Below are positions 1-64,000 of a DNA stretch of 64,000 nt, piece after piece. This DNA comes from Streptomyces sp. col6 (GTDB lineage: Bacteria; Actinomycetota; Actinomycetes; Streptomycetales; Streptomycetaceae), in the NCBI RefSeq assembly GCF_008042035.1, contig NZ_RDBL01000014.1:1-64000 (forward strand), given 5' to 3'. Numbering within the stretch: the stretch's first letter is position 1; each line of letters begins with the position of its first letter. Position numbers and translations under genes: made by a program. The notes under the pieces are model-generated. The model had not been told where the DNA came from. It saw only the letters and a list, made by a program, of their open reading frames with translations, and ran no database searches.

Positions 1-300
1 CACCACACCCCCGACTGGTGCCTCCCCGCCCGTGGCGTCCGCCCCGCGACCGGGTCCGGCCCCCTCGGACCGCTGCTCGGCCACACCCGCGCCGGTGTCC
101 TGCGTGCGACCCGCACCGGCTGCTCGACCCTGGAGGCGGCGCGGCTCCTCGATGTGACCCACCCCGCCGTCAGCCAGCACCTGAACGTGCTCCGGGCGGC
201 GGGCCTCGTGACCACCGTGCGCCGGGCCGGTCGGTCCTTCCACGTCGCGACCGCCGAAGGGCGCGCCCTGCTGGCCGCCGAGGACCCGCCCGCGGTATGA
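1..300 (+). CDS. ArsR-type winged-helix regulator, C-terminal part (gene starts before the window)
   Basis: Frame 1 is open from the first base to the TGA at 298-300, giving 99 residues without a start, so the gene begins upstream of the window. The readable part is a winged helix-turn-helix: LGHTRAGVLRA, then STLEAARLLDVTHPAVSQHLNVLRAAGLVTTVRRAGRSFHVAT (helix 2, recognition helix and wing), the pattern of ArsR/SmtB-like regulators that act on small-molecule or metal signals. The effector cannot be told because the N-terminal half is missing. It runs in the same direction as the secreted peptidase gene 149 bases downstream. I see no strong terminator between them, but the gap is long enough for a separate promoter. 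Confidence 0.7.
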   Translation, partial: HHTPDWCLPARGVRPATGSGPLGPLLGHTRAGVLRATRTGCSTLEAARLLDVTHPAVSQHLNVLRAAGLVTTVRRAGRSFHVATAEGRALLAAEDPPAV

Positions 301-449
301 CGGCACGTCACCTGCGGTCGTAAGCCTGGGCTTTCGTTCCTTGCGGGCTCCACGGTGACGGCACCACGCTGGGGCCGGAAACACGGCCGCGCGCCCAACC
401 GCGCGGCCGCTTCGCACCCAAGGCCCGTCCCCCACCCTCAGGAGCCTTC

Positions 450-1163
450 ATGCGCAGGAGACTTGTGTCCGCCGCCGTCGCCGCGGTCGCCCTCGGAGCC
501 CTCGTCCAGCCCGGCACCGCCTTCGCCTCGTCCACCCCGCACATCAGCCCGGCCGCCGTCACCGCCCACGGATCATCGTCCGGAACGGCCGTCGTCAGCG
601 GGCACAACAGGCCCGGCACCCGGCTCACGGTCGACGCAGGATCCACCGCCACCGCGCACTGGCTGGACATCGACTACCAGGTCCAGCAGACCGGTTACTG
701 GTGCGGTCCGGCCGCCACCCGTATCGCGCTCTCCGCCCGCATCGCCCCGCCCAGCCAGTCCGACCTCGCCTGGCAGCTCGGCACCACCGTGAACGGCACC
801 GACCACATATCCCAGGTCACCGGCGTACTCAACGCCAACCTCGGCGGCGGCTGGTACGAGACCAAGGAGATGCCGAACGACCCGCCGACCCAGGCCCAGC
901 GCGACCTGCTCTGGTACGACATCGTCTTCGACATCGACCGCAACTACCCGCTCGTCACCAACATCGTGGCCCCGCCCGGCAACCAGCCGCCCGGCTACCC
1001 GTCGAACCAGACGATCTACCACTACTTCACGGTCATCGGCTACGACGACGCCGACCGCACCGTCCTCATCGCCGACCCCGCCTCCTTCAGTGGCAACCAG
1101 ATCTACTGGCTCTCCTTCGACCAGCTCGCCACCCTGATCCCGCCGAAGGGCTACTCCGCATGA
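450..1163 (+). CDS. Secreted C39-like cysteine peptidase
   Basis: This 237-residue protein has a Sec signal peptide (MRRRL, a hydrophobic core, then TAFAS near residue 26). The mature part is a C39-type papain-fold domain. The QQTGYWCGPAA motif puts the likely nucleophile at Cys85 with the oxyanion Gln just before it, His191 lies in HYFTVIGYDD, and the third catalytic residue is probably Asp209 in IADPAS. Members of the Peptidase_C39_2 group are secreted or wall-associated proteases, and many have no known substrate. The ATG at 450 is preceded by AGGAG. Its stop overlaps the ATG of the following esterase (ATGA at 1160-1163), so the two are translationally coupled and probably work in the same extracellular process. 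Confidence 0.78.
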   Translation: MRRRLVSAAVAAVALGALVQPGTAFASSTPHISPAAVTAHGSSSGTAVVSGHNRPGTRLTVDAGSTATAHWLDIDYQVQQTGYWCGPAATRIALSARIAPPSQSDLAWQLGTTVNGTDHISQVTGVLNANLGGGWYETKEMPNDPPTQAQRDLLWYDIVFDIDRNYPLVTNIVAPPGNQPPGYPSNQTIYHYFTVIGYDDADRTVLIADPASFSGNQIYWLSFDQLATLIPPKGYSA

Positions 1164-2158
1164 CCCCCCGAGCGAACGACCGCCCCAGCCGCAGGAACGT
1201 CCTCAGGGCAGTCGGCGGACTCTCCGCCGCGACGGCCCTGGGCGCCGCCGGCCTCCTCGCCTCCGCCTCGCCGGCCGCCGCGGCTGGCGACGGATTCGGC
1301 CTGCGCATCGTGGACCGCAACGAGAGCGACCCGCGCATGCGGTACTACCGCTTCGCGACCGACGCCATCGGCTGGAACCCGGGCGTCAACGTCCTGCTTC
1401 CCGACGGCTACCACACCAGTGGCCGCACCTACCCGGTGCTCTACCTGTTCCACGGCGGCGGCACCGACCAGGACTTCATCACCTTCGACCGCATGGGCAT
1501 CCGCGCCTGGACGGCCGGCAAGCCGATCATCGTCGTGATGCCCGACGGCGGACACGCGGGCTGGTACTCGAACCCGGTCAGCTCCAACACCGGCCCCCGC
1601 AACTGGGAGACCTTCCACATCGCCCAGCTGCTCCCGTGGATCGACGCCAACTTCCGTACGTACGCCGAATACAACGGCCGGGCCGTCTCCGGGTTCTCCA
1701 TGGGTGGGTTCGGCGCGCTGAAGTACGCGGCCAAGTACTACGGGCACTTCGCGTCCGTGAGCGCGCACTCCGGCCCGGCCAGCCTGCGCCGGGACGCCGG
1801 ACTCGTCACGCACTGGGCGAACGTCTCGTCCGCCGCGCTCGACCTGGCCGGCGGCTCGGTCTACGGCGTTCCGCTGTGGGACGAGGCCCGGGTCAGCGCC
1901 GACAATCCCGTCCAGCGCATCGAGAGCTATCGCAACAAGCGGGTGTTCCTGGTCGCCGGCACCAGCCCCGACCCGGTCAACTGGTTCGACCAGGCCAACG
2001 AGACCCAGGTGCTCGCCGGGCAGCGCGAGTTCAGGTCCCTGCTCGGCAAGGCCGGGATCCCGCACGAGTGGCACGAGGAACCGGGCGGGCACTTCGTACG
2101 CCCCGCCCTCTTCCGGAGCGATCTCGACGGAATCATCGCCCGGCTCCGCAAGGCGTAG
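1160..2158 (+). CDS. Secreted esterase of the antigen-85 / esterase-D fold
   Basis: The 332-residue protein carries a twin-arginine signal (RPSRRNVLRAVGG, then a long hydrophobic stretch ending SPAAAA near residue 41), so it is probably exported folded. The mature part is an alpha/beta hydrolase of the putative esterase family (PF00756): VLYLFHGGG forms the oxyanion-side strand, the nucleophile elbow is GFSMGG with Ser180, and the catalytic His is His311 in GGHF. Relatives include mycolyltransferases and feruloyl or other acyl esterases, so the substrate is uncertain. The start is fixed by the ATGA overlap with the C39-like peptidase. A strong hairpin ends the transcript 15 bases after the stop. 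Confidence 0.82.
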   Translation: MTPRANDRPSRRNVLRAVGGLSAATALGAAGLLASASPAAAAGDGFGLRIVDRNESDPRMRYYRFATDAIGWNPGVNVLLPDGYHTSGRTYPVLYLFHGGGTDQDFITFDRMGIRAWTAGKPIIVVMPDGGHAGWYSNPVSSNTGPRNWETFHIAQLLPWIDANFRTYAEYNGRAVSGFSMGGFGALKYAAKYYGHFASVSAHSGPASLRRDAGLVTHWANVSSAALDLAGGSVYGVPLWDEARVSADNPVQRIESYRNKRVFLVAGTSPDPVNWFDQANETQVLAGQREFRSLLGKAGIPHEWHEEPGGHFVRPALFRSDLDGIIARLRKA

Positions 2159-2480
2159 CGCCTGCGCACCACGGCGGACGAGCCCCCTCGACCCACGTCG
2201 AGGGGGCTCGTCCGCGTACGGGGGCCGCGGTCGCCCCGGAATCGGGTCCGTGGGAATCGGTCGCCCGTACGAGTGCTCATACCAGAGCGGGACGGATGGC
2301 GGGCAAGTTCCACAACTGCCCATCACGGCCACACTTCTCGCGACTACCGTGTGTGGCCGGTGATCAACGGTGGGCTCATATTCTCCGGGCCTGCCCGGCC
2401 GATGACCCGAGAATGCCCGACCACCGTAGGCGCCACCACATGAACGCAGATGCCTGGGGCCCCACGTACCGAGGACGCTG
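2159..2480. other. Intergenic region before the conservon
   Basis: The 322 bases hold the esterase terminator (2174-2215) and, further on, an interrupted inverted repeat: ATCACGGCCACAC at 2322-2334 faces GTGTGGCCGGTGAT at 2351-2364, with one bulged base. The repeat lies about 120 bases upstream of cvnA and could be an operator or an mRNA leader hairpin. No gene is visible here. Confidence 0.5.
2174..2215. terminator. Strong intrinsic-type hairpin after the esterase gene
   Basis: A perfect 19-bp inverted repeat (2174-2192 and 2197-2215) surrounds a 4-base loop. It ends the C39 peptidase-esterase operon. There is no U-tract, as is usual in streptomycetes. Confidence 0.85.
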
Positions 2481-4373
2481 ATGTCTCAACTTCGCGCACC
2501 CGACGCGCGACCGGAACGACGAGAGGGCGGGCGGCACGGCCGACCGGGCGCCCGTTCCCACTCGGCCGCGGCCAGACCGCGCGCCGCCCGCCCGTCCCCC
2601 GAGGCGCGCATACGCCCCCAACTCCTGCGCACCGCCGTGCTGCCGGCCCTCGCGGTCGCCCTCGCCGGCGCCGCGGCCGTCATCTTCACCGCCCGCGCGG
2701 GCCACGCCCGGCCGTCCACGGAACTCTGGATCGCCCTGGGCGCCGCCGGCGCGCTGGCGGCCGCCGCGGTCGTCGCCGCCTTCCTGGCCGCCAACCGGGC
2801 CGCCACCACCGTGTTCGGCCGCTGCCTCGCGCTCCGCCGGACCAGCGCCCAGGGCCAGGCCGAACTGCAGCGCGTCGTGGAACAGCTGCGCAACGGCGAG
2901 CCCGTGCCCGCCCGGCGCGCCCCGCAGCCCACGCCGCCCGGTGGCGACCCCTTCGAACTGCTGGCCCAGGAGCTGGGCCGCCAGCAGGAGGCGGCCGTGG
3001 CCGCCGTCGTCGACGCCTCCCGGCTCTCCGAGGACGGCGGCGGCGGCGAGGACCAGAAGGTCGAGGTCTTCGTCAACCTCGCCCGCCGCCTCCAGTCGCT
3101 CGTGCACCGGGAGATCCAGCTGCTCGACGAGCTGGAGCACGAGGTCGAGGATCCGGACCTGCTCAAGGGCCTCTTCCACGTCGACCACCTGGCCACCCGC
3201 ATCCGCCGCCACGCCGAGAACCTCGCCGTGCTCGGCGGCGCGGTCTCGCGCCGCCAGTGGAGCAACCCCGTCACCATGACCGAGGTGCTGCGCTCCGCGA
3301 TCGCCGAGGTCGAGCAGTACCCCCGGGTCAAGCTCGTCCCCCCGATCGACGGCACCCTGCGCGGGCACGCCGTGGCCGACGTCATCCACCTCCTCGCCGA
3401 ACTCGTCGAGAACGCCACGGTGTTCTCCGCCCCGCACACCCAGGTGCTCCTGCGCGCCCAGCACGTCACCGCCGGACTCGCCCTGGAGGTGGAGGACCGC
3501 GGACTCGGCATGCCCGGGGACGAGCAGAAGCGGATGAACGCCCTGCTCACCGACCCCGACCAGGTCAATGTCTCCCGCCTCCTCCAGGACGGCAGGATCG
3601 GCCTGTTCGTGGTCGCCTCGCTGGCCCGCCGGCACGGCATCGCCGTACGGCTGCAGAGCAACATCTACGGAGGCACCCAGGCCGTCCTGGTCCTCCCGCA
3701 GACCCTGCTCGGCGCCGACGACGACGCCTCCGCCCGCACCGGCGAGACACCGGTCCCGCCCACCGGGCCCGTACACCGCCCGCCGCCCCTGGAGGAGGGC
3801 CCGGCACCGCGCGACCAGGCGCCCGCCCCCGAGCCGGAGCGCCGCCCCTACGTCCCCAGCCAGCAGCCCCGCCCGCACCGGGCGCCGCAGCAGCCGTCCC
3901 GGCAGGACGAGGCACCGCCCCTTCCCCTGCGCGCCGAACGCGTGGACCGGCCGGCCGAAGACGCGCCGCCCGCGATCCGGCCGGGGGAAGGCACCGCACC
4001 GCAGCCCGTACCGGAGGCCGCCGCGGACCGGCCGCTGCTCCCCAAGCGCGCCAACCAGGAACACCTGGTCCCGCAGCTCAGGGAGGCGCCCGCCCCGAGG
4101 TCCGAGGACGAGCCCGTCCTGCACGACCCCGGGCTCGTCGCCGCGTTCCGGCGCGGCATCGACCTCGCCGAGGCGCGCGCCGAGTCCGAGGCCGAGCCGG
4201 AGACCGCGCCCGACGCGCCGGCCGGTGCCACCCGCACGACGACGGCCGCGCAGCTGGGAGCACCGCCCCGGCCGCTCCCGGTCCGCGGTCCGGCCGCGCC
4301 CGTGCAACTGCACGGAGCCGGGGCGTACCCCGGCGACCACGACCCACTCGCAGCGAACCCCACCAAGGAGTAG
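2481..4373 (+). CDS. cvnA: Conservon sensor histidine-kinase-like protein CvnA
   Basis: This 630-residue membrane protein heads a conservon, the G-protein-linked module repeated many times in Streptomyces. Two transmembrane helices lie near residues 51-69 and 82-104. A helical dimerisation segment follows (REIQLLDELEHE ... HVDHLATRIRRHAENL), then a HATPase_c domain with an N-box ELVENAT near residue 308 and a G-box EDRGLGMPG near 340. From about 410 the chain is a proline- and charge-rich tail, which is usual in CvnA. The family is thought to relay a membrane signal to the CvnD GTPase; whether it autophosphorylates is unclear, because the region before the ATPase domain is not a standard DHp motif. 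ATG 2481 follows GAGGACGCTG. The gene ends with AAGGAGTAG, which supplies the ribosome site for cvnB. Confidence 0.88.
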   Translation: MSQLRAPDARPERREGGRHGRPGARSHSAAARPRAARPSPEARIRPQLLRTAVLPALAVALAGAAAVIFTARAGHARPSTELWIALGAAGALAAAAVVAAFLAANRAATTVFGRCLALRRTSAQGQAELQRVVEQLRNGEPVPARRAPQPTPPGGDPFELLAQELGRQQEAAVAAVVDASRLSEDGGGGEDQKVEVFVNLARRLQSLVHREIQLLDELEHEVEDPDLLKGLFHVDHLATRIRRHAENLAVLGGAVSRRQWSNPVTMTEVLRSAIAEVEQYPRVKLVPPIDGTLRGHAVADVIHLLAELVENATVFSAPHTQVLLRAQHVTAGLALEVEDRGLGMPGDEQKRMNALLTDPDQVNVSRLLQDGRIGLFVVASLARRHGIAVRLQSNIYGGTQAVLVLPQTLLGADDDASARTGETPVPPTGPVHRPPPLEEGPAPRDQAPAPEPERRPYVPSQQPRPHRAPQQPSRQDEAPPLPLRAERVDRPAEDAPPAIRPGEGTAPQPVPEAAADRPLLPKRANQEHLVPQLREAPAPRSEDEPVLHDPGLVAAFRRGIDLAEARAESEAEPETAPDAPAGATRTTTAAQLGAPPRPLPVRGPAAPVQLHGAGAYPGDHDPLAANPTKE

Positions 4374-4380
4374 ATGCACC

Positions 4381-4815
4381 ATGGCGACCGATATGCCGTC
4401 CGGTCAGGTCTCCGACCTCGACTGGCTGCTGAGCGGCCTGGTACAGCGCGTGCCGTACACCCGCAGCGCGGTCCTGCTCTCCGCCGACGGGCTGGTGAAG
4501 TCCCTCCATGGCATGGATGACGACAGCGCCGACCACATGGCGGCGCTGGCGGCCGGCCTCTACTCGCTGGGCCGCAGCGCCGGTGCGAGGTTCGGGGACA
4601 ACGGAGAGGTCCGCCAGGTGGTCGTCGAGCTCGACTCGACGCTGCTGTTCGTCGCCACCGCCGGCTCCGGGACATGTCTGGCGGTACTGGCCGGCCGCAA
4701 CGCCGACGCCGCCGTGCTCGGCTACGAGATGGCCATGCTGGTCAAGAGCGTGCGGCCCTATCTCATGACCCCGGTGAGACAGGCGGCCGGGACGCCGGGC
4801 GCCGTGGGGCTGTGA
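4381..4815 (+). CDS. cvnB: Conservon roadblock/LC7 protein CvnB
   Basis: The 144-residue protein is a single roadblock/LC7 domain: SDLDWLLSGLVQRVP at the N-terminus, SAVLLSADGLV, and VVVELDSTLLFVATAGSGTCLAVLA in the central sheet. In conservons CvnB binds the GTPase CvnD and CvnA, acting like the MglB partner of MglA (known from the family, not shown here). The start is ATG 4381, preceded by AAGGAG within the end of cvnA. A competing ATG at 4374 is in another frame. The stop is two bases before the cvnC start, so the genes are co-transcribed. Confidence 0.9.
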   Translation: MATDMPSGQVSDLDWLLSGLVQRVPYTRSAVLLSADGLVKSLHGMDDDSADHMAALAAGLYSLGRSAGARFGDNGEVRQVVVELDSTLLFVATAGSGTCLAVLAGRNADAAVLGYEMAMLVKSVRPYLMTPVRQAAGTPGAVGL

Positions 4816-4817
4816 GC

Positions 4818-5189
4818 ATGGCGCTCACCCAGGACGGGCCGCTGCTCGACGACGCGGCGGGCCGCCTCATCCGCCCCTACACGGTGAGCAACGGCCGTAC
4901 CCGTCCCACGGCCGTGCTCGACCTGCTCTCCCTGGTGATGGCCACCGGCTCCGTCCCGCAGGCCCATCTCGGCCCCGAGCACTCGGTGGCCCTGGGGCTG
5001 TGCGAGGGCCCCACATCGGTGGCCGAGATCGCCGCACACCTGAGGCTGCCCGCCGTCGTGACCAAGGTCCTTGTCTCCGACCTGGTCGACTGCGGCGCCG
5101 TCACCGCCCACGCGCCCGCCTTCCATGACACGCCCACCGACCGACATCTGCTGGAGGCAGTGCTCGATGGCTTACGACGACAGCTCTGA
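4818..5189 (+). CDS. cvnC: Conservon DUF742 protein CvnC
   Basis: This 123-residue DUF742 protein contains RLIRPYTVSNGRTRPT and a winged-helix-like core (EIAAHLRLPAVVTKVLVSDLVDCGAV). The fold resembles a small MarR-like domain, but its role in the conservon is unknown. It starts at ATG 4818, two bases after the cvnB stop. Its 3' end overlaps the cvnD start by 23 bases, which ties its translation to that of the GTPase. Confidence 0.88.
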   Translation: MALTQDGPLLDDAAGRLIRPYTVSNGRTRPTAVLDLLSLVMATGSVPQAHLGPEHSVALGLCEGPTSVAEIAAHLRLPAVVTKVLVSDLVDCGAVTAHAPAFHDTPTDRHLLEAVLDGLRRQL

Positions 5190-5910
5190 CGGCTACGGCC
5201 ACGGGGACGGCACCGGCTATGGCTACGGCTACGCGGACGACGGCTCCGGCGGCGGGCACGCACAGGAGACCGCCACCGCCGAGTACGCCGCCGCCCCGGC
5301 CGCGGCCGTCCCGTCGGAGGGCTTCCCCGTCGCGCTCAAGGTGCTGGTGGCGGGCGGCTTCGGTGTCGGCAAGACGACGTTCGTCGGCGCCGTCAGCGAG
5401 ATCGCGCCCCTGAGCACGGAAGAGCTGCTGACCCAGGCGAGCGCCGCGACCGACAGCCTGGAGGGCGTCGAGTCGAAGACCTCCACCACCGTGGCGATGG
5501 ACTTCGGCCGCATCACGCTCGACGACCAGCACGTGCTGTACCTGTTCGGCACACCGGGCCAGGAACGCTTCTGGTTCATGTGGGACGAACTCTCGCAGGG
5601 CGCGCTGGGAGCGGTGGTCATCGCCGACACCCGCAGACTGGAGGAGTGCTTCGCGGCCGTCGACTTCTTCGAACGGCGCGGCATCGGATTCGTCGTGGCC
5701 GTCAACGAGTTCGACGGTGCCTTCCGCTACGGCCCCGAGGAGGTACGTGCCGCGCTCGACCTGTCCCCCGAGGTGCCGGTCGTGCTGTGCGACGCCCGCA
5801 TGGCCAGCTCCGGCACCGGCACCCTCGTGACCCTGGTCCAGCACCTCATCAACGCCACCGACGCCGCCGTGCCGCTGTCCGGTCACGCCGGATACGGGGT
5901 CCGGCCGTGA
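5167..5910 (+). CDS. cvnD: Conservon Ras-like GTPase CvnD with a Gly/Tyr-rich N-terminal tail
   Basis: The 247-residue protein is an MglA/Ras-like GTPase. The P-loop GGFGVGKTT spans residues 63-71, switch II is GTPGQERF, and the guanine-specificity motif reads NEFD instead of NKxD, a change common in this subfamily. The first 50 residues are unusual: an acidic, glycine/tyrosine-rich stretch (DGYGHGDGTGYGYGYADD), then Ala/Pro-rich sequence. The start is placed at ATG 5167, where the frame first gives a sensible protein; an in-frame later start would drop the tail but leave little before the P-loop. The stop overlaps the GTG of the next gene (5907-5910), so all five genes form one unit. Confidence 0.87.
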   Translation: MAYDDSSDGYGHGDGTGYGYGYADDGSGGGHAQETATAEYAAAPAAAVPSEGFPVALKVLVAGGFGVGKTTFVGAVSEIAPLSTEELLTQASAATDSLEGVESKTSTTVAMDFGRITLDDQHVLYLFGTPGQERFWFMWDELSQGALGAVVIADTRRLEECFAAVDFFERRGIGFVVAVNEFDGAFRYGPEEVRAALDLSPEVPVVLCDARMASSGTGTLVTLVQHLINATDAAVPLSGHAGYGVRP

Positions 5911-6494
5911 TCCCGCACGCCGCCGGGCGGCTGCTGCTGACCCCGGTCGACAGCGAGGCGCCCGTGCGTACGCGGCGGCTGCGCAGCCTTGACCTGGGGG
6001 AGCGGGACGACGCCTCGTTCGACGACTTCGACGCCTTCGCCGACAGGGTGGCCGAAGTGACCGACGTGCCGTTCTCGATGGTCAACTTCATCGACGGGAA
6101 CCGGCAGTTCTACGCGGGACTGCACACCCCCGCCGGTACCCGAAGGGGCGCGGACCTGGGCGCCACCGCCGCGGGCAGCGGCCGCAGCGGGCGGTACGTG
6201 GCCCTCGACCACGGCTACTGCCCGCACGTGGTCGTCCGGCGCAAGGCGCTGGTGCTGGAGGACGTCTGCGACTACCCCCGGTTCGCGGGCAACCCGGTCG
6301 TCGACGACATAGGCATCCGCTCCTATCTGGGGGCACCGCTCATCGACCGCACCGGCATCGCGCTGGGCGCCGTCTGCGCCGTCGACACCGTGCCCCGCCC
6401 CTGGGGAAGGGCGGGGCTCGACACCATCAAGTCCCTGGCGCAGGAGCTCGTCGGGCACCTTCACCTCAGGGAGGACAACGCCTTCCGGTTCTGA
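5907..6494 (+). CDS. GAF-domain protein, fifth gene of the conservon
   Basis: The 195-residue soluble protein is one GAF domain: an N-terminal helix (DAFADRVAEVTDVPFSMVNFID), DHGYCPHVVVRRKALVLEDV, and the strand-rich end SYLGAPLIDRTGIALGAVCAVD. GAF domains bind small ligands, haem or bilins, or act as dimer modules; no ligand can be read here. The GTG start at 5907 overlaps the cvnD stop, so it is translationally coupled to the GTPase and is probably an input or partner of that module. It ends at 6494, directly against the stop of the convergent DUF2264 gene with no intervening base. Confidence 0.75.
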   Translation: MIPHAAGRLLLTPVDSEAPVRTRRLRSLDLGERDDASFDDFDAFADRVAEVTDVPFSMVNFIDGNRQFYAGLHTPAGTRRGADLGATAAGSGRSGRYVALDHGYCPHVVVRRKALVLEDVCDYPRFAGNPVVDDIGIRSYLGAPLIDRTGIALGAVCAVDTVPRPWGRAGLDTIKSLAQELVGHLHLREDNAFRF

Positions 6495-8417
6495 TCACAC
6501 CTCGACCGTGCGGCCGTCCAGGAAGCCCAGCGCCACCGCGTCGCCGTCCACCCGCACCCGTACGACGGTGCGCAGCGCCTCCGGGTGGACGGCGTCGCGG
6601 GACAGCACCACGAGCGTGACATGGACGCTCCGGCCACCCCGGTGGGGAGCGCCACGCAGATACGGGACGGCCGAGTGCGGTCCGTACGCGTTGGACTCGA
6701 CGTCGCGCGCCACCGCGGCGTCCTCGGGCCCGCCGTCCCAGCCGTACAGCCCCACCACCGCGCTGGACAGTCCCTCGGCGGTACGGGCGAGTGCCCAGCC
6801 GGGGCCCGACGAGGCGAACGGACTCGTTCCGTGCGCGACCGCGTGACCGCCCTCGCGGACCACCGCGCCCTCGGGCGCCTCGACCCGGTGCACCCGGATC
6901 TCCCACGGCCCGTGCAGCACGCTCGTCGTCCCGATCCTGTACGTGTGCTCGTCGCCCGGCAGCCGTGCCGTCGACCAGGAGGCGGCGACGCGGTCCTCGC
7001 AGCGCACGGGGTGGATGCGGCGGCGCCGGGACGGGGTGCCGTCCGGGGCCAGCAGCGCCAGATGGTTGTCGATGTTCCGGGCGAAGGCGTGCGGCGCGGA
7101 CTCCGGGGCGGTCGCCGTCGAGTACGCCAGCTTCGCGTAGTGCGGGTCGTCCTCGCCCGCCCCCGCGTCCGGGTCGGTGTCGCCCGCTTCCGGGAGCGGG
7201 TTGTGGTCGCTGCCGTGGTTGACCAGCCGGACGATCCCGTCGTGCCGGGTTCCGTGCAGCAGCCAGCCGGGCGCGGGCAGCGCGGTGTACGTGTCGGACT
7301 CCTCGACGGGCAGCGGGAGTTCGCGCGCCGTCCACACCGCGTGGTCGGCCGGGAGCAGCAGCCCGAGGAAACCCTTGCTCGCCCAGTACGGCGACGCGGG
7401 ACCGGAGTACGGCTGCGTGGCGGGCAGGAACGTGTCGTACCAGCCGAGCGTCAGCAGCCCCCGCTCGTCGGGCACCCCGCGCTCCGCGAAGTGCCGCAGC
7501 GCCCCGGAGGCGAGGCGTCGGGTGAGCCCCGGCGCGAGCGGGGTGCAGTCCGCGAGCGCGCCCATCCAGACCGGGGCCAGCGAGGCGAAGCGGTAGCAGA
7601 GCGACCGGCCCTGGTGGACCGGGGAGCCGTCGGCCCCGAAGAAGTGCGGGTAGTCCTCCAGGAAGCGGCTCAGGCGCTCCCGGTAGACGGCGGCCCGGCC
7701 GCCGTCGTTGTCCGGGCCCGCGATCCGCGCCCACAGCAGCGGGTACAGATGCATGGCCCAGCCGATGTAGTAGTCGAAGTTGCGCCCGCTCCCGTCCGTG
7801 TACCAGCCGTCACCGACGTACCAGTCCTCGATCCGGTCGAGTCCGCCCTCGATGTCCGACCGGCTGTGCGGGGCGCCGACCGACGCCAGGAACTGTTCCG
7901 AAACCACCTGGAACAGACGCCAGTTGTTGTCCCAGGTCCTCCCGCCGACGAAGCCCGATAGCCAGTCGACGACCCGCTCCTGGACCCGGGCGTCGAGCCG
8001 GTCCCAGATCCACGGCCGGGTCTCGTGCAGCGCGACCGCGACGGACGCCGCCTCCACCATCTGCTGCGAACAGTCCGTCAGCCGCGGCCACGCCTCGCCG
8101 CTCGCCTGGTCGGTGCCGGCGGCGAGCCCCGCCGCGTACCGTTCGGTCAGGGCGGGGTCGACCGCCCCGCCGGCGCCCGCGATCCGGCAGGCGGCGAGCA
8201 GGAACGACCGGGCGAAACCCTCCAGCCCGTCGGACACGACACCGGACCAGCTGTTCCGGCCGGGCAGCCGGTACTGGGCGAAGCCCGGTGTCGCGTACGG
8301 CGTCAGCGCCTCCAGCATCCGGTCGGCGGTCGCCTCCCAGTGCGCCCGGGTCCAGCCCGTGCGGGACGACAGGATCCGGTCGGTGGGCGGCAGGTGCAGA
8401 TGCGGGGCGACGGACAT
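6495..8417 (-). CDS. DUF2264 protein, (alpha/alpha)-barrel-like enzyme of the glycan locus
   Basis: The 640-residue protein has no signal peptide and should be cytoplasmic. The DUF2264 signature opens near residue 20 (GWTRAHWEATADRMLEALTPYATPGFAQYRLPGR). The N-terminal two thirds are helical with many aromatic/acidic motifs (DRIEDWYVGDGWYTDGSGRNFDYYIGWAMH), which resemble the toroids of unsaturated uronyl hydrolases and heparinase-type lyases. The C-terminal third is beta-rich. I cannot assign a reaction, and resemblance to uronide-acting glycoside hydrolases is from memory. It is the last gene after the M60 peptidase and PL8 lyase, 28 bases behind the lyase, and its cytoplasmic location would suit processing of imported oligosaccharides. 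Confidence 0.75.
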   Translation of the reverse strand: MSVAPHLHLPPTDRILSSRTGWTRAHWEATADRMLEALTPYATPGFAQYRLPGRNSWSGVVSDGLEGFARSFLLAACRIAGAGGAVDPALTERYAAGLAAGTDQASGEAWPRLTDCSQQMVEAASVAVALHETRPWIWDRLDARVQERVVDWLSGFVGGRTWDNNWRLFQVVSEQFLASVGAPHSRSDIEGGLDRIEDWYVGDGWYTDGSGRNFDYYIGWAMHLYPLLWARIAGPDNDGGRAAVYRERLSRFLEDYPHFFGADGSPVHQGRSLCYRFASLAPVWMGALADCTPLAPGLTRRLASGALRHFAERGVPDERGLLTLGWYDTFLPATQPYSGPASPYWASKGFLGLLLPADHAVWTARELPLPVEESDTYTALPAPGWLLHGTRHDGIVRLVNHGSDHNPLPEAGDTDPDAGAGEDDPHYAKLAYSTATAPESAPHAFARNIDNHLALLAPDGTPSRRRRIHPVRCEDRVAASWSTARLPGDEHTYRIGTTSVLHGPWEIRVHRVEAPEGAVVREGGHAVAHGTSPFASSGPGWALARTAEGLSSAVVGLYGWDGGPEDAAVARDVESNAYGPHSAVPYLRGAPHRGGRSVHVTLVVLSRDAVHPEALRTVVRVRVDGDAVALGFLDGRTVEV

Positions 8418-8445
8418 GTTGGTGCTGCTCCTGTGTTCGGTGGTT

Positions 8446-10854
8446 CTACTGGACGAGTTCGGCGTGGTGGGTGTGGCCCCGGGTGCCGTCGACGGCGACG
8501 GTGAGCAACGGCCTGCGGCCCGGGGTGAGTTCGACGGAATCGTCGGTCTCGGTCGCCTCGCGGACGGCGAACGGCAGGCCGACCGTGACCGAGGTCCCCG
8601 TGCGGCCCGGGTCGGCGACCGCCACGGAGACCCGGCCGCCGCGCCGCCGCACCAGGACCGTCGCGGGACCGGAGGCGGTGATGCCCGCGGCCGTACCGGC
8701 GGCCCAGAAGTGCACAGCGGTCAGACCGGTCCTGCGGTCCTCCACGGCTTGGGCGGTGGCGTCGTTGGCGACGATCCGCACCGGCCGGGACGCCGACCAC
8801 ACCGCGGTCGCGGCGGCCGAGGCACCGGGCAGCAGCACATAGGCGTACCCGGCGCCGGCGGGGGAGGTGCCGTGGTCGAGCCAGAGGGTGAGGTAGCGGC
8901 GGGTGACGGGGTCGGTGCTGCCGCCGGTGTCCGCGCCCGTGTCGATGGCCCGCCAGGTGCCGGTGCGCTCCTCGCGCAGGGTGCGCAGGGCTGCGCCGCC
9001 GGGCAGCACATAGCCGCCGACGCCCTCGATATGCGCCCACCGGGCATGGCCGGCGGTGCCGTTACGGCCGGGGATGCCGTCCACGAGCAGCCGGTTGCGG
9101 CCGTCCGCGCCCAGGTTGCGGTTCTCGATGACGGTCTCGACCGGGCGGCCGTCGCCCGAGGTGATGCCCGCGCCGAGCGCGACGACCGTGTTGTCGAGCA
9201 GAAACCACGTCTTCCTGGCCCGCAGGGTGCTGCCCGGGGCGCCGATCAGCTCCATCGCGGCGGCGCTGTAGCGGCCGTCCAGCGTTGCGCCGCCCGCCAC
9301 AGCGTTCGACGGCCGGTAGGTGGAGGTGCCGGCGCCGGTGCCGAGGTCCTCGCGCGGTCGGGTGTCGACCGTGGTGCCCGGGAGGCGGTACGGGTCCACG
9401 GTCGGCCAGAAGCCGTCGTTGTACTGCCCGAGGTCGTCGCCGTCGTAGAGGTACGTCATGCCGTCGCCGGTGTACCAGCCGTGCAGGTTCTCGCCGTTGC
9501 CCGCCTCGTACGCGGAGATGCGCTTGGAGGACAGCGAGAGGGTGCAGGCCCAGCCGGAGCGGCGGTGCACGACTCGGTCCATGTCGGCGAAGACGAAGCT
9601 GCCCGTGGTGCGGGGTGCGGGGCGGATGCCGCCCTCGGCCAGGACCGCCTTCGCCAGGGCGAGTTGGGGCAGGGTGGCCAGCGAGGTGAACGGGGTGGTG
9701 CGGTTGCGGGTGAGCCAGCCCTTGACCAGCGAGCGCCAGCGCTCCGCCAGACCCTCGGGGGCCCCGGTCGCCAGGAGCAGGATCGCCGCCACGGCAGAGG
9801 CCCCGTCGCGGTGGTCGCCGGCCCGCTCCCGGGAGATCGCCCGGCCGCGCACCGCGTCCATCATCAGCCCGTCGAAGATCACCGGAACGAAGCTGCGCTC
9901 CACGGCCTCGTACATCACCGACACCTTGGGGTCCGTCACGGCCCACGGGGAGCCGGCGAGGAGAGAGAGCAGCCAGGCGCCGCCGCCGAGCAGGACGGTG
10001 CCGTAGGAGCCGGTGTACGCCACCTCGGAGTGCTGGACGAACGAGCCGTCCTCGTAGAAGCCGTCACCCGAAGTCGTATGGCGGAAGAGGCTGTTGCGGC
10101 CGGAGTCGCGTACGTCGGAGAGGGCGTCGCGCGCCGACGCCACCTTGTCCGCGTCCTTGCCGAGAAGTCCGCGCAGCGCCACGATCACCGCCTTGTCGGT
10201 GCGGTTGGCACCGGTCTCGGGCAGCGTGGGGGAGTTGGTGCGGCGGTCCGCGTCGGGGCAGAACCGGTCGACGACCGCCAGGTAGTCCGCGAGATCGGCG
10301 GCCGGCAGCCGCTCGCGCAGCAGCACGCAGCAGTCCATCAGCGCGCGCGGCGCCCCGATCTCCCAGAACCACCAGTTCCCGGTCTCACGGGCCGAGGGGT
10401 GGTAGGCCGTGTCGTACGCGAAGCGCAGCGCTCCGAGCAGTGCTTCTGCGGTCTCCGCCTGTCCGGAGAGGGCGGTCCCGGGGGTGGCCCAGGCGACGGC
10501 GATGGTGCGCAGCCGGGTGTAGCTCTGGCCGAAGTTGCCCGGATCGGTGAGCGGCGAGAGGTCGGACCACAGGGCGGTCCGCCCGGCGCCGCGGTCCAGG
10601 CTCTCCCACAGCGCCCCCGCGGTGCTGTCCAGGGCGGCGACACCGGCGGCGAAATCGGGATCCGCCGGGTCGAACGCGCCTCCGGTGAGCAGCGTCCCCG
10701 CCCGGCCGAGGAGCCCGTCGAAGTCGTCGCCGGTGATCTGCCCCGACTCCTGTGTTCCGTTCCCCGCCGCCGCCCGTGCCGGGGCCGCCGCCAGGACCGC
10801 GGACGCGGTGGCACCGCCGCTCGCGGCGAGAAGGGTCCTTCTGCTCACCTGCAT
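8446..10854 (-). CDS. Secreted polysaccharide lyase family 8 (hyaluronate/chondroitin/xanthan lyase type)
   Basis: This 802-residue enzyme starts with a Tat-like signal (VSRRTLLAAS, cleavage after ARAAA near residue 30). PL8 features follow in order: NWWFWEIG at 160-167, the catalytic Asn217 in ETGANRTDKA, His275 in YEDGSFVQHSEVAYTG and Tyr284 nine residues on, matching the Asn/His/Tyr spacing of hyaluronate lyases. The C-terminal half holds the beta-sandwich lyase domains (DMDRVVHRRSGW, YLTLWLDHG). PL8 enzymes cleave uronic-acid polymers such as hyaluronan, chondroitin or xanthan by beta-elimination; which one cannot be decided by eye. The gene lies 49 bases behind the M60 peptidase gene in the same direction, so both are likely on one mRNA. 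Confidence 0.88.
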   Translation of the reverse strand: MQVSRRTLLAASGGATASAVLAAAPARAAAGNGTQESGQITGDDFDGLLGRAGTLLTGGAFDPADPDFAAGVAALDSTAGALWESLDRGAGRTALWSDLSPLTDPGNFGQSYTRLRTIAVAWATPGTALSGQAETAEALLGALRFAYDTAYHPSARETGNWWFWEIGAPRALMDCCVLLRERLPAADLADYLAVVDRFCPDADRRTNSPTLPETGANRTDKAVIVALRGLLGKDADKVASARDALSDVRDSGRNSLFRHTTSGDGFYEDGSFVQHSEVAYTGSYGTVLLGGGAWLLSLLAGSPWAVTDPKVSVMYEAVERSFVPVIFDGLMMDAVRGRAISRERAGDHRDGASAVAAILLLATGAPEGLAERWRSLVKGWLTRNRTTPFTSLATLPQLALAKAVLAEGGIRPAPRTTGSFVFADMDRVVHRRSGWACTLSLSSKRISAYEAGNGENLHGWYTGDGMTYLYDGDDLGQYNDGFWPTVDPYRLPGTTVDTRPREDLGTGAGTSTYRPSNAVAGGATLDGRYSAAAMELIGAPGSTLRARKTWFLLDNTVVALGAGITSGDGRPVETVIENRNLGADGRNRLLVDGIPGRNGTAGHARWAHIEGVGGYVLPGGAALRTLREERTGTWRAIDTGADTGGSTDPVTRRYLTLWLDHGTSPAGAGYAYVLLPGASAAATAVWSASRPVRIVANDATAQAVEDRRTGLTAVHFWAAGTAAGITASGPATVLVRRRGGRVSVAVADPGRTGTSVTVGLPFAVREATETDDSVELTPGRRPLLTVAVDGTRGHTHHAELVQ

Positions 10855-10903
10855 GATGACTCCTCTTCCTTGCTCTCGTCTTCCTCGTCCGGTCGTCGCG
10901 TGC

Positions 10904-12298
10904 TCAGTCGGAGAGTGTGCTCGGGTCGACGGGCGGCTGGGGGAGGTTCAGCGCGGCGAGCTCGTCCCGGCCCGTGGCGTCGATGGGGAACGCCCAGGTG
11001 TTCACGAAGAAGTCGCTCAGGTCGTACCCGGCGATCCGGCTGGAGTAGGTGGCCAGGGCCCGGTAGCGCTTCGCGTCCTCGGTGTAGTCGGACTGCGGGT
11101 TCTCCTCGCGGACCAGCTTGTGCAGGCGCGGCCAGAAGTCCTCCCCGAACGCCAGCTCCAGCTGACGCAGCGGCACCAGCTTCTCGTACGCCCCGAAGGA
11201 CTTCTCGTAGGTGAGTCCGGGTGTGCCGAACTTGGCCCGCGAGGTCTGGAATACGGTCAGACCGGTCGCGGGATCGACCGTGAGCAGGTTCGACGGCTGC
11301 TTCAGGGTGCGCTGCGCGGCCAGCGAGTAGATGTTCACGGTGACCTCGGTGAGGCCGCCCGGCTTGTACGCCATCTGCTGATGGAGGTGGCCGAGCTCGT
11401 GGTAGAGCCCCCAGCCCCGGGTGCGCAGGCCCTCGACGGTGGTGGCCCGGTCCAGGTAGGCACGCGGGAAGCCGTTGTAGCCGTGCGTGGCGTAGGCGCC
11501 GACACCGGAGGGCACCTTGCTGACCTCGGTGAAGTGATACGGCCCCGCCTTGCGCCGGTGCACCGGCTTCGAGCCGTCGAGACCGCTGATCCGGGCGTGC
11601 GAGTCCACGATGGTCTCGACCAGCCGGAGCAGCGCCCCGTGGTCCTCGTCGCGGTACAGCAGGGCGCCCTCGCGCGTCAGCGTCATGATCGTGTGAGGGG
11701 CGTGCAGCTCCACCCAGGGCGACACGGTCAGCGTGTCCAGCTGGTGCTGGTAGTCCGCGTCGCTGGTGCGGCCCAGAGTGAAGACCGGCATCGGGACCGC
11801 GCCGGACCGGAACAGCACGCCGGCCCGCTCGCCGCGCCCGGTGAGCGTCAGGTAGACCGGGCCGCCGTGCGGGTCGGTCACCGTGTTGGCGCCGGCGGTC
11901 AGCGGATAGCTGCGGGGTTCGGTGACCTCGCCGTAGTAGTCCCAGGCCCCGATCCACAGCGTGGGCACCAGGCCGTCGTGCGGCTGGACGGTCAGCGAGA
12001 GCGCGGTCCCGGCGGGTACGTACAGGCCGGTCGGCTGGAACTCCGAACCGCGCAACGCCTGGGCGAGCCGCAGCCGTTCCGCCTCGGCGGCGGGGCATCC
12101 GGTGACGGTCACGGACACGGGGCGTCCGACGGGCCGGCCGGTCGCTGGCCCGGCGTGTGCGGTGGTCGCGGTGACGCCGAGGGCCACCGCCGCTCCCGCG
12201 CCCGCCGCCGCGGCGAGGACGGCGCGGCGGCCCACGGAGGAGGCGGCTTCGTCGGTGGGGGAGGCGGCCGGGGCGACGGAGTGGCTGGGCTTACGCAT
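10904..12298 (-). CDS. Secreted M60 family (enhancin/mucinase-type) metallopeptidase
   Basis: The 464-residue protein has a long N-region with a twin-arginine signal (SVGRRAVLAAAAGAG, cleavage near TAHA at residue 49). An N-terminal beta-sandwich (VSVTVTG ... AGTALSLTVQPHDG) is followed by the M60 catalytic domain. The zinc site reads HELGH at 300-304 with Glu318 as third ligand (GGLTEVTVNIYS), the HExxH-to-Glu spacing of the M60/enhancin group. Characterised M60 enzymes cut O-glycosylated proteins such as mucins and bind glycans; in soil bacteria the substrate is unknown. It is first in the operon with the PL8 lyase and the DUF2264 gene, and a LacI-type operator lies 70 bases upstream. Confidence 0.85.
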   Translation of the reverse strand: MRKPSHSVAPAASPTDEAASSVGRRAVLAAAAGAGAAVALGVTATTAHAGPATGRPVGRPVSVTVTGCPAAEAERLRLAQALRGSEFQPTGLYVPAGTALSLTVQPHDGLVPTLWIGAWDYYGEVTEPRSYPLTAGANTVTDPHGGPVYLTLTGRGERAGVLFRSGAVPMPVFTLGRTSDADYQHQLDTLTVSPWVELHAPHTIMTLTREGALLYRDEDHGALLRLVETIVDSHARISGLDGSKPVHRRKAGPYHFTEVSKVPSGVGAYATHGYNGFPRAYLDRATTVEGLRTRGWGLYHELGHLHQQMAYKPGGLTEVTVNIYSLAAQRTLKQPSNLLTVDPATGLTVFQTSRAKFGTPGLTYEKSFGAYEKLVPLRQLELAFGEDFWPRLHKLVREENPQSDYTEDAKRYRALATYSSRIAGYDLSDFFVNTWAFPIDATGRDELAALNLPQPPVDPSTLSD

Positions 12299-12367
12299 GC
12301 GGAACTCTCCCTGCAGTCATGAACGAGGGGCGAAGGCGTGCGGAACGGTGGGGGTGCTCCGTCAGCA

Positions 12368-12381
12368 TGTAAGCGGTTGCT
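12368..12381. promoter_or_regulatory. LacI-type operator upstream of the M60-PL8-DUF2264 operon
   Basis: TGTAAGCGGTTGCT fits the LacI-family pattern TGNAANCGNTTNCA at all but the last base. Its complement shares the 10-mer AACCGCTTAC with the site at 14911-14920 in front of the ABC importer operon. The likely ligand is the LacI protein coded at 12456-13550. Confidence 0.6.
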
Positions 12382-12455
12382 GTCAGCTCGCAAGGGGAGT
12401 CGGGAAGTTACTGTGATTTTCTATGGCCAACTGCGGACAGGCGGGAAGTAACCGG

Positions 12456-13550
12456 TCACCTACGGCTGGTTCTGCCGGAGCGGGGGGCCACGGAATCGCG
12501 TACCACGATGTGGGTGCCGAGTCGCAGCGCCCCGGTGGTCGGCTCCCGCCAGTCGTCCTCGTCCCCGCCGGACACGGCGAGCCGCACCGCCTGGCGGCCC
12601 ATCTCCTCCAGCGGGACATGGACGGTGGTCAGCCGCGGGCGCAGTTCCTGGGCGACCGGGATGTCGTCGTACCCCACCAGCGAGATGTCCTTGGGCACGC
12701 GCAGACCGGCCTCCTCCAGGGCCTGGGCTGCGCCGGCGGCGACCATGTCGTTGGCCGCGAACACGGCAGTGAACTCCGGTCCGTCCCGCAGCAGTTCGGC
12801 CATCCGCCGGTAGCCGAAGTTGCGGCTGAAGGCGCCGGGCTGGGCCAGCTCGGGATCGACTGCCACGCCCCGCAGCTCCAGGGCGCGGCGGTGGCCGGCG
12901 AGCCGGTCGCGGGTGGTGGAGAGCTTGGGCGGGCCGCCGAGGTAGAGGATGCGCTCGTGCCCCTGCATCAGCAGATGGTCGGTGATGGCGAAGGCGCCGC
13001 CCTCGTTGTCGTACTCCACGGCGGCGGTCGGCGCGGCCTCGCCCAGCGGTGGCCGGCCGCACAGGACCAGCTTCGAGCCGCCCGCGTCCAGCTCGCGCGC
13101 CCGGCGGGCCAGTTCGGAGGTGTAGCCGCGGTCCGCGATGGAGCCGCCGACCACCACGACCGCGTCGGCCCGGCGCTCGTGCATCAGGTCGATGAAGGCC
13201 AGCTCGCGCTGCGGGTCGCCCTGGGTGCAGCAGACCAGGCAGAGCCGCCCGCCGAGCGCGGCCTCCCGCTCCACCCCGCGCGCGATGTAGGCGTAGAAGG
13301 GGTCGATGACCTCGTTGACGATGATGCCGACGGTGCGGTTGGAGACGCCGGCCAGGGCGCGGGCATGCGCGTTGACCACGTAGCCGAGCTCGCGCATGGC
13401 CGACTCGACGCGTTCCCGGGTCGCCTCGGCGACGGGGTAGTTCCGGTTCAGGACGCGTGAGACGGTGGCGGTCGAGACGCCCGCGCGCCGGGCGACATCG
13501 GTGACCGTCGCGCGCCGCTGTCCGTCCCCGGCCGTGCTCTGCCGGCGCAT
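12456..13550 (-). CDS. LacI family repressor of the glycan locus
   Basis: The 364-residue regulator has the LacI helix-turn-helix near residues 14-35 (ATVTDVARRAGVSTATVSRVLN) with the hinge VNAHARALAGVSNRTVGIIV. A periplasmic-binding-like effector domain follows (VVVVGGSIADRGYTSEL, AVFAANDMVAAGAAQAL, DISLVGYDDIPVAQELRPRLTTV). The start is ATG 13550 because AGGGGGTGA lies at the right distance; a longer in-frame reading lacks a ribosome site. It sits between the two arms of the locus and two LacI-type operators flank it, so it probably represses both in the absence of a sugar inducer. Its gene follows the D-2-hydroxyacid dehydrogenase gene by 95 bases. Confidence 0.87.
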   Translation of the reverse strand: MRRQSTAGDGQRRATVTDVARRAGVSTATVSRVLNRNYPVAEATRERVESAMRELGYVVNAHARALAGVSNRTVGIIVNEVIDPFYAYIARGVEREAALGGRLCLVCCTQGDPQRELAFIDLMHERRADAVVVVGGSIADRGYTSELARRARELDAGGSKLVLCGRPPLGEAAPTAAVEYDNEGGAFAITDHLLMQGHERILYLGGPPKLSTTRDRLAGHRRALELRGVAVDPELAQPGAFSRNFGYRRMAELLRDGPEFTAVFAANDMVAAGAAQALEEAGLRVPKDISLVGYDDIPVAQELRPRLTTVHVPLEEMGRQAVRLAVSGGDEDDWREPTTGALRLGTHIVVRDSVAPRSGRTSRR

Positions 13551-13645
13551 CCGGCTCACCCCCTGATGGCTGTTGTGTGACGACGAGCCTAGTGCCGGGG
13601 CGGGCGGTGTCCGCCGCGGCACCGGAGCCCGCGGCGGAAGCGTGG

Positions 13646-14719
13646 TCACGCGATCCTCCCCAGGTCCGCCCGGTGCACGGGATGCCCGAAGGGCTCGCCC
13701 CGCGCGTACCGTGCCAGCTCGTCGACCGCTAGCGCGCCGAGCCGGCCCACCTCGTTGCCCTGGGCGCCCGCCAGGTGCGGGGTCAGGAACACGTTGGGCA
13801 GGTCCCACAGCGGGTGGCCGGGCGGCAGCGGCTCCGGTGAGGTCACGTCGAGGACCGCGTCGAGCCGGCCGCTCACCAGGTGGGGGGTGAGCGCCTCGGT
13901 GTCCACCAGCGGGCCGCGCGCCGTGTTGACGAGCAGGGTCCCGGGGCGCATCAGGCCGATCCTGCGGGCGTCGATGATCCCCCGGGTCTCGGGCGTGTCC
14001 GGGGCGTGCAGGCTGACCACGTCGCTGGTGGCCACAAGCGTGTCCAGGTCGACCGGGGTCACGCCGAGCAGGGCGGCCTCGGCGGCGCTCACGTAGGGGT
14101 CGTGGAGCAGCACGTCCGCGTCCAGCGCGTCGCGCAGCAGCTCGATCACGCGGCGGCCGATCCGGGAGGCGCCGACCACGCCTACGGTCAGACCATGGGT
14201 GCCGAGCCAGTGGTGGCGGTCCAGGTCGGCGGCGGTGCGGTGGGTGCGGCGGGCACGGTAGAGCCCCGCGAGCGGGAAGACGCGCTTGGCGCCCATGATG
14301 ATCGCGGCCAGGGTGAACTCGGCCACCGGTACGGCGTTGGCCGCGGCGGCCGAGGAGACGACGATCCCGCGGTCGAAGGCGGCCGGCGACAGAAACGTCT
14401 TCACCGTCCCGGCCGCGTGGACGACGGCCCGCAGTCCGGGTGCCCGGTCCAGCAGCGCCGTGTCCACCGGGGGACAGCCCCAGCCGGTCAGCAGCACCTC
14501 CGCCCCGGACAGTGCCCGGACGGCGGCGGGGGAGTCGAACTCGCTGATCACCGAGGGTTCGAGCAGCTCGGCGGTCTCTTCGAGCCGGGACCGGACGGCG
14601 GGCGGGAAGACGTCGTCCAGCAGACCCGTGCTCATGACCAGGACCGTGCGCGGCCGCCTCCCGGGAGGGCCCGCTGCATCGGTGCCGGGACGGGCCGGTG
14701 CCTCTTCGGTGGTTCGCAC
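13646..14719 (-). CDS. D-isomer-specific 2-hydroxyacid dehydrogenase
   Basis: The 357-residue protein is a phosphoglycerate-dehydrogenase-type NAD enzyme. The nucleotide fold is GVVGASRIGRR at 180-190. The active site is Arg268 (NTARG), Glu296 (SPEP) and His315 (TPHLAGAQG). Family members reduce 2-oxo acids or oxidise D-2-hydroxy acids, and in sugar-acid loci they often handle uronate-derived intermediates; the substrate is not visible here. GTG 14719 is preceded by GGAGG at good spacing. It is transcribed away from the ABC importer, 256 bases from its start, and is probably co-transcribed with lacI. Confidence 0.85.
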   Translation of the reverse strand: MRTTEEAPARPGTDAAGPPGRRPRTVLVMSTGLLDDVFPPAVRSRLEETAELLEPSVISEFDSPAAVRALSGAEVLLTGWGCPPVDTALLDRAPGLRAVVHAAGTVKTFLSPAAFDRGIVVSSAAAANAVPVAEFTLAAIIMGAKRVFPLAGLYRARRTHRTAADLDRHHWLGTHGLTVGVVGASRIGRRVIELLRDALDADVLLHDPYVSAAEAALLGVTPVDLDTLVATSDVVSLHAPDTPETRGIIDARRIGLMRPGTLLVNTARGPLVDTEALTPHLVSGRLDAVLDVTSPEPLPPGHPLWDLPNVFLTPHLAGAQGNEVGRLGALAVDELARYARGEPFGHPVHRADLGRIA

Positions 14720-14896
14720 CCTGCCTCCGGGTAGTAATCGCGTTCTATGGAATGACCGGCACGCTAGGGAGGTCGACGGCCGACCGTCAAGCGCGCTGCC
14801 TGCCCGATTGGCTTGTTCATTACGGTATTTACCGCTTCGGGCGCCCGGATTTGGCCTCGGTGTATGCGGGTCGGTGAAGTCATCCGCCCGAATCCC

Positions 14897-14926
14897 TTGA
14901 CGCTTGGGTTAACCGCTTACTAACTT
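14897..14926 (+). promoter_or_regulatory. Promoter with embedded LacI-type operator for the importer operon
   Basis: TTGACG (14897-14902) and TAACTT (14921-14926) are spaced by 18 bases. Between them GTTAACCGCTTACT (14908-14921) has the LacI core AANCGNTT. A repressor bound there would block polymerase. The core matches the site at 12368-12381. Confidence 0.6.
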
Positions 14927-14975
14927 GCCGCCGCAGAAGGCACACCACGCGCCACCCAGCCGAACAGGACCCACC

Positions 14976-15995
14976 ATGGCTGACACAGCACCCCCGCTGC
15001 CGCGCGAGAAGCGGCGAACGCGGCGAAGGCGGGGCGAAGAACCCGCCCCGCCCGTCCCGGACATCGCCGCCCCGCACCGGCTCACGCTCGGACAGCGCCT
15101 CAAACGCGACCGGGTGATGCTGCTGCTCACCCTGCCCGGCCTGCTCTACTTCGTCGTCTTCCACTACGTGCCGCTGCTCGGCTACGTGGTGGCGTTCCAG
15201 GACTACCAGCCCTATCTCGGCTACATGCACAGCGTCTGGGTGGGCTTCGCCAACTTCACCGCGGCGTTCAGCGAACCCGCCTTCTGGAGCGCGACGTTCA
15301 ACACCCTGGAGATCGCCCTCGTCCAGCTGGTGTTCTTCTTCCCGGTGCCCATCGCCCTGGCCCTGCTGCTCAACAGCATCGCCAGCGACCGCATCCGGCG
15401 CTTCGTGCAGAGCGTCGTCTATCTGCCGCACTTCATCGGCTGGGTCATCATCGTCTCGATCTTCCAGCAGATCCTGGGCGGCGCCGGCGTCCTGCCCGAC
15501 GTCCTGGGCGGTATGGGCCTGCCCCGCTACGACATGATGAGCGACCCGGACGCCTTCCCCTGGCTGCTCACCCTCCAGGTCGCCTGGAAGGACGCCGGCT
15601 GGGGCACGATCATCATCCTCGCGGCCCTCCTCAACATCGACCGGCAGCAGTACGAGGCCGCCGCGATCGACGGAGCGGGGCCCCGGCGCCGGCTGTGGCA
15701 CGTGACCCTGCCGGGCATCGCCCCCGTTCTCATCCTGCTGCTCATCCTGAACCTCGGGCAGATCCTCTCCGTCGGCTTCGAGCAGATCCTGCTCCAGCGC
15801 GACGCGGTCGGACCGGACGCCGGCGAGGTGCTCGACACCTACGTCTACTACCACGGCATCAAGGACAACGACTGGGGCGTCGCCGCCGCCGTCGGACTCG
15901 TCAAGGCGGTCATCGGCACCGCACTCGTGCTGGGCGCCAACAAGTTCGCCCACCGACTCGGCCACGAAGGGGTGTACCGCGGTGCTGACCGCTGA
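14976..15995 (+). CDS. Sugar ABC importer permease, LplB type
   Basis: The 339-residue inner-membrane protein has six predicted helices after a basic N-terminus (first helix around VMLLLTLPGLLYFVVFHYVPLLGYVVAF). The EAA loop reads EAAAIDGAGPRRRLWHVTLPG, which docks to the ATPase. The sequence is of the LplB group, partners of YtcP-type permeases that import large or charged oligosaccharides such as uronides. The start at ATG 14976 is chosen from AGGAC eight bases upstream; the reading frame is open further up but begins inside the promoter. No ATPase gene is nearby, so a shared ATPase such as MsiK is likely. Confidence 0.87.
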   Translation: MADTAPPLPREKRRTRRRRGEEPAPPVPDIAAPHRLTLGQRLKRDRVMLLLTLPGLLYFVVFHYVPLLGYVVAFQDYQPYLGYMHSVWVGFANFTAAFSEPAFWSATFNTLEIALVQLVFFFPVPIALALLLNSIASDRIRRFVQSVVYLPHFIGWVIIVSIFQQILGGAGVLPDVLGGMGLPRYDMMSDPDAFPWLLTLQVAWKDAGWGTIIILAALLNIDRQQYEAAAIDGAGPRRRLWHVTLPGIAPVLILLLILNLGQILSVGFEQILLQRDAVGPDAGEVLDTYVYYHGIKDNDWGVAAAVGLVKAVIGTALVLGANKFAHRLGHEGVYRGADR

Positions 15996-16938
15996 GAAGA
16001 CACGCGCCACGGCCCGGACCGCCGCACCGGCGCCCCGCCCGGCCCCCGTACGCAAGTCCGACGGCCGCCCGCCGTGGATGGAGCGCCCGACCCGCATCGG
16101 TCAGACCGCGAAGGCCGTCGCCGTCGTCGTGGTCGTCCTCGCCGTCGCGTACCCGCTGGTCGGCGTCATCGGGACGAGCTTCGCCTCGCAGACCGACATC
16201 ATCAAGAGCTCCGGCCTCGTCCTGTGGCCGGACCACCCCACCCTCGACGCCTACCGCACGATCTTCACCGGAGGCGTCGTCACCCGTGCGCTGATCGTCT
16301 CGCTCGGCATCACCGTGTTCGGGACCCTCGCCAGCCTCCTCGTCACCGTCGGCATGGCGTACGGGCTCTCCCGCCGCGAGGTCACCGGCTCCCGGTTCAT
16401 CCTGATGACCGCCCTGTTCACCATGCTGTTCAACGCGGGCATCATCCCGAACTTCCTGCTGGTCAAGGGACTCGGCCTGTACGACACCTACGCGGCGCTC
16501 GTCATGCCCACCCTGGTGAGCGCCTTCAACCTGGTCGTCCTGCGGTCGTTCTTCATGAACCTGCCGGAGGAGCTGTACGACGCGGCCAAGGTGGACGGCG
16601 CCGGGGACTTCCGCATCCTGGTCCGCGTCGTCCTGCCGCTGTCCAAGGCCGTCCTCGCCGTCATCAGCCTCTTCTACGCGGTGACGTACTGGAACGCCTT
16701 CTTCAACTCGCTCCTGTACCTCAACGACTCCGACAAGTGGCCGCTGCCCATGGTGCTGCGGACCTACGTCCTCCAGGGCCAGAGCCTCGACTCCGCATCG
16801 GCCGGCGAAGTGCTCGCCCCGCAGCAGGCCGTGCAGATGGCGGTCCTGGTCATCGCCGTCGTCCCGATCCTCTGCGTCTACCCCTTCCTCCAGCGCTACT
16901 TCACCAAGGGCGTGCTCACCGGCGCCATCAAGGGCTGA
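15982..16938 (+). CDS. Sugar ABC importer permease, YtcP/LplC type
   Basis: The 318-residue membrane protein has about six helices and the EAA motif ELYDAAKVDGAGDFRILVRVVLPLS. The typical end of this group, QRYFTKGVLTGAIKG, confirms the YtcP/LplC type. It starts with GTG at 15982, overlapping the LplB-type gene by 14 bases, so the two permease subunits are translationally coupled in equal amounts. The solute-binding protein gene follows 48 bases later with its own AAGGAG. Confidence 0.88.
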   Translation: MLTAEKTRATARTAAPAPRPAPVRKSDGRPPWMERPTRIGQTAKAVAVVVVVLAVAYPLVGVIGTSFASQTDIIKSSGLVLWPDHPTLDAYRTIFTGGVVTRALIVSLGITVFGTLASLLVTVGMAYGLSRREVTGSRFILMTALFTMLFNAGIIPNFLLVKGLGLYDTYAALVMPTLVSAFNLVVLRSFFMNLPEELYDAAKVDGAGDFRILVRVVLPLSKAVLAVISLFYAVTYWNAFFNSLLYLNDSDKWPLPMVLRTYVLQGQSLDSASAGEVLAPQQAVQMAVLVIAVVPILCVYPFLQRYFTKGVLTGAIKG

Positions 16939-16986
16939 ACGCCGCCGTCCCCCACTCCTTCCCTTCCCTCTTCCAAGGAGATCCAG

Positions 16987-18660
16987 GTGTCGAGCTCCAC
17001 CCCCATCAACCGCAGAGCACTCTTCCGCCTGGGTGCCGGCGTCGGTCTCGGACTGGCCGCCGCCCCGCTGCTCGCTGCCTGCGGCGACGGCGGTGCGACC
17101 GCGAAGGCCGAGGCCAAGAGCGCGTCCCTGCTCCCGCGCAGCGCCGTCCGCAACATCGGGCTCAAGCCTGACCTGGAGGGCACCGCGGCCGGCGTCCCGC
17201 AGGGCTTCTTCCGCTACCCGGCCAAGCCGCTGCGGGCCACGAAGACCACCCCGCTCAAGGGGGCGAAGCCGATCAGCGCGGCCATGGAGACCTTCTCCCC
17301 GCCGCCGCCCTCGCGCGGCAAGAACGCCGCCTGGCAGGAGATCGAGAAGCTCCTCGGCGGCCAGGTGAACATCACGGCCGTCCCCGCCGACGACTACGGC
17401 ACCAAGTTCTCCACGATGGTCGCCAGCGACAGCCTGCCCGACCTCTTCATGTACCCGGAGAGCGGCGGCGTCGACAACAAGGCCGCCTTCCTCCAGGCCA
17501 AGTGCGCCGACCTCACCCCGCACCTCGCCGGGGACGCGGTCAAGGACTACCCCAACCTCGCCGCCATCCCGGAGGGCGCCTGGCAGGGCGCGATCTTCGG
17601 CGGCAAGCTCTACGGCATCCCCATCGCCCGCACCGGCACCGCGGGCGCCGGCGTCTACCGCCACGACCTGTTCGAGGAGGTCGGTGTCACCAGCCTGGAC
17701 CAGATCACGGACCTGGACCGGTTCGTCGAGGTCTGCAAGGAGCTGACCCGCCCCAAGGAGGACCGGTACGCCATCATCGCGGGCGTCACCACCATGCTCG
17801 CCATGTCCGCCGGTGCGCCCAACTTCTGGCGCCTGGACGAGAAGACGGGCAAGTTCACTCTCGACCTGGAGACCCCGGAGTACCGCAAGGCGGTCGAGAC
17901 GGCCCGCCTGCTGTACAAGGCCGGCTGCTACTACCCGGGCACCCTCCAGATGTCCGGGGCGCAGAAGGCCCAGTACACGGACATGTTCAAGAACGGCAAG
18001 GGCGCGTACGTCTACGACGGCATGCCCACGTACCTCGCGCCGGGCGTCGGCTACATCGCCGCGATGAAGGCCATCGACAAGAAGTTCGACCCGCGCCCCT
18101 TCGTGCCGGTCGGCAAGGACGCCGTCGCCTGGATGGACAACGTCGCCCTGCAGAACACCCACATCAGCAAGGCGTCCGGGGACCGCGTCAAGGAGATCCT
18201 GCGGTTCGCCGACTTCGCGGCATCGCCGTTCGGCAGCCTGGAGTACACCCTCATCAACTACGGCGTCGAGGGCAAGGACTTCACCCGCGACGACCAGGGC
18301 AACCCGGCCCTCACCAAGCAGGGCACCCAGGACGTCACCGTCCCCTGGAAGTTCGCCGCCTCCGCGGTGCCCGCGATCTTCAGCGCCGACTCCGAGCAGG
18401 GCGTGCGCCACGTCCACGACACCTTCACCAAGATGATCCCGATGATGGTGCCGGACCCGACGCTCCGGTACTCCTCGCCCACCTGGGACTCCAAGAGCGC
18501 CGGCAGCCTCGGCACCCTCAAGGGCGACGTGCTCAAGGACATCATCTCCGGCCGCAAGCCCATGTCCGCCTACGACCAGCTGGTCAAGGACTACCTGGCC
18601 AAGGGCGGCGAGCAGGCCCGCGGCGAGTTCGAGGAAGCCTTCCAGAAGGGGAAGAAGTGA
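16987..18660 (+). CDS. Lipoprotein solute-binding protein of the LplB/YtcP importer
   Basis: The 557-residue protein has a twin-arginine plus lipobox leader: NRRALFRLGAG, then LLAAC with the lipidated Cys32. The size and pattern fit the large LipO-type binding proteins that work with LplB/YtcP permeases. The mature part shows a type-1 extracellular solute-binding fold (DSLPDLFMYPESGG, NFWRLDEKTGKFTLDLETPEYRKAVETARLLY). Relatives bind uronate oligosaccharides or other complex oligosaccharides; the actual ligand may be a product of the PL8 lyase. GTG 16987 is preceded by AAGGAG. The stop overlaps the GTG of the M1 peptidase. Confidence 0.87.
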   Translation: MSSSTPINRRALFRLGAGVGLGLAAAPLLAACGDGGATAKAEAKSASLLPRSAVRNIGLKPDLEGTAAGVPQGFFRYPAKPLRATKTTPLKGAKPISAAMETFSPPPPSRGKNAAWQEIEKLLGGQVNITAVPADDYGTKFSTMVASDSLPDLFMYPESGGVDNKAAFLQAKCADLTPHLAGDAVKDYPNLAAIPEGAWQGAIFGGKLYGIPIARTGTAGAGVYRHDLFEEVGVTSLDQITDLDRFVEVCKELTRPKEDRYAIIAGVTTMLAMSAGAPNFWRLDEKTGKFTLDLETPEYRKAVETARLLYKAGCYYPGTLQMSGAQKAQYTDMFKNGKGAYVYDGMPTYLAPGVGYIAAMKAIDKKFDPRPFVPVGKDAVAWMDNVALQNTHISKASGDRVKEILRFADFAASPFGSLEYTLINYGVEGKDFTRDDQGNPALTKQGTQDVTVPWKFAASAVPAIFSADSEQGVRHVHDTFTKMIPMMVPDPTLRYSSPTWDSKSAGSLGTLKGDVLKDIISGRKPMSAYDQLVKDYLAKGGEQARGEFEEAFQKGKK

Positions 18661-20123
18661 CCACCCGACGCTCGGTCCTCGCACTCGGCACCGCCGCCGC
18701 GGCGGCAGCCGCCACCGTCCCCGCCCTCTCCACCCCGGCCGCCGCCCGGCCGCACGGCTTCCACCCGGAGCCCGGCTCCGACGGCGTCGGCGACCCGCTC
18801 TTCCCGACCCTCGGCAACGGCGGCTACCAGGTCACCCACTACGACCTCACCTTCGACTTCACCCCGGTGACGTACGACTTCACCGCCACGGTGAGGATCA
18901 GCGCCAGGGCCACCCAGGACCTGTCCGCCTTCAACCTGGACACCGACGGCCACACCATCGACGCCGTCACCGTCGCCGGCCGCCCCGCCACCTGGCAGCT
19001 CACCGCGGGCCAGAGCGGCCAGGAGCTGACCGTCACCCCGGCCCGCCCGCTCCGCGACCGCCAGGCGTTCACCGTCGAGATCCGCTACCGGGGCAACGGC
19101 AAGGCACCCCGGCTCGGCCTCACCGGCTGGCGGTTCGGCAGCGACGGCGGCTTCGCATCGGCCGCCCAGTCCTCCCGCGCCGACACCTTCCTGCCCTGCA
19201 ACGACACCCCCTCCGACAAGGCGACGTGGACCTTCCACATCAGCGCCCCCGAGGGCTTCGTCGCCACCGCCAACGGCGAGCTGACCCATCGCACCCGGCG
19301 CGCCGACGGCTCCACCGTCTGGCACTTCGCCCTCCGCGAGCGCATGGCCACCGAACTCATCGGCATCGCCGTCGTCAAGGGCACCTACCTCTACGGCAAC
19401 AGCCACCGCGGCCTGCCCCTGCGCCACATCGTCCCCCAGGGCAAGGAGGACACGTACGCCCCGGTCGTGGCCCGCACCGCCGACCATCTCGCCTGGCTGG
19501 AGGCGAGGTTCGGCCGCTACCCGTTCTCCGTCTACGGGGTGCACATCTACGACGGCTACACCGACGCGCTGGAGAACCAGACCCTCTCGCTCTTCGGCAC
19601 CAACTGGTTCAAGCCCGACGCCCAGGGCAGGCCCGGCTACGAGACCACCATGGTCCACGAGCTCGTCCACCAGTGGTTCGGCGACTCCGTGACCCCGAAC
19701 GACTGGCAGCAGGCCTGGCTCAACGAGGGCCCCGCCGTCTACTACGCCGGGCTGTACGGCGAGGAGCGCGGCTGGTCCGTCCTCGCCGACAAGATGAAGG
19801 CGGTCTACGAGAAGCTCGACGCCGTCCGCGCCGCCGACGGCCCGCCCGGACTCCCCAAGGCGCTCGGCGGCACCAACATCTACGACGGCGGCGCCCTCGT
19901 CCTCTATGCCCTCGACCAGCGCATCGGCGGGCGGTCCTTCGACACCGTCATGCGCGAGTGGGTCAAGCGTTTCAAGGACTCCACGTACACCTCCGAGCAG
20001 TTCATCCGGCACACCGTCGACGTCACCCGTGACCGCTCCCTCGACCCGTTCCTGCGCGACTGGCTCTTCGGGGCCGTCAACCCGCCCATGCCCGGCCACC
20101 CCGACTGGAAGGCCACCGCGTGA
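18657..20123 (+). CDS. Secreted M1 family metallopeptidase
   Basis: The 488-residue protein starts with TTRRSVLALGTAAAAAAATVPALSTPAAA, a Tat/Sec-like signal. An N-terminal beta-saddle domain (YDLTFDFTPVTYDFTATVRISARA) precedes the gluzincin catalytic domain: HELVH at 334-338, Glu357 in WLNEGPAVY, and DALENQTL in the place of the GAMEN exopeptidase motif. It is therefore an M1 aminopeptidase-like enzyme, shorter than the 850-residue PepN type and secreted. The GTG start overlaps the stop of the solute-binding protein (GTGA), and its own stop overlaps the next start, so a peptidase is locked inside a sugar-uptake operon. That points to glycosylated peptides or proteins as substrates. Confidence 0.85.
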   Translation: MTTRRSVLALGTAAAAAAATVPALSTPAAARPHGFHPEPGSDGVGDPLFPTLGNGGYQVTHYDLTFDFTPVTYDFTATVRISARATQDLSAFNLDTDGHTIDAVTVAGRPATWQLTAGQSGQELTVTPARPLRDRQAFTVEIRYRGNGKAPRLGLTGWRFGSDGGFASAAQSSRADTFLPCNDTPSDKATWTFHISAPEGFVATANGELTHRTRRADGSTVWHFALRERMATELIGIAVVKGTYLYGNSHRGLPLRHIVPQGKEDTYAPVVARTADHLAWLEARFGRYPFSVYGVHIYDGYTDALENQTLSLFGTNWFKPDAQGRPGYETTMVHELVHQWFGDSVTPNDWQQAWLNEGPAVYYAGLYGEERGWSVLADKMKAVYEKLDAVRAADGPPGLPKALGGTNIYDGGALVLYALDQRIGGRSFDTVMREWVKRFKDSTYTSEQFIRHTVDVTRDRSLDPFLRDWLFGAVNPPMPGHPDWKATA

Positions 20124-22315
20124 ACCGCACCCCGAACGTCGTACGAGCCACCGTCGCATCCGCCACCGCGGCACTCCTGACCGCACTTCTCGCCGCCCCG
20201 GCCGGGGCCGCGCCCGGCACCACCCGCACCCTGTACGCCGCCCCGGACGGCCGCGGCTCCTCCTGTACCGCGGCCCGCCCCTGCACCCTCGACGGCGCCC
20301 GCGACCTGGCCCGCACCGAGACCCGCCGAGCCGTCCGCGTACTCCTCAAGGACGGCACGTACCGGCTCGACGCGCCCCTGGAGCTCGGCGCCGCCGACTC
20401 CGGCACCACCTGGGCCGCCGCGCCCGGCGCCCACCCCGTCCTCTCCGGCGGCCGGGACCTCACCGGCTGGCGGAAGAACACCGACGGCACCTGGACCGCC
20501 ACCGTTCCCGAGGGCACCACCCCGCGCCAGCTCTTCGTGGACGGCCACCGTGCCACGCGCGCCCGGGGCGAGGCGTGCTCCGCCGCCACCTGCGACGCCA
20601 CCGCCACCGGCATGACCGGCGCCACCGCGACCGGCATCGACCACTGGGCGCACCCCACGGACGCCGAGGCCGTCATCCGTATCCGCTGGCGCAACTACCA
20701 CTGCCGGATCGCGGGCGTCAGCGGTGACACCCTCACCTTCGCCCAGCCCTGCTGGACCAACTCCGCGAGCGGCACCGACCGCACCGGACCCGCCTGGGAC
20801 ACCACCGCCGTCGACTCCACCCGCTACAGCGGTGTCGCGTTCTTCGAGAACGCCGCCGAACTCCTCGACGAGCCGGGCGAGTTCGTGTGGAACTCCGCCG
20901 ACCGCACCATCACCTACCTCCCGCGCGAGGGCGAGGACATGCGCCACGCGCGGGCCGTCACCCCGCACACCGAACAGCTGCTCACCGTCGACGGCGCCCA
21001 CGACCTCACGGTCAGCGGCATCGGCTTCGCGTACGCGGCCTACCGGCAGCCCGACACCGACGAGGGCTACGCGGGGATGCAGGCCGGTCTCACCCTGACC
21101 GGAGCCACCGGCCCCGTCGACCACGCGGGCCGTTACTACACCAAACCGGCCGCCGCCGTCACCGTGCGCGGCGGCCGGCAGGTCACGATCGACAGCGGCC
21201 GCTTCACCCACCTCGGCGGCGCCGGAGCGGTCCTGGAGGCCGGTACCAAGGACAGCGCGGTCATCCGCTCCACGTTCACCGACCTCTCCTCCGGCGCGGT
21301 CTACGTAGGCGACACCGAGCCCCTGCCGGAGGCCGCGCTCGCCGGGGAACGCAACACCGTCGCGTACAACACCATCAGCCGCGCCGGCGTCGAGTACACC
21401 GACGCGGTCGGCATCTGGGCCGGGTACGAGGCAGGCCTGACCGTCGACCACAACAGCCTGGACCACCTCCCGTACTCGGCGATCTCCGTCGGCTGGGGCT
21501 GGAACCAGCCCGAGGCGCGGCAGTCCGTGCTCCGTGACAACAAGGTGACGGACAACCGCATCACCGACGTCATGGAGGTCGCCCGCCAGCAGCACGACGG
21601 CGGCGCCATCTACACCCAGGGCGCCCAGCCCGGCACGGTCGTCAGCGGCAACTACATCAACCGCTCCGCGTACGGCAACACCGAGCGCGACGGCAACGGC
21701 ATCTACCTCGACGAGCAGTCCTCGTACATCACGGTCGAGAAGAACGTCATCACCCGCATCGGCTACAAGTGGGTGTCCAACTGGGCCGACTACGGCATCC
21801 GGAATACCGCGCACGGCAACTGGACCGACACCGCCGCCCCCGCGCTCGGCGGCACCGGTTCCGTCATGACCGGCAACCACACCGGCCTCGACCGCCTCCC
21901 GGCCGCCGCCCTCGCCGTCGCCGCCCGCGCCGGCGCCCACGGTGGCCCGGTCGAGCAGCTGCGCACCGACCTGGCCCGCACCGGCACGGCCACCCAGTCC
22001 TCGACCGACGGCACCGCCACCGCCGACCGTGCGCTGGACGCGGACACCAACACCGACACCCGCACGCTCGCCGAGGACGGCGCCTGGTGGCAGGTGGACC
22101 TCGGAGCCGTCCGGAACATCCGCCAGGTCGAGGTCTGGAACGACGCCTCCACCACCACGGCCGACTTCGACATCGTCACCGACGACGGCACCGTCCACGT
22201 CAGCGGCAAGGCCCTGCGCCCCACCCTCGTGGACCTGGACAGCCGGACCCGCACGGTACGGATCGTGAAGACCGGCGCGGGCCGGGTCGCCCTCTCCCAG
22301 GTGCTGATCCACTGA
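20120..22315 (+). CDS. Secreted right-handed beta-helix protein with discoidin tail, GH141-like
   Basis: The 731-residue protein has a Sec signal (LLAAPAGAA near residue 30). The N-terminal segment TLYAAPDGRGSSC ... PVLSGGRDLTGW and RQLFVDGHRATRAR resemble GH141-type glycosidases (known members act on fucosides or xylan). The central part is a parallel beta-helix with many short strand repeats (VTIDSGRFTHLGGAGAVLEAG, NTISRAGVEYTDAVGIWAG). The last 120 residues form an F5/8 type C (CBM32-like) domain (ATQSSTDGTATADRALDADT ... WWQVDLGAVRNIRQVEVW). The enzyme class is inferred from layout only. The start overlaps the M1 peptidase stop, making it the last gene of the importer operon. Confidence 0.75.
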   Translation: MNRTPNVVRATVASATAALLTALLAAPAGAAPGTTRTLYAAPDGRGSSCTAARPCTLDGARDLARTETRRAVRVLLKDGTYRLDAPLELGAADSGTTWAAAPGAHPVLSGGRDLTGWRKNTDGTWTATVPEGTTPRQLFVDGHRATRARGEACSAATCDATATGMTGATATGIDHWAHPTDAEAVIRIRWRNYHCRIAGVSGDTLTFAQPCWTNSASGTDRTGPAWDTTAVDSTRYSGVAFFENAAELLDEPGEFVWNSADRTITYLPREGEDMRHARAVTPHTEQLLTVDGAHDLTVSGIGFAYAAYRQPDTDEGYAGMQAGLTLTGATGPVDHAGRYYTKPAAAVTVRGGRQVTIDSGRFTHLGGAGAVLEAGTKDSAVIRSTFTDLSSGAVYVGDTEPLPEAALAGERNTVAYNTISRAGVEYTDAVGIWAGYEAGLTVDHNSLDHLPYSAISVGWGWNQPEARQSVLRDNKVTDNRITDVMEVARQQHDGGAIYTQGAQPGTVVSGNYINRSAYGNTERDGNGIYLDEQSSYITVEKNVITRIGYKWVSNWADYGIRNTAHGNWTDTAAPALGGTGSVMTGNHTGLDRLPAAALAVAARAGAHGGPVEQLRTDLARTGTATQSSTDGTATADRALDADTNTDTRTLAEDGAWWQVDLGAVRNIRQVEVWNDASTTTADFDIVTDDGTVHVSGKALRPTLVDLDSRTRTVRIVKTGAGRVALSQVLIH

Positions 22316-22317
22316 GG

Positions 22318-22333
22318 GTGTCCGGACGGACAC
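22318..22333. terminator. Short hairpin after the beta-helix gene
   Basis: GTGTCCGGACGGACAC forms a 6-7 bp stem right after the stop. It is weak compared with other terminators in the window. Confidence 0.35.
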
Positions 22334-22434
22334 GCAACGCGTCCTCGGGGAAAGGCGTTCGTGACCACCCGATGAAGTGCGGTATTGTTCTCATGCACGT
22401 TCGGCCACGGGGAAACCCCAGGTCAGGCGGGCAT

Positions 22435-22508
<74 letters not shown>

Positions 22509-22527
22509 CTGGTGACAGTCGCAGACA

Positions 22528-22563
22528 GAGGGCCGGTCTCGGAGTAATCCGAGACCGGCCCTC
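22528..22563. terminator. Terminator of tRNA-Pro, copy 1
   Basis: GAGGGCCGGTCTC (22528-22540) pairs with GAGACCGGCCCTC (22551-22563). Near-identical hairpins follow the MFS gene (24228) and the second tRNA-Pro (59562). Confidence 0.85.
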
Positions 22564-22723
22564 CGTTATGAGCCCACCCCGGTCGAGTCGGGGCCGCCCT
22601 GTGGGCGCACAATTCGTCTCACGTCACATTTGCCGGAGCGCTTCGCCGCCGGCCGGGGGGTTGCATGAGTCGACCGGTCAAGCGACATGGGGCAGTTCCG
22701 TCTCTTCTCCGAAAGGTTGAGTC

Positions 22724-24205
22724 ATGACCACGTCGCAACGGATCGAGGCGAGCCCTCCAGGGGGTTCGCCCAGCGACAAACTCGACAGCAAGGTCCTCCT
22801 CGTCGCCGGCGTCGTCGTGCTCGGCGGGATCATGTCCATCCTGGACATCACCGTGGTCTCGGTGGGGCTCCAGACGTTCCAGAAGACGTTCGACGCGACC
22901 TCGGCCCAGGTGGCCTGGACGATGACGGGCTACACGCTGGCCCTGGCGAGCGTCATCCCGCTGACCGGCTGGGCCGCGGACAGGTTCGGGACAAAACGGC
23001 TCTATCTGCTCGCGGTCGTGCTGTTCGCGGCCGGGTCCGCGCTCTGTGCCGCTGCCAATTCCCTTGAGATGCTGGTCGCGTTCCGGGTCATCCAGGGCCT
23101 GGGCGGCGGCATGCTGATGCCGCTCGGCATGACGATCCTGACGCGCGCCGCCGGCCCCGAGCGGGTCGGCCGCGTGATGGCCGTTCTCGGTATCCCCATG
23201 CTGCTCGGTCCGATCTTCGGTCCCATCCTGGGCGGTTGGCTGATCGACCACGCCTCCTGGCACTGGATCTTCCTGATCAACCTGCCGATCGGCGCGATAG
23301 CCCTGGTGTACGCGGTGCTCGTGCTCCCCAAGGACAACGTGGAGCCGTCCGAGACGTTCGACTGGGTGGGCGTCCTGCTGCTCTCGCCCGGCCTGGCGAC
23401 CTTCCTGTACGGCGTCTCGTCCATCCCGGAGACCGGCACCGTCTGGGCCGCCAAGGTCCTGGTGCCCGCGGCCATCGGCCTGGTGCTGCTCGTCGCATTC
23501 GTCCCCTGGGCGCTGCGGCCGGCCAACATCCACCCGCTGATCGATCTGCGGCTCTTCCAGAACCGCGACCTCAGCGTCTCGGTGATCGCCATGTCGCTGT
23601 TCGCCATGGCGTTCTTCGGCGCCAGCCTGCTGTTCCCGCTCTACTTCCAGCAGGTGCGCGGGGAGTCGGCGTTCGACGCCGGGCTGCTTCTCGCTCCGCA
23701 GGGTATCGGCGCGATGATCACCATGCCGATCGCCGGTATGCTCGCCGACCGCATCGGCCCCGGCAAGATCGTCATCACCGGCATCGCGGTCATCACGGTC
23801 GGTATGGGCATGTTCACCCAGCTCACCGCCGACACGTCCTACGCCTACATCATCACCGCGCTCGCCATCATGGGTCTCGGCATGGGTGCCTCGATGATGC
23901 CGATCATGGCGTCGGCGCTGGCCACCCTGCGGGAGCACACGGTGGCCCGCGGCTCGACCCTGATGAACATCGTCCAGCAGGTGGCCGCCTCGATCGGTAC
24001 CGCCCTGTTCTCGGTGCTCCTCACCAACGGCATCAAGGACATCACCGCGACCACCCCCGCCGGCATCAAGGACCAGATGGGCGACGCCTTCGCCTCGGTG
24101 TTCCTGGTGGCGGCGATCCTGGTCGCCGTGTGCCTCGTCCCCGCGCTGCTGCTGCCGCGCAAGAAGGTCAAGGCCGCGGACCCGAGCGCCATGATGGGCC
24201 ACTGA
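22724..24205 (+). CDS. DHA2 family (EmrB/QacA type) multidrug exporter, 14 transmembrane segments
   Basis: The 493-residue major facilitator protein has about 14 hydrophobic segments. Motif A appears as GWAADRFGTKRLY and motif C-like sequence as GIPMLLGPIFGPILGGWL, with LDITVVSVGL in helix 1, all typical of EmrB/QacA proton antiporters. They export drugs or self-made metabolites; the substrate is unknown. The start ATG 22724 follows GAAAGG. No regulator gene is next to it: a tRNA lies upstream and a HAD gene downstream. A hairpin of the same type as the tRNA terminator follows at 24228. Confidence 0.9.
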   Translation: MTTSQRIEASPPGGSPSDKLDSKVLLVAGVVVLGGIMSILDITVVSVGLQTFQKTFDATSAQVAWTMTGYTLALASVIPLTGWAADRFGTKRLYLLAVVLFAAGSALCAAANSLEMLVAFRVIQGLGGGMLMPLGMTILTRAAGPERVGRVMAVLGIPMLLGPIFGPILGGWLIDHASWHWIFLINLPIGAIALVYAVLVLPKDNVEPSETFDWVGVLLLSPGLATFLYGVSSIPETGTVWAAKVLVPAAIGLVLLVAFVPWALRPANIHPLIDLRLFQNRDLSVSVIAMSLFAMAFFGASLLFPLYFQQVRGESAFDAGLLLAPQGIGAMITMPIAGMLADRIGPGKIVITGIAVITVGMGMFTQLTADTSYAYIITALAIMGLGMGASMMPIMASALATLREHTVARGSTLMNIVQQVAASIGTALFSVLLTNGIKDITATTPAGIKDQMGDAFASVFLVAAILVAVCLVPALLLPRKKVKAADPSAMMGH

Positions 24206-24227
24206 GCCCCGGGTCGGTCGTGTGACC

Positions 24228-24263
24228 GAGGGCCGGTCGCGGAGCAATCCGGGACCGGCCCTT
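24228..24263. terminator. Terminator after the MFS gene
   Basis: AGGGCCGGTC (24229-24238) pairs with GACCGGCCCT (24253-24262) around a GCAATCC-containing loop. The sequence is closely related to the two tRNA-Pro terminators. Confidence 0.8.
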
Positions 24264-24300
24264 CGCCGTTCCCGGGCGGGGCCGGCCGGGTGCGATGGGC

Positions 24301-24306
24301 TAGGTT
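24301..24306 (+). promoter_or_regulatory. Leaderless-type -10 box for the HAD gene
   Basis: TAGGTT ends eight bases before ATG 24314, the spacing of leaderless Streptomyces transcripts, and no ribosome site precedes that ATG. This decides the start against the upstream in-frame ATG. Confidence 0.55.
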
Positions 24307-24313
24307 GCCGCGC

Positions 24314-24916
24314 ATGAAGCCACGCGTGTTCCTCTTCGATCTCGGCGGTGTCGTCTGCCGCTTCCACCGTGAGCGGCGGCTGGAACTCCTCGCAGCCGCG
24401 TGTGGGCATTCCGCGCGCCGCGTCGAGGCGGAGCTCTACGCCTCCGGGCTGATCCGGGCCTGGGACCGCGGGCAGGGGAGCGCCGAGGACGTGGAGGCGG
24501 AGATCCGGCGCTGCCTCGGCTTCACCGGTACGTCCGAGGAGCTGCGCCGCATCTGGTGCGGGGCGTTCGAGCCCGATCCGGAGGTTCTCGCCGCGGTCGA
24601 CGTCGTGCGGGCGCACCCGACGGCGCTGTTCACGGACAACGACGCGTTGCTGCGCGCCGGACTGCGCGGCCGGCTGCCCGAGGTGGACGCCCGCTTCGAC
24701 GTGCTGGCGTTCTCGTGCGTGCTGGGCGCCACCAAGCCCGCCGAGGAGGCCTTCGCGGGGGCGCTCGGCCTGCTCGGCGCCACCGCCGGCGAGGCGTTCT
24801 TCGTGGACGACCGCGAGGCCAATGTCCGGGCGGCGCGCGAGCTGGGGATGACCGCCGTACTCTTCGAGGGCGGCGCCGCACTCCGGCGGACCCTGGAGCG
24901 GCTGCTCGCGGACTGA
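24314..24916 (+). CDS. HAD-superfamily hydrolase (subfamily IA, YihX-like)
   Basis: The 200-residue cytoplasmic protein has HAD motif I as FLFDLGGVV (nucleophile Asp9), where the usual second Asp is Gly11 as in YihX-type sugar phosphatases. Motif II is TALFTDND, motif III the Lys in LGATKPAEEAF and motif IV FFVDDREANV. Relatives dephosphorylate sugar phosphates, but the substrate here is open. The start at ATG 24314 is based on a -10 box eight bases upstream, giving a leaderless message. It converges on the LacI gene that begins the second sugar locus, with ten bases between the stops. Confidence 0.82.
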   Translation: MKPRVFLFDLGGVVCRFHRERRLELLAAACGHSARRVEAELYASGLIRAWDRGQGSAEDVEAEIRRCLGFTGTSEELRRIWCGAFEPDPEVLAAVDVVRAHPTALFTDNDALLRAGLRGRLPEVDARFDVLAFSCVLGATKPAEEAFAGALGLLGATAGEAFFVDDREANVRAARELGMTAVLFEGGAALRRTLERLLAD

Positions 24917-24926
24917 GGCCCGCCGC

Positions 24927-25985
24927 TCACCACACCCCGTCGCGCTCGCCCGCCCCCTCCGTGGACTCGCGCAGGACGAGCCGGTGCGCCACGACGCGGT
25001 CCTGCGGGGACACCGGCGAGGGGGCGTCCGCCCCCTCGGGCCGTGTGGCCTCGTCGATGCGGTGCAGGAGCAGGTCCACCGCGACCCGGGCCACCGCCTC
25101 CTTGTCCGGCGCGACGGTGCTCAGGGACGGTACGCCGAACCGGCCGCCCTCCACATCGTCGAAGCCGATCACCGCCACGTCCTCGGGAACCCGTGCCCCG
25201 TACCCGTGCAGCGCGCGCAGCGCACCCAGCGCCAGCTGGTCGTTGAGGCAGAGGAGGGCGTCCGGCCGGACGCCCGCGGCCAGCACCCGGCGCACCGCGT
25301 CGGCCCCGTCGCCCATGTGGAACGCCTCGACCGGCAGCAGCGACGCCGGGTCGTACGGGACGCCCGCCCCGGCCAGGGCGAGGCGGAAGCCGCGGGTGCG
25401 GGCCTGGGCCGTGCCGACGCCGTCGTCGTCCTGGCCGCCGACGGTCAGGATGCGCCGGCGGCCCAGCGCGAGCAGGTGCTCGGTGGCCTCGCGGGCCGCG
25501 CGTTCGTTGTCGATCGCCACATGGTCGGCGCCCTCGTTGAGCAGCTCGCCCAGCAGGACGGTCGGCGGCGGCCCCGTGTGGGCGCGCAGGTCCTCCGGTG
25601 CGAGGGCGAGCGGGCTGAGGATGACGCCGTCCACGAAGTCCGAGCCGAAGCCGGCCAGGGCTGCCCTCTCCCGTTCCCGGTCGCCGCCCGACTGGTGGAT
25701 CAGCACGGTCAGGGAGCGCTTCTCGGCCTCCCGGACGACGTGCCGGGCCAGCTCCGCGAAGTACGGGACGTCGAGTTCGGGTACGACGAGGGCGATGATG
25801 CCGCTGCGTCCGCTGCGCAGATGGCGGCCGGCGAGGTTGATGCGGTAGCCGAGGTGGTCGATGGCCTCCTGCACCACGCGCCGCGTCCGGTCGGAGACGT
25901 GCACGTAGTCGTTGAGCACATTGGAGACCGTCTTCTCCGACACCCCCGCGTGCCGTGCGACGTCCTTGATCCTCGGTCGTGCCAC
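24927..25985 (-). CDS. LacI family repressor of the second sugar locus
   Basis: The 352-residue regulator begins VARPRIKDVARHAGVSEKTVSNVLNDYVHVSDRTRR, a LacI DNA-binding head, with hinge INLAGRHLRSGRSGIIALVV. The effector domain includes FVDGVILSPLAL, DHVAIDNERAAREATEHLL, and RPDALLCLNDQLALGALRAL. The start is GTG 25985, preceded by GGGGAG at six bases; the frame stays open upstream but without a ribosome site. It is divergent from the importer operon (start 26240). The palindrome TACATCGATGTA between them, repeated before the GH93-like gene at 33232, is the probable operator. Confidence 0.86.
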   Translation of the reverse strand: MARPRIKDVARHAGVSEKTVSNVLNDYVHVSDRTRRVVQEAIDHLGYRINLAGRHLRSGRSGIIALVVPELDVPYFAELARHVVREAEKRSLTVLIHQSGGDRERERAALAGFGSDFVDGVILSPLALAPEDLRAHTGPPPTVLLGELLNEGADHVAIDNERAAREATEHLLALGRRRILTVGGQDDDGVGTAQARTRGFRLALAGAGVPYDPASLLPVEAFHMGDGADAVRRVLAAGVRPDALLCLNDQLALGALRALHGYGARVPEDVAVIGFDDVEGGRFGVPSLSTVAPDKEAVARVAVDLLLHRIDEATRPEGADAPSPVSPQDRVVAHRLVLRESTEGAGERDGVW

Positions 25986-26089
25986 CCGCAACTCCCCACC
26001 TTCGGTCCGCGCCGAGTCTATGCCGGGCGCCTCCGGGCGTTCGGGGGCGGATTGTGCGGTGCATCCGGCACAGGTCGTGACACAGCTCT

Positions 26090-26118
26090 TTACAGCCAAT
26101 GTACATCGATGTAAAAAC
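26090..26118 (+). promoter_or_regulatory. Promoter and operator of the second sugar importer operon
   Basis: TTTACA (26090-26095) and a TAAAAA box (26113-26118) are 17 bases apart. ATGTACATCGATGTAAA (26100-26116), holding the 12-bp palindrome TACATCGATGTA, fills the spacer. The same 17-mer lies at 33232-33248. Confidence 0.6.
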
Positions 26119-26239
26119 AGGTCACCGCATCGGGAGACCGGCGCGGATCACCCCCGATGTGCACGGGCGGCCACCGGCTGCCGTGCCGATGGCGCCTGCC
26201 GTCGGCCGGGCACGTCGTCCGGCCGTCGAAAGGTCAGTG

Positions 26240-27613
26240 ATGAACCCCGCACCTCCCGCCCGAGGGCTGCCCGGAGCCCGGCACCCGGACCCGTCGCCCG
26301 GCATCGGCCGCCGTGAGCTGCTGCGATACGGCACCGCCGGGGCGGCCGCGCTGCTGGCGGCGGGCCCGCTCACCGGCTGCGCCTCGCCCGCCCGTGCCGG
26401 TGAGGCGTCCGCGCTGAAGGTCTGGGATCTCTTCCAGGGCGGCGACGGCATGCTCATGGACGAGATGATCGCGGCCGTCTCGAAGGGGGCCGACGGCTTC
26501 GACGTGGACCGCACGATCCTGGACTGGGGCCCTTCGTACTACACGAAACTGGCCATGTCGGCGGCCGGCGGCCGGGCCTCCGACGTCGCCGTGCTCCACC
26601 TGTCACGGCTGGCCGGATACGCCCCCGGCGGACTGCTCGACCCGCTCGACCTGGACGTCCTCGCCGAATTCGGCGTGAGCGAGAAGGACTTCGCGCCCGC
26701 CGTCTGGAAGCGCGCCCAGCACCGGGGCACGGTCTACGCGGTCCCGCTGGACGTCCACCCCTTCATCGTCTTCTACGACAAGGACGTGGCCGACAAGGCC
26801 GGACTGCTGGACTCCTCCGGCCACCTGGCGCCGATGGGCTCGCCCGAAGCCTTCCTGGACGCCGGCAAGAAGCTCGCCGAGATCACCGGCAAGTCCGGCG
26901 TGCTCTTCGGGCACGTCACCGACACCGCCCAGAGCTGGCGCCAGTTCGCCGCGCTGTACGCCCAGACCGGGGCCTCCTTCACACTGCCCGACGGCGGACC
27001 GCCGAAGATCGACATCGACGCCGCGGTGAAGGTCGTCACCTTCATGAAACAGCTCTTCGACGGGCGCACCAACCCCAACAACCTCGACTACAACGGCGCG
27101 ATGGCCGCCTTCATGGACGGTCGCGGCGGCATGATCATGGCGGGGGAGTGGGAGCTGCCCACGTTCCGCAAGTCCGGCATCAAGCACCTCGGCGCCGCCC
27201 CCTTCCCGCAGGTCTTCGCCCGCCCGGCCGTCTACGCCGACTCGCACAGCTTCGTCCTGCCGCACCAGGACGACCCGGACCCGGCCCGCCGCCGCCAGGC
27301 CCACCGCTACATCGCCGAGATCGTCAAACAGAGCCTGACCTGGGCGAGCGCCGGCCACATCCCCGCCTATCTGCCGGTGCAGGCCCGCCCCGAGTACGCG
27401 AAGCTCGACCCCCAGTCGTCCTACGCGGCCGCCGGCGAGATCGCCGTGCTCGACCCGCCGAACTGGTTCGCCGGAGCCGGCGGCAACTTCCAGAACCGCA
27501 TGTGCCAGCCGCTGCAGTCGGCGCTGCTGGGCAATACCTCCGCCGAGAGCGCGGTACGGCAGATGGTCCGTGAGGCGGACACCCTGCTGCGACAGCCCAA
27601 CCCGGTCGCCTGA
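26240..27613 (+). CDS. Sugar-binding lipoprotein of the second importer
   Basis: The 457-residue protein carries a twin-arginine and lipobox leader (GRRELLRYGTAGAAALL, LTGC with Cys47). The mature part is a family-1 extracellular solute-binding protein: ALKVWDLFQGGDG, SDVAVLHLSRL, KRAQHRGTVYAVPLDVHPFIVFYDKD and AAFMDGRGGMIMAGEWELP. The start ATG 26240 follows GAAAGG; earlier in-frame ATGs lie in the operator and lack a ribosome site. Permease genes follow 22 bases later. With GH2 and GH93-like enzymes alongside, a plant-side-chain oligosaccharide is a plausible ligand. Confidence 0.87.
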   Translation: MNPAPPARGLPGARHPDPSPGIGRRELLRYGTAGAAALLAAGPLTGCASPARAGEASALKVWDLFQGGDGMLMDEMIAAVSKGADGFDVDRTILDWGPSYYTKLAMSAAGGRASDVAVLHLSRLAGYAPGGLLDPLDLDVLAEFGVSEKDFAPAVWKRAQHRGTVYAVPLDVHPFIVFYDKDVADKAGLLDSSGHLAPMGSPEAFLDAGKKLAEITGKSGVLFGHVTDTAQSWRQFAALYAQTGASFTLPDGGPPKIDIDAAVKVVTFMKQLFDGRTNPNNLDYNGAMAAFMDGRGGMIMAGEWELPTFRKSGIKHLGAAPFPQVFARPAVYADSHSFVLPHQDDPDPARRRQAHRYIAEIVKQSLTWASAGHIPAYLPVQARPEYAKLDPQSSYAAAGEIAVLDPPNWFAGAGGNFQNRMCQPLQSALLGNTSAESAVRQMVREADTLLRQPNPVA

Positions 27614-27635
27614 CGACAGCCGAAGGAGCCGCATC

Positions 27636-28571
27636 GTGACCACCACCGCGCCCGCCGGAGCAGCGGCGCCCCCGCAGCCACCCTCCGCGACGACGGCCGC
27701 TCCCCGGCGCCGCCGCTCACTGACCCGGGGCGGTGGGCTGTTCGTCCTGCCGTTCCTGGTCGTCTTCGCGCTCTTCCTGGTCTGGCCCGTCGTCCAGGGC
27801 CTCTGGATGAGCCTCACCGACGCCTCGCTCAGCCTGCGCGGCACCGAGTTCGTCGGGTTCGCCAACTACACCGAGGCGTTCGGGGACCCGGACGTCTGGA
27901 GCAGCCTCGGCAACACCGTCTTCTTCACCGTCATCTCCTGCGTACCGCTCGTCCTGGTCGCCCTGGCCATGGCGCTGCTCGTCCACAGCGGGCTGGCCGG
28001 GCAATGGGTGTGGCGGCTGGCCTACTTCGCCCCGTACCTGCTGCCCGTCACCGTGGTCACGCTCATCTGGACGTGGCTCTACCAGCCGGACATCGGCCTC
28101 GGCAACCAGCTGCTGACCTCGCTCGGCATGGAGCCCGTCGGCTGGCTCTCCGACGAGTCGGTGGCCATGTGGTCGGTCGCCGCGCTCACCGTCTGGTGGA
28201 CCGTCGGCTTCAACTTCCTGCTCTACCTGGCCGCCCTGCAGTCCCTGCCGGTCACCTACGACGAGGCCGCAGCGCTCGACGGCGCGGGCGCCTGGCGGCG
28301 GCTGTGGTCCGTCACCCTGCCGCAGCTGCGCCACACCACCGTGCTGGTCGCGATGCTCCAAGTCCTGGCGTCCCTGAAGGTGTTCGACCAGATCTACATC
28401 CTCACCAAGGGCGGTCCCAACGGCTCGACCCGCCCGATCCTGGAGTACGTCTACGACGTCGGGTTCACCGGATACCGGCTCGGCTACGCCTCCGCGGTCA
28501 GCTACATCTTCTTCGCCATCGTCATCGTCGTCTCCGTCCTGCAACTCCGCTTCTTCCGTCAGGAGGGCTGA
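27636..28571 (+). CDS. Sugar ABC importer permease (MalF-type)
   Basis: The 311-residue protein has a 35-residue Ala/Pro-rich cytoplasmic start followed by six helices (GLFVLPFLVVFALFLVWPVV is the first). The EAA loop is YDEAAALDGAGAWRRLWSVTLPQL. It is of the ordinary CUT1 type, unlike the LplB-type permease at 14976. GTG 27636 is preceded by GAAGGAG. Its stop lies two bases before the next permease start, so the pair is expressed together. Confidence 0.88.
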   Translation: MTTTAPAGAAAPPQPPSATTAAPRRRRSLTRGGGLFVLPFLVVFALFLVWPVVQGLWMSLTDASLSLRGTEFVGFANYTEAFGDPDVWSSLGNTVFFTVISCVPLVLVALAMALLVHSGLAGQWVWRLAYFAPYLLPVTVVTLIWTWLYQPDIGLGNQLLTSLGMEPVGWLSDESVAMWSVAALTVWWTVGFNFLLYLAALQSLPVTYDEAAALDGAGAWRRLWSVTLPQLRHTTVLVAMLQVLASLKVFDQIYILTKGGPNGSTRPILEYVYDVGFTGYRLGYASAVSYIFFAIVIVVSVLQLRFFRQEG

Positions 28572-28573
28572 CC

Positions 28574-29473
28574 GTGTCCGCCATCTCCACCCCCGTGCGC
28601 CGGCCGCGCCGGCCACACCGCGAGGAGTCCGGCTCGCCCCTGCTGCTCGGCCACGGACGCCTGCCGAAGGTGCTCGCCGGGAGCACGCTGACCGTCCTGG
28701 CCGCCGTCTGGCTGCTGCCCTTCCTGTGGGCGGTCGCCACCTCGCTGCAGAGCGAGCAGGACGTGATGAAGTCCGGGCTCTCGCCGTTCAAGGGCGCCTT
28801 CACACTCTCTGCCTACCGGCAGATCCTCGACCGGGGGAACGTGCCGACCTGGGCGTTCAACAGCCTGCTCATCTCCGTCCTGGTCACCGTGCTCACCACG
28901 GCCGTCTCGACGCTCGCCGCCTACGGCTTCTCGCGGGGCACCTTCCGAGGCCGCCGGACCCTGCTCGCGATCACCGTCGCCGCGATCATGGTGCCGCCGC
29001 AGCTGCTCATCGTGCCGCTCTTCGAGCAGATGACGATGTTCCACCTCGTCGACACGTACACGGCGGTCATCCTGCCGCAGGTCGTCGCGCCCATGATGGT
29101 GTTCATCCTGAAGCGCTTCTTCGACGGGATACCCCGCGAACTCGAGGACGCCGCGCGCATCGACGGCGCCTCCGAACTGCGGGTCTTCACGTCCATCGTG
29201 CTCCCGCTGTCCCGCCCGATCGTCGCGGCCGTCGCGATCTTCGTGTTCATCGGCGCCTGGAACAACTTCATGTGGCCGTTCATCGTCACCAACGACCCGG
29301 ACCTGATGACGCTCCCGGTGGGCCTCGCCACCGTCAAGGACGCGTACGGCATCCAGTACGCCCAGTCCATGGCGTCCGCCCTGCTGGCCGCGCTCCCGCT
29401 GATCGTGATGTTCCTGCTCTTCCAGCGGCGCATCGTCAACTCCGTGGCCACCACCGGCCTCGGCGGCGGCTGA
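28574..29473 (+). CDS. Sugar ABC importer permease (MalG-type)
   Basis: The 299-residue inner-membrane protein has six helices and the EAA motif PRELEDAARIDGASELRVFTSIVLPLS, with the usual MalG-type end FQRRIVNSVATTGLGGG. The GTG start at 28574 lies directly after an AGGAGG inside the end of the partner gene. No ATP-binding subunit is coded in the operon. The GH2 gene follows 71 bases later in the same direction. Confidence 0.88.
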   Translation: MSAISTPVRRPRRPHREESGSPLLLGHGRLPKVLAGSTLTVLAAVWLLPFLWAVATSLQSEQDVMKSGLSPFKGAFTLSAYRQILDRGNVPTWAFNSLLISVLVTVLTTAVSTLAAYGFSRGTFRGRRTLLAITVAAIMVPPQLLIVPLFEQMTMFHLVDTYTAVILPQVVAPMMVFILKRFFDGIPRELEDAARIDGASELRVFTSIVLPLSRPIVAAVAIFVFIGAWNNFMWPFIVTNDPDLMTLPVGLATVKDAYGIQYAQSMASALLAALPLIVMFLLFQRRIVNSVATTGLGGG

Positions 29474-29544
29474 CCTCCACCGACTGTCCCTGCCCCGGCG
29501 CCGGTCTCCCGGCCGGCCGCCACCACGATCCACCTGGAGTACCT

Positions 29545-31368
29545 GTGCACACCCCCTCCGTTCCCCGTTCGGAGTACCCGCGCCCGCAGTTCGTACGGCG
29601 CGACTGGCTCAACCTCAACGGGACCTGGCAGTTCGAGACCGACCAGGGTGACAGCGGTCTCGAACGGGGCCTCCTCGACCGCGACCTGGCCGGCGAGATC
29701 CTCGTACCCTTCGCCCCCGAGTCCGAGCTGTCCGGCGTCGGCGACACCGACTTCCTGGAGGCCGTCTGGTACCGGCGGCGGTTCACCCCGCCCGCCGACT
29801 GGGCCGGCCGCCGGGTCCTGCTGCACTTCGGCGCCGTCGACCACGACACCACCGTCTGGGTGGACGGCACCGAAGTCGTACGCCACCGGGGCGGGTTCAC
29901 CCCCTTCACCGCCGACCTCGGCGAACTCGCCCCGGCAGGCCGCGAGGTGGAGATCACCGTCCGCGCCCGGGACCCGAAGTCCGGCCCGCAGGCCCGTGGC
30001 AAGCAGGCCGTGAAGTACGCCAACCACGACTGCAACTACACGCGCACCACCGGCATCTGGCAGACCGTCTGGGCCGAGCCGGTCCCCGACGCCCATCTGC
30101 GCCGCCCGCGCATCACCCCCGACCTGGCGGGCAGCGCCTTCCACCTCGAACTGCCCCTGTCCGCCAACCGCCCCGGCCACCACGTGCGCGCCGTCCTCAG
30201 CGACGGCACCGGCGAGATCTGCCGCGCCGAGGCCCGCGCCGACCTCGACCTTGCACCCCGGCTGCACCTGCCCGTCCCGCGGGACCGGCGCCGCGAGTGG
30301 AGCCCCGAGGACCCCCACCTGTACGGGCTGCGCCTCGAACTCCTCGGCCCCGACGGCGAACCCGTCGACACCGTCGAGAGCTACGCGGGTCTGCGCGCCG
30401 TCTCCATCCGGGGCAAGGCCGTCCTCCTCAACGGCCGGCCCCGCTTCCAGCGCCTCGTCCTCGACCAGGGCTGGTACCCGGACGGGCTGATGACCGCCCC
30501 CACCGACGAGGCCCTGGTCCGGGACATCGAACTGGCCATGGAGGCAGGCTTCAACGGGGCCCGGCTGCACCAGAAGGTGTTCGAGGAGCGCTTCCTCTAT
30601 CACGCGGACCGGCTCGGCTACCTGGTCTGGGGCGAGTTCGGCGACTGGGGCTGCGAGACCGGCGGCTCCTCCGGCGACAACCAGCGGCCCGACGCCTCGT
30701 TCGTCGCCCAGTGGCTCGAAGCCGTGGAACGCGACTACTCCCACCCCTCGATCGTCGGCTGGTGCCCGCTCAACGAGACGTATCAGAAGCTCCACGACCG
30801 GATCACCCAGCTCGACGACGTGACCCGGGCGATGTTCCTCGCCACCAAGGCCCTGGACACCTCCCGCCCGGTGATCGACGCGTCCGGCTACTCCCACCGG
30901 GTGCTGGAGACCGACATCTACGACTCCCACACCTACGAGCAGGACCCGGCCGCCTTCCGGCAGCTGGTCTCCGGGCTCGCCAAGGGGGAGCCGTTCGTCA
31001 ACGCCTACGAGAACGGCGCCGCGTACTCGCAGCCGTACCGGGGGCAGCCGTACTTCGTCAGCGAGTTCGGCGGGGTCTGGTGGGACCCGGCGGCCGCGGC
31101 GGACCAGTCCGGCAACGACCCCACGGTCTCCTGGGGCTACGGCGACCGGGTGCGCACCGAGGACGAGTTCCACGAGCGGTTCGCCGGTCTGACCGGGGCG
31201 CTGCTGGAGGACCCGGACATGTTCGGCTACTGCTACACCCAGCTGACCGATGTCTTCCAGGAGCAGAACGGCGTCTACCGCTTCGACCGGGGCACCAAGC
31301 TGGACATCGCCCGCATCCGGGAGGCCCAGCTGCGGCCCGCCGCGATCGAGGGGCCGGACGCCGGCTGA
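29545..31368 (+). CDS. Glycoside hydrolase family 2 enzyme
   Basis: The 607-residue protein lacks a signal peptide and should act inside the cell on imported oligosaccharides. The GH2 order is complete: sugar-binding jelly roll (RRDWLNLNGTWQFETDQGD ... EAVWYRRRFTPP), immunoglobulin-like domain (RREWSPEDPHLYGLRLELLG) and TIM barrel. The acid/base is Glu411 in CPLNETYQ and the nucleophile Glu507 in VSEFGGVWW. GH2 covers beta-galactosidases, beta-glucuronidases, beta-mannosidases and arabinosidases; no specificity motif stands out. GTG 29545 follows TGGAG. A 21-bp palindrome after the stop ends the operon and also the convergent GH93-like gene. Confidence 0.87.
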   Translation: MHTPSVPRSEYPRPQFVRRDWLNLNGTWQFETDQGDSGLERGLLDRDLAGEILVPFAPESELSGVGDTDFLEAVWYRRRFTPPADWAGRRVLLHFGAVDHDTTVWVDGTEVVRHRGGFTPFTADLGELAPAGREVEITVRARDPKSGPQARGKQAVKYANHDCNYTRTTGIWQTVWAEPVPDAHLRRPRITPDLAGSAFHLELPLSANRPGHHVRAVLSDGTGEICRAEARADLDLAPRLHLPVPRDRRREWSPEDPHLYGLRLELLGPDGEPVDTVESYAGLRAVSIRGKAVLLNGRPRFQRLVLDQGWYPDGLMTAPTDEALVRDIELAMEAGFNGARLHQKVFEERFLYHADRLGYLVWGEFGDWGCETGGSSGDNQRPDASFVAQWLEAVERDYSHPSIVGWCPLNETYQKLHDRITQLDDVTRAMFLATKALDTSRPVIDASGYSHRVLETDIYDSHTYEQDPAAFRQLVSGLAKGEPFVNAYENGAAYSQPYRGQPYFVSEFGGVWWDPAAAADQSGNDPTVSWGYGDRVRTEDEFHERFAGLTGALLEDPDMFGYCYTQLTDVFQEQNGVYRFDRGTKLDIARIREAQLRPAAIEGPDAG

Positions 31369-31380
31369 CGGCCGCACACG

Positions 31381-31422
31381 CCGGTGCCCGCCCCCTCCCG
31401 GCCGGGAGGGGGCGGGCACCGG
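31381..31422. terminator. Bidirectional terminator between the GH2 and GH93-like genes
   Basis: A perfect uninterrupted palindrome of 2 x 21 bases (31381-31401/31402-31422) separates the two convergent genes. Confidence 0.85.
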
Positions 31423-31428
31423 CGGTTG

Positions 31429-33177
31429 TCAGAGGCGTTCGAGCCGCCAGAGCTGCGGCTGCTGGCCGTTGCACGTCCACTGCTGGACGTTGGCCCCCGC
31501 CGTCCGGGAGCCCTGGGAGACGTCCAGACACTGCCCGGAGGACTTCACCACCAGGCGGTAGTAGCCGCGCCCGGCGTTCTGCATGCGCCAGTCCTGGGCC
31601 GCTGCCGCGTTGCAGTACCACTGCCGGACGTTGGCGCCGGGTGTGGCGGAGCCGTTCTCCACGTCCAGGCAGAAGCCGCTGTTGACACCGGTGAGCGTGA
31701 AGGCGTCGCCGTGTGCCCGCAGCGTCCATGCCTGCGGACCGAGTCCGTTGCAGGTCCACTGCTGTACGTTGCCGCCGGCGGCCCGTGAGTCGGCGGCCAC
31801 GTCCAGGCAGTGGCCGCTGTTGGCGTTCACCAGGCGGTACCGTGCTCCGTCCACGACCCCGGCGGCGTCACCGCTGCCGGTGACCGGTCCGGTGGCCACG
31901 TACGGGCGGCAGACCCCGCCGTCCCAGTCCGTCGCGATCTCCAGCACGGTGCGGCCGTCCGCCGAGGGCAGCAGCGGGGAGCTGTAGTTCGGGCAGTAGG
32001 TGGCGGTCGGTGCCGCGACGCGTACAGGCGCCTCGATCTCGTACCAGGGGCCGGTGCCGTTCTCCGTGTTGGCGAGGATCGTGCGCCCGCTGTCGGCGGC
32101 GGGGGTGCCGTCGCGGTTCAGGAGCTGCTGGCCGATGAGGAGGAGCCGGCCGTTCGCCCCGCCGCCCGGCGCGGGGGCCCAGGCGATGGTGGGCGCGGCG
32201 CGGAAGTACTTGCCGTCCACGGTCTCGGGGCGGTAGCCGAGCGAGGCGGGGTCGCCCCAGTTCCAGCCGTCCGGTGAGGTCCGGTAGTGCACGACGCACT
32301 GGTACTGGCCGCCCGGATTGCAGATCTCGTAGCTCATGAAGTACGAGCCGTCGGGCAGCCGGCGCACCATCGGCATGCCCGGCCGGTCGGGCTCCCAGGA
32401 ACTGGCGACCGTGTTGCGGCGGTCCTGCCAGGTGACCCCGTCGTAACTGCGGGCGGCGGCGAGCTTCTGGTTGTGCGCCGGGTCCGTCTCGTCGGCGTAG
32501 TGGCAGACGAGCGCCCCGTCGGCGGCGACGGAGAACTCCGGCTCCCAGAGACCGCCCGTACCGGTCGCGGTGGCGCAGGTGGAAAGGTAGGACCAGGTCC
32601 GGCCCACGTCGTTGCTCCGCCAGACGCGCAGGGCCATGCGCCGGTTCTGCTCGTCCGCACCGGAAGAGGCGGCCCACAGCAGGGTCCCGGGCGCCAACGT
32701 GCCGACCTGCCGCGGCAGTTCGAACAGGGTGGAGCAGCACAGGCCCTGTCCGCCGGCCGACTCCGGGTCGGCCACGCCGCCCACCTGGCGGAAGGTGGCC
32801 CCGCCGTCGGTGCTCTCGTGGATGGCGCCGATGCCGTTGTTGCCGTTGAAGGTCACGACGCTCGCGAGCACCCGGCCGTTGGCGGCGCCGTTGTGCTCCA
32901 GCCGGATGACCCGGGGGTAGAGGCCGGTCCCGCTGCCCAGCGGGGTGCCGTTGGCCAGGATGCCGACGGTGGCGGATGCGGCGGTGGCGGAGGGCACGGA
33001 CGGTGTCACGGGCGCGGCCGAAGCCGGGGTGAAGGTCAGGCCGATGGTCGCGGCCAGGACCGGTGCGGCGGCACGAGCCGCCCAGCGGGCGAGGCGGCGG
33101 GACGGTGCGGGGGAGCGGTGACATGCGGGTCTGGGGGGTCGGCGCAAGGAGAGCACAGGCTTCCTTCCTCGGGGCAC
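31429..33177 (-). CDS. Secreted sialidase-fold (GH93-like) glycosidase with ricin-type lectin domain
   Basis: The 582-residue protein has a long basic signal region (VLAATIGLTFTPASA, cleavage near residue 53). The catalytic part is a beta-propeller with Asp-box repeats (STDGGATF, SNDVGRTWSY, SYDGVTWQD) and GLWEPEFSVAADGALVCHYADETDP, a pattern I associate with GH93 exo-arabinanases; a true sialidase is less likely because no FRIP motif is visible. The last 150 residues are a beta-trefoil ricin B (CBM13) domain with three NVQQW/NVRQW repeats that bind sugars. Its promoter carries the same 17-mer as the importer operon, so it probably answers to the LacI protein at 24927. Confidence 0.75.
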   Translation of the reverse strand: MPRGRKPVLSLRRPPRPACHRSPAPSRRLARWAARAAAPVLAATIGLTFTPASAAPVTPSVPSATAASATVGILANGTPLGSGTGLYPRVIRLEHNGAANGRVLASVVTFNGNNGIGAIHESTDGGATFRQVGGVADPESAGGQGLCCSTLFELPRQVGTLAPGTLLWAASSGADEQNRRMALRVWRSNDVGRTWSYLSTCATATGTGGLWEPEFSVAADGALVCHYADETDPAHNQKLAAARSYDGVTWQDRRNTVASSWEPDRPGMPMVRRLPDGSYFMSYEICNPGGQYQCVVHYRTSPDGWNWGDPASLGYRPETVDGKYFRAAPTIAWAPAPGGGANGRLLLIGQQLLNRDGTPAADSGRTILANTENGTGPWYEIEAPVRVAAPTATYCPNYSSPLLPSADGRTVLEIATDWDGGVCRPYVATGPVTGSGDAAGVVDGARYRLVNANSGHCLDVAADSRAAGGNVQQWTCNGLGPQAWTLRAHGDAFTLTGVNSGFCLDVENGSATPGANVRQWYCNAAAAQDWRMQNAGRGYYRLVVKSSGQCLDVSQGSRTAGANVQQWTCNGQQPQLWRLERL

Positions 33178-33218
33178 GGAGGCGTGGGGGGTGGCCGAGT
33201 GGGGCTGCTGACGGCGAA

Positions 33219-33248
33219 ACAGTAGAGCCGCATGTACATCGATGTAAA
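33219..33248 (-). promoter_or_regulatory. Promoter and operator of the GH93-like gene
   Basis: On the minus strand TTTACA (33248-33243) and TACTGT (33224-33219) are 18 bases apart. The operator 17-mer ATGTACATCGATGTAAA (33232-33248) covers the -35 box. It is identical to 26100-26116. Confidence 0.65.
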
Positions 33249-33300
33249 CAGGCGTGCAGGCTTCCGCTTCAATGCACGTGTCCGGTGAGCCCGGCCCGGA

Positions 33301-34041
33301 TCAGGAGGCCGTCAGCGTCATCTCGAACGAGTACCGGGACGCCCGGTAGAGGTGGGAGCCGAATTCCACCGGACGGCCCCCGTCGCCCAGGACGGTGCGC
33401 TCCATGGTGAGCAGGGTGCCGCCGCGCACCTCTGCCAGCAGGCGGGACTCGGCCGCCGTGGCCCGGCGGGCGCCGATGGTCTGCTCGGCGGAGCGTAGGG
33501 TGACCCCGGCCCGGCGGAGCAGGGCGTAGAGGCCGTGCGCGACCAGATCCTCCTCGGCCGGATCCAGCAGCCCGGCCGGCAGATGGTTCTCCAGGAGCGC
33601 CACCGGCTCGTCGTCCGCGTACCGCAGCCTGCGCAACACCAGGGTGTCCGCGCCCGGTTCGAGCCGCAGGGCCGAGGCGATCCGCCCCTCGGCCGGCCGG
33701 GTGCGCATCGACAGGACCTCGGTGCGCGGGTGGCGCCCCTCGCGTCGCAGATCCTCGTGGAGGCTGGTCAGCTCCATCCGCCGGATCCGGTCGGTGACGA
33801 CCTGGGTGCCCACCCCGCGCTTGCGCGACAGCAGGCCCTTGTCCACCAGATGCTGCATGGCCTGACGCATCGTCGGGCGGGAGAGCCCGAAGCGGTCCGC
33901 CAGGGAGATCTCGTTCTCCAGGCGGGTTCCGGGCGTCAACGCCCCCGATTCGATGAGGTGTTGGAGCTGCTGCGCGAACTGGAAGTACAGCGGAACGGGG
34001 CTGGACCGGTCGATGGTGATCAGCCTGGTGAGCGGTTCCAC
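33301..34041 (-). CDS. GntR family regulator, HutC/UTRA type
   Basis: The 246-residue protein has an N-terminal winged helix (PLYFQFAQQLQHLIESGALTPGTRLENEISLADRFGLSRPTMRQAMQHLVDKGLLSRKRGVGTQV) and a UTRA ligand domain (TLVLRRLRYADDEPVALLENHLPAG ... YRASRYSFEMTLTAS). UTRA domains bind sugars, sugar phosphates or amino-acid derivatives. I place the start at GTG 34041, preceded by GAGGAG; in-frame GTGs at 34068 and 34086 are possible but have poor sites. It is divergent from the Gfo/Idh oxidoreductase gene, and the TGTCCCGACA repeat between them is the likely operator. Confidence 0.83.
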   Translation of the reverse strand: MEPLTRLITIDRSSPVPLYFQFAQQLQHLIESGALTPGTRLENEISLADRFGLSRPTMRQAMQHLVDKGLLSRKRGVGTQVVTDRIRRMELTSLHEDLRREGRHPRTEVLSMRTRPAEGRIASALRLEPGADTLVLRRLRYADDEPVALLENHLPAGLLDPAEEDLVAHGLYALLRRAGVTLRSAEQTIGARRATAAESRLLAEVRGGTLLTMERTVLGDGGRPVEFGSHLYRASRYSFEMTLTAS

Positions 34042-34113
34042 GTCGGGCTCCTCGGAACGTCGTGCCACGCGCTCAGTATGCCGCACCTCCGGGTCAAGCT
34101 CAGTACGTCTATA

Positions 34114-34123
34114 TGTCCCGACA
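34114..34123. promoter_or_regulatory. Possible GntR operator
   Basis: TGTCCCGACA has TGTC/GACA half-sites around CC. It lies in the gap between the divergent GntR and oxidoreductase genes, in a local A/T-rich patch (TATATGTCCCGACAAAT). Confidence 0.35.
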
Positions 34124-34208
34124 AATGCTTGACCCTCTGTGATCGGCGAGGATACAAAGACGAAGATCAGGGGCGCCCGGCCCCCTTCCGACCCGGAGGC
34201 ACCCGCGC

Positions 34209-35198
34209 ATGCGCATCGGACTCATCGGAACCGGCCGCATCGGCGCGTTCCACGCCGGCACCCTCGCCGCCCTGCCCGCGGTCGGCCGGCTCGTCCTGCA
34301 CGACGCAGCCGAGCGGCAGGCCCGCGAGCTGGCCGGGAAGCTCGGTGCCGACTGGGCGGGGGACGTGGACGGGCTGCTCGGCTCAGGGCTGGACGGTGTC
34401 GTGATCGCCGCCCCCACCGCCGTCCACGACACGCTCCTGCGCGCGGCGGCCGTCGCCGGGGTGCCCGTCTTCTGCGAGAAGCCGGTCGCCGCCACCCTCG
34501 AAGGGACGCGGGCCCTGCTCGCCGAGTTCGCCGGTTCGGGTGTGCCGCTCCAGGTCGGCTTCCAGCGCCGTTTCGACGCCGGCTACACCGCCCTGCGCGA
34601 CGCGGTCGCCGCCGGTGACCTGGGCTGGCTGCACACCGTACGGGCCTGCACCGCCGACCCCGCGCCGCCGCCGGCCGGGTACCTTCCGCTGTCCGGCGGG
34701 ATCTTCCGCGACTGCGCCGTGCACGACTTCGACAGCGTGCGATGGGTCACCGGACGCGAGGTCGTCGAGGTCAGCGCCACCGGCGCCAACCGGGGCGACT
34801 CGGCGTTCGCCGCGGCGGGTGACGTGGACACCGCCGTCACCGTCCTCACGCTCGACGACTCCACCCTGGTCAGCTGCACCGCCACCCGCTACAACGGCGC
34901 CGGCTACGACGTACGCATGGAGGTCGCCGGCTCCCGGTCCACCCTGGCCACCGGGTACGGCGACCGCTCCCCGCTGCGGACCACCACCGGCGGGCAGCCC
35001 TCGCCCGCCGCCCCGTACGACGGTTTCCTCAGCCGCTTCCACGATGCGTACGTGGCCGAGATGGCCGCGTTCACCGGGGTGGCGGCCGGGCTGCGGCCCA
35101 GTCCCTGCACGGGCGAGGACGCCCTGGCCGCGCTGCTGATCGCCGAGGCCGCCGACCGCTCGATGCGTACGGGACGGCCGGTCCGCGTCGAGGGGTGA
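34209..35198 (+). CDS. Gfo/Idh/MocA oxidoreductase, inositol 2-dehydrogenase-like
   Basis: The 329-residue NAD(P) enzyme has a Rossmann fold beginning IGLIGTGRIG at residues 3-12. The conserved CEKP gives Lys91, and Asp168 and His172 in RDCAVHDFD keep the spacing of the Lys/Asp/His triad of inositol dehydrogenases. Substrate could be myo-inositol, scyllo-inositol or another sugar; no further inositol genes are present. ATG 34209 lies seven bases after GGAGG. Regulation by the divergent GntR protein is likely. Confidence 0.83.
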   Translation: MRIGLIGTGRIGAFHAGTLAALPAVGRLVLHDAAERQARELAGKLGADWAGDVDGLLGSGLDGVVIAAPTAVHDTLLRAAAVAGVPVFCEKPVAATLEGTRALLAEFAGSGVPLQVGFQRRFDAGYTALRDAVAAGDLGWLHTVRACTADPAPPPAGYLPLSGGIFRDCAVHDFDSVRWVTGREVVEVSATGANRGDSAFAAAGDVDTAVTVLTLDDSTLVSCTATRYNGAGYDVRMEVAGSRSTLATGYGDRSPLRTTTGGQPSPAAPYDGFLSRFHDAYVAEMAAFTGVAAGLRPSPCTGEDALAALLIAEAADRSMRTGRPVRVEG

Positions 35199-35279
35199 GG
35201 GCGAACGGCCGGACCGGGTGAGTGCTCGAATGAAGGTCCGGTTACCATATGAGCGCCGCCTAGCTCGAAAGATAAACCT

Positions 35280-36725
35280 GTGACTGTCAATGACGACGCG
35301 TTCACCAACTGGAAAAACCGCGAGGAAATCGCGGAGTCGATGATTCCGATCATCGGCAAGCTGCACCGCGAGCGGGACGTCACCGTCCTCCTGCACAGCC
35401 GCTCGCTGGTGAACAAATCGGTGGTGAGCATCCTCAAGACCCACCGATTCGCCCGGCAGATCGACGGCGCGGAGCTCTCGGTCACCGAGACCCTGCCCTT
35501 CCTGCAGGCCCTCACCACGCTGGACCTGGGCCCCTCGCAGATCGACATCGGCATGCTCGCGGCCCTGCACAAGGCCGACGACCGCGGACTCACCGCCGCC
35601 GAGTTCACCGCGGAGGCCGTCGCCGGCGCCACGGGGGACAGCAAGATCGAGCGCCGCGAGGCGCGCGACGTCGTGCTCTACGGATTCGGCCGCATCGGCC
35701 GCCTCCTGGCCCGGCTGCTCATCGAGAAGGCGGGTTCCGGCAACGGCCTGCGGCTGCGCGCCATCGTGGTCCGCAAGGGCGCGGGCCAGGACATCGTCAA
35801 GCGTGCCTCGCTGCTGCGCCGCGACTCCATCCACGGCCAGTTCCAGGGCACGATCACCGTGGACGAGGCCAACAACCGGATCGTCGCCAACGGCAACGAG
35901 ATCCAGGTCATCTACTCGGACGACCCGACCTCGGTCGACTACACCGCGTACGGCATCGACGACGCCATCCTCATCGACAACACGGGCAAGTGGCGCGACC
36001 GCGAGGGGCTTTCGAAGCACCTGCGGCCGGGCATCGCCAAGGTCGTCCTGACCGCGCCCGGCAAGGGCGACGTCCTCAACGTCGTGCACGGCGTCAACCA
36101 CGACATGATCAAGCCGGACGAGCAGATCATCTCCTGCGCGTCCTGCACCACCAACGCGATCGTGCCGCCGCTGAAGGCGATGGCCGACGAGTACGGGGTG
36201 CTGCGCGGACACGTGGAGACCATCCACTCGTTCACCAACGACCAGAACCTGCTGGACAATTACCACGGCTCCGACCGCCGTGGCCGCTCCGCGCCGCTCA
36301 ACATGGTCATCACCGAGACGGGTGCCGCCTCCGCCGTCGCGAAGGCGCTGCCCGGCCTGGAGGCGACGATCACGGGCAGCTCGATCCGCGTCCCGGTGCC
36401 GGACGTCTCGATCGCGATCCTCAGCCTGAAGCTGGGCCGCGAGGCCACTCGCGAGGAGGTCCTCGACTACCTCCGCGAGGTGTCGCTCACCTCACCGCTG
36501 AAGCGACAGATCGACTTCACGACCGCCCCGGACGCGGTGTCGAGCGACTTCATCGGCTCGCGCCACGCCTCCATCGTCGACGCAGGACCCACCCAGGTCG
36601 ACGGCGACAACGCGATCCTCTACCTCTGGTACGACAACGAGTTCGGCTACTCGTGCCAGGTCATCCGGGTCGTGCAGTACGTCTCCGGCGTCGAGTACCC
36701 GACCTTCCCGGTCCCGGTCGCCTGA
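35280..36725 (+). CDS. Glyceraldehyde-3-phosphate dehydrogenase, long GapB type
   Basis: The 481-residue protein is a GAPDH with a 130-residue N-terminal extension (MTVNDDAFTNWKNREEIAESM ...), the layout of the 480-residue GapB of corynebacteria that works mainly in gluconeogenesis. NAD(P) binding is VLYGFGRIGRL near residue 135, the catalytic Cys289 sits in SCASCTTN, and the C-terminal signature WYDNEFGYSCQVIRV is intact. A glycolytic GAPDH would be coded elsewhere (inference). It starts with GTG at 35280. A 17-bp hairpin ends it, shared with the convergent EF-G paralogue. Confidence 0.88.
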   Translation: MTVNDDAFTNWKNREEIAESMIPIIGKLHRERDVTVLLHSRSLVNKSVVSILKTHRFARQIDGAELSVTETLPFLQALTTLDLGPSQIDIGMLAALHKADDRGLTAAEFTAEAVAGATGDSKIERREARDVVLYGFGRIGRLLARLLIEKAGSGNGLRLRAIVVRKGAGQDIVKRASLLRRDSIHGQFQGTITVDEANNRIVANGNEIQVIYSDDPTSVDYTAYGIDDAILIDNTGKWRDREGLSKHLRPGIAKVVLTAPGKGDVLNVVHGVNHDMIKPDEQIISCASCTTNAIVPPLKAMADEYGVLRGHVETIHSFTNDQNLLDNYHGSDRRGRSAPLNMVITETGAASAVAKALPGLEATITGSSIRVPVPDVSIAILSLKLGREATREEVLDYLREVSLTSPLKRQIDFTTAPDAVSSDFIGSRHASIVDAGPTQVDGDNAILYLWYDNEFGYSCQVIRVVQYVSGVEYPTFPVPVA

Positions 36726-36741
36726 CCCCGGCCCCGACGAC

Positions 36742-36780
36742 GACAGGTCCCGCCCGCCGCGATGGCGGGCGGGACCTGTC
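36742..36780. terminator. Bidirectional terminator between the GAPDH and EF-G-like genes
   Basis: A perfect 17-bp stem (36742-36758 and 36764-36780) surrounds the loop GCGAT. It lies between two convergent stops. Confidence 0.87.
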
Positions 36781-36782
36781 CG

Positions 36783-38864
36783 TCAGCCGGTGGAGGCCGT
36801 GACGGCCGGCGCCGGAGCGTACCCCGTGGCCCGGGTGGTGAACGTCCCCCGGCCCTGCGTACGGCTCCGCAGCCGCGTCGCGTAACCGAACAGCTCGGCC
36901 AGCGGCACGGTCGCCGTCACCACCGCCGCGCCGCCCCGCGTGGTGGAGCCGGAGACCCGGCCGCGCCGGGCGGCCAGATCGCCGAGCACCCCGCCGACGG
37001 CGTCACCGGGCACGGTGACCGTGACTTCCACGACCGGCTCCAGCAGCACCATCGCGCTCGCCCGCAGCGCCTCGCGCAGCGCGAACCGCCCGGCTGTGCG
37101 GAACGCCATCTCCGAGGAGTCCTTGGGATGGGTGGCGCCGTCGGTCAGCGTCACCCGCACCCCGGTCACCGGATGCCCGCCGAGCGGACCCTCCGCCAGC
37201 GCGTCCCGGCAGCCCGCCTCGACCGCACGGACGTACTCCTGCGGCACCCGGCCGCCGACGACCGCCGAACGGAACGCGAACTCCGCCGCTTCCTCCTCCC
37301 CGCCCGCATCCAGCGGTTCGACGTCGATGACGACATGTGCGAACTGCCCGGCCCCGCCGTCCTGCTTGACGTGCCGGTAGACCAGCCCCGACACCCCGCG
37401 CACCAGCGTCTCCCGGTGCGCGACCTGCGGCCGGCCGACCCGTACGTCCAGACCGTGGTCACGGCGGATCTTCTCCGCGGCCACCTCCAGATGCAGTTCG
37501 CCCATGCCCGAGAGAACGGTCTGACCGGTCTCGGGGTCCGTACGCACCACGAGCGACGGGTCCTCCTCGGCCAGCCGGACCAGGGCCGCCATAAGCCGCT
37601 CCGTGTCCGTGCTCCGTTTCGCCTCCACCGCCACCGACACGACCGGTTCGGCCACCGAGGGCGGTTCGAGGACCAGCGGGGCATCGGGCGCGCACAGGGT
37701 GGCGCCCGGACGGACGGTCTTGGGGCCGATGACCGCCACGATGTCTCCGGCCACCGCTGTGTCCACATCCACATGCCGGTCCGCCTGGACCCGCAGGATG
37801 CGGCCGACGCGTTCGCTGCGCCGGGTCCCCGCGTCCAGCACCGTCTCCCCCTTCCCGAGCGTTCCCGAATACACACGCAGATACGTCAGCCGGCCGGTCG
37901 CGGTCGCGTTCACCTTGAACGCCAGCGCGGCGAACGGCCCCGCCGGATCGGCGGCCCGCTCCTGCTCCGCCCCGTCGAGCACCCCGCGTACCGGCGGCAC
38001 ATCGGCGGGGGAGGGCAGATACGCGACGACCGCCTCCAGCAACGGTTCGACACCCCGGTTGCGGTACGCCGAACCGCACAGCACCACGACCCCCTCGCCG
38101 GTGCGCGTCAGATCGCGCAGCGCCCCGGCCAGGGTCTCCTCCGAGAGTGCGGAGCGTACGCAGAACTCCTCCAGCGCCACCGGGTGCAACTCCGCCACCG
38201 CCTCCTCCAGTTGACGACGGCGCAGGACCGCCTCCTGCCGCAGCTCGCCGGGCACCTCGGCCTCCTCGTAGGTGTCGGCGCCGTCCGCCCACACCAGGGC
38301 GCGCATGCGCAGCAGGTCGACGACTCCGCGGAAGGCGTCCTCCCGCCCGATGGGCAGCTGGACGACGAGCGGGACCGTGTGCAGCCGCTCGCGGATGGAG
38401 GCGACCGCGGTGTCCAGGTCGGCGCCCGCCCGGTCGAGTTTGTTGACGAAGGCGATACGCGGAACGGAGTGCCGGTCCGCCTGGTGCCACACCGACTCGC
38501 TCTGCGGTTCCACCCCGGCCACCGCGTCGAACACCGCGATGGCGCCGTCGAGCACCCGCAGCGAACGCTCGACCTCGTCGGCGAAGTCGACGTGCCCCGG
38601 GGTGTCGATGAGGTTGACGCGGTGACCGGCCCAGGTGCAGCTGACGGCCGCGGCGAAGATGGTGATGCCCCGGTCGCGTTCCTGGGAGTCGAAGTCCGTG
38701 ATGGTCGTCCCGTCGTGCACCTCACCGCGCTTGTGGGTGGTGCCGGTGGTGAAGAGGATGCGCTCGGTGACGGTCGTCTTGCCGGCGTCGACATGGGCGA
38801 GGATGCCCAGGTTGCGGACGGTGTCGAGCGCGGCGACGGGAGAACGGTGCTGGTGGGTACGCAT
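36783..38864 (-). CDS. Elongation factor G paralogue
   Basis: The 693-residue protein is full length for EF-G. The G1 motif AHVDAGKTT is at 23-31, switch I has ERDRGITI, G3 DTPGHVDF and G4 NKLD, followed by domains II-V ([15 protein letters not shown] in domain [18 protein letters not shown] in domain [10 protein letters not shown] in domain V). It stands alone, not in the str operon (rpsL-rpsG-fusA-tuf), so it is a second EF-G like S. coelicolor FusB. Such paralogues may serve ribosome recycling or fusidic-acid tolerance; which applies is not readable. AAAGG lies ten bases before ATG 38864. Confidence 0.87.
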
Positions 38865-39584
38865 GGCCGGTGGCCTTTCGGGATGATCCGGAAGAAGACG
38901 GCGCGATACCCCCGGACGAAATGGCCCGGATGCGGGCCTGCGGGCCCACCCGACATGACTGGATGTCAGAAAACGTGCGGGGCTCGGGTGTTCGTCACGG
39001 GGTCCGGGGCCGGCCGCGCAGCCGGCTCCGGGCGGCGCGAGACACCAGGATCACCTCGAACCGCGACGGGGGGACGACGGCGGCGGTGCGCTCACGCACG
39101 GCGGTCTCCCCTCAACGGTCACGGCGGACGCGCCGGCGGAGGGCCGGCGCGCGGTGTGGGGCGAGTCTAGGGAAAGCGGGGCGCGCGGGGGAACCGGTTT
39201 TCCGGCCGGGTGCGTCCCGGACCCGGCAGGACCCCCTCCAGGGGCCGGCAGGCCCGGCGGCACCGGCGAAGGGCGCTCCGGCCGCAGCCGCGCCACTCGG
39301 CGGGCGACGGACCCACACCCCGGCCACCCCGGGTGATCAGGGCGTTCACCGGTGTGTGCGGGTCCAGCGCCATCGTGCGCGCGAACAGCACGCCGATCAC
39401 GAGCGGGGCGAGAGAGAGGGCCAGAGAGGTGCCGGCGCTGGTGACGTGCCGCACGCGGAGGTGCTTCGGGTCGGGAGCCATGACCCCATTTCAGCGGCGG
39501 CGCCCCGGCCCGGGATCGGGGAACGTACTCAGACCGCACGGCCCGGATACTCATCCGGACCGTGCGGCGCGCCCCGCCGGACCC
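38865..39584. other. Gene-poor gap upstream of the EF-G paralogue
   Basis: The 720 bases hold the upstream region of the EF-G-like gene, with small hairpins (GACATGACTGGATGTC at 38953-38968), and one doubtful small gene (39167-39481). I see no convincing conserved gene or strong terminator here. Confidence 0.4.
39167..39481 (-). CDS. Possible small membrane protein
   Basis: This 104-codon reading frame has one convincing hydrophobic segment near residues 16-45 (GTSLALSLAPLVIGVLFARTM), while the second half is Arg/Gly/Pro-rich like non-coding high-GC sequence. Only a weak GGGG precedes ATG 39481. I do not recognise a family. It may be real only at its N-terminus, or not at all. Confidence 0.25.
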   Translation of the reverse strand: MAPDPKHLRVRHVTSAGTSLALSLAPLVIGVLFARTMALDPHTPVNALITRGGRGVGPSPAEWRGCGRSALRRCRRACRPLEGVLPGPGRTRPENRFPRAPRFP

Positions 39585-40511
39585 TCAGGCGTTGGTGCCG
39601 GAGCCCCCGCCCGACGCCGCCTTGATGCCCTTGGTGATCTCGTCCAGGACGGACAGCGCGGGGGCCTTGGCGTTGATGTCGAAGCCGGAGCGGACCACGA
39701 TCAGCGTGTCCTTGGCGAGCGGGGACGGGAAGGCCAGCGACTCGACGTAGCCGTCGTCGCCCTTCTTGGTCACCACCTTCCAGCGGACCCGGTAGCCCTG
39801 TTGTCCGGCCACCGTGACCGCCTCGGACTTCAGTTCCTCGTGCGAGGTGATGCCGCCGTAGATCTTCTCCCCGTAGGACTCGTCGGCATTGGTCCCGATG
39901 TCCTTCTCGGCGGTGGCCTTCGCCGTCTTTGTGCTGAGCTTGAGGGCCTCGGCGGGGGCGGAGAACACCCCGCCGCGCACGCACTTCTGGCCGGTGTCGC
40001 CGGGGCAGGCGTACGTGCCGGTGGTCACCCCGGCTCCCATGCCCGACTCGCCCTTCCAGCCGTCCGGGACCGGGATGCTGATGCCGCTGGCCAGGTCCGT
40101 CGCGTACCCGTCCTCGATCTCCGGCTGCCCCTGCTCCGGCTGCTCGCTCCCGCCGCCGCTGCCGCCGTTGTTCCCGCTGCCGCCGTTTCCGCCGTTCCCG
40201 CGGGTGTCACCGTTTCCGCCGCGTTGCCGATCGGGTCCGGGGGTGGGGGGCGCGGACGGTGTGGAGGCCGTGGTGTCGCTCTTGCCGCCCGAATCGTCCG
40301 CCAGCAGATAGACACCGCCTCCGATGGCGGCCAGCACCACGACGGCGGCGGTGATGCCGGCGCCGACGCGTATGCGTCTGCTGCGGACGGCCGCCGGCGG
40401 TACGCGCAGGTGGTCGGTCCACTGGGTGCCGTCCCACCAGCGCTCCTGGCGGGGGCCAAATCCTGTATACCCGGGGTCTGGATGCCAGCCGGGCGGGCTC
40501 GTCTGGGTCAC
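39585..40511 (-). CDS. DUF2510 membrane-anchored protein
   Basis: The 308-residue protein starts with a DUF2510 domain (PPGWHPDPGYTGFGPRQERWWDGTQWTDH, residues 6-34), a short Trp-rich motif common in actinobacterial membrane proteins. One transmembrane helix lies at about 49-70, then a Gly/Asn/Ser-rich linker (GGNGGSGNNGGSGGG) and an extracytoplasmic domain of about 170 residues with two cysteines (YACPGDTGQKCVRGG). The outer domain is not one I recognise. It is transcribed alone, divergent from the methyltransferase gene. Confidence 0.78.
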   Translation of the reverse strand: MTQTSPPGWHPDPGYTGFGPRQERWWDGTQWTDHLRVPPAAVRSRRIRVGAGITAAVVVLAAIGGGVYLLADDSGGKSDTTASTPSAPPTPGPDRQRGGNGDTRGNGGNGGSGNNGGSGGGSEQPEQGQPEIEDGYATDLASGISIPVPDGWKGESGMGAGVTTGTYACPGDTGQKCVRGGVFSAPAEALKLSTKTAKATAEKDIGTNADESYGEKIYGGITSHEELKSEAVTVAGQQGYRVRWKVVTKKGDDGYVESLAFPSPLAKDTLIVVRSGFDINAKAPALSVLDEITKGIKAASGGGSGTNA

Positions 40512-40603
40512 GCCGACACCGTAGCCGGATTGCCTGAGAATCCTATGAACTGGGTGGCCCGACTTTCGTGGATGCGCCTGCGGCGACTGATGTCATCGCT
40601 GGT

Positions 40604-40633
40604 CTAGACAACTGGTGGGGTGGTCGCTAGCAT
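40604..40633 (+). promoter_or_regulatory. Promoter of the methyltransferase gene
   Basis: TAGACA (40604-40609), an 18-base spacer and TAGCAT (40628-40633) make a good sigma-70-type promoter 68 bases upstream of ATG 40701. Confidence 0.55.
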
Positions 40634-40700
40634 CCGGCGACGAAGGCGCGGCGCACGTGTCGGCCCGCCGTCCGCCCGATCGCGCCAGAAGTGAGGGCCC

Positions 40701-41462
40701 ATGGAAGCGACCGCTCCCGACCGTCGTTTCGCCGAGGACTACCGCCTCGCCCGGGAGATCCCACGCGACGGGCTGACCGCATGGCGGGCCGCCGTCGCCG
40801 CCGAGGTGGACCTCGCACCCGGCGCCACCGTCCTGGACGTGGGCGCCGGCACGGGCGCCTTCGCCTCGGCGTTCGCCGACTGGTTCGGTGTCCGGGTACT
40901 GGCCGTGGAACCGGCCCCCGCCATGCGGGCACTGATCCCCCGGACCCGGCTGATCGAGGCGCTGGACGGACGGGCCGAGCGGCTGCCGGTGCCGGACGGC
41001 TGCGCGGACGCGGCCTGGCTGGGCTCGGTCGTCCACCACATCGGTGATCTGCCCGCCGCAGCGCGGGAGTTGGGCAGGGCGCTGAAGCCCGGCGCCCCGG
41101 TGCTCATCCGCAACTCCTTCCCGGGGCGGTGCGCGCGGGACCTGCGGGTGCGCTTCTTCCCCGGCGCCGAGCGCATCGTCGACGGCTACCCGACCGTGGA
41201 ACAGACCTGCGCCGCGTTCGCCGGGGCCGGATTCACCCGTGTCGCGCTGCATGCGGTGCCGCAGGAGAGCGCGCCGAGCCTCGCGGAGTTCGCTGACCGG
41301 ATCAGACGGGACACCGACGCCAAACTGCGTGGCCTGGACGACGAGGAGTTCGAGCGGGGGATGCGCCGGCTGCGGACCGCCGCGCAGCAGGAGCCGGACC
41401 GGCCCGCCGTCAGCTGGATGGACCTGCTGGTCCTGGTCCGGCACCACGGGCCACCGACGTAG
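40701..41462 (+). CDS. Class I SAM-dependent methyltransferase
   Basis: The 253-residue protein has motif I VLDVGAGTGAFASAFA near residue 46, motif II with the acidic VLAVEPA, and post-motif sequence LPVPDGCADAAWLGSVVHHI, the UbiE/Methyltransf_11 pattern. The acceptor (small molecule, lipid or antibiotic) cannot be told. It starts at ATG 40701 with GTGAGGG a short way upstream. The NTF2-like gene follows after 11 bases, so they are likely co-transcribed. Confidence 0.83.
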   Translation: MEATAPDRRFAEDYRLAREIPRDGLTAWRAAVAAEVDLAPGATVLDVGAGTGAFASAFADWFGVRVLAVEPAPAMRALIPRTRLIEALDGRAERLPVPDGCADAAWLGSVVHHIGDLPAAARELGRALKPGAPVLIRNSFPGRCARDLRVRFFPGAERIVDGYPTVEQTCAAFAGAGFTRVALHAVPQESAPSLAEFADRIRRDTDAKLRGLDDEEFERGMRRLRTAAQQEPDRPAVSWMDLLVLVRHHGPPT

Positions 41463-41473
41463 AGTCGGGCCGC

Positions 41474-41869
41474 ATGAAACTCAGCGACGAGGAAGGGCGA
41501 GCCGTACGGGCCGCCATGGCGGGCGAAGTGCGGCTGCTCGACCCGGCGGTGCGAGCGTCGCCCGAGGCGGTCACGGAACTGCTCGACCCGGAGTTCACCG
41601 AATTCGGCGCGTCCGGGCGCCGCTACGACCGGGCCTCCGTCCTCGCCGTCACCTCCGCCGTCGACGACGAGAGCGACCCGGACCAGGGCCTCGCCATGGA
41701 CCTGTCCGGGGTACTGCTGGCTCCGGACCTGGTCCACCTCACGTACGTCACCGTGCGCGACGGACAGCTGTTCAGGCGCAGTTCGCTGTGGCGCCGGACG
41801 GACGGGCGGTGGCGGATGTACTTCCATCAGGGCACTCCGGCCGGCCCGGTGGGAGCCGCCGGAGAATAA
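41474..41869 (+). CDS. NTF2-like (DUF4440) small protein
   Basis: The 131-residue protein fits the cone-shaped NTF2/DUF4440 fold: RLLDPAVRASPEAVTELLDPEFTEFGASGRRYDRASVLA, then strands LVHLTYVTVRDGQLFRRSSLWRRTDGRWRMYFHQGT. Members may be small enzymes or ligand binders; no catalytic set is evident. It follows the methyltransferase closely and precedes the S66 peptidase by 40 bases. Confidence 0.75.
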   Translation: MKLSDEEGRAVRAAMAGEVRLLDPAVRASPEAVTELLDPEFTEFGASGRRYDRASVLAVTSAVDDESDPDQGLAMDLSGVLLAPDLVHLTYVTVRDGQLFRRSSLWRRTDGRWRMYFHQGTPAGPVGAAGE

Positions 41870-41909
41870 CTTGCGGGCGCCCCGGGGAAACGTTCCGTAG
41901 CCTCACCGG

Positions 41910-42950
41910 ATGACGTCCTCGTACCCCCGTAAACCCCGGCCCGGCGACCGCGTCGCCGTGCTCTCCCCGTCCTCCGGCCTGCCCGGCATCCTCCCGCTGC
42001 CCTACGAACTGGGACTGCGCAGGCTCCGCGAGGACTTCGGACTGGAGCCGGTGGAGTACCCCGGCACCCGGACGATGGGCTCCACCCCGCAGGAGCGCGC
42101 CGCCGACCTCCACGCGGCGTTCGCCGACCCGGAGATCAAGGCCGTCATAGCCAGCATCGGCGGCGACGACCAGATCACCGTGCTGCCCCACCTGGACCGG
42201 GACCTGCTGCGGGCCAACCCCAAGCCGTTCTTCGGCTACAGCGACAACACCAACCTGCTGGTGTTCCTCGACAACCTCGGCATCGTCGGCTACCACGGCG
42301 GTTCGGTCATGGTCGAGTTCGGCCGGCCCGGCGCACTGCACCCGCAGACGGCCGAGTCCCTGCGCGCCGCGCTCTTCATCCACGGCGAGTACGAGCTGAG
42401 CCCGGCGAAGGAGAGCGGCAGTGTCAACCGGCCCTGGGAGGACCCGCGCACCTTCGACGACGAGCCCGAGCTGCTCCCCGCCGACGGCTGGACCTGGCAC
42501 AACGCCGACCGGACCGTCGAAGGGGCGAGCTGGGGCGGCAACCTGGAGATCCTGGCCTGGATGCTGATGGCCGACCGGGAGATCCTGCCCCCGGAGGCGT
42601 ACGAGGGCCGGGTGCTGTTCCTGGAGACCTCCGAGGAGATGCCCGGTGCCGACGAGGTGTACCGCATCCTGCGCAATATGGGGGAGCGGGGACTGCTGCG
42701 GCGCTTCCCGGCCCTGCTGATGGCGCGCGCCAAGAACTGGTCCTTCGAGCAGCCGCTCGACGCCGATGCCGGTGCGCTGTACGGGCGGCAGCAGCGGGAG
42801 GCGGTGCTGCGGGCCCTCGCGGAGTACGCCCCCGACACCATGGCCGTCTTCGACGTCGACTGTGGCCACACGGACCCGCAGGTGATCATTCCGTTCGGCG
42901 GCCGGATCCGGGTGGACGGTACGGCCCGCCGTATCACCGTCACCTACTGA
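41910..42950 (+). CDS. S66 family peptidase (LD-carboxypeptidase / MccF-like)
   Basis: The 346-residue cytoplasmic serine peptidase has nucleophile Ser111 in FFGYSDNTN, Glu213 in WGGNLEIL and His320 in DCGHTDP. The Ser-to-Glu distance of 102 equals that of the LD-carboxypeptidase LdcA. The sequence length and end favour the MccF-like branch, which cleaves peptide-nucleotide antibiotics such as microcin C, over the wall-recycling LdcA branch. It may give self-protection or recycle peptides. The upstream -10-like TAGCCTCACC lies just before the ATG at 41910, so the gene could also have its own leaderless-type start. Confidence 0.83.
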   Translation: MTSSYPRKPRPGDRVAVLSPSSGLPGILPLPYELGLRRLREDFGLEPVEYPGTRTMGSTPQERAADLHAAFADPEIKAVIASIGGDDQITVLPHLDRDLLRANPKPFFGYSDNTNLLVFLDNLGIVGYHGGSVMVEFGRPGALHPQTAESLRAALFIHGEYELSPAKESGSVNRPWEDPRTFDDEPELLPADGWTWHNADRTVEGASWGGNLEILAWMLMADREILPPEAYEGRVLFLETSEEMPGADEVYRILRNMGERGLLRRFPALLMARAKNWSFEQPLDADAGALYGRQQREAVLRALAEYAPDTMAVFDVDCGHTDPQVIIPFGGRIRVDGTARRITVTY

Positions 42951-42984
42951 GCCGATCACCTGCCAAGTCGTGGGACTCCTCGTT

Positions 42985-42999
42985 TGTGGTCCGACCACA
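42985..42999. promoter_or_regulatory. Lactate-regulon operator at the FadR-type regulator gene
   Basis: TGTGGTCCGACCACA is a perfect 7-1-7 palindrome. Related sites lie at 45584-45598 and 45676-45690. It would give autoregulation of the gene at 43059. Confidence 0.65.
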
Positions 43000-43058
43000 T
43001 GGCGTGTGTGACATAGTCGGGATGTACGCATACGCCCGAACGGGGAGTGGAGAAGCGG

Positions 43059-43808
43059 ATGCCTGTCGAGTGGCAGCCCGTGCGGCAGGCCCGGACCCAT
43101 GAACTCGTGCTCCAGAGCATCGAGGAGCAGGTCTTTGCCGGGAAGCTGAGGGCCGGGGACCGGCTGCCGCCCGAGCGCGAGCTCGCCCCCGTGTTCGGGG
43201 TGAGCCGGTCCGCGCTCCGGGAGGCGCTGCGGGTGCTGGAGACGATCGGCGTGCTGGTCGCGCAGCCCGGCCGGGGGCACGACTCCGGGGCCCGGATCGT
43301 GCGCAACCCCGACGACGCGCTCGGCCGGCTGCTGCGCCTGCACTTCGCCCTCGGCAGCTACAGCCTCCACGATGTGATGGAGGCCCGGGTCGCCCTGGAG
43401 CGCTCCAGCTTCGCGGCCGCCGCGGAGCACGCGTCCGACGAGGACCTGGACGCGGCGGGTGCCGTGGTCCACCGGATGTCGCGGGAGGGCATCGGGCCGG
43501 AGGAGTTCAACGAGCTCGACACGCAGTTCCACGTCAAGGTGGCGACCAGCTCGGGCAATGCGCTCACCTCCACCCTGACCGCCGCCGTGCGGGAGTCCGT
43601 ACGGCCCCTCATCCTGCGGGCCCTCGAAGAGGTGGACGACTGGCCCGCGACGCAGGCCCGGCTGAACGCCGAGCACACGGAGATGCTGAGGCTGGTGCGC
43701 ACCGGTCACGGCGAGGAGGCGGCCGACCTCGCCGAGAGCCACATCCGCGGCTTCCACGGCACGCTGGTCGACGAGGACCGGACCGACGCCGGCGGGGGCG
43801 CCGAGTAG
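43059..43808 (+). CDS. lldR: FadR/GntR family regulator of lactate use (LldR-like)
   Basis: The 249-residue protein has a GntR winged helix (LQSIEEQVFAGKLRAGDRLPPERELAPVFGVSRSALREALRVLETIGVLVAQPGRG) and an all-helical FCD domain (HDVMEARVALERSSFAAAAEHA ... EFNELDTQFHVKVATSSGN ... HTEMLRLVRTGHGEEAADLAESHI) with the Asp/His metal ligands of that family. ATG 43059 is chosen because GGAG lies eight bases upstream; a GTG four codons earlier is the other option. It is next to LctP and LutABC, and the operator TGTGGTCSGACCACA lies before all three transcripts, so it most likely represses them without L-lactate. Confidence 0.82.
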   Translation: MPVEWQPVRQARTHELVLQSIEEQVFAGKLRAGDRLPPERELAPVFGVSRSALREALRVLETIGVLVAQPGRGHDSGARIVRNPDDALGRLLRLHFALGSYSLHDVMEARVALERSSFAAAAEHASDEDLDAAGAVVHRMSREGIGPEEFNELDTQFHVKVATSSGNALTSTLTAAVRESVRPLILRALEEVDDWPATQARLNAEHTEMLRLVRTGHGEEAADLAESHIRGFHGTLVDEDRTDAGGGAE

Positions 43809-43840
43809 CGGCCCCCGCCGCAGTACACGGTCGCCGCTAC
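43805..43840. terminator. Hairpin between the regulator and lactate permease genes
   Basis: GTAGCGGC (43805-43812) pairs with GCCGCTAC (43833-43840) across a 20-base loop. Each arm contains the stop codon of one of the two convergent genes. Confidence 0.5.
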
Positions 43841-45513
43841 GGCAGCATCCATGAGAGCGCCGACGTGGACTGGAGGTAGACCAGGACACAGAGGACGGCC
43901 AGCATGGCCACGCTGTATCCGGCGACCTTGCGCAGCAGGATGCGTTCCGAGCCCGGCATCGCGACCGCGGTGGCGGCGATGGTCAGGTTCTGCGGGCTCA
44001 CCAGCTTGGCGACCACACCGCCGGAGGTATTCGCGGCGACGAGCAGGGTCGGGTCGATGCCGGCGGTCTGACCCGCCGTCTGCTGGAGGTTGGCGAACAG
44101 CGCGTTGGCCGAGGTGTCGGAACCGGTCACGGCGGTGCCCAGCCAGCCGAGCACCGGCGAGAGCAGGGCGAAGAGACCGCCCGCCGTCGCCAGCCAGGTG
44201 CCGATGGCAACGGTCTGACCGGACTGGTTCATCACGTAGCTCAGCGCGAGCACCGTGGCGACCGTCGCGATGGCGGTCCGCATGTTCTTCAGGGTCCGGC
44301 CCGCCGCCGAGAGCGCCATGCCACCGGTCATCGGATAGACGTCGCGGTCCTTGGCGAAGCGGTAGATCAGCGTGACCAGGATGCCCGAGAGGATCAGCAG
44401 GGTGCCCGGGTTGCCCAGGACCTCCAGCGTGTAGACCGCACTGGACGACGGCGTACCGCTGGTGGTGAGTAGTTCGCCGTGGAGGCCCGGCCACTCGATC
44501 TTCAGGTTGGCGTGGCCCAGCACGTCGGGCATGTCGAGACCGCCCACGTTCAGCTTGGCGATGCCGAAGATCGCGATGACCAGGATGTACGGCAGGACGG
44601 CGTAGGTGACGCGGTGCCGGGTGAGCGGCTCGTTCTCCACCTGGGAGCGCTGGTCGTCTGGGGTGCGCGGCGTCCAGAAGCGCAGCATCAGCACGGCGAC
44701 ACCGAATCCGACGAGCGAGGCGACCACGTCGGTCAGCTCGTACGCGAAGTGGTTGGCGCACCAGAACTGGGTCAGGGCGAAGACACCACCGGTGACCAGC
44801 GCGATCGGCCACAGCTGACGGATGCCCCGGGTGCCGTCCACGACGAACAGCAGCAGCAGCGGCACGAAGATCGCGAGCAGGGGCGACTGGCGGCCGATGA
44901 CCGAGGCGATGTCCTCGGCGGGGATGCCGGTGAGGTTGCCCGCGGTGGTGACGGGGATGGCCATGGCGCCGAACGCGACCGGCGCGGTGTTGGCGAGGAG
45001 TACGGTGACCGCCGCCTTGACCGGGGGCAGGCCGAGGGCCAGCAGCATCACGGCCGTGATGGCGACGGGCGCGCCGAAGCCGGCCAGCGCCTCCAGCAGG
45101 CCGCCGAAGCAGAACGCGATGAGCATCGCCTGCACGCGCAGGTCGCCCCGGCCGACGGCGCTGAACGACCGGCGGAGGTCCTCGAACCGGCCGCTGACGA
45201 CCGTGAGTTCGTAGAACCAGATGGCCGCGACGACGATCAGCATCACCGGGAACAGGCCGAAGACAAGCCCCTGGGACGCCGAGAGCAGCCCCAGGCCGAC
45301 CGGCATCCCGAACCCGGTCACCGCGACGAGCAGAGCCGTGACGACCGAGCCCAGCGCGGACACCAGCGCCGAGCGCTTGGCAGCCATCAGGAGCACGAAG
45401 AACACGGCGAGCGGGATCAGGCTCACCAGGGCGGTCGCCAGGAGGCTGCCCCCGATGGCGTGAACGTCCGGCGTGTACGAAGCCGGCACGGTGGCGGGTG
45501 GTGCGGAAGCCAC
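43837..45513 (-). CDS. lctP: L-lactate permease, LctP family
   Basis: The 558-residue membrane protein has about 13-14 hydrophobic segments and LctP-family sequence throughout: GVLLEALAGFGAPVAIT-like signature (here GGLLEALAGFGAPVAITAVML), NTAPVAFGAMAIPVT and NTSGGVVAKLVSPQNLTIA. The family imports lactate, and often glycolate, with protons. Its promoter on the minus strand has TTGACA at 45583-45578, with an operator abutting it at 45584-45598. It is divergent from the lutABC operon and convergent with the regulator gene. Confidence 0.9.
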   Translation of the reverse strand: MASAPPATVPASYTPDVHAIGGSLLATALVSLIPLAVFFVLLMAAKRSALVSALGSVVTALLVAVTGFGMPVGLGLLSASQGLVFGLFPVMLIVVAAIWFYELTVVSGRFEDLRRSFSAVGRGDLRVQAMLIAFCFGGLLEALAGFGAPVAITAVMLLALGLPPVKAAVTVLLANTAPVAFGAMAIPVTTAGNLTGIPAEDIASVIGRQSPLLAIFVPLLLLFVVDGTRGIRQLWPIALVTGGVFALTQFWCANHFAYELTDVVASLVGFGVAVLMLRFWTPRTPDDQRSQVENEPLTRHRVTYAVLPYILVIAIFGIAKLNVGGLDMPDVLGHANLKIEWPGLHGELLTTSGTPSSSAVYTLEVLGNPGTLLILSGILVTLIYRFAKDRDVYPMTGGMALSAAGRTLKNMRTAIATVATVLALSYVMNQSGQTVAIGTWLATAGGLFALLSPVLGWLGTAVTGSDTSANALFANLQQTAGQTAGIDPTLLVAANTSGGVVAKLVSPQNLTIAATAVAMPGSERILLRKVAGYSVAMLAVLCVLVYLQSTSALSWMLP

Positions 45514-45577
45514 GGAATTACTCCTCGCTGAGTGACGCAGCTGATTCAGCGATCAGTAGGACACCGTAGATGTCGTA

Positions 45578-45598
45578 TGTCAATAAGGTCGGACCAAA
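45578..45598 (-). promoter_or_regulatory. -35 box and operator of lctP
   Basis: TTGACA reads on the minus strand at 45583-45578. TAAGGTCGGACCAAA (45584-45598), a weaker copy of the lactate operator, lies immediately upstream of it. Confidence 0.55.
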
Positions 45599-45672
45599 TG
45601 CTGGCCAGCTCACTTCTCGCCCCGGGTGGCTGCGGGGCGCGCGTGCGCCCCCTGCCCCAATCGGCCGGAGGG

Positions 45673-45690
45673 TAGTATGGTCGGACCACA
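45673..45690 (+). promoter_or_regulatory. -10 box and operator of lutABC
   Basis: TAGTAT (45673-45678) is followed at once by TATGGTCGGACCACA (45676-45690). A bound repressor would cover the start point. ATG 45712 comes 21 bases later with GGGGAGG as ribosome site. Confidence 0.65.
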
Positions 45691-45711
45691 ACTTGCGATC
45701 GGGGAGGTCCC

Positions 45712-46479
45712 ATGCGTATCGGACTCTTCGCCACCTGTCTGGGAGACACGCTCTTCCCCGAGGCGGTGAAATCCACCGCGGTGCTGCTGGCCCGCCTGGG
45801 CCACGACGTGGTGTTCCCGCCGGGCCAGACCTGCTGCGGCCAGATGCACGTCAACACCGGATACCAGCGCGAGCCGGTCCCGCTGGTGCGCAACTTCGCC
45901 GAGCAGTTCGGTGACGCCTCCATCGACGCCGTCGTCATGCCGTCGGGCTCCTGCGCCGGCTCGGTCCGCCATCAGCACGAGCTTGTCGCCGAGCGGTACG
46001 GCGACGCCGCCCTGCGCGCCGGCGTCGCCACCGTCAAGGCGAAGACGTACGAACTCTCCGAGCTGCTGGTCGACGTGCTGGACGTGACCGAAGTCGGCGC
46101 CTACTTCCCGCACCGGGTCACGTACCACCCCACCTGCCACTCGCTGCGCATGCTCCGCGTCGGCGACAAGCCCCTGCGGCTGCTGCGGGCCGTCGACTCG
46201 ATCGACCTCGTCGAGCTGCCCGAGGCGGACTCCTGCTGCGGGTTCGGCGGCACCTTCGCCGTGAAGAACGCCGATACCTCCACGGCGATGCTCCAGGACA
46301 AGATGCGCAACGTCACCGCCACCGGCGCCGCCGTGTGCACCGCGGGCGACTCGTCCTGTCTGATGCACATCGGCGGCGGGCTCTCCCGCATCAAGGCCGG
46401 TACGCGCACCCTGCACCTGGCCCAGATCCTCTCCTCCACCCGCACCTCGCCGCACGTTCTGACGGAGGCCGCCCGATGA
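45712..46479 (+). CDS. lutA: L-lactate dehydrogenase complex protein LutA
   Basis: The 255-residue cytoplasmic protein has two cysteine-rich CCG domains: TCCGQMHVNTGYQ with GSCAGSV, and TCHSLRML with SCCGFGGTFAV. In the LutABC (LldEFG) system it takes part in the oxidation of L-lactate to pyruvate with LutB and LutC. Three genes follow one another with ATGA and GTGA overlaps. The operator at 45676 shows control by the FadR-type regulator. Confidence 0.92.
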   Translation: MRIGLFATCLGDTLFPEAVKSTAVLLARLGHDVVFPPGQTCCGQMHVNTGYQREPVPLVRNFAEQFGDASIDAVVMPSGSCAGSVRHQHELVAERYGDAALRAGVATVKAKTYELSELLVDVLDVTEVGAYFPHRVTYHPTCHSLRMLRVGDKPLRLLRAVDSIDLVELPEADSCCGFGGTFAVKNADTSTAMLQDKMRNVTATGAAVCTAGDSSCLMHIGGGLSRIKAGTRTLHLAQILSSTRTSPHVLTEAAR

Positions 46480-48014
46480 GCGCGACGTTTCTCGGCATGC
46501 CCGCGACCCCGCCGCGCTCCCCGTACGGCACGGGCAACCTGCGCGGCGACCGGAAGTTCCCCGCCGCCGCCCACGACGAACTGCGCAACGAGCAGCTGCG
46601 CAGCAACCTGGGCCGCGCCACGCGCACCATCCGCGCCAAGCGCCTGCACGTCACCGGCGAACTGCCCGACTGGGAGCAGCTGCGCGACGCCGGGTCGGCC
46701 ATCAAGACCGACACCATGAACCGGCTCCCCGAACTCCTGGAGGAGCTGGAGCGCAACGTCATCGCGCGCGGCGGCACCGTCCACTGGGCGCGCGACGGCG
46801 TCGAGGCCAACGAGATCGTCGCCCGGCTGGTCCGGGAGACCGGCAGCGACGAGGTCATCAAGGTCAAGTCGATGGCCACCCAGGAGATCGGTCTCAACGA
46901 GCACCTGGAATCCCTCGGCATCACCGCGCACGAGACCGACCTCGCCGAGCTGATCGTGCAGCTCGCCCACGACAAGCCCTCGCACATCCTGGTCCCCGCG
47001 ATCCACCGCAACCGGGACGAGATCCGGGAGATCTTCCTCAAGGAGATCCCGGGCGTCGACCCGTCCCTGGACAACGTCCCCGCGCACCTGGCCGCCGCCG
47101 CCCGCGCCTACCTGCGCGAGAAGTTCATGACCACCAAGGTGGCCGTGTCCGGGGCCAACTTCGGTGTCGCCGAGACCGGCACACTCTCCGTCGTCGAGTC
47201 CGAGGGCAACGGCCGGATGTGTCTGACCCTCCCCGACACCCTCATCACCGTCATGGGCATCGAGAAGGTCCTCCCGCGCTACCAGGACCTGGAGGTCTTC
47301 CTCCAGCTCCTGCCGCGCTCCTCCACGGGCGAGCGGATGAACCCGTACACCTCGATGTGGACCGGTGTCACTCCCGGGGACGGACCGCAGACTTTCCACC
47401 TGGTCCTTCTCGACAACGGCCGGACCGCGGCCCTCGCGGACCGCATCGGCCGCGAGGCGCTCAACTGCATCCGCTGCTCGGCCTGCCTCAATGTCTGCCC
47501 GGTGTACGAGCGGGCCGGAGGCCACGCCTACGGATCCACGTATCCCGGACCGATCGGGGCCGTGCTCACCCCGCAGCTCGCGGGTATGCACGCCGCCAAG
47601 GACGACCCCAACAGCTCGCTGCCGTACGCCTCCAGCCTCTGCGGCGCCTGCTTCGACGCCTGCCCCGTCAAGATCGACATCCCGTCGCTGCTGGTCGAGC
47701 TGCGCCACCAGCACACCGACCAGTCCGGCACCACGGCCGAGAAGCTGGCGATGAAGGCGGCGGGCGCGGTGATGAGCCGGCCCAAGGTGTACACGGCCGC
47801 GCAGAAGGCCTCGCGGCTCGGCCGGGTCCTGGCCCGGGACGGAAAGCTCCCCCCGCTGCCGCCCCCGCTCAACGGCTGGAGCGACAGCCGCGACACCCCC
47901 GCCCCGCCGAAGCAGACCTTCCGCGCCTGGCTCGCCTCGTCCGAGGGCGCGGCGGCCATGCGCGAGGCGTCCGCCGAGCACACCCGCGACCAGCAGCAGG
48001 AGGACGGCAAGTGA
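46476..48014 (+). CDS. lutB: L-lactate dehydrogenase complex iron-sulphur protein LutB
   Basis: The 512-residue protein has the LUD domain in the first 300 residues (VSGANFGVAETGTLSVVESEGNGR) and two 4Fe-4S clusters: CIRCSACLNVCPVY and CGACFDACPVKID. The C-terminal 90 residues are the DUF3390-like tail found in LutB. It passes electrons from lactate oxidation towards the quinone pool. ATG 46476 overlaps the lutA stop, and its own stop overlaps the lutC GTG. Confidence 0.93.
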   Translation: MSATFLGMPATPPRSPYGTGNLRGDRKFPAAAHDELRNEQLRSNLGRATRTIRAKRLHVTGELPDWEQLRDAGSAIKTDTMNRLPELLEELERNVIARGGTVHWARDGVEANEIVARLVRETGSDEVIKVKSMATQEIGLNEHLESLGITAHETDLAELIVQLAHDKPSHILVPAIHRNRDEIREIFLKEIPGVDPSLDNVPAHLAAAARAYLREKFMTTKVAVSGANFGVAETGTLSVVESEGNGRMCLTLPDTLITVMGIEKVLPRYQDLEVFLQLLPRSSTGERMNPYTSMWTGVTPGDGPQTFHLVLLDNGRTAALADRIGREALNCIRCSACLNVCPVYERAGGHAYGSTYPGPIGAVLTPQLAGMHAAKDDPNSSLPYASSLCGACFDACPVKIDIPSLLVELRHQHTDQSGTTAEKLAMKAAGAVMSRPKVYTAAQKASRLGRVLARDGKLPPLPPPLNGWSDSRDTPAPPKQTFRAWLASSEGAAAMREASAEHTRDQQQEDGK

Positions 48015-48643
48015 CGACCGCCCGTGAGACCGTGCTCGGCCGCATCCGGGACGCGCTCGCCCTCGCACCCGCCGGCGACACCCCGGTACCGCGCGCCTAC
48101 CGCACCGGACGCACCCTCCCCGACGAGGAACGCCTCGCGCTGTTCACCGACCGCCTCGTCGACTACAAGGCGCGGGTCCACCCCTGCACCGCCGACCGGA
48201 CCGCCGAGGTCGTCGCCGAAGTGCTGCGGGAGCAGGGCGCCGCGCGGATCGGTGTGCCCCGGGGGCTCGATCCGCGGTGGCTGACCGCGTACGACGGCGA
48301 GGTGCGGCAGGACTCGGCCGGCATTCCGGCGCCGCGCCTGGACGCCCTCGACGGCGTTGTCACCGCCTCGGCGGTCAGCTGCGCCGAGACCGGCACCATC
48401 TTCCTGGACGGCTCGCCCGACCAGGGGCGCCGGGCGCTCTCCCTGGTGCCCGACCTCCATGTGTGCGTCGTCGATCTGTCGAGCGTGGAGGTGGGCGTAC
48501 CGGAGGCGGTGGCCCGGCTGGTGCCGGAGCGCCCCACCACCCTGATCAGCGGTCCCTCGGCCACCTCCGACATCGAACTGGAACGGGTCGAGGGGGTCCA
48601 CGGCCCGCGCACGCTGGCCGTCGTCATCCGCACGGACGTATAG
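48011..48643 (+). CDS. lutC: L-lactate dehydrogenase complex protein LutC
   Basis: The 210-residue protein is a LUD domain: GVVTASAVSCAETGTIFLDGSPDQGRRALSLVPDLHVCVV and PSATSDIELERVEGVHGPRTL, the usual LutC signature. GTG 48011 overlaps the lutB stop (GTGA). The transcript ends in a 25-bp perfect palindrome shared with the convergent amino-acid permease. Confidence 0.92.
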   Translation: MTTARETVLGRIRDALALAPAGDTPVPRAYRTGRTLPDEERLALFTDRLVDYKARVHPCTADRTAEVVAEVLREQGAARIGVPRGLDPRWLTAYDGEVRQDSAGIPAPRLDALDGVVTASAVSCAETGTIFLDGSPDQGRRALSLVPDLHVCVVDLSSVEVGVPEAVARLVPERPTTLISGPSATSDIELERVEGVHGPRTLAVVIRTDV

Positions 48644-48650
48644 AGGCGCA

Positions 48651-48700
48651 CGACGCGCGCGGCCCCTGCGGACAGCTGTCCGCAGGGGCCGCGCGCGTCG
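48651..48700. terminator. Bidirectional terminator between lutC and the amino-acid permease
   Basis: A perfect palindrome of 2 x 25 bases (48651-48675/48676-48700), the longest in the window, is centred on AGCT. Confidence 0.88.
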
Positions 48701-48709
48701 GTGAGGGCT

Positions 48710-50239
48710 TCAGATGATGCCCTCCTCGATCTCCGCCTGCTCGCGCGCGTTCCCGTACGCCGACGGCGTGCCGTACGAGCGTCGCGCGACGAACCACCAG
48801 ACGGTGGCCAGGACCAGCACCGCGACCAGGGCGATCGACGCGTAGTTCATCGAGTCGATGGTCACCGGGGACGACTGCGGCAGCAGGAACAGCACGGTCA
48901 CGATCGCCACCCACACCACGGCGATCCAGCCGACCGGCTTCGACCAGCGGCCCAGGTGCCACGGCCCGCGCTGGAACCGGCTTCCCGCGCGCAGCTTCAG
49001 GAAGATCGGTATCGCGTACGCGGGCGTGATGCCGATGACGTTGATCGCGGTCACCGCGCCGTACGCGGTCGCCGAATACAGCGACGGCAGGGCGAGCACC
49101 CCGGCGACGATCACCGACAGCCACACGGCGGGCACCGGTGTCTGGGTCCGGGCGCTGACCTTGCGCCAGAGCGAGGAGCCGGGAAGCGCGTTGTCCCGGC
49201 TGAAGGCGAACACCATCCGGCTGGCGGCGGCCACCTCGGCGTTGCCGCAGAACAGCTGCGCCGCGATCACGATGAGCAGCATCGCCGTGGCGCCCGAGGT
49301 GCCGAGCGCGTCGATCAGGATCTGGGCGGGCGGCACACCGGTGGCGCTCTTCTGCGTACCCACGTAGTCCTGGATGGCGAAGGTGAGTCCCGCGAGCAGC
49401 ACGAAGCCGGCCACCCACGACACCCAGATCGCCCGGACGATGCCGCGCGCCGCCGACACCGACGCGTTCGAGGTCTCCTCCGACAGGTGCGCGGAGGCGT
49501 CGTAGCCGCAGAACGTGTACTGGGCGAGGAGCAGCCCGATCGCCGCCACGTACAACGGGTTGTGCCAGCCGGTGTCGTTGACGAACTCGGTGAAGACGAA
49601 CGAGGGCGACTGGTGGTGCGAGGGCACGATCGCCAGGACGGAGACGATCACCGCGACACCGGCCAGGTGCCACCACACGCTGATGGAGTTGAGGATGCTG
49701 ACGAGCCGCACACCGAACAGGTTGAGCACGGCGTGCAGCAGCAGGATGCAGGCGAAGATGATCATCGTCTTGCCGGGGGTGGGGGTGAAGCCCCACTGGA
49801 GGTTCATCAGCGCGCCCGTGAACAGCGCGGCGCCGTAGTCGATGCCCGCGATGGCGCCGAGCAGCCCGAGCAGATTCAGCCAGCCGGTGTACCAGCCCCA
49901 CTTCCGGCCGCCGAGCCGGTCCGCCATGTAGTACAGCGCCCCGGACGTCGGGTAAGCGCTCGTCACCTCCGCCAGGGCCATGCCGACGCAGAGCACGAAC
50001 AGGCCGACCCCGGCCCAGCCCCACAGCATCACGGCCGGCCCGCCCGTCGACATGCCGAACCCGTACAGGGTCATGCACCCGGACAGGATCGAGATGACGG
50101 AGAAGCTGATGGCGAAGTTGCCGAACCCGCCCATGCGGCGGGCCAGGACCGGTTGGTAGCCGAGTTCGCGGAGCCGTTGCTCCTCGTCCTTCGGCGCGGG
50201 GGTCTCGGCACCCTTCCGGGGCGAGGCGGACACGGACAT
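48710..50239 (-). CDS. APC-superfamily amino acid permease
   Basis: The 509-residue protein has about 12 transmembrane helices after a charged start (EEQRLRELGYQPVLARRMGGFGNFAISFSVISILSG), the opening of the amino-acid/choline transporter group that includes GABA permeases. Other marks are GYDASAHLSEETSNAS and AASRMVFAFSRDNALPG. The substrate may be GABA, choline or another amino compound. ATG 50239 is chosen because AGGAGG lies seven bases upstream; the frame is open further but overlaps another gene. No catabolic partner is adjacent. Confidence 0.87.
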   Translation of the reverse strand: MSVSASPRKGAETPAPKDEEQRLRELGYQPVLARRMGGFGNFAISFSVISILSGCMTLYGFGMSTGGPAVMLWGWAGVGLFVLCVGMALAEVTSAYPTSGALYYMADRLGGRKWGWYTGWLNLLGLLGAIAGIDYGAALFTGALMNLQWGFTPTPGKTMIIFACILLLHAVLNLFGVRLVSILNSISVWWHLAGVAVIVSVLAIVPSHHQSPSFVFTEFVNDTGWHNPLYVAAIGLLLAQYTFCGYDASAHLSEETSNASVSAARGIVRAIWVSWVAGFVLLAGLTFAIQDYVGTQKSATGVPPAQILIDALGTSGATAMLLIVIAAQLFCGNAEVAAASRMVFAFSRDNALPGSSLWRKVSARTQTPVPAVWLSVIVAGVLALPSLYSATAYGAVTAINVIGITPAYAIPIFLKLRAGSRFQRGPWHLGRWSKPVGWIAVVWVAIVTVLFLLPQSSPVTIDSMNYASIALVAVLVLATVWWFVARRSYGTPSAYGNAREQAEIEEGII

Positions 50240-50297
50240 GGGGATCCTCCTGGGGGGTGGGTGGACACGAACGAAAGAGGGCGGCCGGGGGGCCTGT

Positions 50298-51284
50298 TCA
50301 GCCCGGGTCGGCCGCCAGCGCGCGGGCGCGGGCGCGCACGAACACTTCCTCGGCGCCGCCGGGGTCGTCCGGCGTACGGGAGCGGCTGGCCCAGGGCAGC
50401 GAGGTGAAGTACGGGCCCAGCTCCCTGAACACCGCGGCGGCCTCCACGAATCGGAGCGCCCCCCACAGCGCGTGCGCCAGGTGGTTGAGGTCGGGCAAGG
50501 CGCGGGTGGCGGCGGGGGCGCGCCGGTACCAGATCTCCAGTGCGCGCAGGGCCTCGCGCTCCGCGTCCTCGGTGACCCAGTGCAGGTCGAGGGCCTTGTC
50601 GTGGTCGTGCTCACGGCGGTAGCGCTCGACCCGTACGTACAGCGGGAGCACATGGAGGGCGGAGCCCTCGGGGGCCGTGGAGGACGCCCACTGGACGAAG
50701 TTGACCGCCTCGGAGAGCACGCTGCCGGCCTTGCGGGCGTACACGAACTGCAGCATCCGGTGGTAGGCCTCGCGGTTGTGCGGGTCGCGCCGGTCGGCCT
50801 CGGCCAGCAGCCCCCAGGGGGCGGGGAAGAGCATCGGTCCGGGCGGCGGCAGCCGGTGCTCGGCGAGGTGCTGGTCCTGGTCGAGCTGGGACAGGGCCAG
50901 CAGGCACACCCAGGGCACCGGGTCGGCCGGCGCGGCGTGGGCCGCTGACCGGCAGGCCTCCCAGGCCTCCTGCCAGAGTTCCCGGCCGCTGGGGTGCCCC
51001 GCGCGGTTGGCCCGTACCGCCCGCTCCACAGCGACCCGGGCGTGCATGACGAGGGCGGCGGCGCTCCCCGGTTCCTCGGTCAGCCAGGCCCGTACCGCGT
51101 CCGATCCCGCGGCGACCGCGCCGAGCACCTGGGTGCGCTGGGTCCACAGCGCCCAGTCCGGGGTGGCGGCCAGCAGGTCGCGCATGGCGAGCCAGCGGCC
51201 GGTGCGTAAGTCCTGTAACGCCGCTCGCAGTTCATTGTCGTGGCCGGCCGGATGGTAGACCGGCCGGAATTCACCGTTGGCCAT
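50298..51284 (-). CDS. Hypothetical helical (TPR-like) protein with two TTA codons
   Basis: I do not recognise this 328-residue soluble protein. It is helical with TPR-like alternation (AALVMHARVAVERAVRANR, WLAMRDLLAATPDWALW, FVEAAAVFRELGPYF) and rich in Trp and Ala. Codons 23 and 26 (51216-51218 and 51207-51209) are TTA, so translation should need the bldA tRNA-Leu, which in Streptomyces becomes active at development. It is divergent from the kinase operon, whose first gene also has a TTA codon, across a lower-GC gap. A role tied to differentiation is inference only. Confidence 0.75.
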   Translation of the reverse strand: MANGEFRPVYHPAGHDNELRAALQDLRTGRWLAMRDLLAATPDWALWTQRTQVLGAVAAGSDAVRAWLTEEPGSAAALVMHARVAVERAVRANRAGHPSGRELWQEAWEACRSAAHAAPADPVPWVCLLALSQLDQDQHLAEHRLPPPGPMLFPAPWGLLAEADRRDPHNREAYHRMLQFVYARKAGSVLSEAVNFVQWASSTAPEGSALHVLPLYVRVERYRREHDHDKALDLHWVTEDAEREALRALEIWYRRAPAATRALPDLNHLAHALWGALRFVEAAAVFRELGPYFTSLPWASRSRTPDDPGGAEEVFVRARARALAADPG

Positions 51285-51614
51285 GGACGCGCTCGGGACT
51301 GGCTGCTGAATTCATCGATCCTCAGGAGTATTGCTGCGGAGAAACTGTTGAAGTGCGAACTGCTTATCTGCGTCCGGTTGCTGCTCGGCGGTGAGTGTAG
51401 AGCCCTTTGCGCGGAACTCTCGAACGAATCATTGATTCTCCCCAAGTCGCTTGTCATTGACTCGTGTTGATGCTGCACAGAAGGCTTCGAAAGGTTCCGG
51501 ACACATGGCCTGGCAACGCTTGACGTATCCGCTGGGCTGCACCACTCTGGGTGGCCGCGACCGAAGATCACGATTCCGTTCAGGCCCCAGGGCCCGCGTA
51601 CCGCTGGAGAACCG
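51285..51614. other. Lower-GC divergent promoter region
   Basis: These 330 bases between the two TTA-containing transcription units are visibly poorer in GC (near 55% by eye) than the rest of the window. They should hold promoters for both directions. For the kinase operon TTGACG (51520-51525) and CACTCT (51543-51548) are 17 bases apart. No convincing coding sequence is present. Confidence 0.5.
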
Positions 51615-53048
51615 ATGACAGGCCCGGTGCTGGCGATCGACCAGGGCACATCGGGAACCAAAGCACTGGTGATCTGCCCCGAGCGAGGCGTGATCGGTTC
51701 CGGTTCCGCCCCCGTGCGGCCCCGGTACGGTCCCGCCGGAGCCGTGGAGACGGACCCGGCCGAATTACTCGCATCGGTCGTCGAAGCCGGGCAAAGGGCG
51801 CTGGCCGAATCGGGCGCCACCGTCGATGCCGTCGGGCTCGCCAACCAGGGCGAGACCGTACTCGCCTGGGACCCGGACACCGGGCGCCCGCTCACACCGG
51901 CGATCGTCTGGCAGGACCGCCGCGCCGTCGGCCTGTGCGCGGAACTCGCGGACCGCGGCGACGAGTTGAAACAGCTCACCGGGCTTCCCGTCGACCCGTA
52001 CTTCGCCGCCCCGAAAATGGCGTGGATCCGCCGCGAACTGACCCGGGAAGGCGTCGTCACCACCAGCGACGCCTGGCTCGTCCACCAGCTCACCGGCGCC
52101 TTCGTCACGGACGCCGCGACCGCCGGACGCACCCAGCTCCTCGACTTGGACCGCGTCGCCTGGTCGCCGGCCGCACTGGACGTCTACGGCCTCGGCGACG
52201 AGCGGCTGCCGGACGTGGTCGACGCCGCCGGTGACTTCGGCACGACGGGCGCGTTCGGCGGCGGGCTCCCGCTCACCGGCCTCCTCGTCGACCAGCAGGC
52301 GGCCCTGCTCGCCCAGAGCGCCCTCGACCCGTCCGTCGCCAAGTGCACCTACGGGACGGGTGCGTTCCTCCTCGCCGGTACGGGCGCGACACCCTGCCGG
52401 GGCGCCGGCGGACTCGTCAGCTGCGTGGCCTGGCGGCTCGGCGGGCACACCAGCTACTGCCTGGACGGCCAGGTCTACACGGCGGCCTCCGCGGTGCGCT
52501 GGCTCACCGACCTCGGGGTGATCTCCGGGGCCGCCGACCTCGACCCGGTCGGCGCCACCGTCCCCGACGCCGGCGGCGTCACCTTCGTCCCCGCGCTCGC
52601 CGGCCTCGCCGCCCCCTGGTGGCGCGGCGACCTGCGCGGCTCGGTCACCGGACTCGGCCTGGACACCTCGGCCGGCCACCTGGTGCGCGCCCTGTGCGAG
52701 GGGATCGCCGCCCAGGTCGTCGAGCTGGCCGACGCGGTCGCCGCCGACCGGGGCGCGCCGCTGTCCGTCCTGCGCGTCGACGGCGGTCTGACCCGCTCCG
52801 CCCTCCTCATGCAGACCCAGGCCGACCTGCTGCAACGCCCCGTCGAGGTGTCCGCACTGCCCGATGTCACCGCGCTCGGCGTCGGTGCGGTGGCCCGCAT
52901 GGGCGCCGACCCCGCACTCCCGCTCGACCGGGCCGTCCCCGACTGGAAACCGGCCGCCGTCTACGAACCCCGTATCGGTCCTGCCGAGGCGGCCGACCGC
53001 CTCGGCGTGTTCCGCGCGGCGGTGCGCACCCTGCTGGAGCGGTCGTGA
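51615..53048 (+). CDS. FGGY-family carbohydrate kinase, glycerol-kinase-like, with a TTA codon
   Basis: The 477-residue kinase has the FGGY phosphate loop LAIDQGTSGTKAL, NQGETVLAWDPDTGRPL (GlpK-like substrate loop), WQDRRA, and the C-terminal signature LRVDGGLTRSALLMQTQADLLQRPVE. The pattern is near glycerol kinase, but the DQGTSGTKA start is also seen in xylulokinases, so the substrate may be another polyol. Codon 51 (51765-51767) is TTA, predicting dependence on the bldA tRNA. Two FAD enzymes of the GlpA and GlpB types follow 7 bases downstream and then with overlap, which supports phosphorylation followed by flavin oxidation of a polyol phosphate. Confidence 0.82.
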   Translation: MTGPVLAIDQGTSGTKALVICPERGVIGSGSAPVRPRYGPAGAVETDPAELLASVVEAGQRALAESGATVDAVGLANQGETVLAWDPDTGRPLTPAIVWQDRRAVGLCAELADRGDELKQLTGLPVDPYFAAPKMAWIRRELTREGVVTTSDAWLVHQLTGAFVTDAATAGRTQLLDLDRVAWSPAALDVYGLGDERLPDVVDAAGDFGTTGAFGGGLPLTGLLVDQQAALLAQSALDPSVAKCTYGTGAFLLAGTGATPCRGAGGLVSCVAWRLGGHTSYCLDGQVYTAASAVRWLTDLGVISGAADLDPVGATVPDAGGVTFVPALAGLAAPWWRGDLRGSVTGLGLDTSAGHLVRALCEGIAAQVVELADAVAADRGAPLSVLRVDGGLTRSALLMQTQADLLQRPVEVSALPDVTALGVGAVARMGADPALPLDRAVPDWKPAAVYEPRIGPAEAADRLGVFRAAVRTLLERS

Positions 53049-53055
53049 GCCCCGC

Positions 53056-54480
53056 GTGGTAGCCGCGACGACACCCACCGTCACCCGGGCCGGACACCCG
53101 CTGCCCGAAGGTCCGCCGTACGACGTCACCGTCATCGGCGCCGGGGTCGTCGGCACCGCCCTCGCCCGCGAACTGGCCCGCCACCCCCTGCGTACCGCCC
53201 TCGTCGAGGCCACCGACGACATCGCCAACGGCACCTCCAAGGCCAACACCGCGATCCTGCACACCGGCTTCGACGCCGTCCCCGGCACCCTGGAGGCCCG
53301 CCTCGTCCGCGAGGGGCAGCGGCTGCTCTCCGGATACGCCGCCCGCACGGGCATCCCCGTCGAACGCGTCGGCGCCCTCCTCGTCGCCTGGGACCGCGAA
53401 CAACTCGACGCCCTGCCCGCCCTGCTGGCCAAGGCCGAACGCAACGGCTACCACGCGGCCCGGCTGCTCGACGCCGAGGAGACCGCGGCACGCGAACCCC
53501 ACCTCGGTCCCGGTGCGCTCGGCGCCCTGGAGATCCCCGACGAAGCCGTCATCTGCCCCTGGACCACCCCGCTCGCCTACGCCACCGAGGCGGTCCGGGC
53601 CGGGGTCCACCTCCACCTGGACTGCCCCGTCCGGGACCTCACGTACGCCGACGGCCTGCACACCCTCACCACCGGCCGGGGCACCCTGCGCAGCCGGCTG
53701 CTGATCAACGCCGCCGGGCTGCACGCCGACGCGATCGACCGCCTGCTGGGCCTCGACACCTTCACCGTGCGCCCGCGCCGGGGTCAGCTCATCGTCTTCG
53801 ACAAGCTCGCCCGCGACCTGGTCCACCACATCCTGCTGCCCGTGCCCACCGCCGCCGGCAAGGGCGTCCTGGTGGCACCGACCGTCTTCGGCAACGTCCT
53901 CCTCGGCCCCACCGCCGAGGACCTCGACGACAAGGACGCCACCGAGTCCACCGCCGAAGGGCTCGCCCTGCTGCGCGAGAACGGGCGCCGCATCATGCCC
54001 CGGCTGCTCGACGAGGAGGTCACCGCCGTCTACGCCGGTCTGCGGGCGGCCACCGGCCAGGAGGACTACCGGATCACGGCCCACCCGGACCGGCGCCTCA
54101 TCACCGTCGGCGGCATCCGCTCCACCGGGCTCACCGCCTCCCTGGCCATCGCCGCGTACGTGGTCTCCCTCCTGCCCGACGCCGGACTGGACCCCGGGGA
54201 GCCCGCCGAACCGGCCCCGCTCACCATGCCGAACCTCGGCGAGTCGGCCGGCCGCCCGTATCTCGACGCCGAGTCGATCGCCCGCGACCCCGCCTACGGC
54301 ACCGTGGTCTGCCACTGCGAACGCGTCACGGACGGCGAGATCCGCGACGCCTTCGCCTCGGTGCTCCCGCCCCGCTCGGCCGAAGGGCTCGCGCGCAGGA
54401 CCCGCGCGGGCAACGGGCGCTGCCAGGGCTTCCACTGCGGGGCCGCGCTCCGGGCCCGCATCGAGGAGGCCTGCCCATGA
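53056..54480 (+). CDS. FAD-dependent dehydrogenase with 2Fe-2S (BFD) domain, GlpA-like
   Basis: The 474-residue protein has a DAO-type FAD fold (VTVIGAGVVGTALARELA near residue 26; GTSKANTAILHTGFDA; LLINAAGLHADAID) and a C-terminal BFD-like domain whose cysteines are Cys419, Cys421, Cys456 and Cys461 (CHC ... CQGFHC). This is the layout of GlpA, the large subunit of the anaerobic-type glycerol-3-phosphate dehydrogenase. The GTG start at 53056 is eight bases after the kinase stop. Its stop overlaps the next ATG. A GlpC-like iron-sulphur membrane subunit is not present nearby. Confidence 0.82.
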   Translation: MVAATTPTVTRAGHPLPEGPPYDVTVIGAGVVGTALARELARHPLRTALVEATDDIANGTSKANTAILHTGFDAVPGTLEARLVREGQRLLSGYAARTGIPVERVGALLVAWDREQLDALPALLAKAERNGYHAARLLDAEETAAREPHLGPGALGALEIPDEAVICPWTTPLAYATEAVRAGVHLHLDCPVRDLTYADGLHTLTTGRGTLRSRLLINAAGLHADAIDRLLGLDTFTVRPRRGQLIVFDKLARDLVHHILLPVPTAAGKGVLVAPTVFGNVLLGPTAEDLDDKDATESTAEGLALLRENGRRIMPRLLDEEVTAVYAGLRAATGQEDYRITAHPDRRLITVGGIRSTGLTASLAIAAYVVSLLPDAGLDPGEPAEPAPLTMPNLGESAGRPYLDAESIARDPAYGTVVCHCERVTDGEIRDAFASVLPPRSAEGLARRTRAGNGRCQGFHCGAALRARIEEACP

Positions 54481-55688
54481 CCCGCCGCGAACGCCGCGTG
54501 GACGTCCTCGTCGTCGGCGCCGGACCGGCCGGACTCGCCGCGGCCGCGGGCCTCGCCGCCGCGGGTGTGCCGGACGTGGAGGTCCTGGAGCGCGACCAGG
54601 AGGCGGGCGGCATCCCCCGGCACTGCGCCCACGGCGGATTCGGAACGCGCCGGACCGGCGACCTCGACGGCCCCGCATACGCACGGCACTGCGCGGCCGA
54701 GGCCACGGAGGCCGGCGCCACCCTCCGTACCGGCGTCACCGTCACCGGCTGGGCGGGGCCCCGCACCCTCGACATCACCGGCCCCGGCGGCCTCGAACGC
54801 CTCACCGCCCGCGCCGTCGTCCTCGCCACCGGCGCCCGTGAACGCCCCCGCGCCGCGCGGCTCGTCCCCGGCACCCGGCCGGCCGGCGTCTACACCACCG
54901 GAGAACTCCAGCAGGCCGTCCACCTCCACCACCAGCACATCGGCACCCGCGCGGTGGTCGTCGGCGACGAGCCGGTCTCCCTCGCGGCGGCCGACACCCT
55001 GCGCACCGCCGGAGTCCACCTCATCGCCCGCGTCACGGAGCACCCGCCCCGCCCCTTCGCGACCCTGCGGCCGGCCGGGGGCGCGCCCCTGCTCACCCGG
55101 ACCACCGTCACCGCCCTGACCGGCCGCCCCCGCCTCACGGGCGTCCGGGTGCGCCACGAGGACGGCCGTACCACCACACTGGCCTGCGACACCGTGGTGT
55201 TCACGGCCGACTGGATCCCGGACCACGAACTCGCCCGGCGCGGCGGCCTGCCCCTGGACCCCGGCACCGGGGGACCCGCCCACGACCCCGCGTACCGCAC
55301 CGGGCGGCCGGGGGTCTTCGCCGTCGGGAACCTCCTGCACGGCGGGGAGAGCGCGGCCACCGCCGCCCGCGAGGGCCGAGCCGTCACGGGACCCGTACTG
55401 AGCCACCTGGCCGCCGGTGCCTGGCCGGCGGGCGGACCGCCCCTCACCGTCGCGGCACCGCTGGAATGGATCGCGCCCAACCTCACGGGGCCGCACGGCA
55501 GCCGCTTCCTGCTGCGGACGGGCCGGCGGCTGACGGCACCCCGCCTCGTCGTCAGCCAGGACGGGGCGCTGCTGCACCGCCGGCGCCTGGCACGCTCGGT
55601 TCCGCCCGGCAGTTCCTTCACCCTCACTGCCCGCTGGCTGGAGGGGGCCGACCCGGAGGGCGGCGCGGTGCGCATCCGGGTCGTGTGA
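54477..55688 (+). CDS. FAD/NAD-dependent oxidoreductase, GlpB/HcnB-like
   Basis: The 403-residue protein has an N-terminal dinucleotide fold (DVLVVGAGPAGLAAAAGLA), GGIPRHCAHGGFG, the second-site motif VVLATGARERPR, and VFAVGNLLHGGESAATAAREGR near the end. It resembles the flavoprotein subunits that pair with BFD-domain dehydrogenases (GlpB, HcnB/OoxA types). ATG 54477 overlaps the preceding stop, so the two subunits are made together. Gene order kinase-GlpA-GlpB suggests a complete polyol-phosphate oxidation unit; the final electron acceptor is unknown. Confidence 0.78.
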   Translation: MTRRERRVDVLVVGAGPAGLAAAAGLAAAGVPDVEVLERDQEAGGIPRHCAHGGFGTRRTGDLDGPAYARHCAAEATEAGATLRTGVTVTGWAGPRTLDITGPGGLERLTARAVVLATGARERPRAARLVPGTRPAGVYTTGELQQAVHLHHQHIGTRAVVVGDEPVSLAAADTLRTAGVHLIARVTEHPPRPFATLRPAGGAPLLTRTTVTALTGRPRLTGVRVRHEDGRTTTLACDTVVFTADWIPDHELARRGGLPLDPGTGGPAHDPAYRTGRPGVFAVGNLLHGGESAATAAREGRAVTGPVLSHLAAGAWPAGGPPLTVAAPLEWIAPNLTGPHGSRFLLRTGRRLTAPRLVVSQDGALLHRRRLARSVPPGSSFTLTARWLEGADPEGGAVRIRVV

Positions 55689-55700
55689 CTCCCGTACCGC

Positions 55701-56096
55701 TCAGGGAATGAGCAGCCAGTCCGAGCCGATCGCGGCGACGAGCCCGATGGCCAGCAGCCAGCTGCCCAGCCGGGTGCGGCCGTTCCGGCTCAGCTCGATC
55801 ACGATCCCGCAGAGGATCAGCGCCAGCCCGTACACGCCGACCACCAGGACGGACGCGCGGCTCGCGAGCCGCAGCCCGAGCACCACGGCCATCGCCACCA
55901 TCCCGGCCGAGGAGAGGGCGATGCGCAGTCGTCTCGCCTGGCGCGGGGTCAGCCGCCGCTCGCCGGTGTCCTCACCCTCCGCGAGGTCGTCCGCGAGGTC
56001 GTCCGTCATGTCCTCGGCCGTTGCCCCGGCCGTGTCCTCGCCCGGGTCTTCGGCTATCGGTGCGTCCGGGGCCCGGTCCTGGTCAGAAGTGCTCAT
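55701..56096 (-). CDS. DUF3017 small membrane protein
   Basis: The 131-residue protein has an acidic N-terminal half (repeats of EDxxDDLADDLAEGEDTG), a basic hinge (LTPRQARRLR) and two to three hydrophobic helices (ALSSAGMVAMAVVLGLRLASRASVLVVGVYGLALILCGIVIE, LGSWLLAIGLVAAIGSDWLLIP), matching DUF3017. The function is unknown; the family is usually near folate-metabolism genes in Streptomyces, which are not seen here. The start is ATG 56096; an in-frame start 18 codons earlier has no ribosome site. Confidence 0.8.
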   Translation of the reverse strand: MSTSDQDRAPDAPIAEDPGEDTAGATAEDMTDDLADDLAEGEDTGERRLTPRQARRLRIALSSAGMVAMAVVLGLRLASRASVLVVGVYGLALILCGIVIELSRNGRTRLGSWLLAIGLVAAIGSDWLLIP

Positions 56097-56183
56097 GACG
56101 CCGGATCGTAATGGCTCCGCACCGACCTGTTCGCCGTTGTCAACCAACACCGTCGAAACCAGGCCGAGTTCGATGTCCCGGAA

Positions 56184-56672
56184 TCAGCCCTCCCGGAGCC
56201 TCGGTGCCTCCGCGGCCGCGTCGACCGGCCCCGCGTCCGGACGCTCGACCCGCGCCGCCAGCTCCCGCGCCCAGCCGGCCAGCTCCCCGAGGCCCATCCC
56301 GTGCGTCTCACCCGCCCCGTACGCCTCCAAGGCCACCGCGCCCCGCCGCAGCAGCCGCGCACCGCCCGTCGCGTTGCCCCGGGCGGAGTGCGTCAGGCCC
56401 ACGGCCAGCTGGGCCAGCCCGCGCCACAACTCCCGTTCCCCGTCCGGGCCGGACTTCCAGGCGTCCTCGAAGACCTCGTGCGCGTGGAACGGCATTCCCG
56501 CGTCCAGCAGCCGCTGCGCCTCCCGGACGGTCTCCCCGGGGGTGCGCTCGACGCCCTCCGGCTGCCGCTCCACCCCGGGCGCCCCGTACGGCAAGGGGCG
56601 TCCCAGCCCGTCACGGGGGCGCGCGTTGTGCGCCCGTCCCTCGGAATCGCGGTCCCTGCGTGTCTCGTTCAC
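56184..56672 (-). CDS. DUF309 protein
   Basis: The 162-residue cytoplasmic protein has the DUF309 helical core: GMPFHAHEVFEDAWKSGPDGERELWRGLAQLAVGLTHSARGNATGGARLLRRGAVAL. The HxxHExxE-like cluster (FHAHEVFED) may bind metal, but no activity is known. The start GTG 56672 is preceded by GGGGG; upstream in-frame sequence up to 56837 would overlap the divergent LAL gene and is unlikely to be coding. Confidence 0.78.
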   Translation of the reverse strand: MNETRRDRDSEGRAHNARPRDGLGRPLPYGAPGVERQPEGVERTPGETVREAQRLLDAGMPFHAHEVFEDAWKSGPDGERELWRGLAQLAVGLTHSARGNATGGARLLRRGAVALEAYGAGETHGMGLGELAGWARELAARVERPDAGPVDAAAEAPRLREG

Positions 56673-56740
56673 ACCCCCGATTGTGCCCCGCACCTGCGGC
56701 GAACTGTCCGAACCCCTGTCCGTGGAACGCCGCGCGCGAC

Positions 56741-56746
56741 TAGGCT
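56741..56746 (+). promoter_or_regulatory. -10 box upstream of the short ORF and LAL-like gene
   Basis: TAGGCT ends nine bases before ATG 56755, the geometry of a leaderless message. No clear -35 box is visible. Confidence 0.45.
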
Positions 56747-56754
56747 CGACCACC

Positions 56755-56808
56755 ATGGTCACCACTTTGGGGGAGGGTAGGCATGAAGCCGTCCCGGCCG
56801 CTTTATGA
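56755..56808 (+). CDS. Possible leaderless upstream ORF ending TTA-TGA
   Basis: ATG 56755 opens a 17-codon frame (MVTTLGEGRHEAVPAAL) whose last sense codon is TTA (56803-56805) just before TGA. It overlaps the first 26 bases of the LAL-like gene (ATG 56783) in another frame. No ribosome site precedes it, but a -10 box does. It could make translation of the large gene depend on the bldA tRNA; it may also be chance. Confidence 0.3.
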   Translation: MVTTLGEGRHEAVPAAL

Positions 56809-59416
56809 GCGCGAACCGGAACTCGCCACTGCCGCACAAGCCATCGACGCGCTCTGCGGGGCGCAGGCCACCGGCGGGCTGCTCATCTACAGCGGCGAGG
56901 CAGGCATCGGCAAGACCGCACTCCTGGACGAGATCCGGGCCATGGCGGCGGACCGGTGCACCATCTGGTCGGCGCGCGGCGGTGAGACGGTCACCTCGGT
57001 GCCGTTCCACGTCGTACGGCAGCTGCTCCAGCCCGCACTGAACCAGTTCCCGGCGGACGACGTACGGGCCCTGTTCGGCCCCTGGTTCGACATCACCGCC
57101 CCGGCCCTCGGCCTCGCCGAACCCTCCGGCCCGCAAACCGATCCGCAGGGTGTGCGCGACGGACTCGATCACGTCGTCAAGCGGCTCGCCTCCCGGCTGA
57201 GCCACCGCCCGCTGCTCCTCATCATCGACGACGCCCACTGGGCCGACGGCGAATCCCTCGCCTGGCTCTCCTCGTTCACCGCCCGCCTCGGCGACCTGCG
57301 CGTCCTCGTCGTCCAGGCCCACCGCCCCGAGGAACTCGCCGCCCGAGAGGCTGCGCGCAACGCGGCGGGCGGCCACCCCGCGCAGATCCGCGTCGCCCTG
57401 CGCGCCCTGACCCCCGACGCCACCGCCGAACTGGTCCGCGCCACCCTCGGCGAGCACGCCGACGACCCGTTCTGCCGCGAGGTGTGGGCCGTCACCGGCG
57501 GCAACCCGTACGAGGCGGTCGAGCTGGTCGCCAAGGTCCAGGACAAGGAACTGGTCCCGCTGGAGGAGTCCGCCGGGCTCCTGCGCGAACTCGGCGCCTC
57601 CGCCCGGGGCAGCGGCCTCGTCGCCCGCCTGGAACGGCTCGGCACCAACGCCAACCGCTTCGCGTGGGCGGCCGCCGTCCTCGGCACCGACATCTCCCAG
57701 GACCTCGCCGCGACCCTGGCCGGGATGAGTTCCGCCGAGGCGGCGGACTGCACCGCCCGGCTGCGCGAGGCCCGTATCGTCAGCGGCTTCGACCCGCTGG
57801 AGTTCGTGCACCCGCTGATCGCCTCGGCCTTTTACCGCTCCATCCCGCCCGCGACCCGCACCGCCATGCACGGGCGGGCCGCCTGGGCCATCACCAACGC
57901 CGGGCTCGGCCCCGCCGCGGCCTCCCGCCACCTGCTCGAAGTGCACCCGGACGACGACCAGGAACTCGTCCAGCAACTGCGGGCCGCCGCCAAGCAGCAC
58001 CTCGCCGTCGGCGCGCCCGAGGCCGCCCGGCGCTGCCTGGAGCGCGCGCTCGACGAGCCGCCGCGCCACGACGTGCGCGCCACCCTGCTGTACGAACTGG
58101 GCTGCGCGACGCTGCTCAGCTCCCCGGCGACCACCGTGCAGCACCTGCGGGCCGCCCTGGACATGCCCGGCCTCGCCGACGAGCTGCGGGTCGACGCCAC
58201 GTTCCGGCTCGCCGCCGCGCTGTCCCACAACAACCAGCTCAAGGAGGCGGCCCTGGCCCTCGCGGCCGAGGCCGAACGCACGGCGCCGGGGCCTGGCCTG
58301 ATGCGGCTGCAGGCCGCCCACTTCCTCTGGGAGGGCATGCAGGCCACCGAGGAGGACGGACCGGGGCGCTCGCGCCGGCTGGCCGCCAACGCCGACCATC
58401 TCACCGGCCGGGACAACGCCGAACGCGCCCTGCTCACCCTGCGCGCATTCGACGCCATGCTCCGCGGCGAGAACGCCGAGGTCATCGTCGACCTCTGCGA
58501 GCGCGCCCTCGTCGACGGCCACCCCGCGCGCGGACTCGGCTGGACCGACGCCGAATGGGGCTTTGAGCTCCCCACCCTGCTCGGCATCACCTACGCCTTC
58601 ACGGACCGGCTCGACCGGGCCGAGGAGCTCTTCGGCGAAGCCGTCCGCGCCTTCGAGATCTCCGGCTGGAGCGGCGCCCACCTGGCGTTCGCCCACACCC
58701 TGCTCGGCCTGGTCCACCGCCGCCGGGGCCGTCTCGCCGAGGCGGAGGGCTTCCTGCGCGAGGGACTGCGCCTCGCGGACCGCGTCGGCAGCGGACTCCC
58801 CGTCCACTGGGACGCGGCCTGCCTGCTCATCGACACCCTGCTGGCCAGGGGCCGGGTCCCCGAGGCCCGCAAGGTCGCAGACCAGTACGACTTCGGTCTG
58901 CCGTACCCGAGTGCCATGGTGCTGCCGGACGCGCCGTGCGTCCGGGGCCGCCTGCTCCTGGCCGAAGGCCGTACGAAGGAAGCCGTCACCGAGCTGGAGG
59001 CCGCCGGGCGGTCGCTGGAACCGCGCGGCAGGTTCAACGGCATCTGGGGCCCCTGGGCCGGCGACCTGGCACGCGCCCTGGCCGACGAGGACCCGGGCCG
59101 CGCCGCCCAGCTCGCCAACACCGCCCGGGTCCACGCGGAGCGGTTCGGCACGGAGACCGCCATAGGCGAGGCTCTGCGCTGCGTGGCCCTCTTCGCCCCG
59201 CAGGAGGAGGCCGTACACCTCCTGGGCGAGGCGGTCCGCCACCTGGAGGCGTCGCCCTCCGGCTACGAGTTCGCCCAGGCGCTCGTCGACTACGGCATCG
59301 CCATCCGCTCGCCCCGCGAACTGGCCAGGGCGCACAAACTGGCCACGGCCTGCGGTGCGGAAGGACTGGCCGCCCGCGCCCAGCAGGCACGCGCGTCGAT
59401 CCGGTCCACCGAGTGA
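56783..59416 (+). CDS. LAL-like ATPase without a LuxR DNA-binding domain
   Basis: The 877-residue protein has the AAA/STAND ATPase of LAL regulators: Walker A GEAGIGKT at 38-45, Walker B LLLIIDDAHW with Asp149-Asp150, sensor VWAVTGGNPYEAVELV, then a long helical repeat region (residues 380-870) of TPR type. LAL proteins normally end with a LuxR helix-turn-helix of about 65 residues. Here the chain stops at AHKLATACGAEGLAARAQQARASIRSTE, the segment that usually precedes it, and the next reading is tRNA-Pro 52 bases on. It is therefore a signalling ATPase that cannot bind DNA itself, or a truncated gene. GGGAGG lies before ATG 56783. Confidence 0.83.
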   Translation: MKPSRPLYEREPELATAAQAIDALCGAQATGGLLIYSGEAGIGKTALLDEIRAMAADRCTIWSARGGETVTSVPFHVVRQLLQPALNQFPADDVRALFGPWFDITAPALGLAEPSGPQTDPQGVRDGLDHVVKRLASRLSHRPLLLIIDDAHWADGESLAWLSSFTARLGDLRVLVVQAHRPEELAAREAARNAAGGHPAQIRVALRALTPDATAELVRATLGEHADDPFCREVWAVTGGNPYEAVELVAKVQDKELVPLEESAGLLRELGASARGSGLVARLERLGTNANRFAWAAAVLGTDISQDLAATLAGMSSAEAADCTARLREARIVSGFDPLEFVHPLIASAFYRSIPPATRTAMHGRAAWAITNAGLGPAAASRHLLEVHPDDDQELVQQLRAAAKQHLAVGAPEAARRCLERALDEPPRHDVRATLLYELGCATLLSSPATTVQHLRAALDMPGLADELRVDATFRLAAALSHNNQLKEAALALAAEAERTAPGPGLMRLQAAHFLWEGMQATEEDGPGRSRRLAANADHLTGRDNAERALLTLRAFDAMLRGENAEVIVDLCERALVDGHPARGLGWTDAEWGFELPTLLGITYAFTDRLDRAEELFGEAVRAFEISGWSGAHLAFAHTLLGLVHRRRGRLAEAEGFLREGLRLADRVGSGLPVHWDAACLLIDTLLARGRVPEARKVADQYDFGLPYPSAMVLPDAPCVRGRLLLAEGRTKEAVTELEAAGRSLEPRGRFNGIWGPWAGDLARALADEDPGRAAQLANTARVHAERFGTETAIGEALRCVALFAPQEEAVHLLGEAVRHLEASPSGYEFAQALVDYGIAIRSPRELARAHKLATACGAEGLAARAQQARASIRSTE

Positions 59417-59468
59417 GGTAATGTTTGTCCTGCAGCCGCCGCCCGGCCCGACCGGGTGGAAGTGGCAG

Positions 59469-59542
<74 letters not shown>

Positions 59543-59561
59543 CTGGAGACAGTCGCAGATC

Positions 59562-59595
59562 AGGGCCGGTATCGGAGACATCCGAGACCGGCCCT
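59562..59595. terminator. Terminator of tRNA-Pro, copy 2
   Basis: AGGGCCGGT and TCGGA on the left pair with TCCGA and ACCGGCCCT on the right, with one mismatch. It is closely related to the hairpins at 22528 and 24228. Confidence 0.85.
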
Positions 59596-59645
59596 CGGTC
59601 GTTCCCGCGCGCCGGCCGGGCATCCCGCGCCGCTATTCTCGGTGC

Positions 59646-60278
59646 ATGCGTGGACAGTTCACCGGCTGGCCCGAACAGGCCCTGGACGTGTTGTGGCAGC
59701 TCCAGGGCGAACCGGGCGCAGCGACCAGGGAGCGCTGCCGCGCGGACCGCGAACGCCTGGTCCGGCAGCCGATGATCGACCTGCTCAACGACGTCGCGGA
59801 CAGCGATCCCCGGTACGAGGACTTCTCCGTCTGGCACTACCGCACCGGCTCCTGGTGGTGGCAGAACCAGAGCGCGGTGATCCGGCTCGGCCGCAAGGTC
59901 GAGATCGGTCTCCGGTTCTCCCTGGACGGCCTGCGGATCCAGGGAGCCTGGTGGTATCCCGACCCCGGCCAGGTGGATGCGTTCCGCAGGGCCGTGGCGT
60001 CCGAGGGGAGCGGCCGCGAACTGTCCGCGCTGGTCGAGGAGGTGCGGCGCAAGGGCTACGACGTCTCCGGGGACGTGATGAAGCGCCCGCCGCGCGGCTA
60101 TCCGGCGGACCACGCCCGTGCGGAACTGCTGCGCCACCGTTCGCTGATCGCGGCCCGTTCACTCGGCTGCGAGGAGTGGCTGCACACTCCTGAAGCGGTC
60201 GGGCACGTACGGTCGGCCGCCGCCGACCTGGACGCTCTGCTGAGCTGGCTGGCCCGCCATGTCGGGCGGGCCGCCTGA
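59646..60278 (+). CDS. DUF2461 (TIGR02453-type) protein
   Basis: The 210-residue cytoplasmic protein matches DUF2461: FTGWPEQALDVLWQLQ at the start, VWHYRTGSWWWQNQSAVIRLG and LRIQGAWWYPDPGQVDAFRRAVA in the middle, and MKRPPRGYPADHARAELLRHRSLIAARSLG. The function of the family is unknown. ATG 59646 follows CTATTCTCGGTGC, a -10-like box close to the start, so it may be leaderless. It converges on the lipoprotein gene, with a terminator between. Confidence 0.78.
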   Translation: MRGQFTGWPEQALDVLWQLQGEPGAATRERCRADRERLVRQPMIDLLNDVADSDPRYEDFSVWHYRTGSWWWQNQSAVIRLGRKVEIGLRFSLDGLRIQGAWWYPDPGQVDAFRRAVASEGSGRELSALVEEVRRKGYDVSGDVMKRPPRGYPADHARAELLRHRSLIAARSLGCEEWLHTPEAVGHVRSAAADLDALLSWLARHVGRAA

Positions 60279-60323
60279 TGTCATGCCCCGCTGCCGGCCG
60301 ACGTGGAGCGGCCGTACACCGGT

Positions 60324-60349
60324 GCGCCCGGGACCGTGGTCCCGGGCGC
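60324..60349. terminator. Bidirectional terminator between the DUF2461 and lipoprotein genes
   Basis: GCGCCCGGGACC (60324-60335) pairs perfectly with GGTCCCGGGCGC (60338-60349). Confidence 0.82.
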
Positions 60350-60375
60350 GGTGCGAGGAGGCGTCGGAGGATGCC

Positions 60376-60984
60376 TCAGACGCTCCAGATCTCCTTGATC
60401 GTCTTCACTTCGCCCTTGCCGTTGAGGGTGATCTCGTACACGTTGCCGAAGCAGCCGAAGGGCGGCTCCACCTTCGGGTAGTCCGTGGCACCGGCCTCCA
60501 TGGCGTGGCAGCGGTCGATGTGCAGCGCCAGCTGTTCGTGGTCGACCTTCTTCCACTGGCCGGGGCCGTCCATCAGGGCCAGCCGGGCGTCGACGCTCTC
60601 GGGGAGCACGTAGTGCTTGGTCGGGTCGGTCTCGTCGGCCCCGTAGATCCAGTCGTTGGGCGTGCAGTGGGGCTTGGCCACCGCGGCCTCGAAGCCGGCC
60701 GCGTCACGCATCAACGTGATCTTCACCCGGGTGTGTCCGGCGGGCAGGACCGGGGGCTTGCCGCAGTCCCCGCCCTGTCCGTCGTCGTCGACGTCGTCGG
60801 TGGGTCCGTCGCTCGCGGTTCCGCCGGAGGCCGGTGCCCCGGAAGCCGTTGCCGACGGCGAGGCGCTGCTGTCGGAACCGCCGGTCGCGCCTTCGGCGCC
60901 GGTGTCCTCCGGGCCGCAGGCGGCGATGCCGCTCAGAGCGGCGAGCAGCGCGATCGCGCTGAGGGCGCGGCGAGTTGAAGTCAT
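60376..60984 (-). CDS. Putative secreted lipoprotein
   Basis: The 202-residue protein has a lipoprotein leader ending IAAC (Cys23). A Ser/Ala/Gly/Asp-rich linker of about 50 residues follows, then a compact domain with four cysteines (DCGKPPVLPAGHTRVKITLMRDA, KPHCTPNDW, DRCHAMEAG, PPFGCFGNVYEITLNGKGEVKTI). The four cysteines probably form two disulphides. I do not recognise the fold. It is transcribed alone, facing the DUF2461 gene. Confidence 0.72.
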   Translation of the reverse strand: MTSTRRALSAIALLAALSGIAACGPEDTGAEGATGGSDSSASPSATASGAPASGGTASDGPTDDVDDDGQGGDCGKPPVLPAGHTRVKITLMRDAAGFEAAVAKPHCTPNDWIYGADETDPTKHYVLPESVDARLALMDGPGQWKKVDHEQLALHIDRCHAMEAGATDYPKVEPPFGCFGNVYEITLNGKGEVKTIKEIWSV

Positions 60985-61422
60985 GTTCTTTGCCCCGTTT
61001 GAGATGGTTCAGTGAAGTGATCATGCGAGGTCCCAGGTCCCGGGAAGGGACTGGTGCTGTCGCATGGTGGGTGGGACGAGCATCGTCGCTCGGCGGACGT
61101 AGCGGCGCCGGACCCGCGTGGGCGGATCAACTGCATGACGGTGTCGCTCGCTGCCCCAGCGATGAGGATGCCAAGGGTCCGCGCGGAGAAGTCGGCATCG
61201 CGCGCAGGATTTCTTGACAGTGCGCGCAGTCATCCGGGGCACGCTCTTCGGCCGGGGCGGGACCGTCACACGCGCCCTGTGCTGTCCCTCGCTCCGCGCA
61301 GACACAGCGCTGCCCCGACAGGGACCGTCAGCATGCGCTGACGGCCTGCCGGGGCAGTACGTCCCGAGAGCGGGACGGGGCCCCGGGGTTCCGCGTCGGT
61401 GCAGCGGAACCCCGGGAGGGTG
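60985..61422. other. Gap between the lipoprotein and peptide-transporter genes
   Basis: The 438 bases hold the lipoprotein promoter region and, at the right end, four hairpins in a row: 61325-61344 (CCGTCAGC/GCTGACGG), 61346-61357 (CTGCC/GGCAG), 61361-61376 (GTCCCG/CGGGAC) and the terminator at 61382. No gene is convincing. Confidence 0.5.
61382..61416. terminator. Terminator of the peptide ABC transporter operon
   Basis: CCCGGGGTTCCGC (61382-61394) pairs perfectly with GCGGAACCCCGGG (61404-61416), six bases beyond the stop of the minus-strand binding protein gene. Confidence 0.85.
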
Positions 61423-63120
61423 CTACTTCTGCCAGCCGATGAGCTCGGGGGCGCCCATGTTGCCGTAGTTGCCGTAGAACTGGGCGGCGCCGAAGTTGGC
61501 GAGGCCCTTCTTCACGGCCCAGATGGTGGGGCCGTTGTGGAGCGGCATGATGCCGTAGGTCTCCATGGCCTTCTTCTCGACCGCGTTACCAGCCTTGACC
61601 TGCTCGTCCAGGGTCGGCAGGTTGGTGACGGCCTTGGTCTCCTCGTCCAGGCTCTTCGGGACCGAGCGCGAGACGTTCAGCGTCGAGTCGGAGCAGTACA
61701 TCTGGCAGATGTAGAGCATGCCGTTCGGGTCGCTGGAGATGAAGCCCATGCCGAAGATGTCGAAGGCGCGCTTGGTGAACACCTTGTTGAAGTCGGCGGA
61801 CGGGTGCGCCTCGATGTTCACCTTGACGCCGATGTTCTTCATCATCTGGGCGATCGCGGTGGCACGGGCCTTGACGGTGGAGCTGTCACCGATGGTCGGG
61901 AAGCTCAGCTCCAGCTTCTTGCCGTCCTTGGCGCGGATGCCGTCCGAGCCGGCCTTCCAGCCAGCGGCGTCCAGCTCCTTCTTCGCGTTGTCGGCGTTGA
62001 ACTTCACCAGGTCGCCGAAGGTGTCCTGGTACCCCTTCTGGAACGGGAAGAGGGTGAAGGAGCCGGGCAGGGGCTCGGTGTAGCCCATCCCCTGGAAGGT
62101 GATCTTCGCGAGCTGGGAGCGGTCGATGCCCTCCATCACGGCCTTGCGGACCGCGAGGTCCTTCAGCTGCGGCGAGGTGCTGTTGAAGACGAGGAGGTTG
62201 TTCGAGGTGGTCGTGCCGCGGCGCAGCTCGGTGCCCTTCACGCCCTTCACCTGGTTGAGCTCCTCGGCGTTGGCCGCCGAGACCCCGTCGATCTGGCCGT
62301 TCTTGAACGCGTTGATGCTGGCGCTCGATTCCATCTGGACGAAGGTGAGCTCGTCCAGGTGTGCCTTCTCGCCCCACCACTTCGGGTTGGGCTTGTAGGT
62401 GACGGTGCCACCCTTGGCGTCGAACTTGGCGATGGTGTACGGACCGGCGCCCCACTCGGCGTGCGGCTTGCTCACGTATGCCTTGTTGAAGTCCGCGGCC
62501 TTGGCGATGTGCGGGTTGACCAGCTGGTAGAAGAGGGACTTCCAGTAGACGAAGCTGCCCTTGTAGGTGACGACCGCCTGCTTGGCGTCCTTGCCCTGCT
62601 TCACACCGGTGATGCTGGAGTAACCGTCGGTCGAACCGACGTTGTACGCCTTGTCCTTGCCGTTCTGCGCGTTCCAGGTGTCACGGAACGCGGTCCAGTC
62701 GATGTCCTGGCCGTCGTTCCACTTGGCCTTCGGGTTGATGGTGTACGTGACCTGGGTGTTGCCACCCACCGTCTCCTGCTTGACGTCGGTCAGGTAGTCC
62801 TTGTTGAAGGTGATGTTGCCCTTCGGGTCATTGAAGGACAGCTGCGGCATGTAGAACCAGGCCAGCTTCGACGTGTACAGCGACCCGTCACCATTCAGCG
62901 GGTTCAGCTGGTCGGGGATCTCCACGATGGGGAGCGTCAGCTTGCCGCCCTGCTTCAGGTTGCTCGCAGGCTGCGGGTTGTACGAGGTCAGGACGTCCTT
63001 CTCCGCGGTGGCGCCCTTCGACTTCGGCTCCTTGGAGTCGTTGGAGTCGCTGCTGCACCCGGTGAGGACGAGAGACGAGGCGGCGGCGAGCACCACCAGG
63101 CTCAGAGAGATCTTTCTCAT
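61423..63120 (-). CDS. Peptide-type ABC transporter substrate-binding lipoprotein (SBP_bac_5)
   Basis: The 565-residue protein has a lipobox VLTGC (Cys22) followed by a Ser/Asp-rich linker. The mature part is a family-5 binding protein as in OppA/DppA: GGKLTLPIVEIPDQLNPLNGDG, VTYTINPKAKWNDGQDIDWTAFRDTW, GAGPYTIAKFDAKGGTVTYKPNPKWWG and LAKITFQGMGYTEPLPGSF. It brings oligopeptides or similar ligands to an Opp-type permease. It is the last gene of the operon, 25 bases behind the ATPase gene. Its lower GC at third positions and high Lys content suggest a highly expressed gene. Confidence 0.9.
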   Translation of the reverse strand: MRKISLSLVVLAAASSLVLTGCSSDSNDSKEPKSKGATAEKDVLTSYNPQPASNLKQGGKLTLPIVEIPDQLNPLNGDGSLYTSKLAWFYMPQLSFNDPKGNITFNKDYLTDVKQETVGGNTQVTYTINPKAKWNDGQDIDWTAFRDTWNAQNGKDKAYNVGSTDGYSSITGVKQGKDAKQAVVTYKGSFVYWKSLFYQLVNPHIAKAADFNKAYVSKPHAEWGAGPYTIAKFDAKGGTVTYKPNPKWWGEKAHLDELTFVQMESSASINAFKNGQIDGVSAANAEELNQVKGVKGTELRRGTTTSNNLLVFNSTSPQLKDLAVRKAVMEGIDRSQLAKITFQGMGYTEPLPGSFTLFPFQKGYQDTFGDLVKFNADNAKKELDAAGWKAGSDGIRAKDGKKLELSFPTIGDSSTVKARATAIAQMMKNIGVKVNIEAHPSADFNKVFTKRAFDIFGMGFISSDPNGMLYICQMYCSDSTLNVSRSVPKSLDEETKAVTNLPTLDEQVKAGNAVEKKAMETYGIMPLHNGPTIWAVKKGLANFGAAQFYGNYGNMGAPELIGWQK

Positions 63121-63145
63121 GACGGCCTTGGCCTTTCTGGCTGGG

Positions 63146-64000
63146 TTAGTTGTCGACAGACGTGGTCGTGCCCGCGAAGTGGCATGCGTCGCGGTGGTCC
63201 GGGTCGCCCCTGTCGGTGAGCAGGGGGGTGACCCCGCGACACCGTTCCTTCTGGGGCTCCGACAGCGTGGTGTGGAGTGGGCACCTGGAGACGAACCGGC
63301 AGCCCGGCGTCTCGTCGGTGGGACTGGGAAGGTCGCCCTCCAGGAGGACGCGTTCCCGCGTGCGCTCCGCCACCGGGTCGGGCAGCGGGATCGCGGAGAG
63401 GAGTGCCTGTGTGTACGGGTGCCTGGGGTTGTCGAAGACGGCGTCAGTGGCGCCGATCTCGACGATCCGGCCCAGGTACATCACCGCCACCCGGTCGGAG
63501 ATGTGGCACACCACCGACAGGTCGTGGGCGACGAAGAGGTAGGACAGGCCCAGCTCGGCCTTGAGGTCGTTGAGCAGGTTGATGACACCGGCCTGTACCG
63601 ACACGTCGAGCGCCGACACCGGCTCGTCGAGGACCAGCAGCTGGGGTTTGGTGGAGAGCGCCCGCGCGATGCCGATGCGCTGCCGCTGCCCGCCCGAGAA
63701 GGCCGAGGGGAAGCGGTCGCGGTGCTCGGGGTCGAGCCCCACCAGCTCCATGAGATCCGCGACCTTGGTGGTGAGCACCTTCTTGTCGCGTTCGCCGATC
63801 GCGCGCAGGGGCTCCGCGAGGATGTCGAAGACCGTCATGCGGGGGTCGAGCGCGCCCATGGGGTCCTGGAACACCATCTGGATGCCGCGGCGGACGGCGT
63901 TGATGTCCTGCTTCCGCTTCAGGCCGGCCGTGTCCTGGCCGCAGACCGAGATGCTGCCCTGCTCCGGCGGCTTCAGCCCCATGATCTCCAGCAGGGTGGT
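63146..64000 (-). CDS. Peptide ABC transporter ATP-binding protein (OppF/DppF type), N-terminus outside the window
   Basis: The frame runs off the right edge: the last bases code TTLLEIMGLKPPEQGS, the end of a Walker A helix, so roughly 60-70 N-terminal residues are missing. Visible motifs are the Q-loop (RGIQMVFQDPMGALDPRMTV), signature FSGGQRQRIGIARAL, Walker B LLVLDEPVSALD and switch VAHDLSVV. The C-terminal oligopeptide domain reads DNPRHPYTQALLSAIPLPDP and CRFVSRCPLH. It powers the transporter whose binding protein follows; the permeases and second ATPase should lie to the right. Confidence 0.92.
   Translation of the reverse strand, partial: TTLLEIMGLKPPEQGSISVCGQDTAGLKRKQDINAVRRGIQMVFQDPMGALDPRMTVFDILAEPLRAIGERDKKVLTTKVADLMELVGLDPEHRDRFPSAFSGGQRQRIGIARALSTKPQLLVLDEPVSALDVSVQAGVINLLNDLKAELGLSYLFVAHDLSVVCHISDRVAVMYLGRIVEIGATDAVFDNPRHPYTQALLSAIPLPDPVAERTRERVLLEGDLPSPTDETPGCRFVSRCPLHTTLSEPQKERCRGVTPLLTDRGDPDHRDACHFAGTTTSVDN

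Follow-up and report, generated by a model that had tools for sequence, protein, structure and literature searches.

The operon that joins a gene for a hypothetical, TPR-like protein to a permease gene is a predicted bldA target, conserved at the level of the gene in many Streptomyces; we give this reading a probability of about 0.7. The TTA codon that marks the operon is not tied to one place: it changes at several leucines of gene 1 or turns up at the start of the permease gene. In the window (the whole 64-kb stretch of Streptomyces DNA that was analysed) the hypothetical gene, at 50298-51284 on the minus strand, encodes 328 amino acids and is the operon's gene 1. The gene of an APC-type transporter of the AA_permease_2 family (48713-50239, minus strand) lies 58 bases downstream as gene 2. 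Codons 23 (51216-51218) and 26 (51207-51209) of the hypothetical are TTA, as is codon 51 (51765-51767, plus strand) of a divergent kinase gene (51615-53048, plus strand). These codons were picked out by eye in a first-pass annotation, and a scan by program confirmed all of them in frame. The annotation took them for markers of bldA control. For the hypothetical this is supported: orthologues and paralogues have an early TTA much more often than the background does, as a bldA-type marker would predict. For the kinase it is not supported. The TTA-marked unit looks like the hypothetical-permease pair, not polyol use or a late acquisition, which were the two readings first offered.

TTA codons of the hypothetical gene

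The scan found four TTA codons, spread over three of the 51 genes called in the window. The third carrier is a doubtful ORF of 125 amino acids (4812-5186, plus strand), with TTA as its codon 121 and without an NCBIfam match; at a stricter gene-score cut-off, which leaves 44 genes, TTA is found in the hypothetical and the kinase alone. As a control, 298 genes called over 400 kb of this genome include 4 with TTA, at 4 per 10349 leucine codons. The gene caller trims starts, so that TTA near 5' ends is undercounted, and this control was redone with two further start rules. TTA genes then number 6/287 with starts chosen by ribosome-binding site and 15/287 with the longest ORF, the latter an overestimate; within codons 1-45 the figures are 2/287 and 7/287 genes, or 2 of 1225 and (again an overestimate) 7 of 1066 leucine codons. 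CTA is commoner than TTA in these controls. Two TTAs within four codons of the hypothetical exceed this background. When loci of relatives were counted with trimmed starts, TTA at codon 45 or earlier was found in 19/68 hypotheticals and 4/77 kinases, and TTA at any position in 1/199 other genes of the same loci. The UUA-reading tRNA-Leu(TAA) is encoded in the genome (locus L149).

Among 118 distinct kinase-linked loci, the hypothetical has TTA at codon 45 or earlier in 53 and anywhere in 62. (Starts were re-chosen by ribosome site for this count, and 53/118 is not on the same footing as the 49/99 of the tree rows referred to below.) In evenly drawn genomes of the genus, 21/51 kinase-linked orthologues have such an early TTA (16/29 and 5/21, with locus L186 lacking it). 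For 110 hypothetical sequences, duplicates included, TTA makes up 74 of 550 leucine codons in codons 1-40 and 10 of 3382 after. Eleven loci with an identical hypothetical were dropped before the tree was made, and fragment G102 was left out. In the first 46 columns of the 99 distinct orthologues TTA accounts for 63 of 492 leucine codons and CTA for just 4; TTA stands at the column of codon 23 in 27/99 and at that of codon 26 in 19/99. Parsimony assigns 1, 7, 5, 6, 1 and 3 changes to TTA columns 6, 19, 23, 26, 32 and 37, a total of 23, with 5 more at columns 69, 90 and 103 (window numbering); since changes on a tree cannot separate gain from loss, an ancestral TTA with many losses is possible. 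Whole clades of the tree, such as that with S. violaceusniger, are without TTA. For the whole family (196 distinct members, 12 of 208 rows having been dropped) 35 changes fall on 941 leucine cells of the 5' part and 20 on the 6006 that follow it. Conservation in orthologues had been proposed as a check on what the TTAs mean: it is found for the hypothetical at the level of the gene, though not universally and not at a fixed position, and it is not found for the kinase codon. In many lineages selection appears to preserve a 5'-proximal TTA in the operon, with its position unfixed.

One contrary explanation dispenses with regulation: an AT-rich or weakly constrained 5' end, added to the known bias of TTA to gene starts, would accumulate TTA. 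That bias is in print for streptomycetes (PMC4255298), and GC3 of the hypothetical orthologues is lower in codons 1-40 (0.853) than after (0.915). Yet AT-richness alone is no explanation, since CTA stays low in the orthologues while the controls have more CTA than TTA. Nor does weak constraint fit: over 1500 random pairs, synonymous and non-synonymous differences stand at 11458:6842 in codons 10-33 and at 97151:95307 in codons 46-300, so that the protein is under the stronger constraint in the earlier stretch. Neighbouring genes of the same loci are, moreover, nearly without early TTA (codon 45 or earlier: kinase 0/118, permease 1/117, the DAO-type oxidoreductase 0/76, the other FAD oxidoreductase 0/61), and paralogues use non-homologous TTA positions. 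We consider an unregulated accumulation unlikely. The excess of synonymous differences in codons 10-33 also bears on the suggestion that translation truly starts at Met34, which would place the TTAs in a leader, outside the coding sequence. What speaks for that start is an ATG at 51284 lacking a Shine-Dalgarno (SD) match of at least 4, and a Met34 that is invariant among 43 orthologues. However, H11, P12, A13, G14, D16, L19, R27, G29, R30 and W31 are equally invariant in the same 43, and much of the N-terminal stretch is recognizable in paralogues; a start at Met34 is very hard to credit.

At an E cut-off of 0.001 the protein itself is matched by neither NCBIfam nor Pfam, and its two matches to PDB sequences (E 0.43-0.47) were taken as chance. 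The AlphaFold (AF2) model is all-helical, with a pLDDT of 87.5. The best Foldseek match of this model is a TPR superhelix (E 1.6e-4, TM 0.31-0.37) and the best match by VIA has a Z of 12.7 with an rmsd of 5.6, in a range that the tool gives as common for helical repeats. To judge by the model, the protein resembles TPR superhelices and is a candidate superhelix of antiparallel helix pairs; we refer to it as TPR-like.

A leader ORF and the divergent gap

The hypothetical is preceded by a short ORF that is out of frame with it. This leader of 14 codons and a stop (51271-51315, minus strand) begins with an ATG at 51315, overlaps the start of the hypothetical and terminates inside its codon 5, with a TGA ending at 51271. 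The SD-like GAGGA that serves it (51319-51323, minus strand) is a strong ribosome site, and the GAGGA-NNN-ATGA of the leader is identical in 13/13 aligned sequences, the window included. With ATG or GTG starts and an end at -10 to +20, a leader is found in 71 of the 118 kinase-linked loci, compared with 6/123 for control genes whose upstream sequence is intergenic and 10/118 for kinase starts. When TTG starts are allowed and ends restricted to +1, +4, +11 and +14 (chosen after the result for the wider range had been seen) it is found in 85/118, compared with 6/123 and 16/118. No leader was found in the other 33 loci, TTG starts included. The leaders of the 85 loci comprise 27 distinct offset-and-end combinations. 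The full GAGGANNNATGA element is present in 57 loci; in nine of these it lies 150-153 bases upstream, with an ORF ending at -54. Just 21/118 hypotheticals have an SD match of at least 4 of their own. Leader and early TTA overlap only in part, with both present in 42 loci, the leader only in 29, TTA only in 11 and neither in 36. Elsewhere the leader is found in 20/36 other permease cassettes, in 1/9 paralogues without a permease, in 0/33 of a group linked to an AAA ATPase (see below) and, in other genera, in 3/16 cassettes with a close permease. An SD-led short ORF at the start of the hypothetical is thus kept across relatives. The peptide that it encodes, and its length, vary between clades; the junction with the hypothetical recurs.

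Short leader ORFs in front of structural genes have been proposed to raise translation of the latter by re-initiation (PMC4833913). The present leader resembles these in lying just 5' of a structural gene, and it may likewise be translationally coupled to the hypothetical. It differs in that the leaders treated in PMC4833913 are by definition non-overlapping, whereas leaders of the window's type stop on or inside the start region (+1, +4, +11, +14), and in that the gene that follows has UUA.

The gap between the hypothetical and the kinase (330 bases, 51285-51614) had been singled out as GC-poor. At 58.5% GC it is indeed the lowest in the window, but modestly so, other called intergenic stretches of at least 100 bases ranging from 60.0 to 75.6%. 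Relatives share some of its sequence (mean column identity 57%), as a divergent promoter region should. At 51520-51548 on the plus strand TTGACG-17-CACTCT can be read, promoter-like and suitably placed for the kinase operon; its TTGACG is identical in 13/13 aligned sequences, the window included. A consensus promoter scan of the window did not report this site; its one match is on the minus strand and was set aside. The best reading of the gap is a pair of divergent promoters together with the leader, and this explains its lower GC. Just 3' of the kinase promoter-like site, GATCACGATTCCG (51566-51578) is nearly identical in 13 aligned sequences and is a possible operator.

The kinase, its neighbours and polyol use

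The kinase is an FGGY-family protein and glycerol-kinase-like: FGGY_N (147.6 bits) and FGGY_C (109.6 bits) are both matched above the gathering score, while the GlpK model NCBIfam TIGR01311 gives 397 bits, short of its curated cut-off of 590. On the same strand follow an FAD oxidoreductase (DAO) with a BFD [2Fe-2S] domain, glycerol-3-phosphate-oxidase-like (53056-54480), and a pyridine nucleotide-disulphide-type FAD oxidoreductase (54477-55688). The order of FGGY kinase, DAO/BFD oxidoreductase and second FAD oxidoreductase is that of glpK/glpA glycerol operons; unlike those, the window genes score under the curated cut-offs for GlpK and GlpA. Judging by these matches, the three enzymes probably serve glycerol-like polyols.

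Our reading of the TTA-marked unit has to be set against the proposal that polyol use is under a divergent developmental switch, kinase and hypothetical being co-regulated through bldA. That proposal draws on the window, in which both genes carry TTA, and on the 118 loci, in which TTA is found in 10/62 kinases where the hypothetical has TTA and in 2/56 where it does not (Fisher p 0.03, uncorrected for relatedness). Against this, 97 tree rows include a kinase, and just 5 of these kinases, from a single close clade, have TTA at codon 51; TTA anywhere in the kinase is found in 12/118 loci and at codon 45 or earlier in none. On the same tree the whole kinase has 9 parsimony changes at five columns, all within codons 51-138. 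Distant hypothetical-permease cassettes, moreover, often retain their TTA with no kinase match within 2-4 kb on each side. In the kinase, TTA was probably added recently or is incidental, and we rate co-regulation of polyol use as distinctly improbable. Because TTA at codon 51 of the kinase is confined to one clade and many cassettes have no kinase nearby, it is the hypothetical-permease pair that we take to be marked. (A complementarity of the two genes, with TTA in one replacing TTA in the other, was hinted at by single loci and was rejected, co-occurrence being the tendency if there is any.)

Late acquisition, the other original suggestion, is not borne out. GC3 is 0.93 and 0.91, the sequence of the gap is conserved, and the neighbourhood is stable in the best 80 of 98 loci by similarity to the window (from named genomes), a choice that favours close relatives: a permease lies downstream of the hypothetical on the same strand in 79, the kinase is present in 78 and the two oxidoreductases in 72 and 68. 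Horizontal acquisition was rejected on GC3 and synteny. In the two loci without a kinase match the situations differ. The sequence of L080 stops 246 bases upstream of the hypothetical; in L079 6 kb are present upstream and the kinase is truly not adjacent. In a further locus, L042, the kinase is matched in part and neither oxidoreductase is found, the hypothetical and permease being retained.

Related cassettes and the proposed control

The family to which the hypothetical belongs, taken with all its subfamilies and with or without a permease, is found in 58/61 Streptomycetaceae genomes and 17/17 genera; a class-level search gave matches in 34/296 genomes, 7 of them outside the genus. One homologous cassette adjoins a divergent gene for an EccA/CbxX-type AAA ATPase of 621-626 amino acids, and in this AAA-linked subfamily TTA is codon 5 of the hypothetical in 23/25 loci. 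In 53 other Streptomyces loci the hypothetical has TTA at codon 45 or earlier in 10 (codons 2, 3, 5, 18, 20 or 21) and the permease in 5 of the 43 that have one (codons 2, 4 or 20). For the 196 distinct family members, TTA occurs in either gene in 110/185 with an adjacent permease and in 2/11 without; the latter two are L244, truncated where its contig ends, and L097, which is orthologous but had no permease that could be found. The contrast is similar in 35 hand-picked loci of other genera from the family-search matches (11/16 with a permease of at least 58% identity, 1/19 without), although the groups with and without permease differ in ancestry, which makes it suggestive only. In those 16 cassettes TTA lies at codon 45 or earlier in just 3; the other TTAs stand at codons 50, 92, 116 or 209.

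How might such a marked operon work? In young mycelium, ribosomes arriving through the leader ORF would start again at the hypothetical and, on reaching UUA 23/26, stall or abort, making little TPR-like protein; polarity from the hypothetical would then leave less permease. As mature tRNA-Leu(UAA) accumulated, TPR-like protein and permease would both be made, and the permease would serve nutrient uptake in the developing colony. Of this picture, the TTA codons with their enrichment and shifting positions, the synteny, the tRNA gene and the arrangement of the leader ORF are observed; what is established for bldA and for translational coupling leads us to infer the bldA dependence, the stalling, the coupling, the polarity and what the permease does. 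A bolder version, which we put forward tentatively and with the odds against it, has selection acting on the operon, not on the codon: TTAs would be repeatedly lost and regained at different sites in either gene while, in one branch, a leader of free sequence would feed ribosomes to the start, and a UUA stall within about 45 codons would block the coupled start. If that is so, UUA control at the level of the operon amounts to a position-independent, self-renewing codon switch.

Several observations count against such a brake. An early TTA is missing in 65/118 kinase-linked orthologues and from whole clades of the tree, in other genera TTA falls mostly in the middle of the gene, and the AAA-linked group has no leader. 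In codons 1-45 of the hypothetical family 99 of 100 TTAs precede a pyrimidine, which is C in 73, and decoding independent of bldA has been associated with TTA-C. Expression of TTA genes in bldA-deficient strains has also been described (PMC4932002). Of the leucine codons TTG, CTG and CTC in the same stretch of the family, 520/846 precede a pyrimidine; the bias at TTA comes in part from fixed neighbouring residues.

Known bldA-dependent genes (adpA and the sets of Table 2 in PMC4255298) are alike in having a rare TTA that is kept in orthologues, is biased to gene starts and, within a cluster, sometimes falls now in one gene and now in another, as in amfC/amfR in that table. The TTA of adpA lies between its two domains in all the streptomycetes analysed there; that of the present operon, in contrast, changes place, both inside the first 45 codons and from one of the two genes to the other. 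Among entries identified by more than a locus tag or the word 'Unknown', the TPR-permease pair was not recognized in PMC4255298 (Table 2) or PMC10327506 (section 17), and no paper on the pair appeared among the matches listed in literature searches. Most Streptomyces TTA codons show low conservation when judged by site (PMC10327506). To judge by the cassette, conservation of bldA control may lie at the level of the gene or operon while the codon moves, in which case surveys based on site would overlook targets of this sort. An uncharacterized TPR-like family also gains a testable place in the developmental programme.

Three smaller matters may be added. The divergent AAA gene (L213-L226 and other AAA-linked loci) has a TTA of its own in 19/25, mostly near codon 333. 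To judge by the wording of a published table, this gene may be SCO1434, the 'Secreted AAA ATPase' that is entered there with TTA in 8/13 genomes (PMC4255298, Table 2). An Rfam scan of the window returned two tRNAs and nothing else, both of them tRNA-Pro(GGG) genes (22435-22509 and 59469-59543) with equal scores. Beyond the second oxidoreductase, opposite-strand candidate ORFs at 55704-56009 (minus) and 55708-56808 (plus) overlap within 55704-56808, and each is matched in 28/80 loci.
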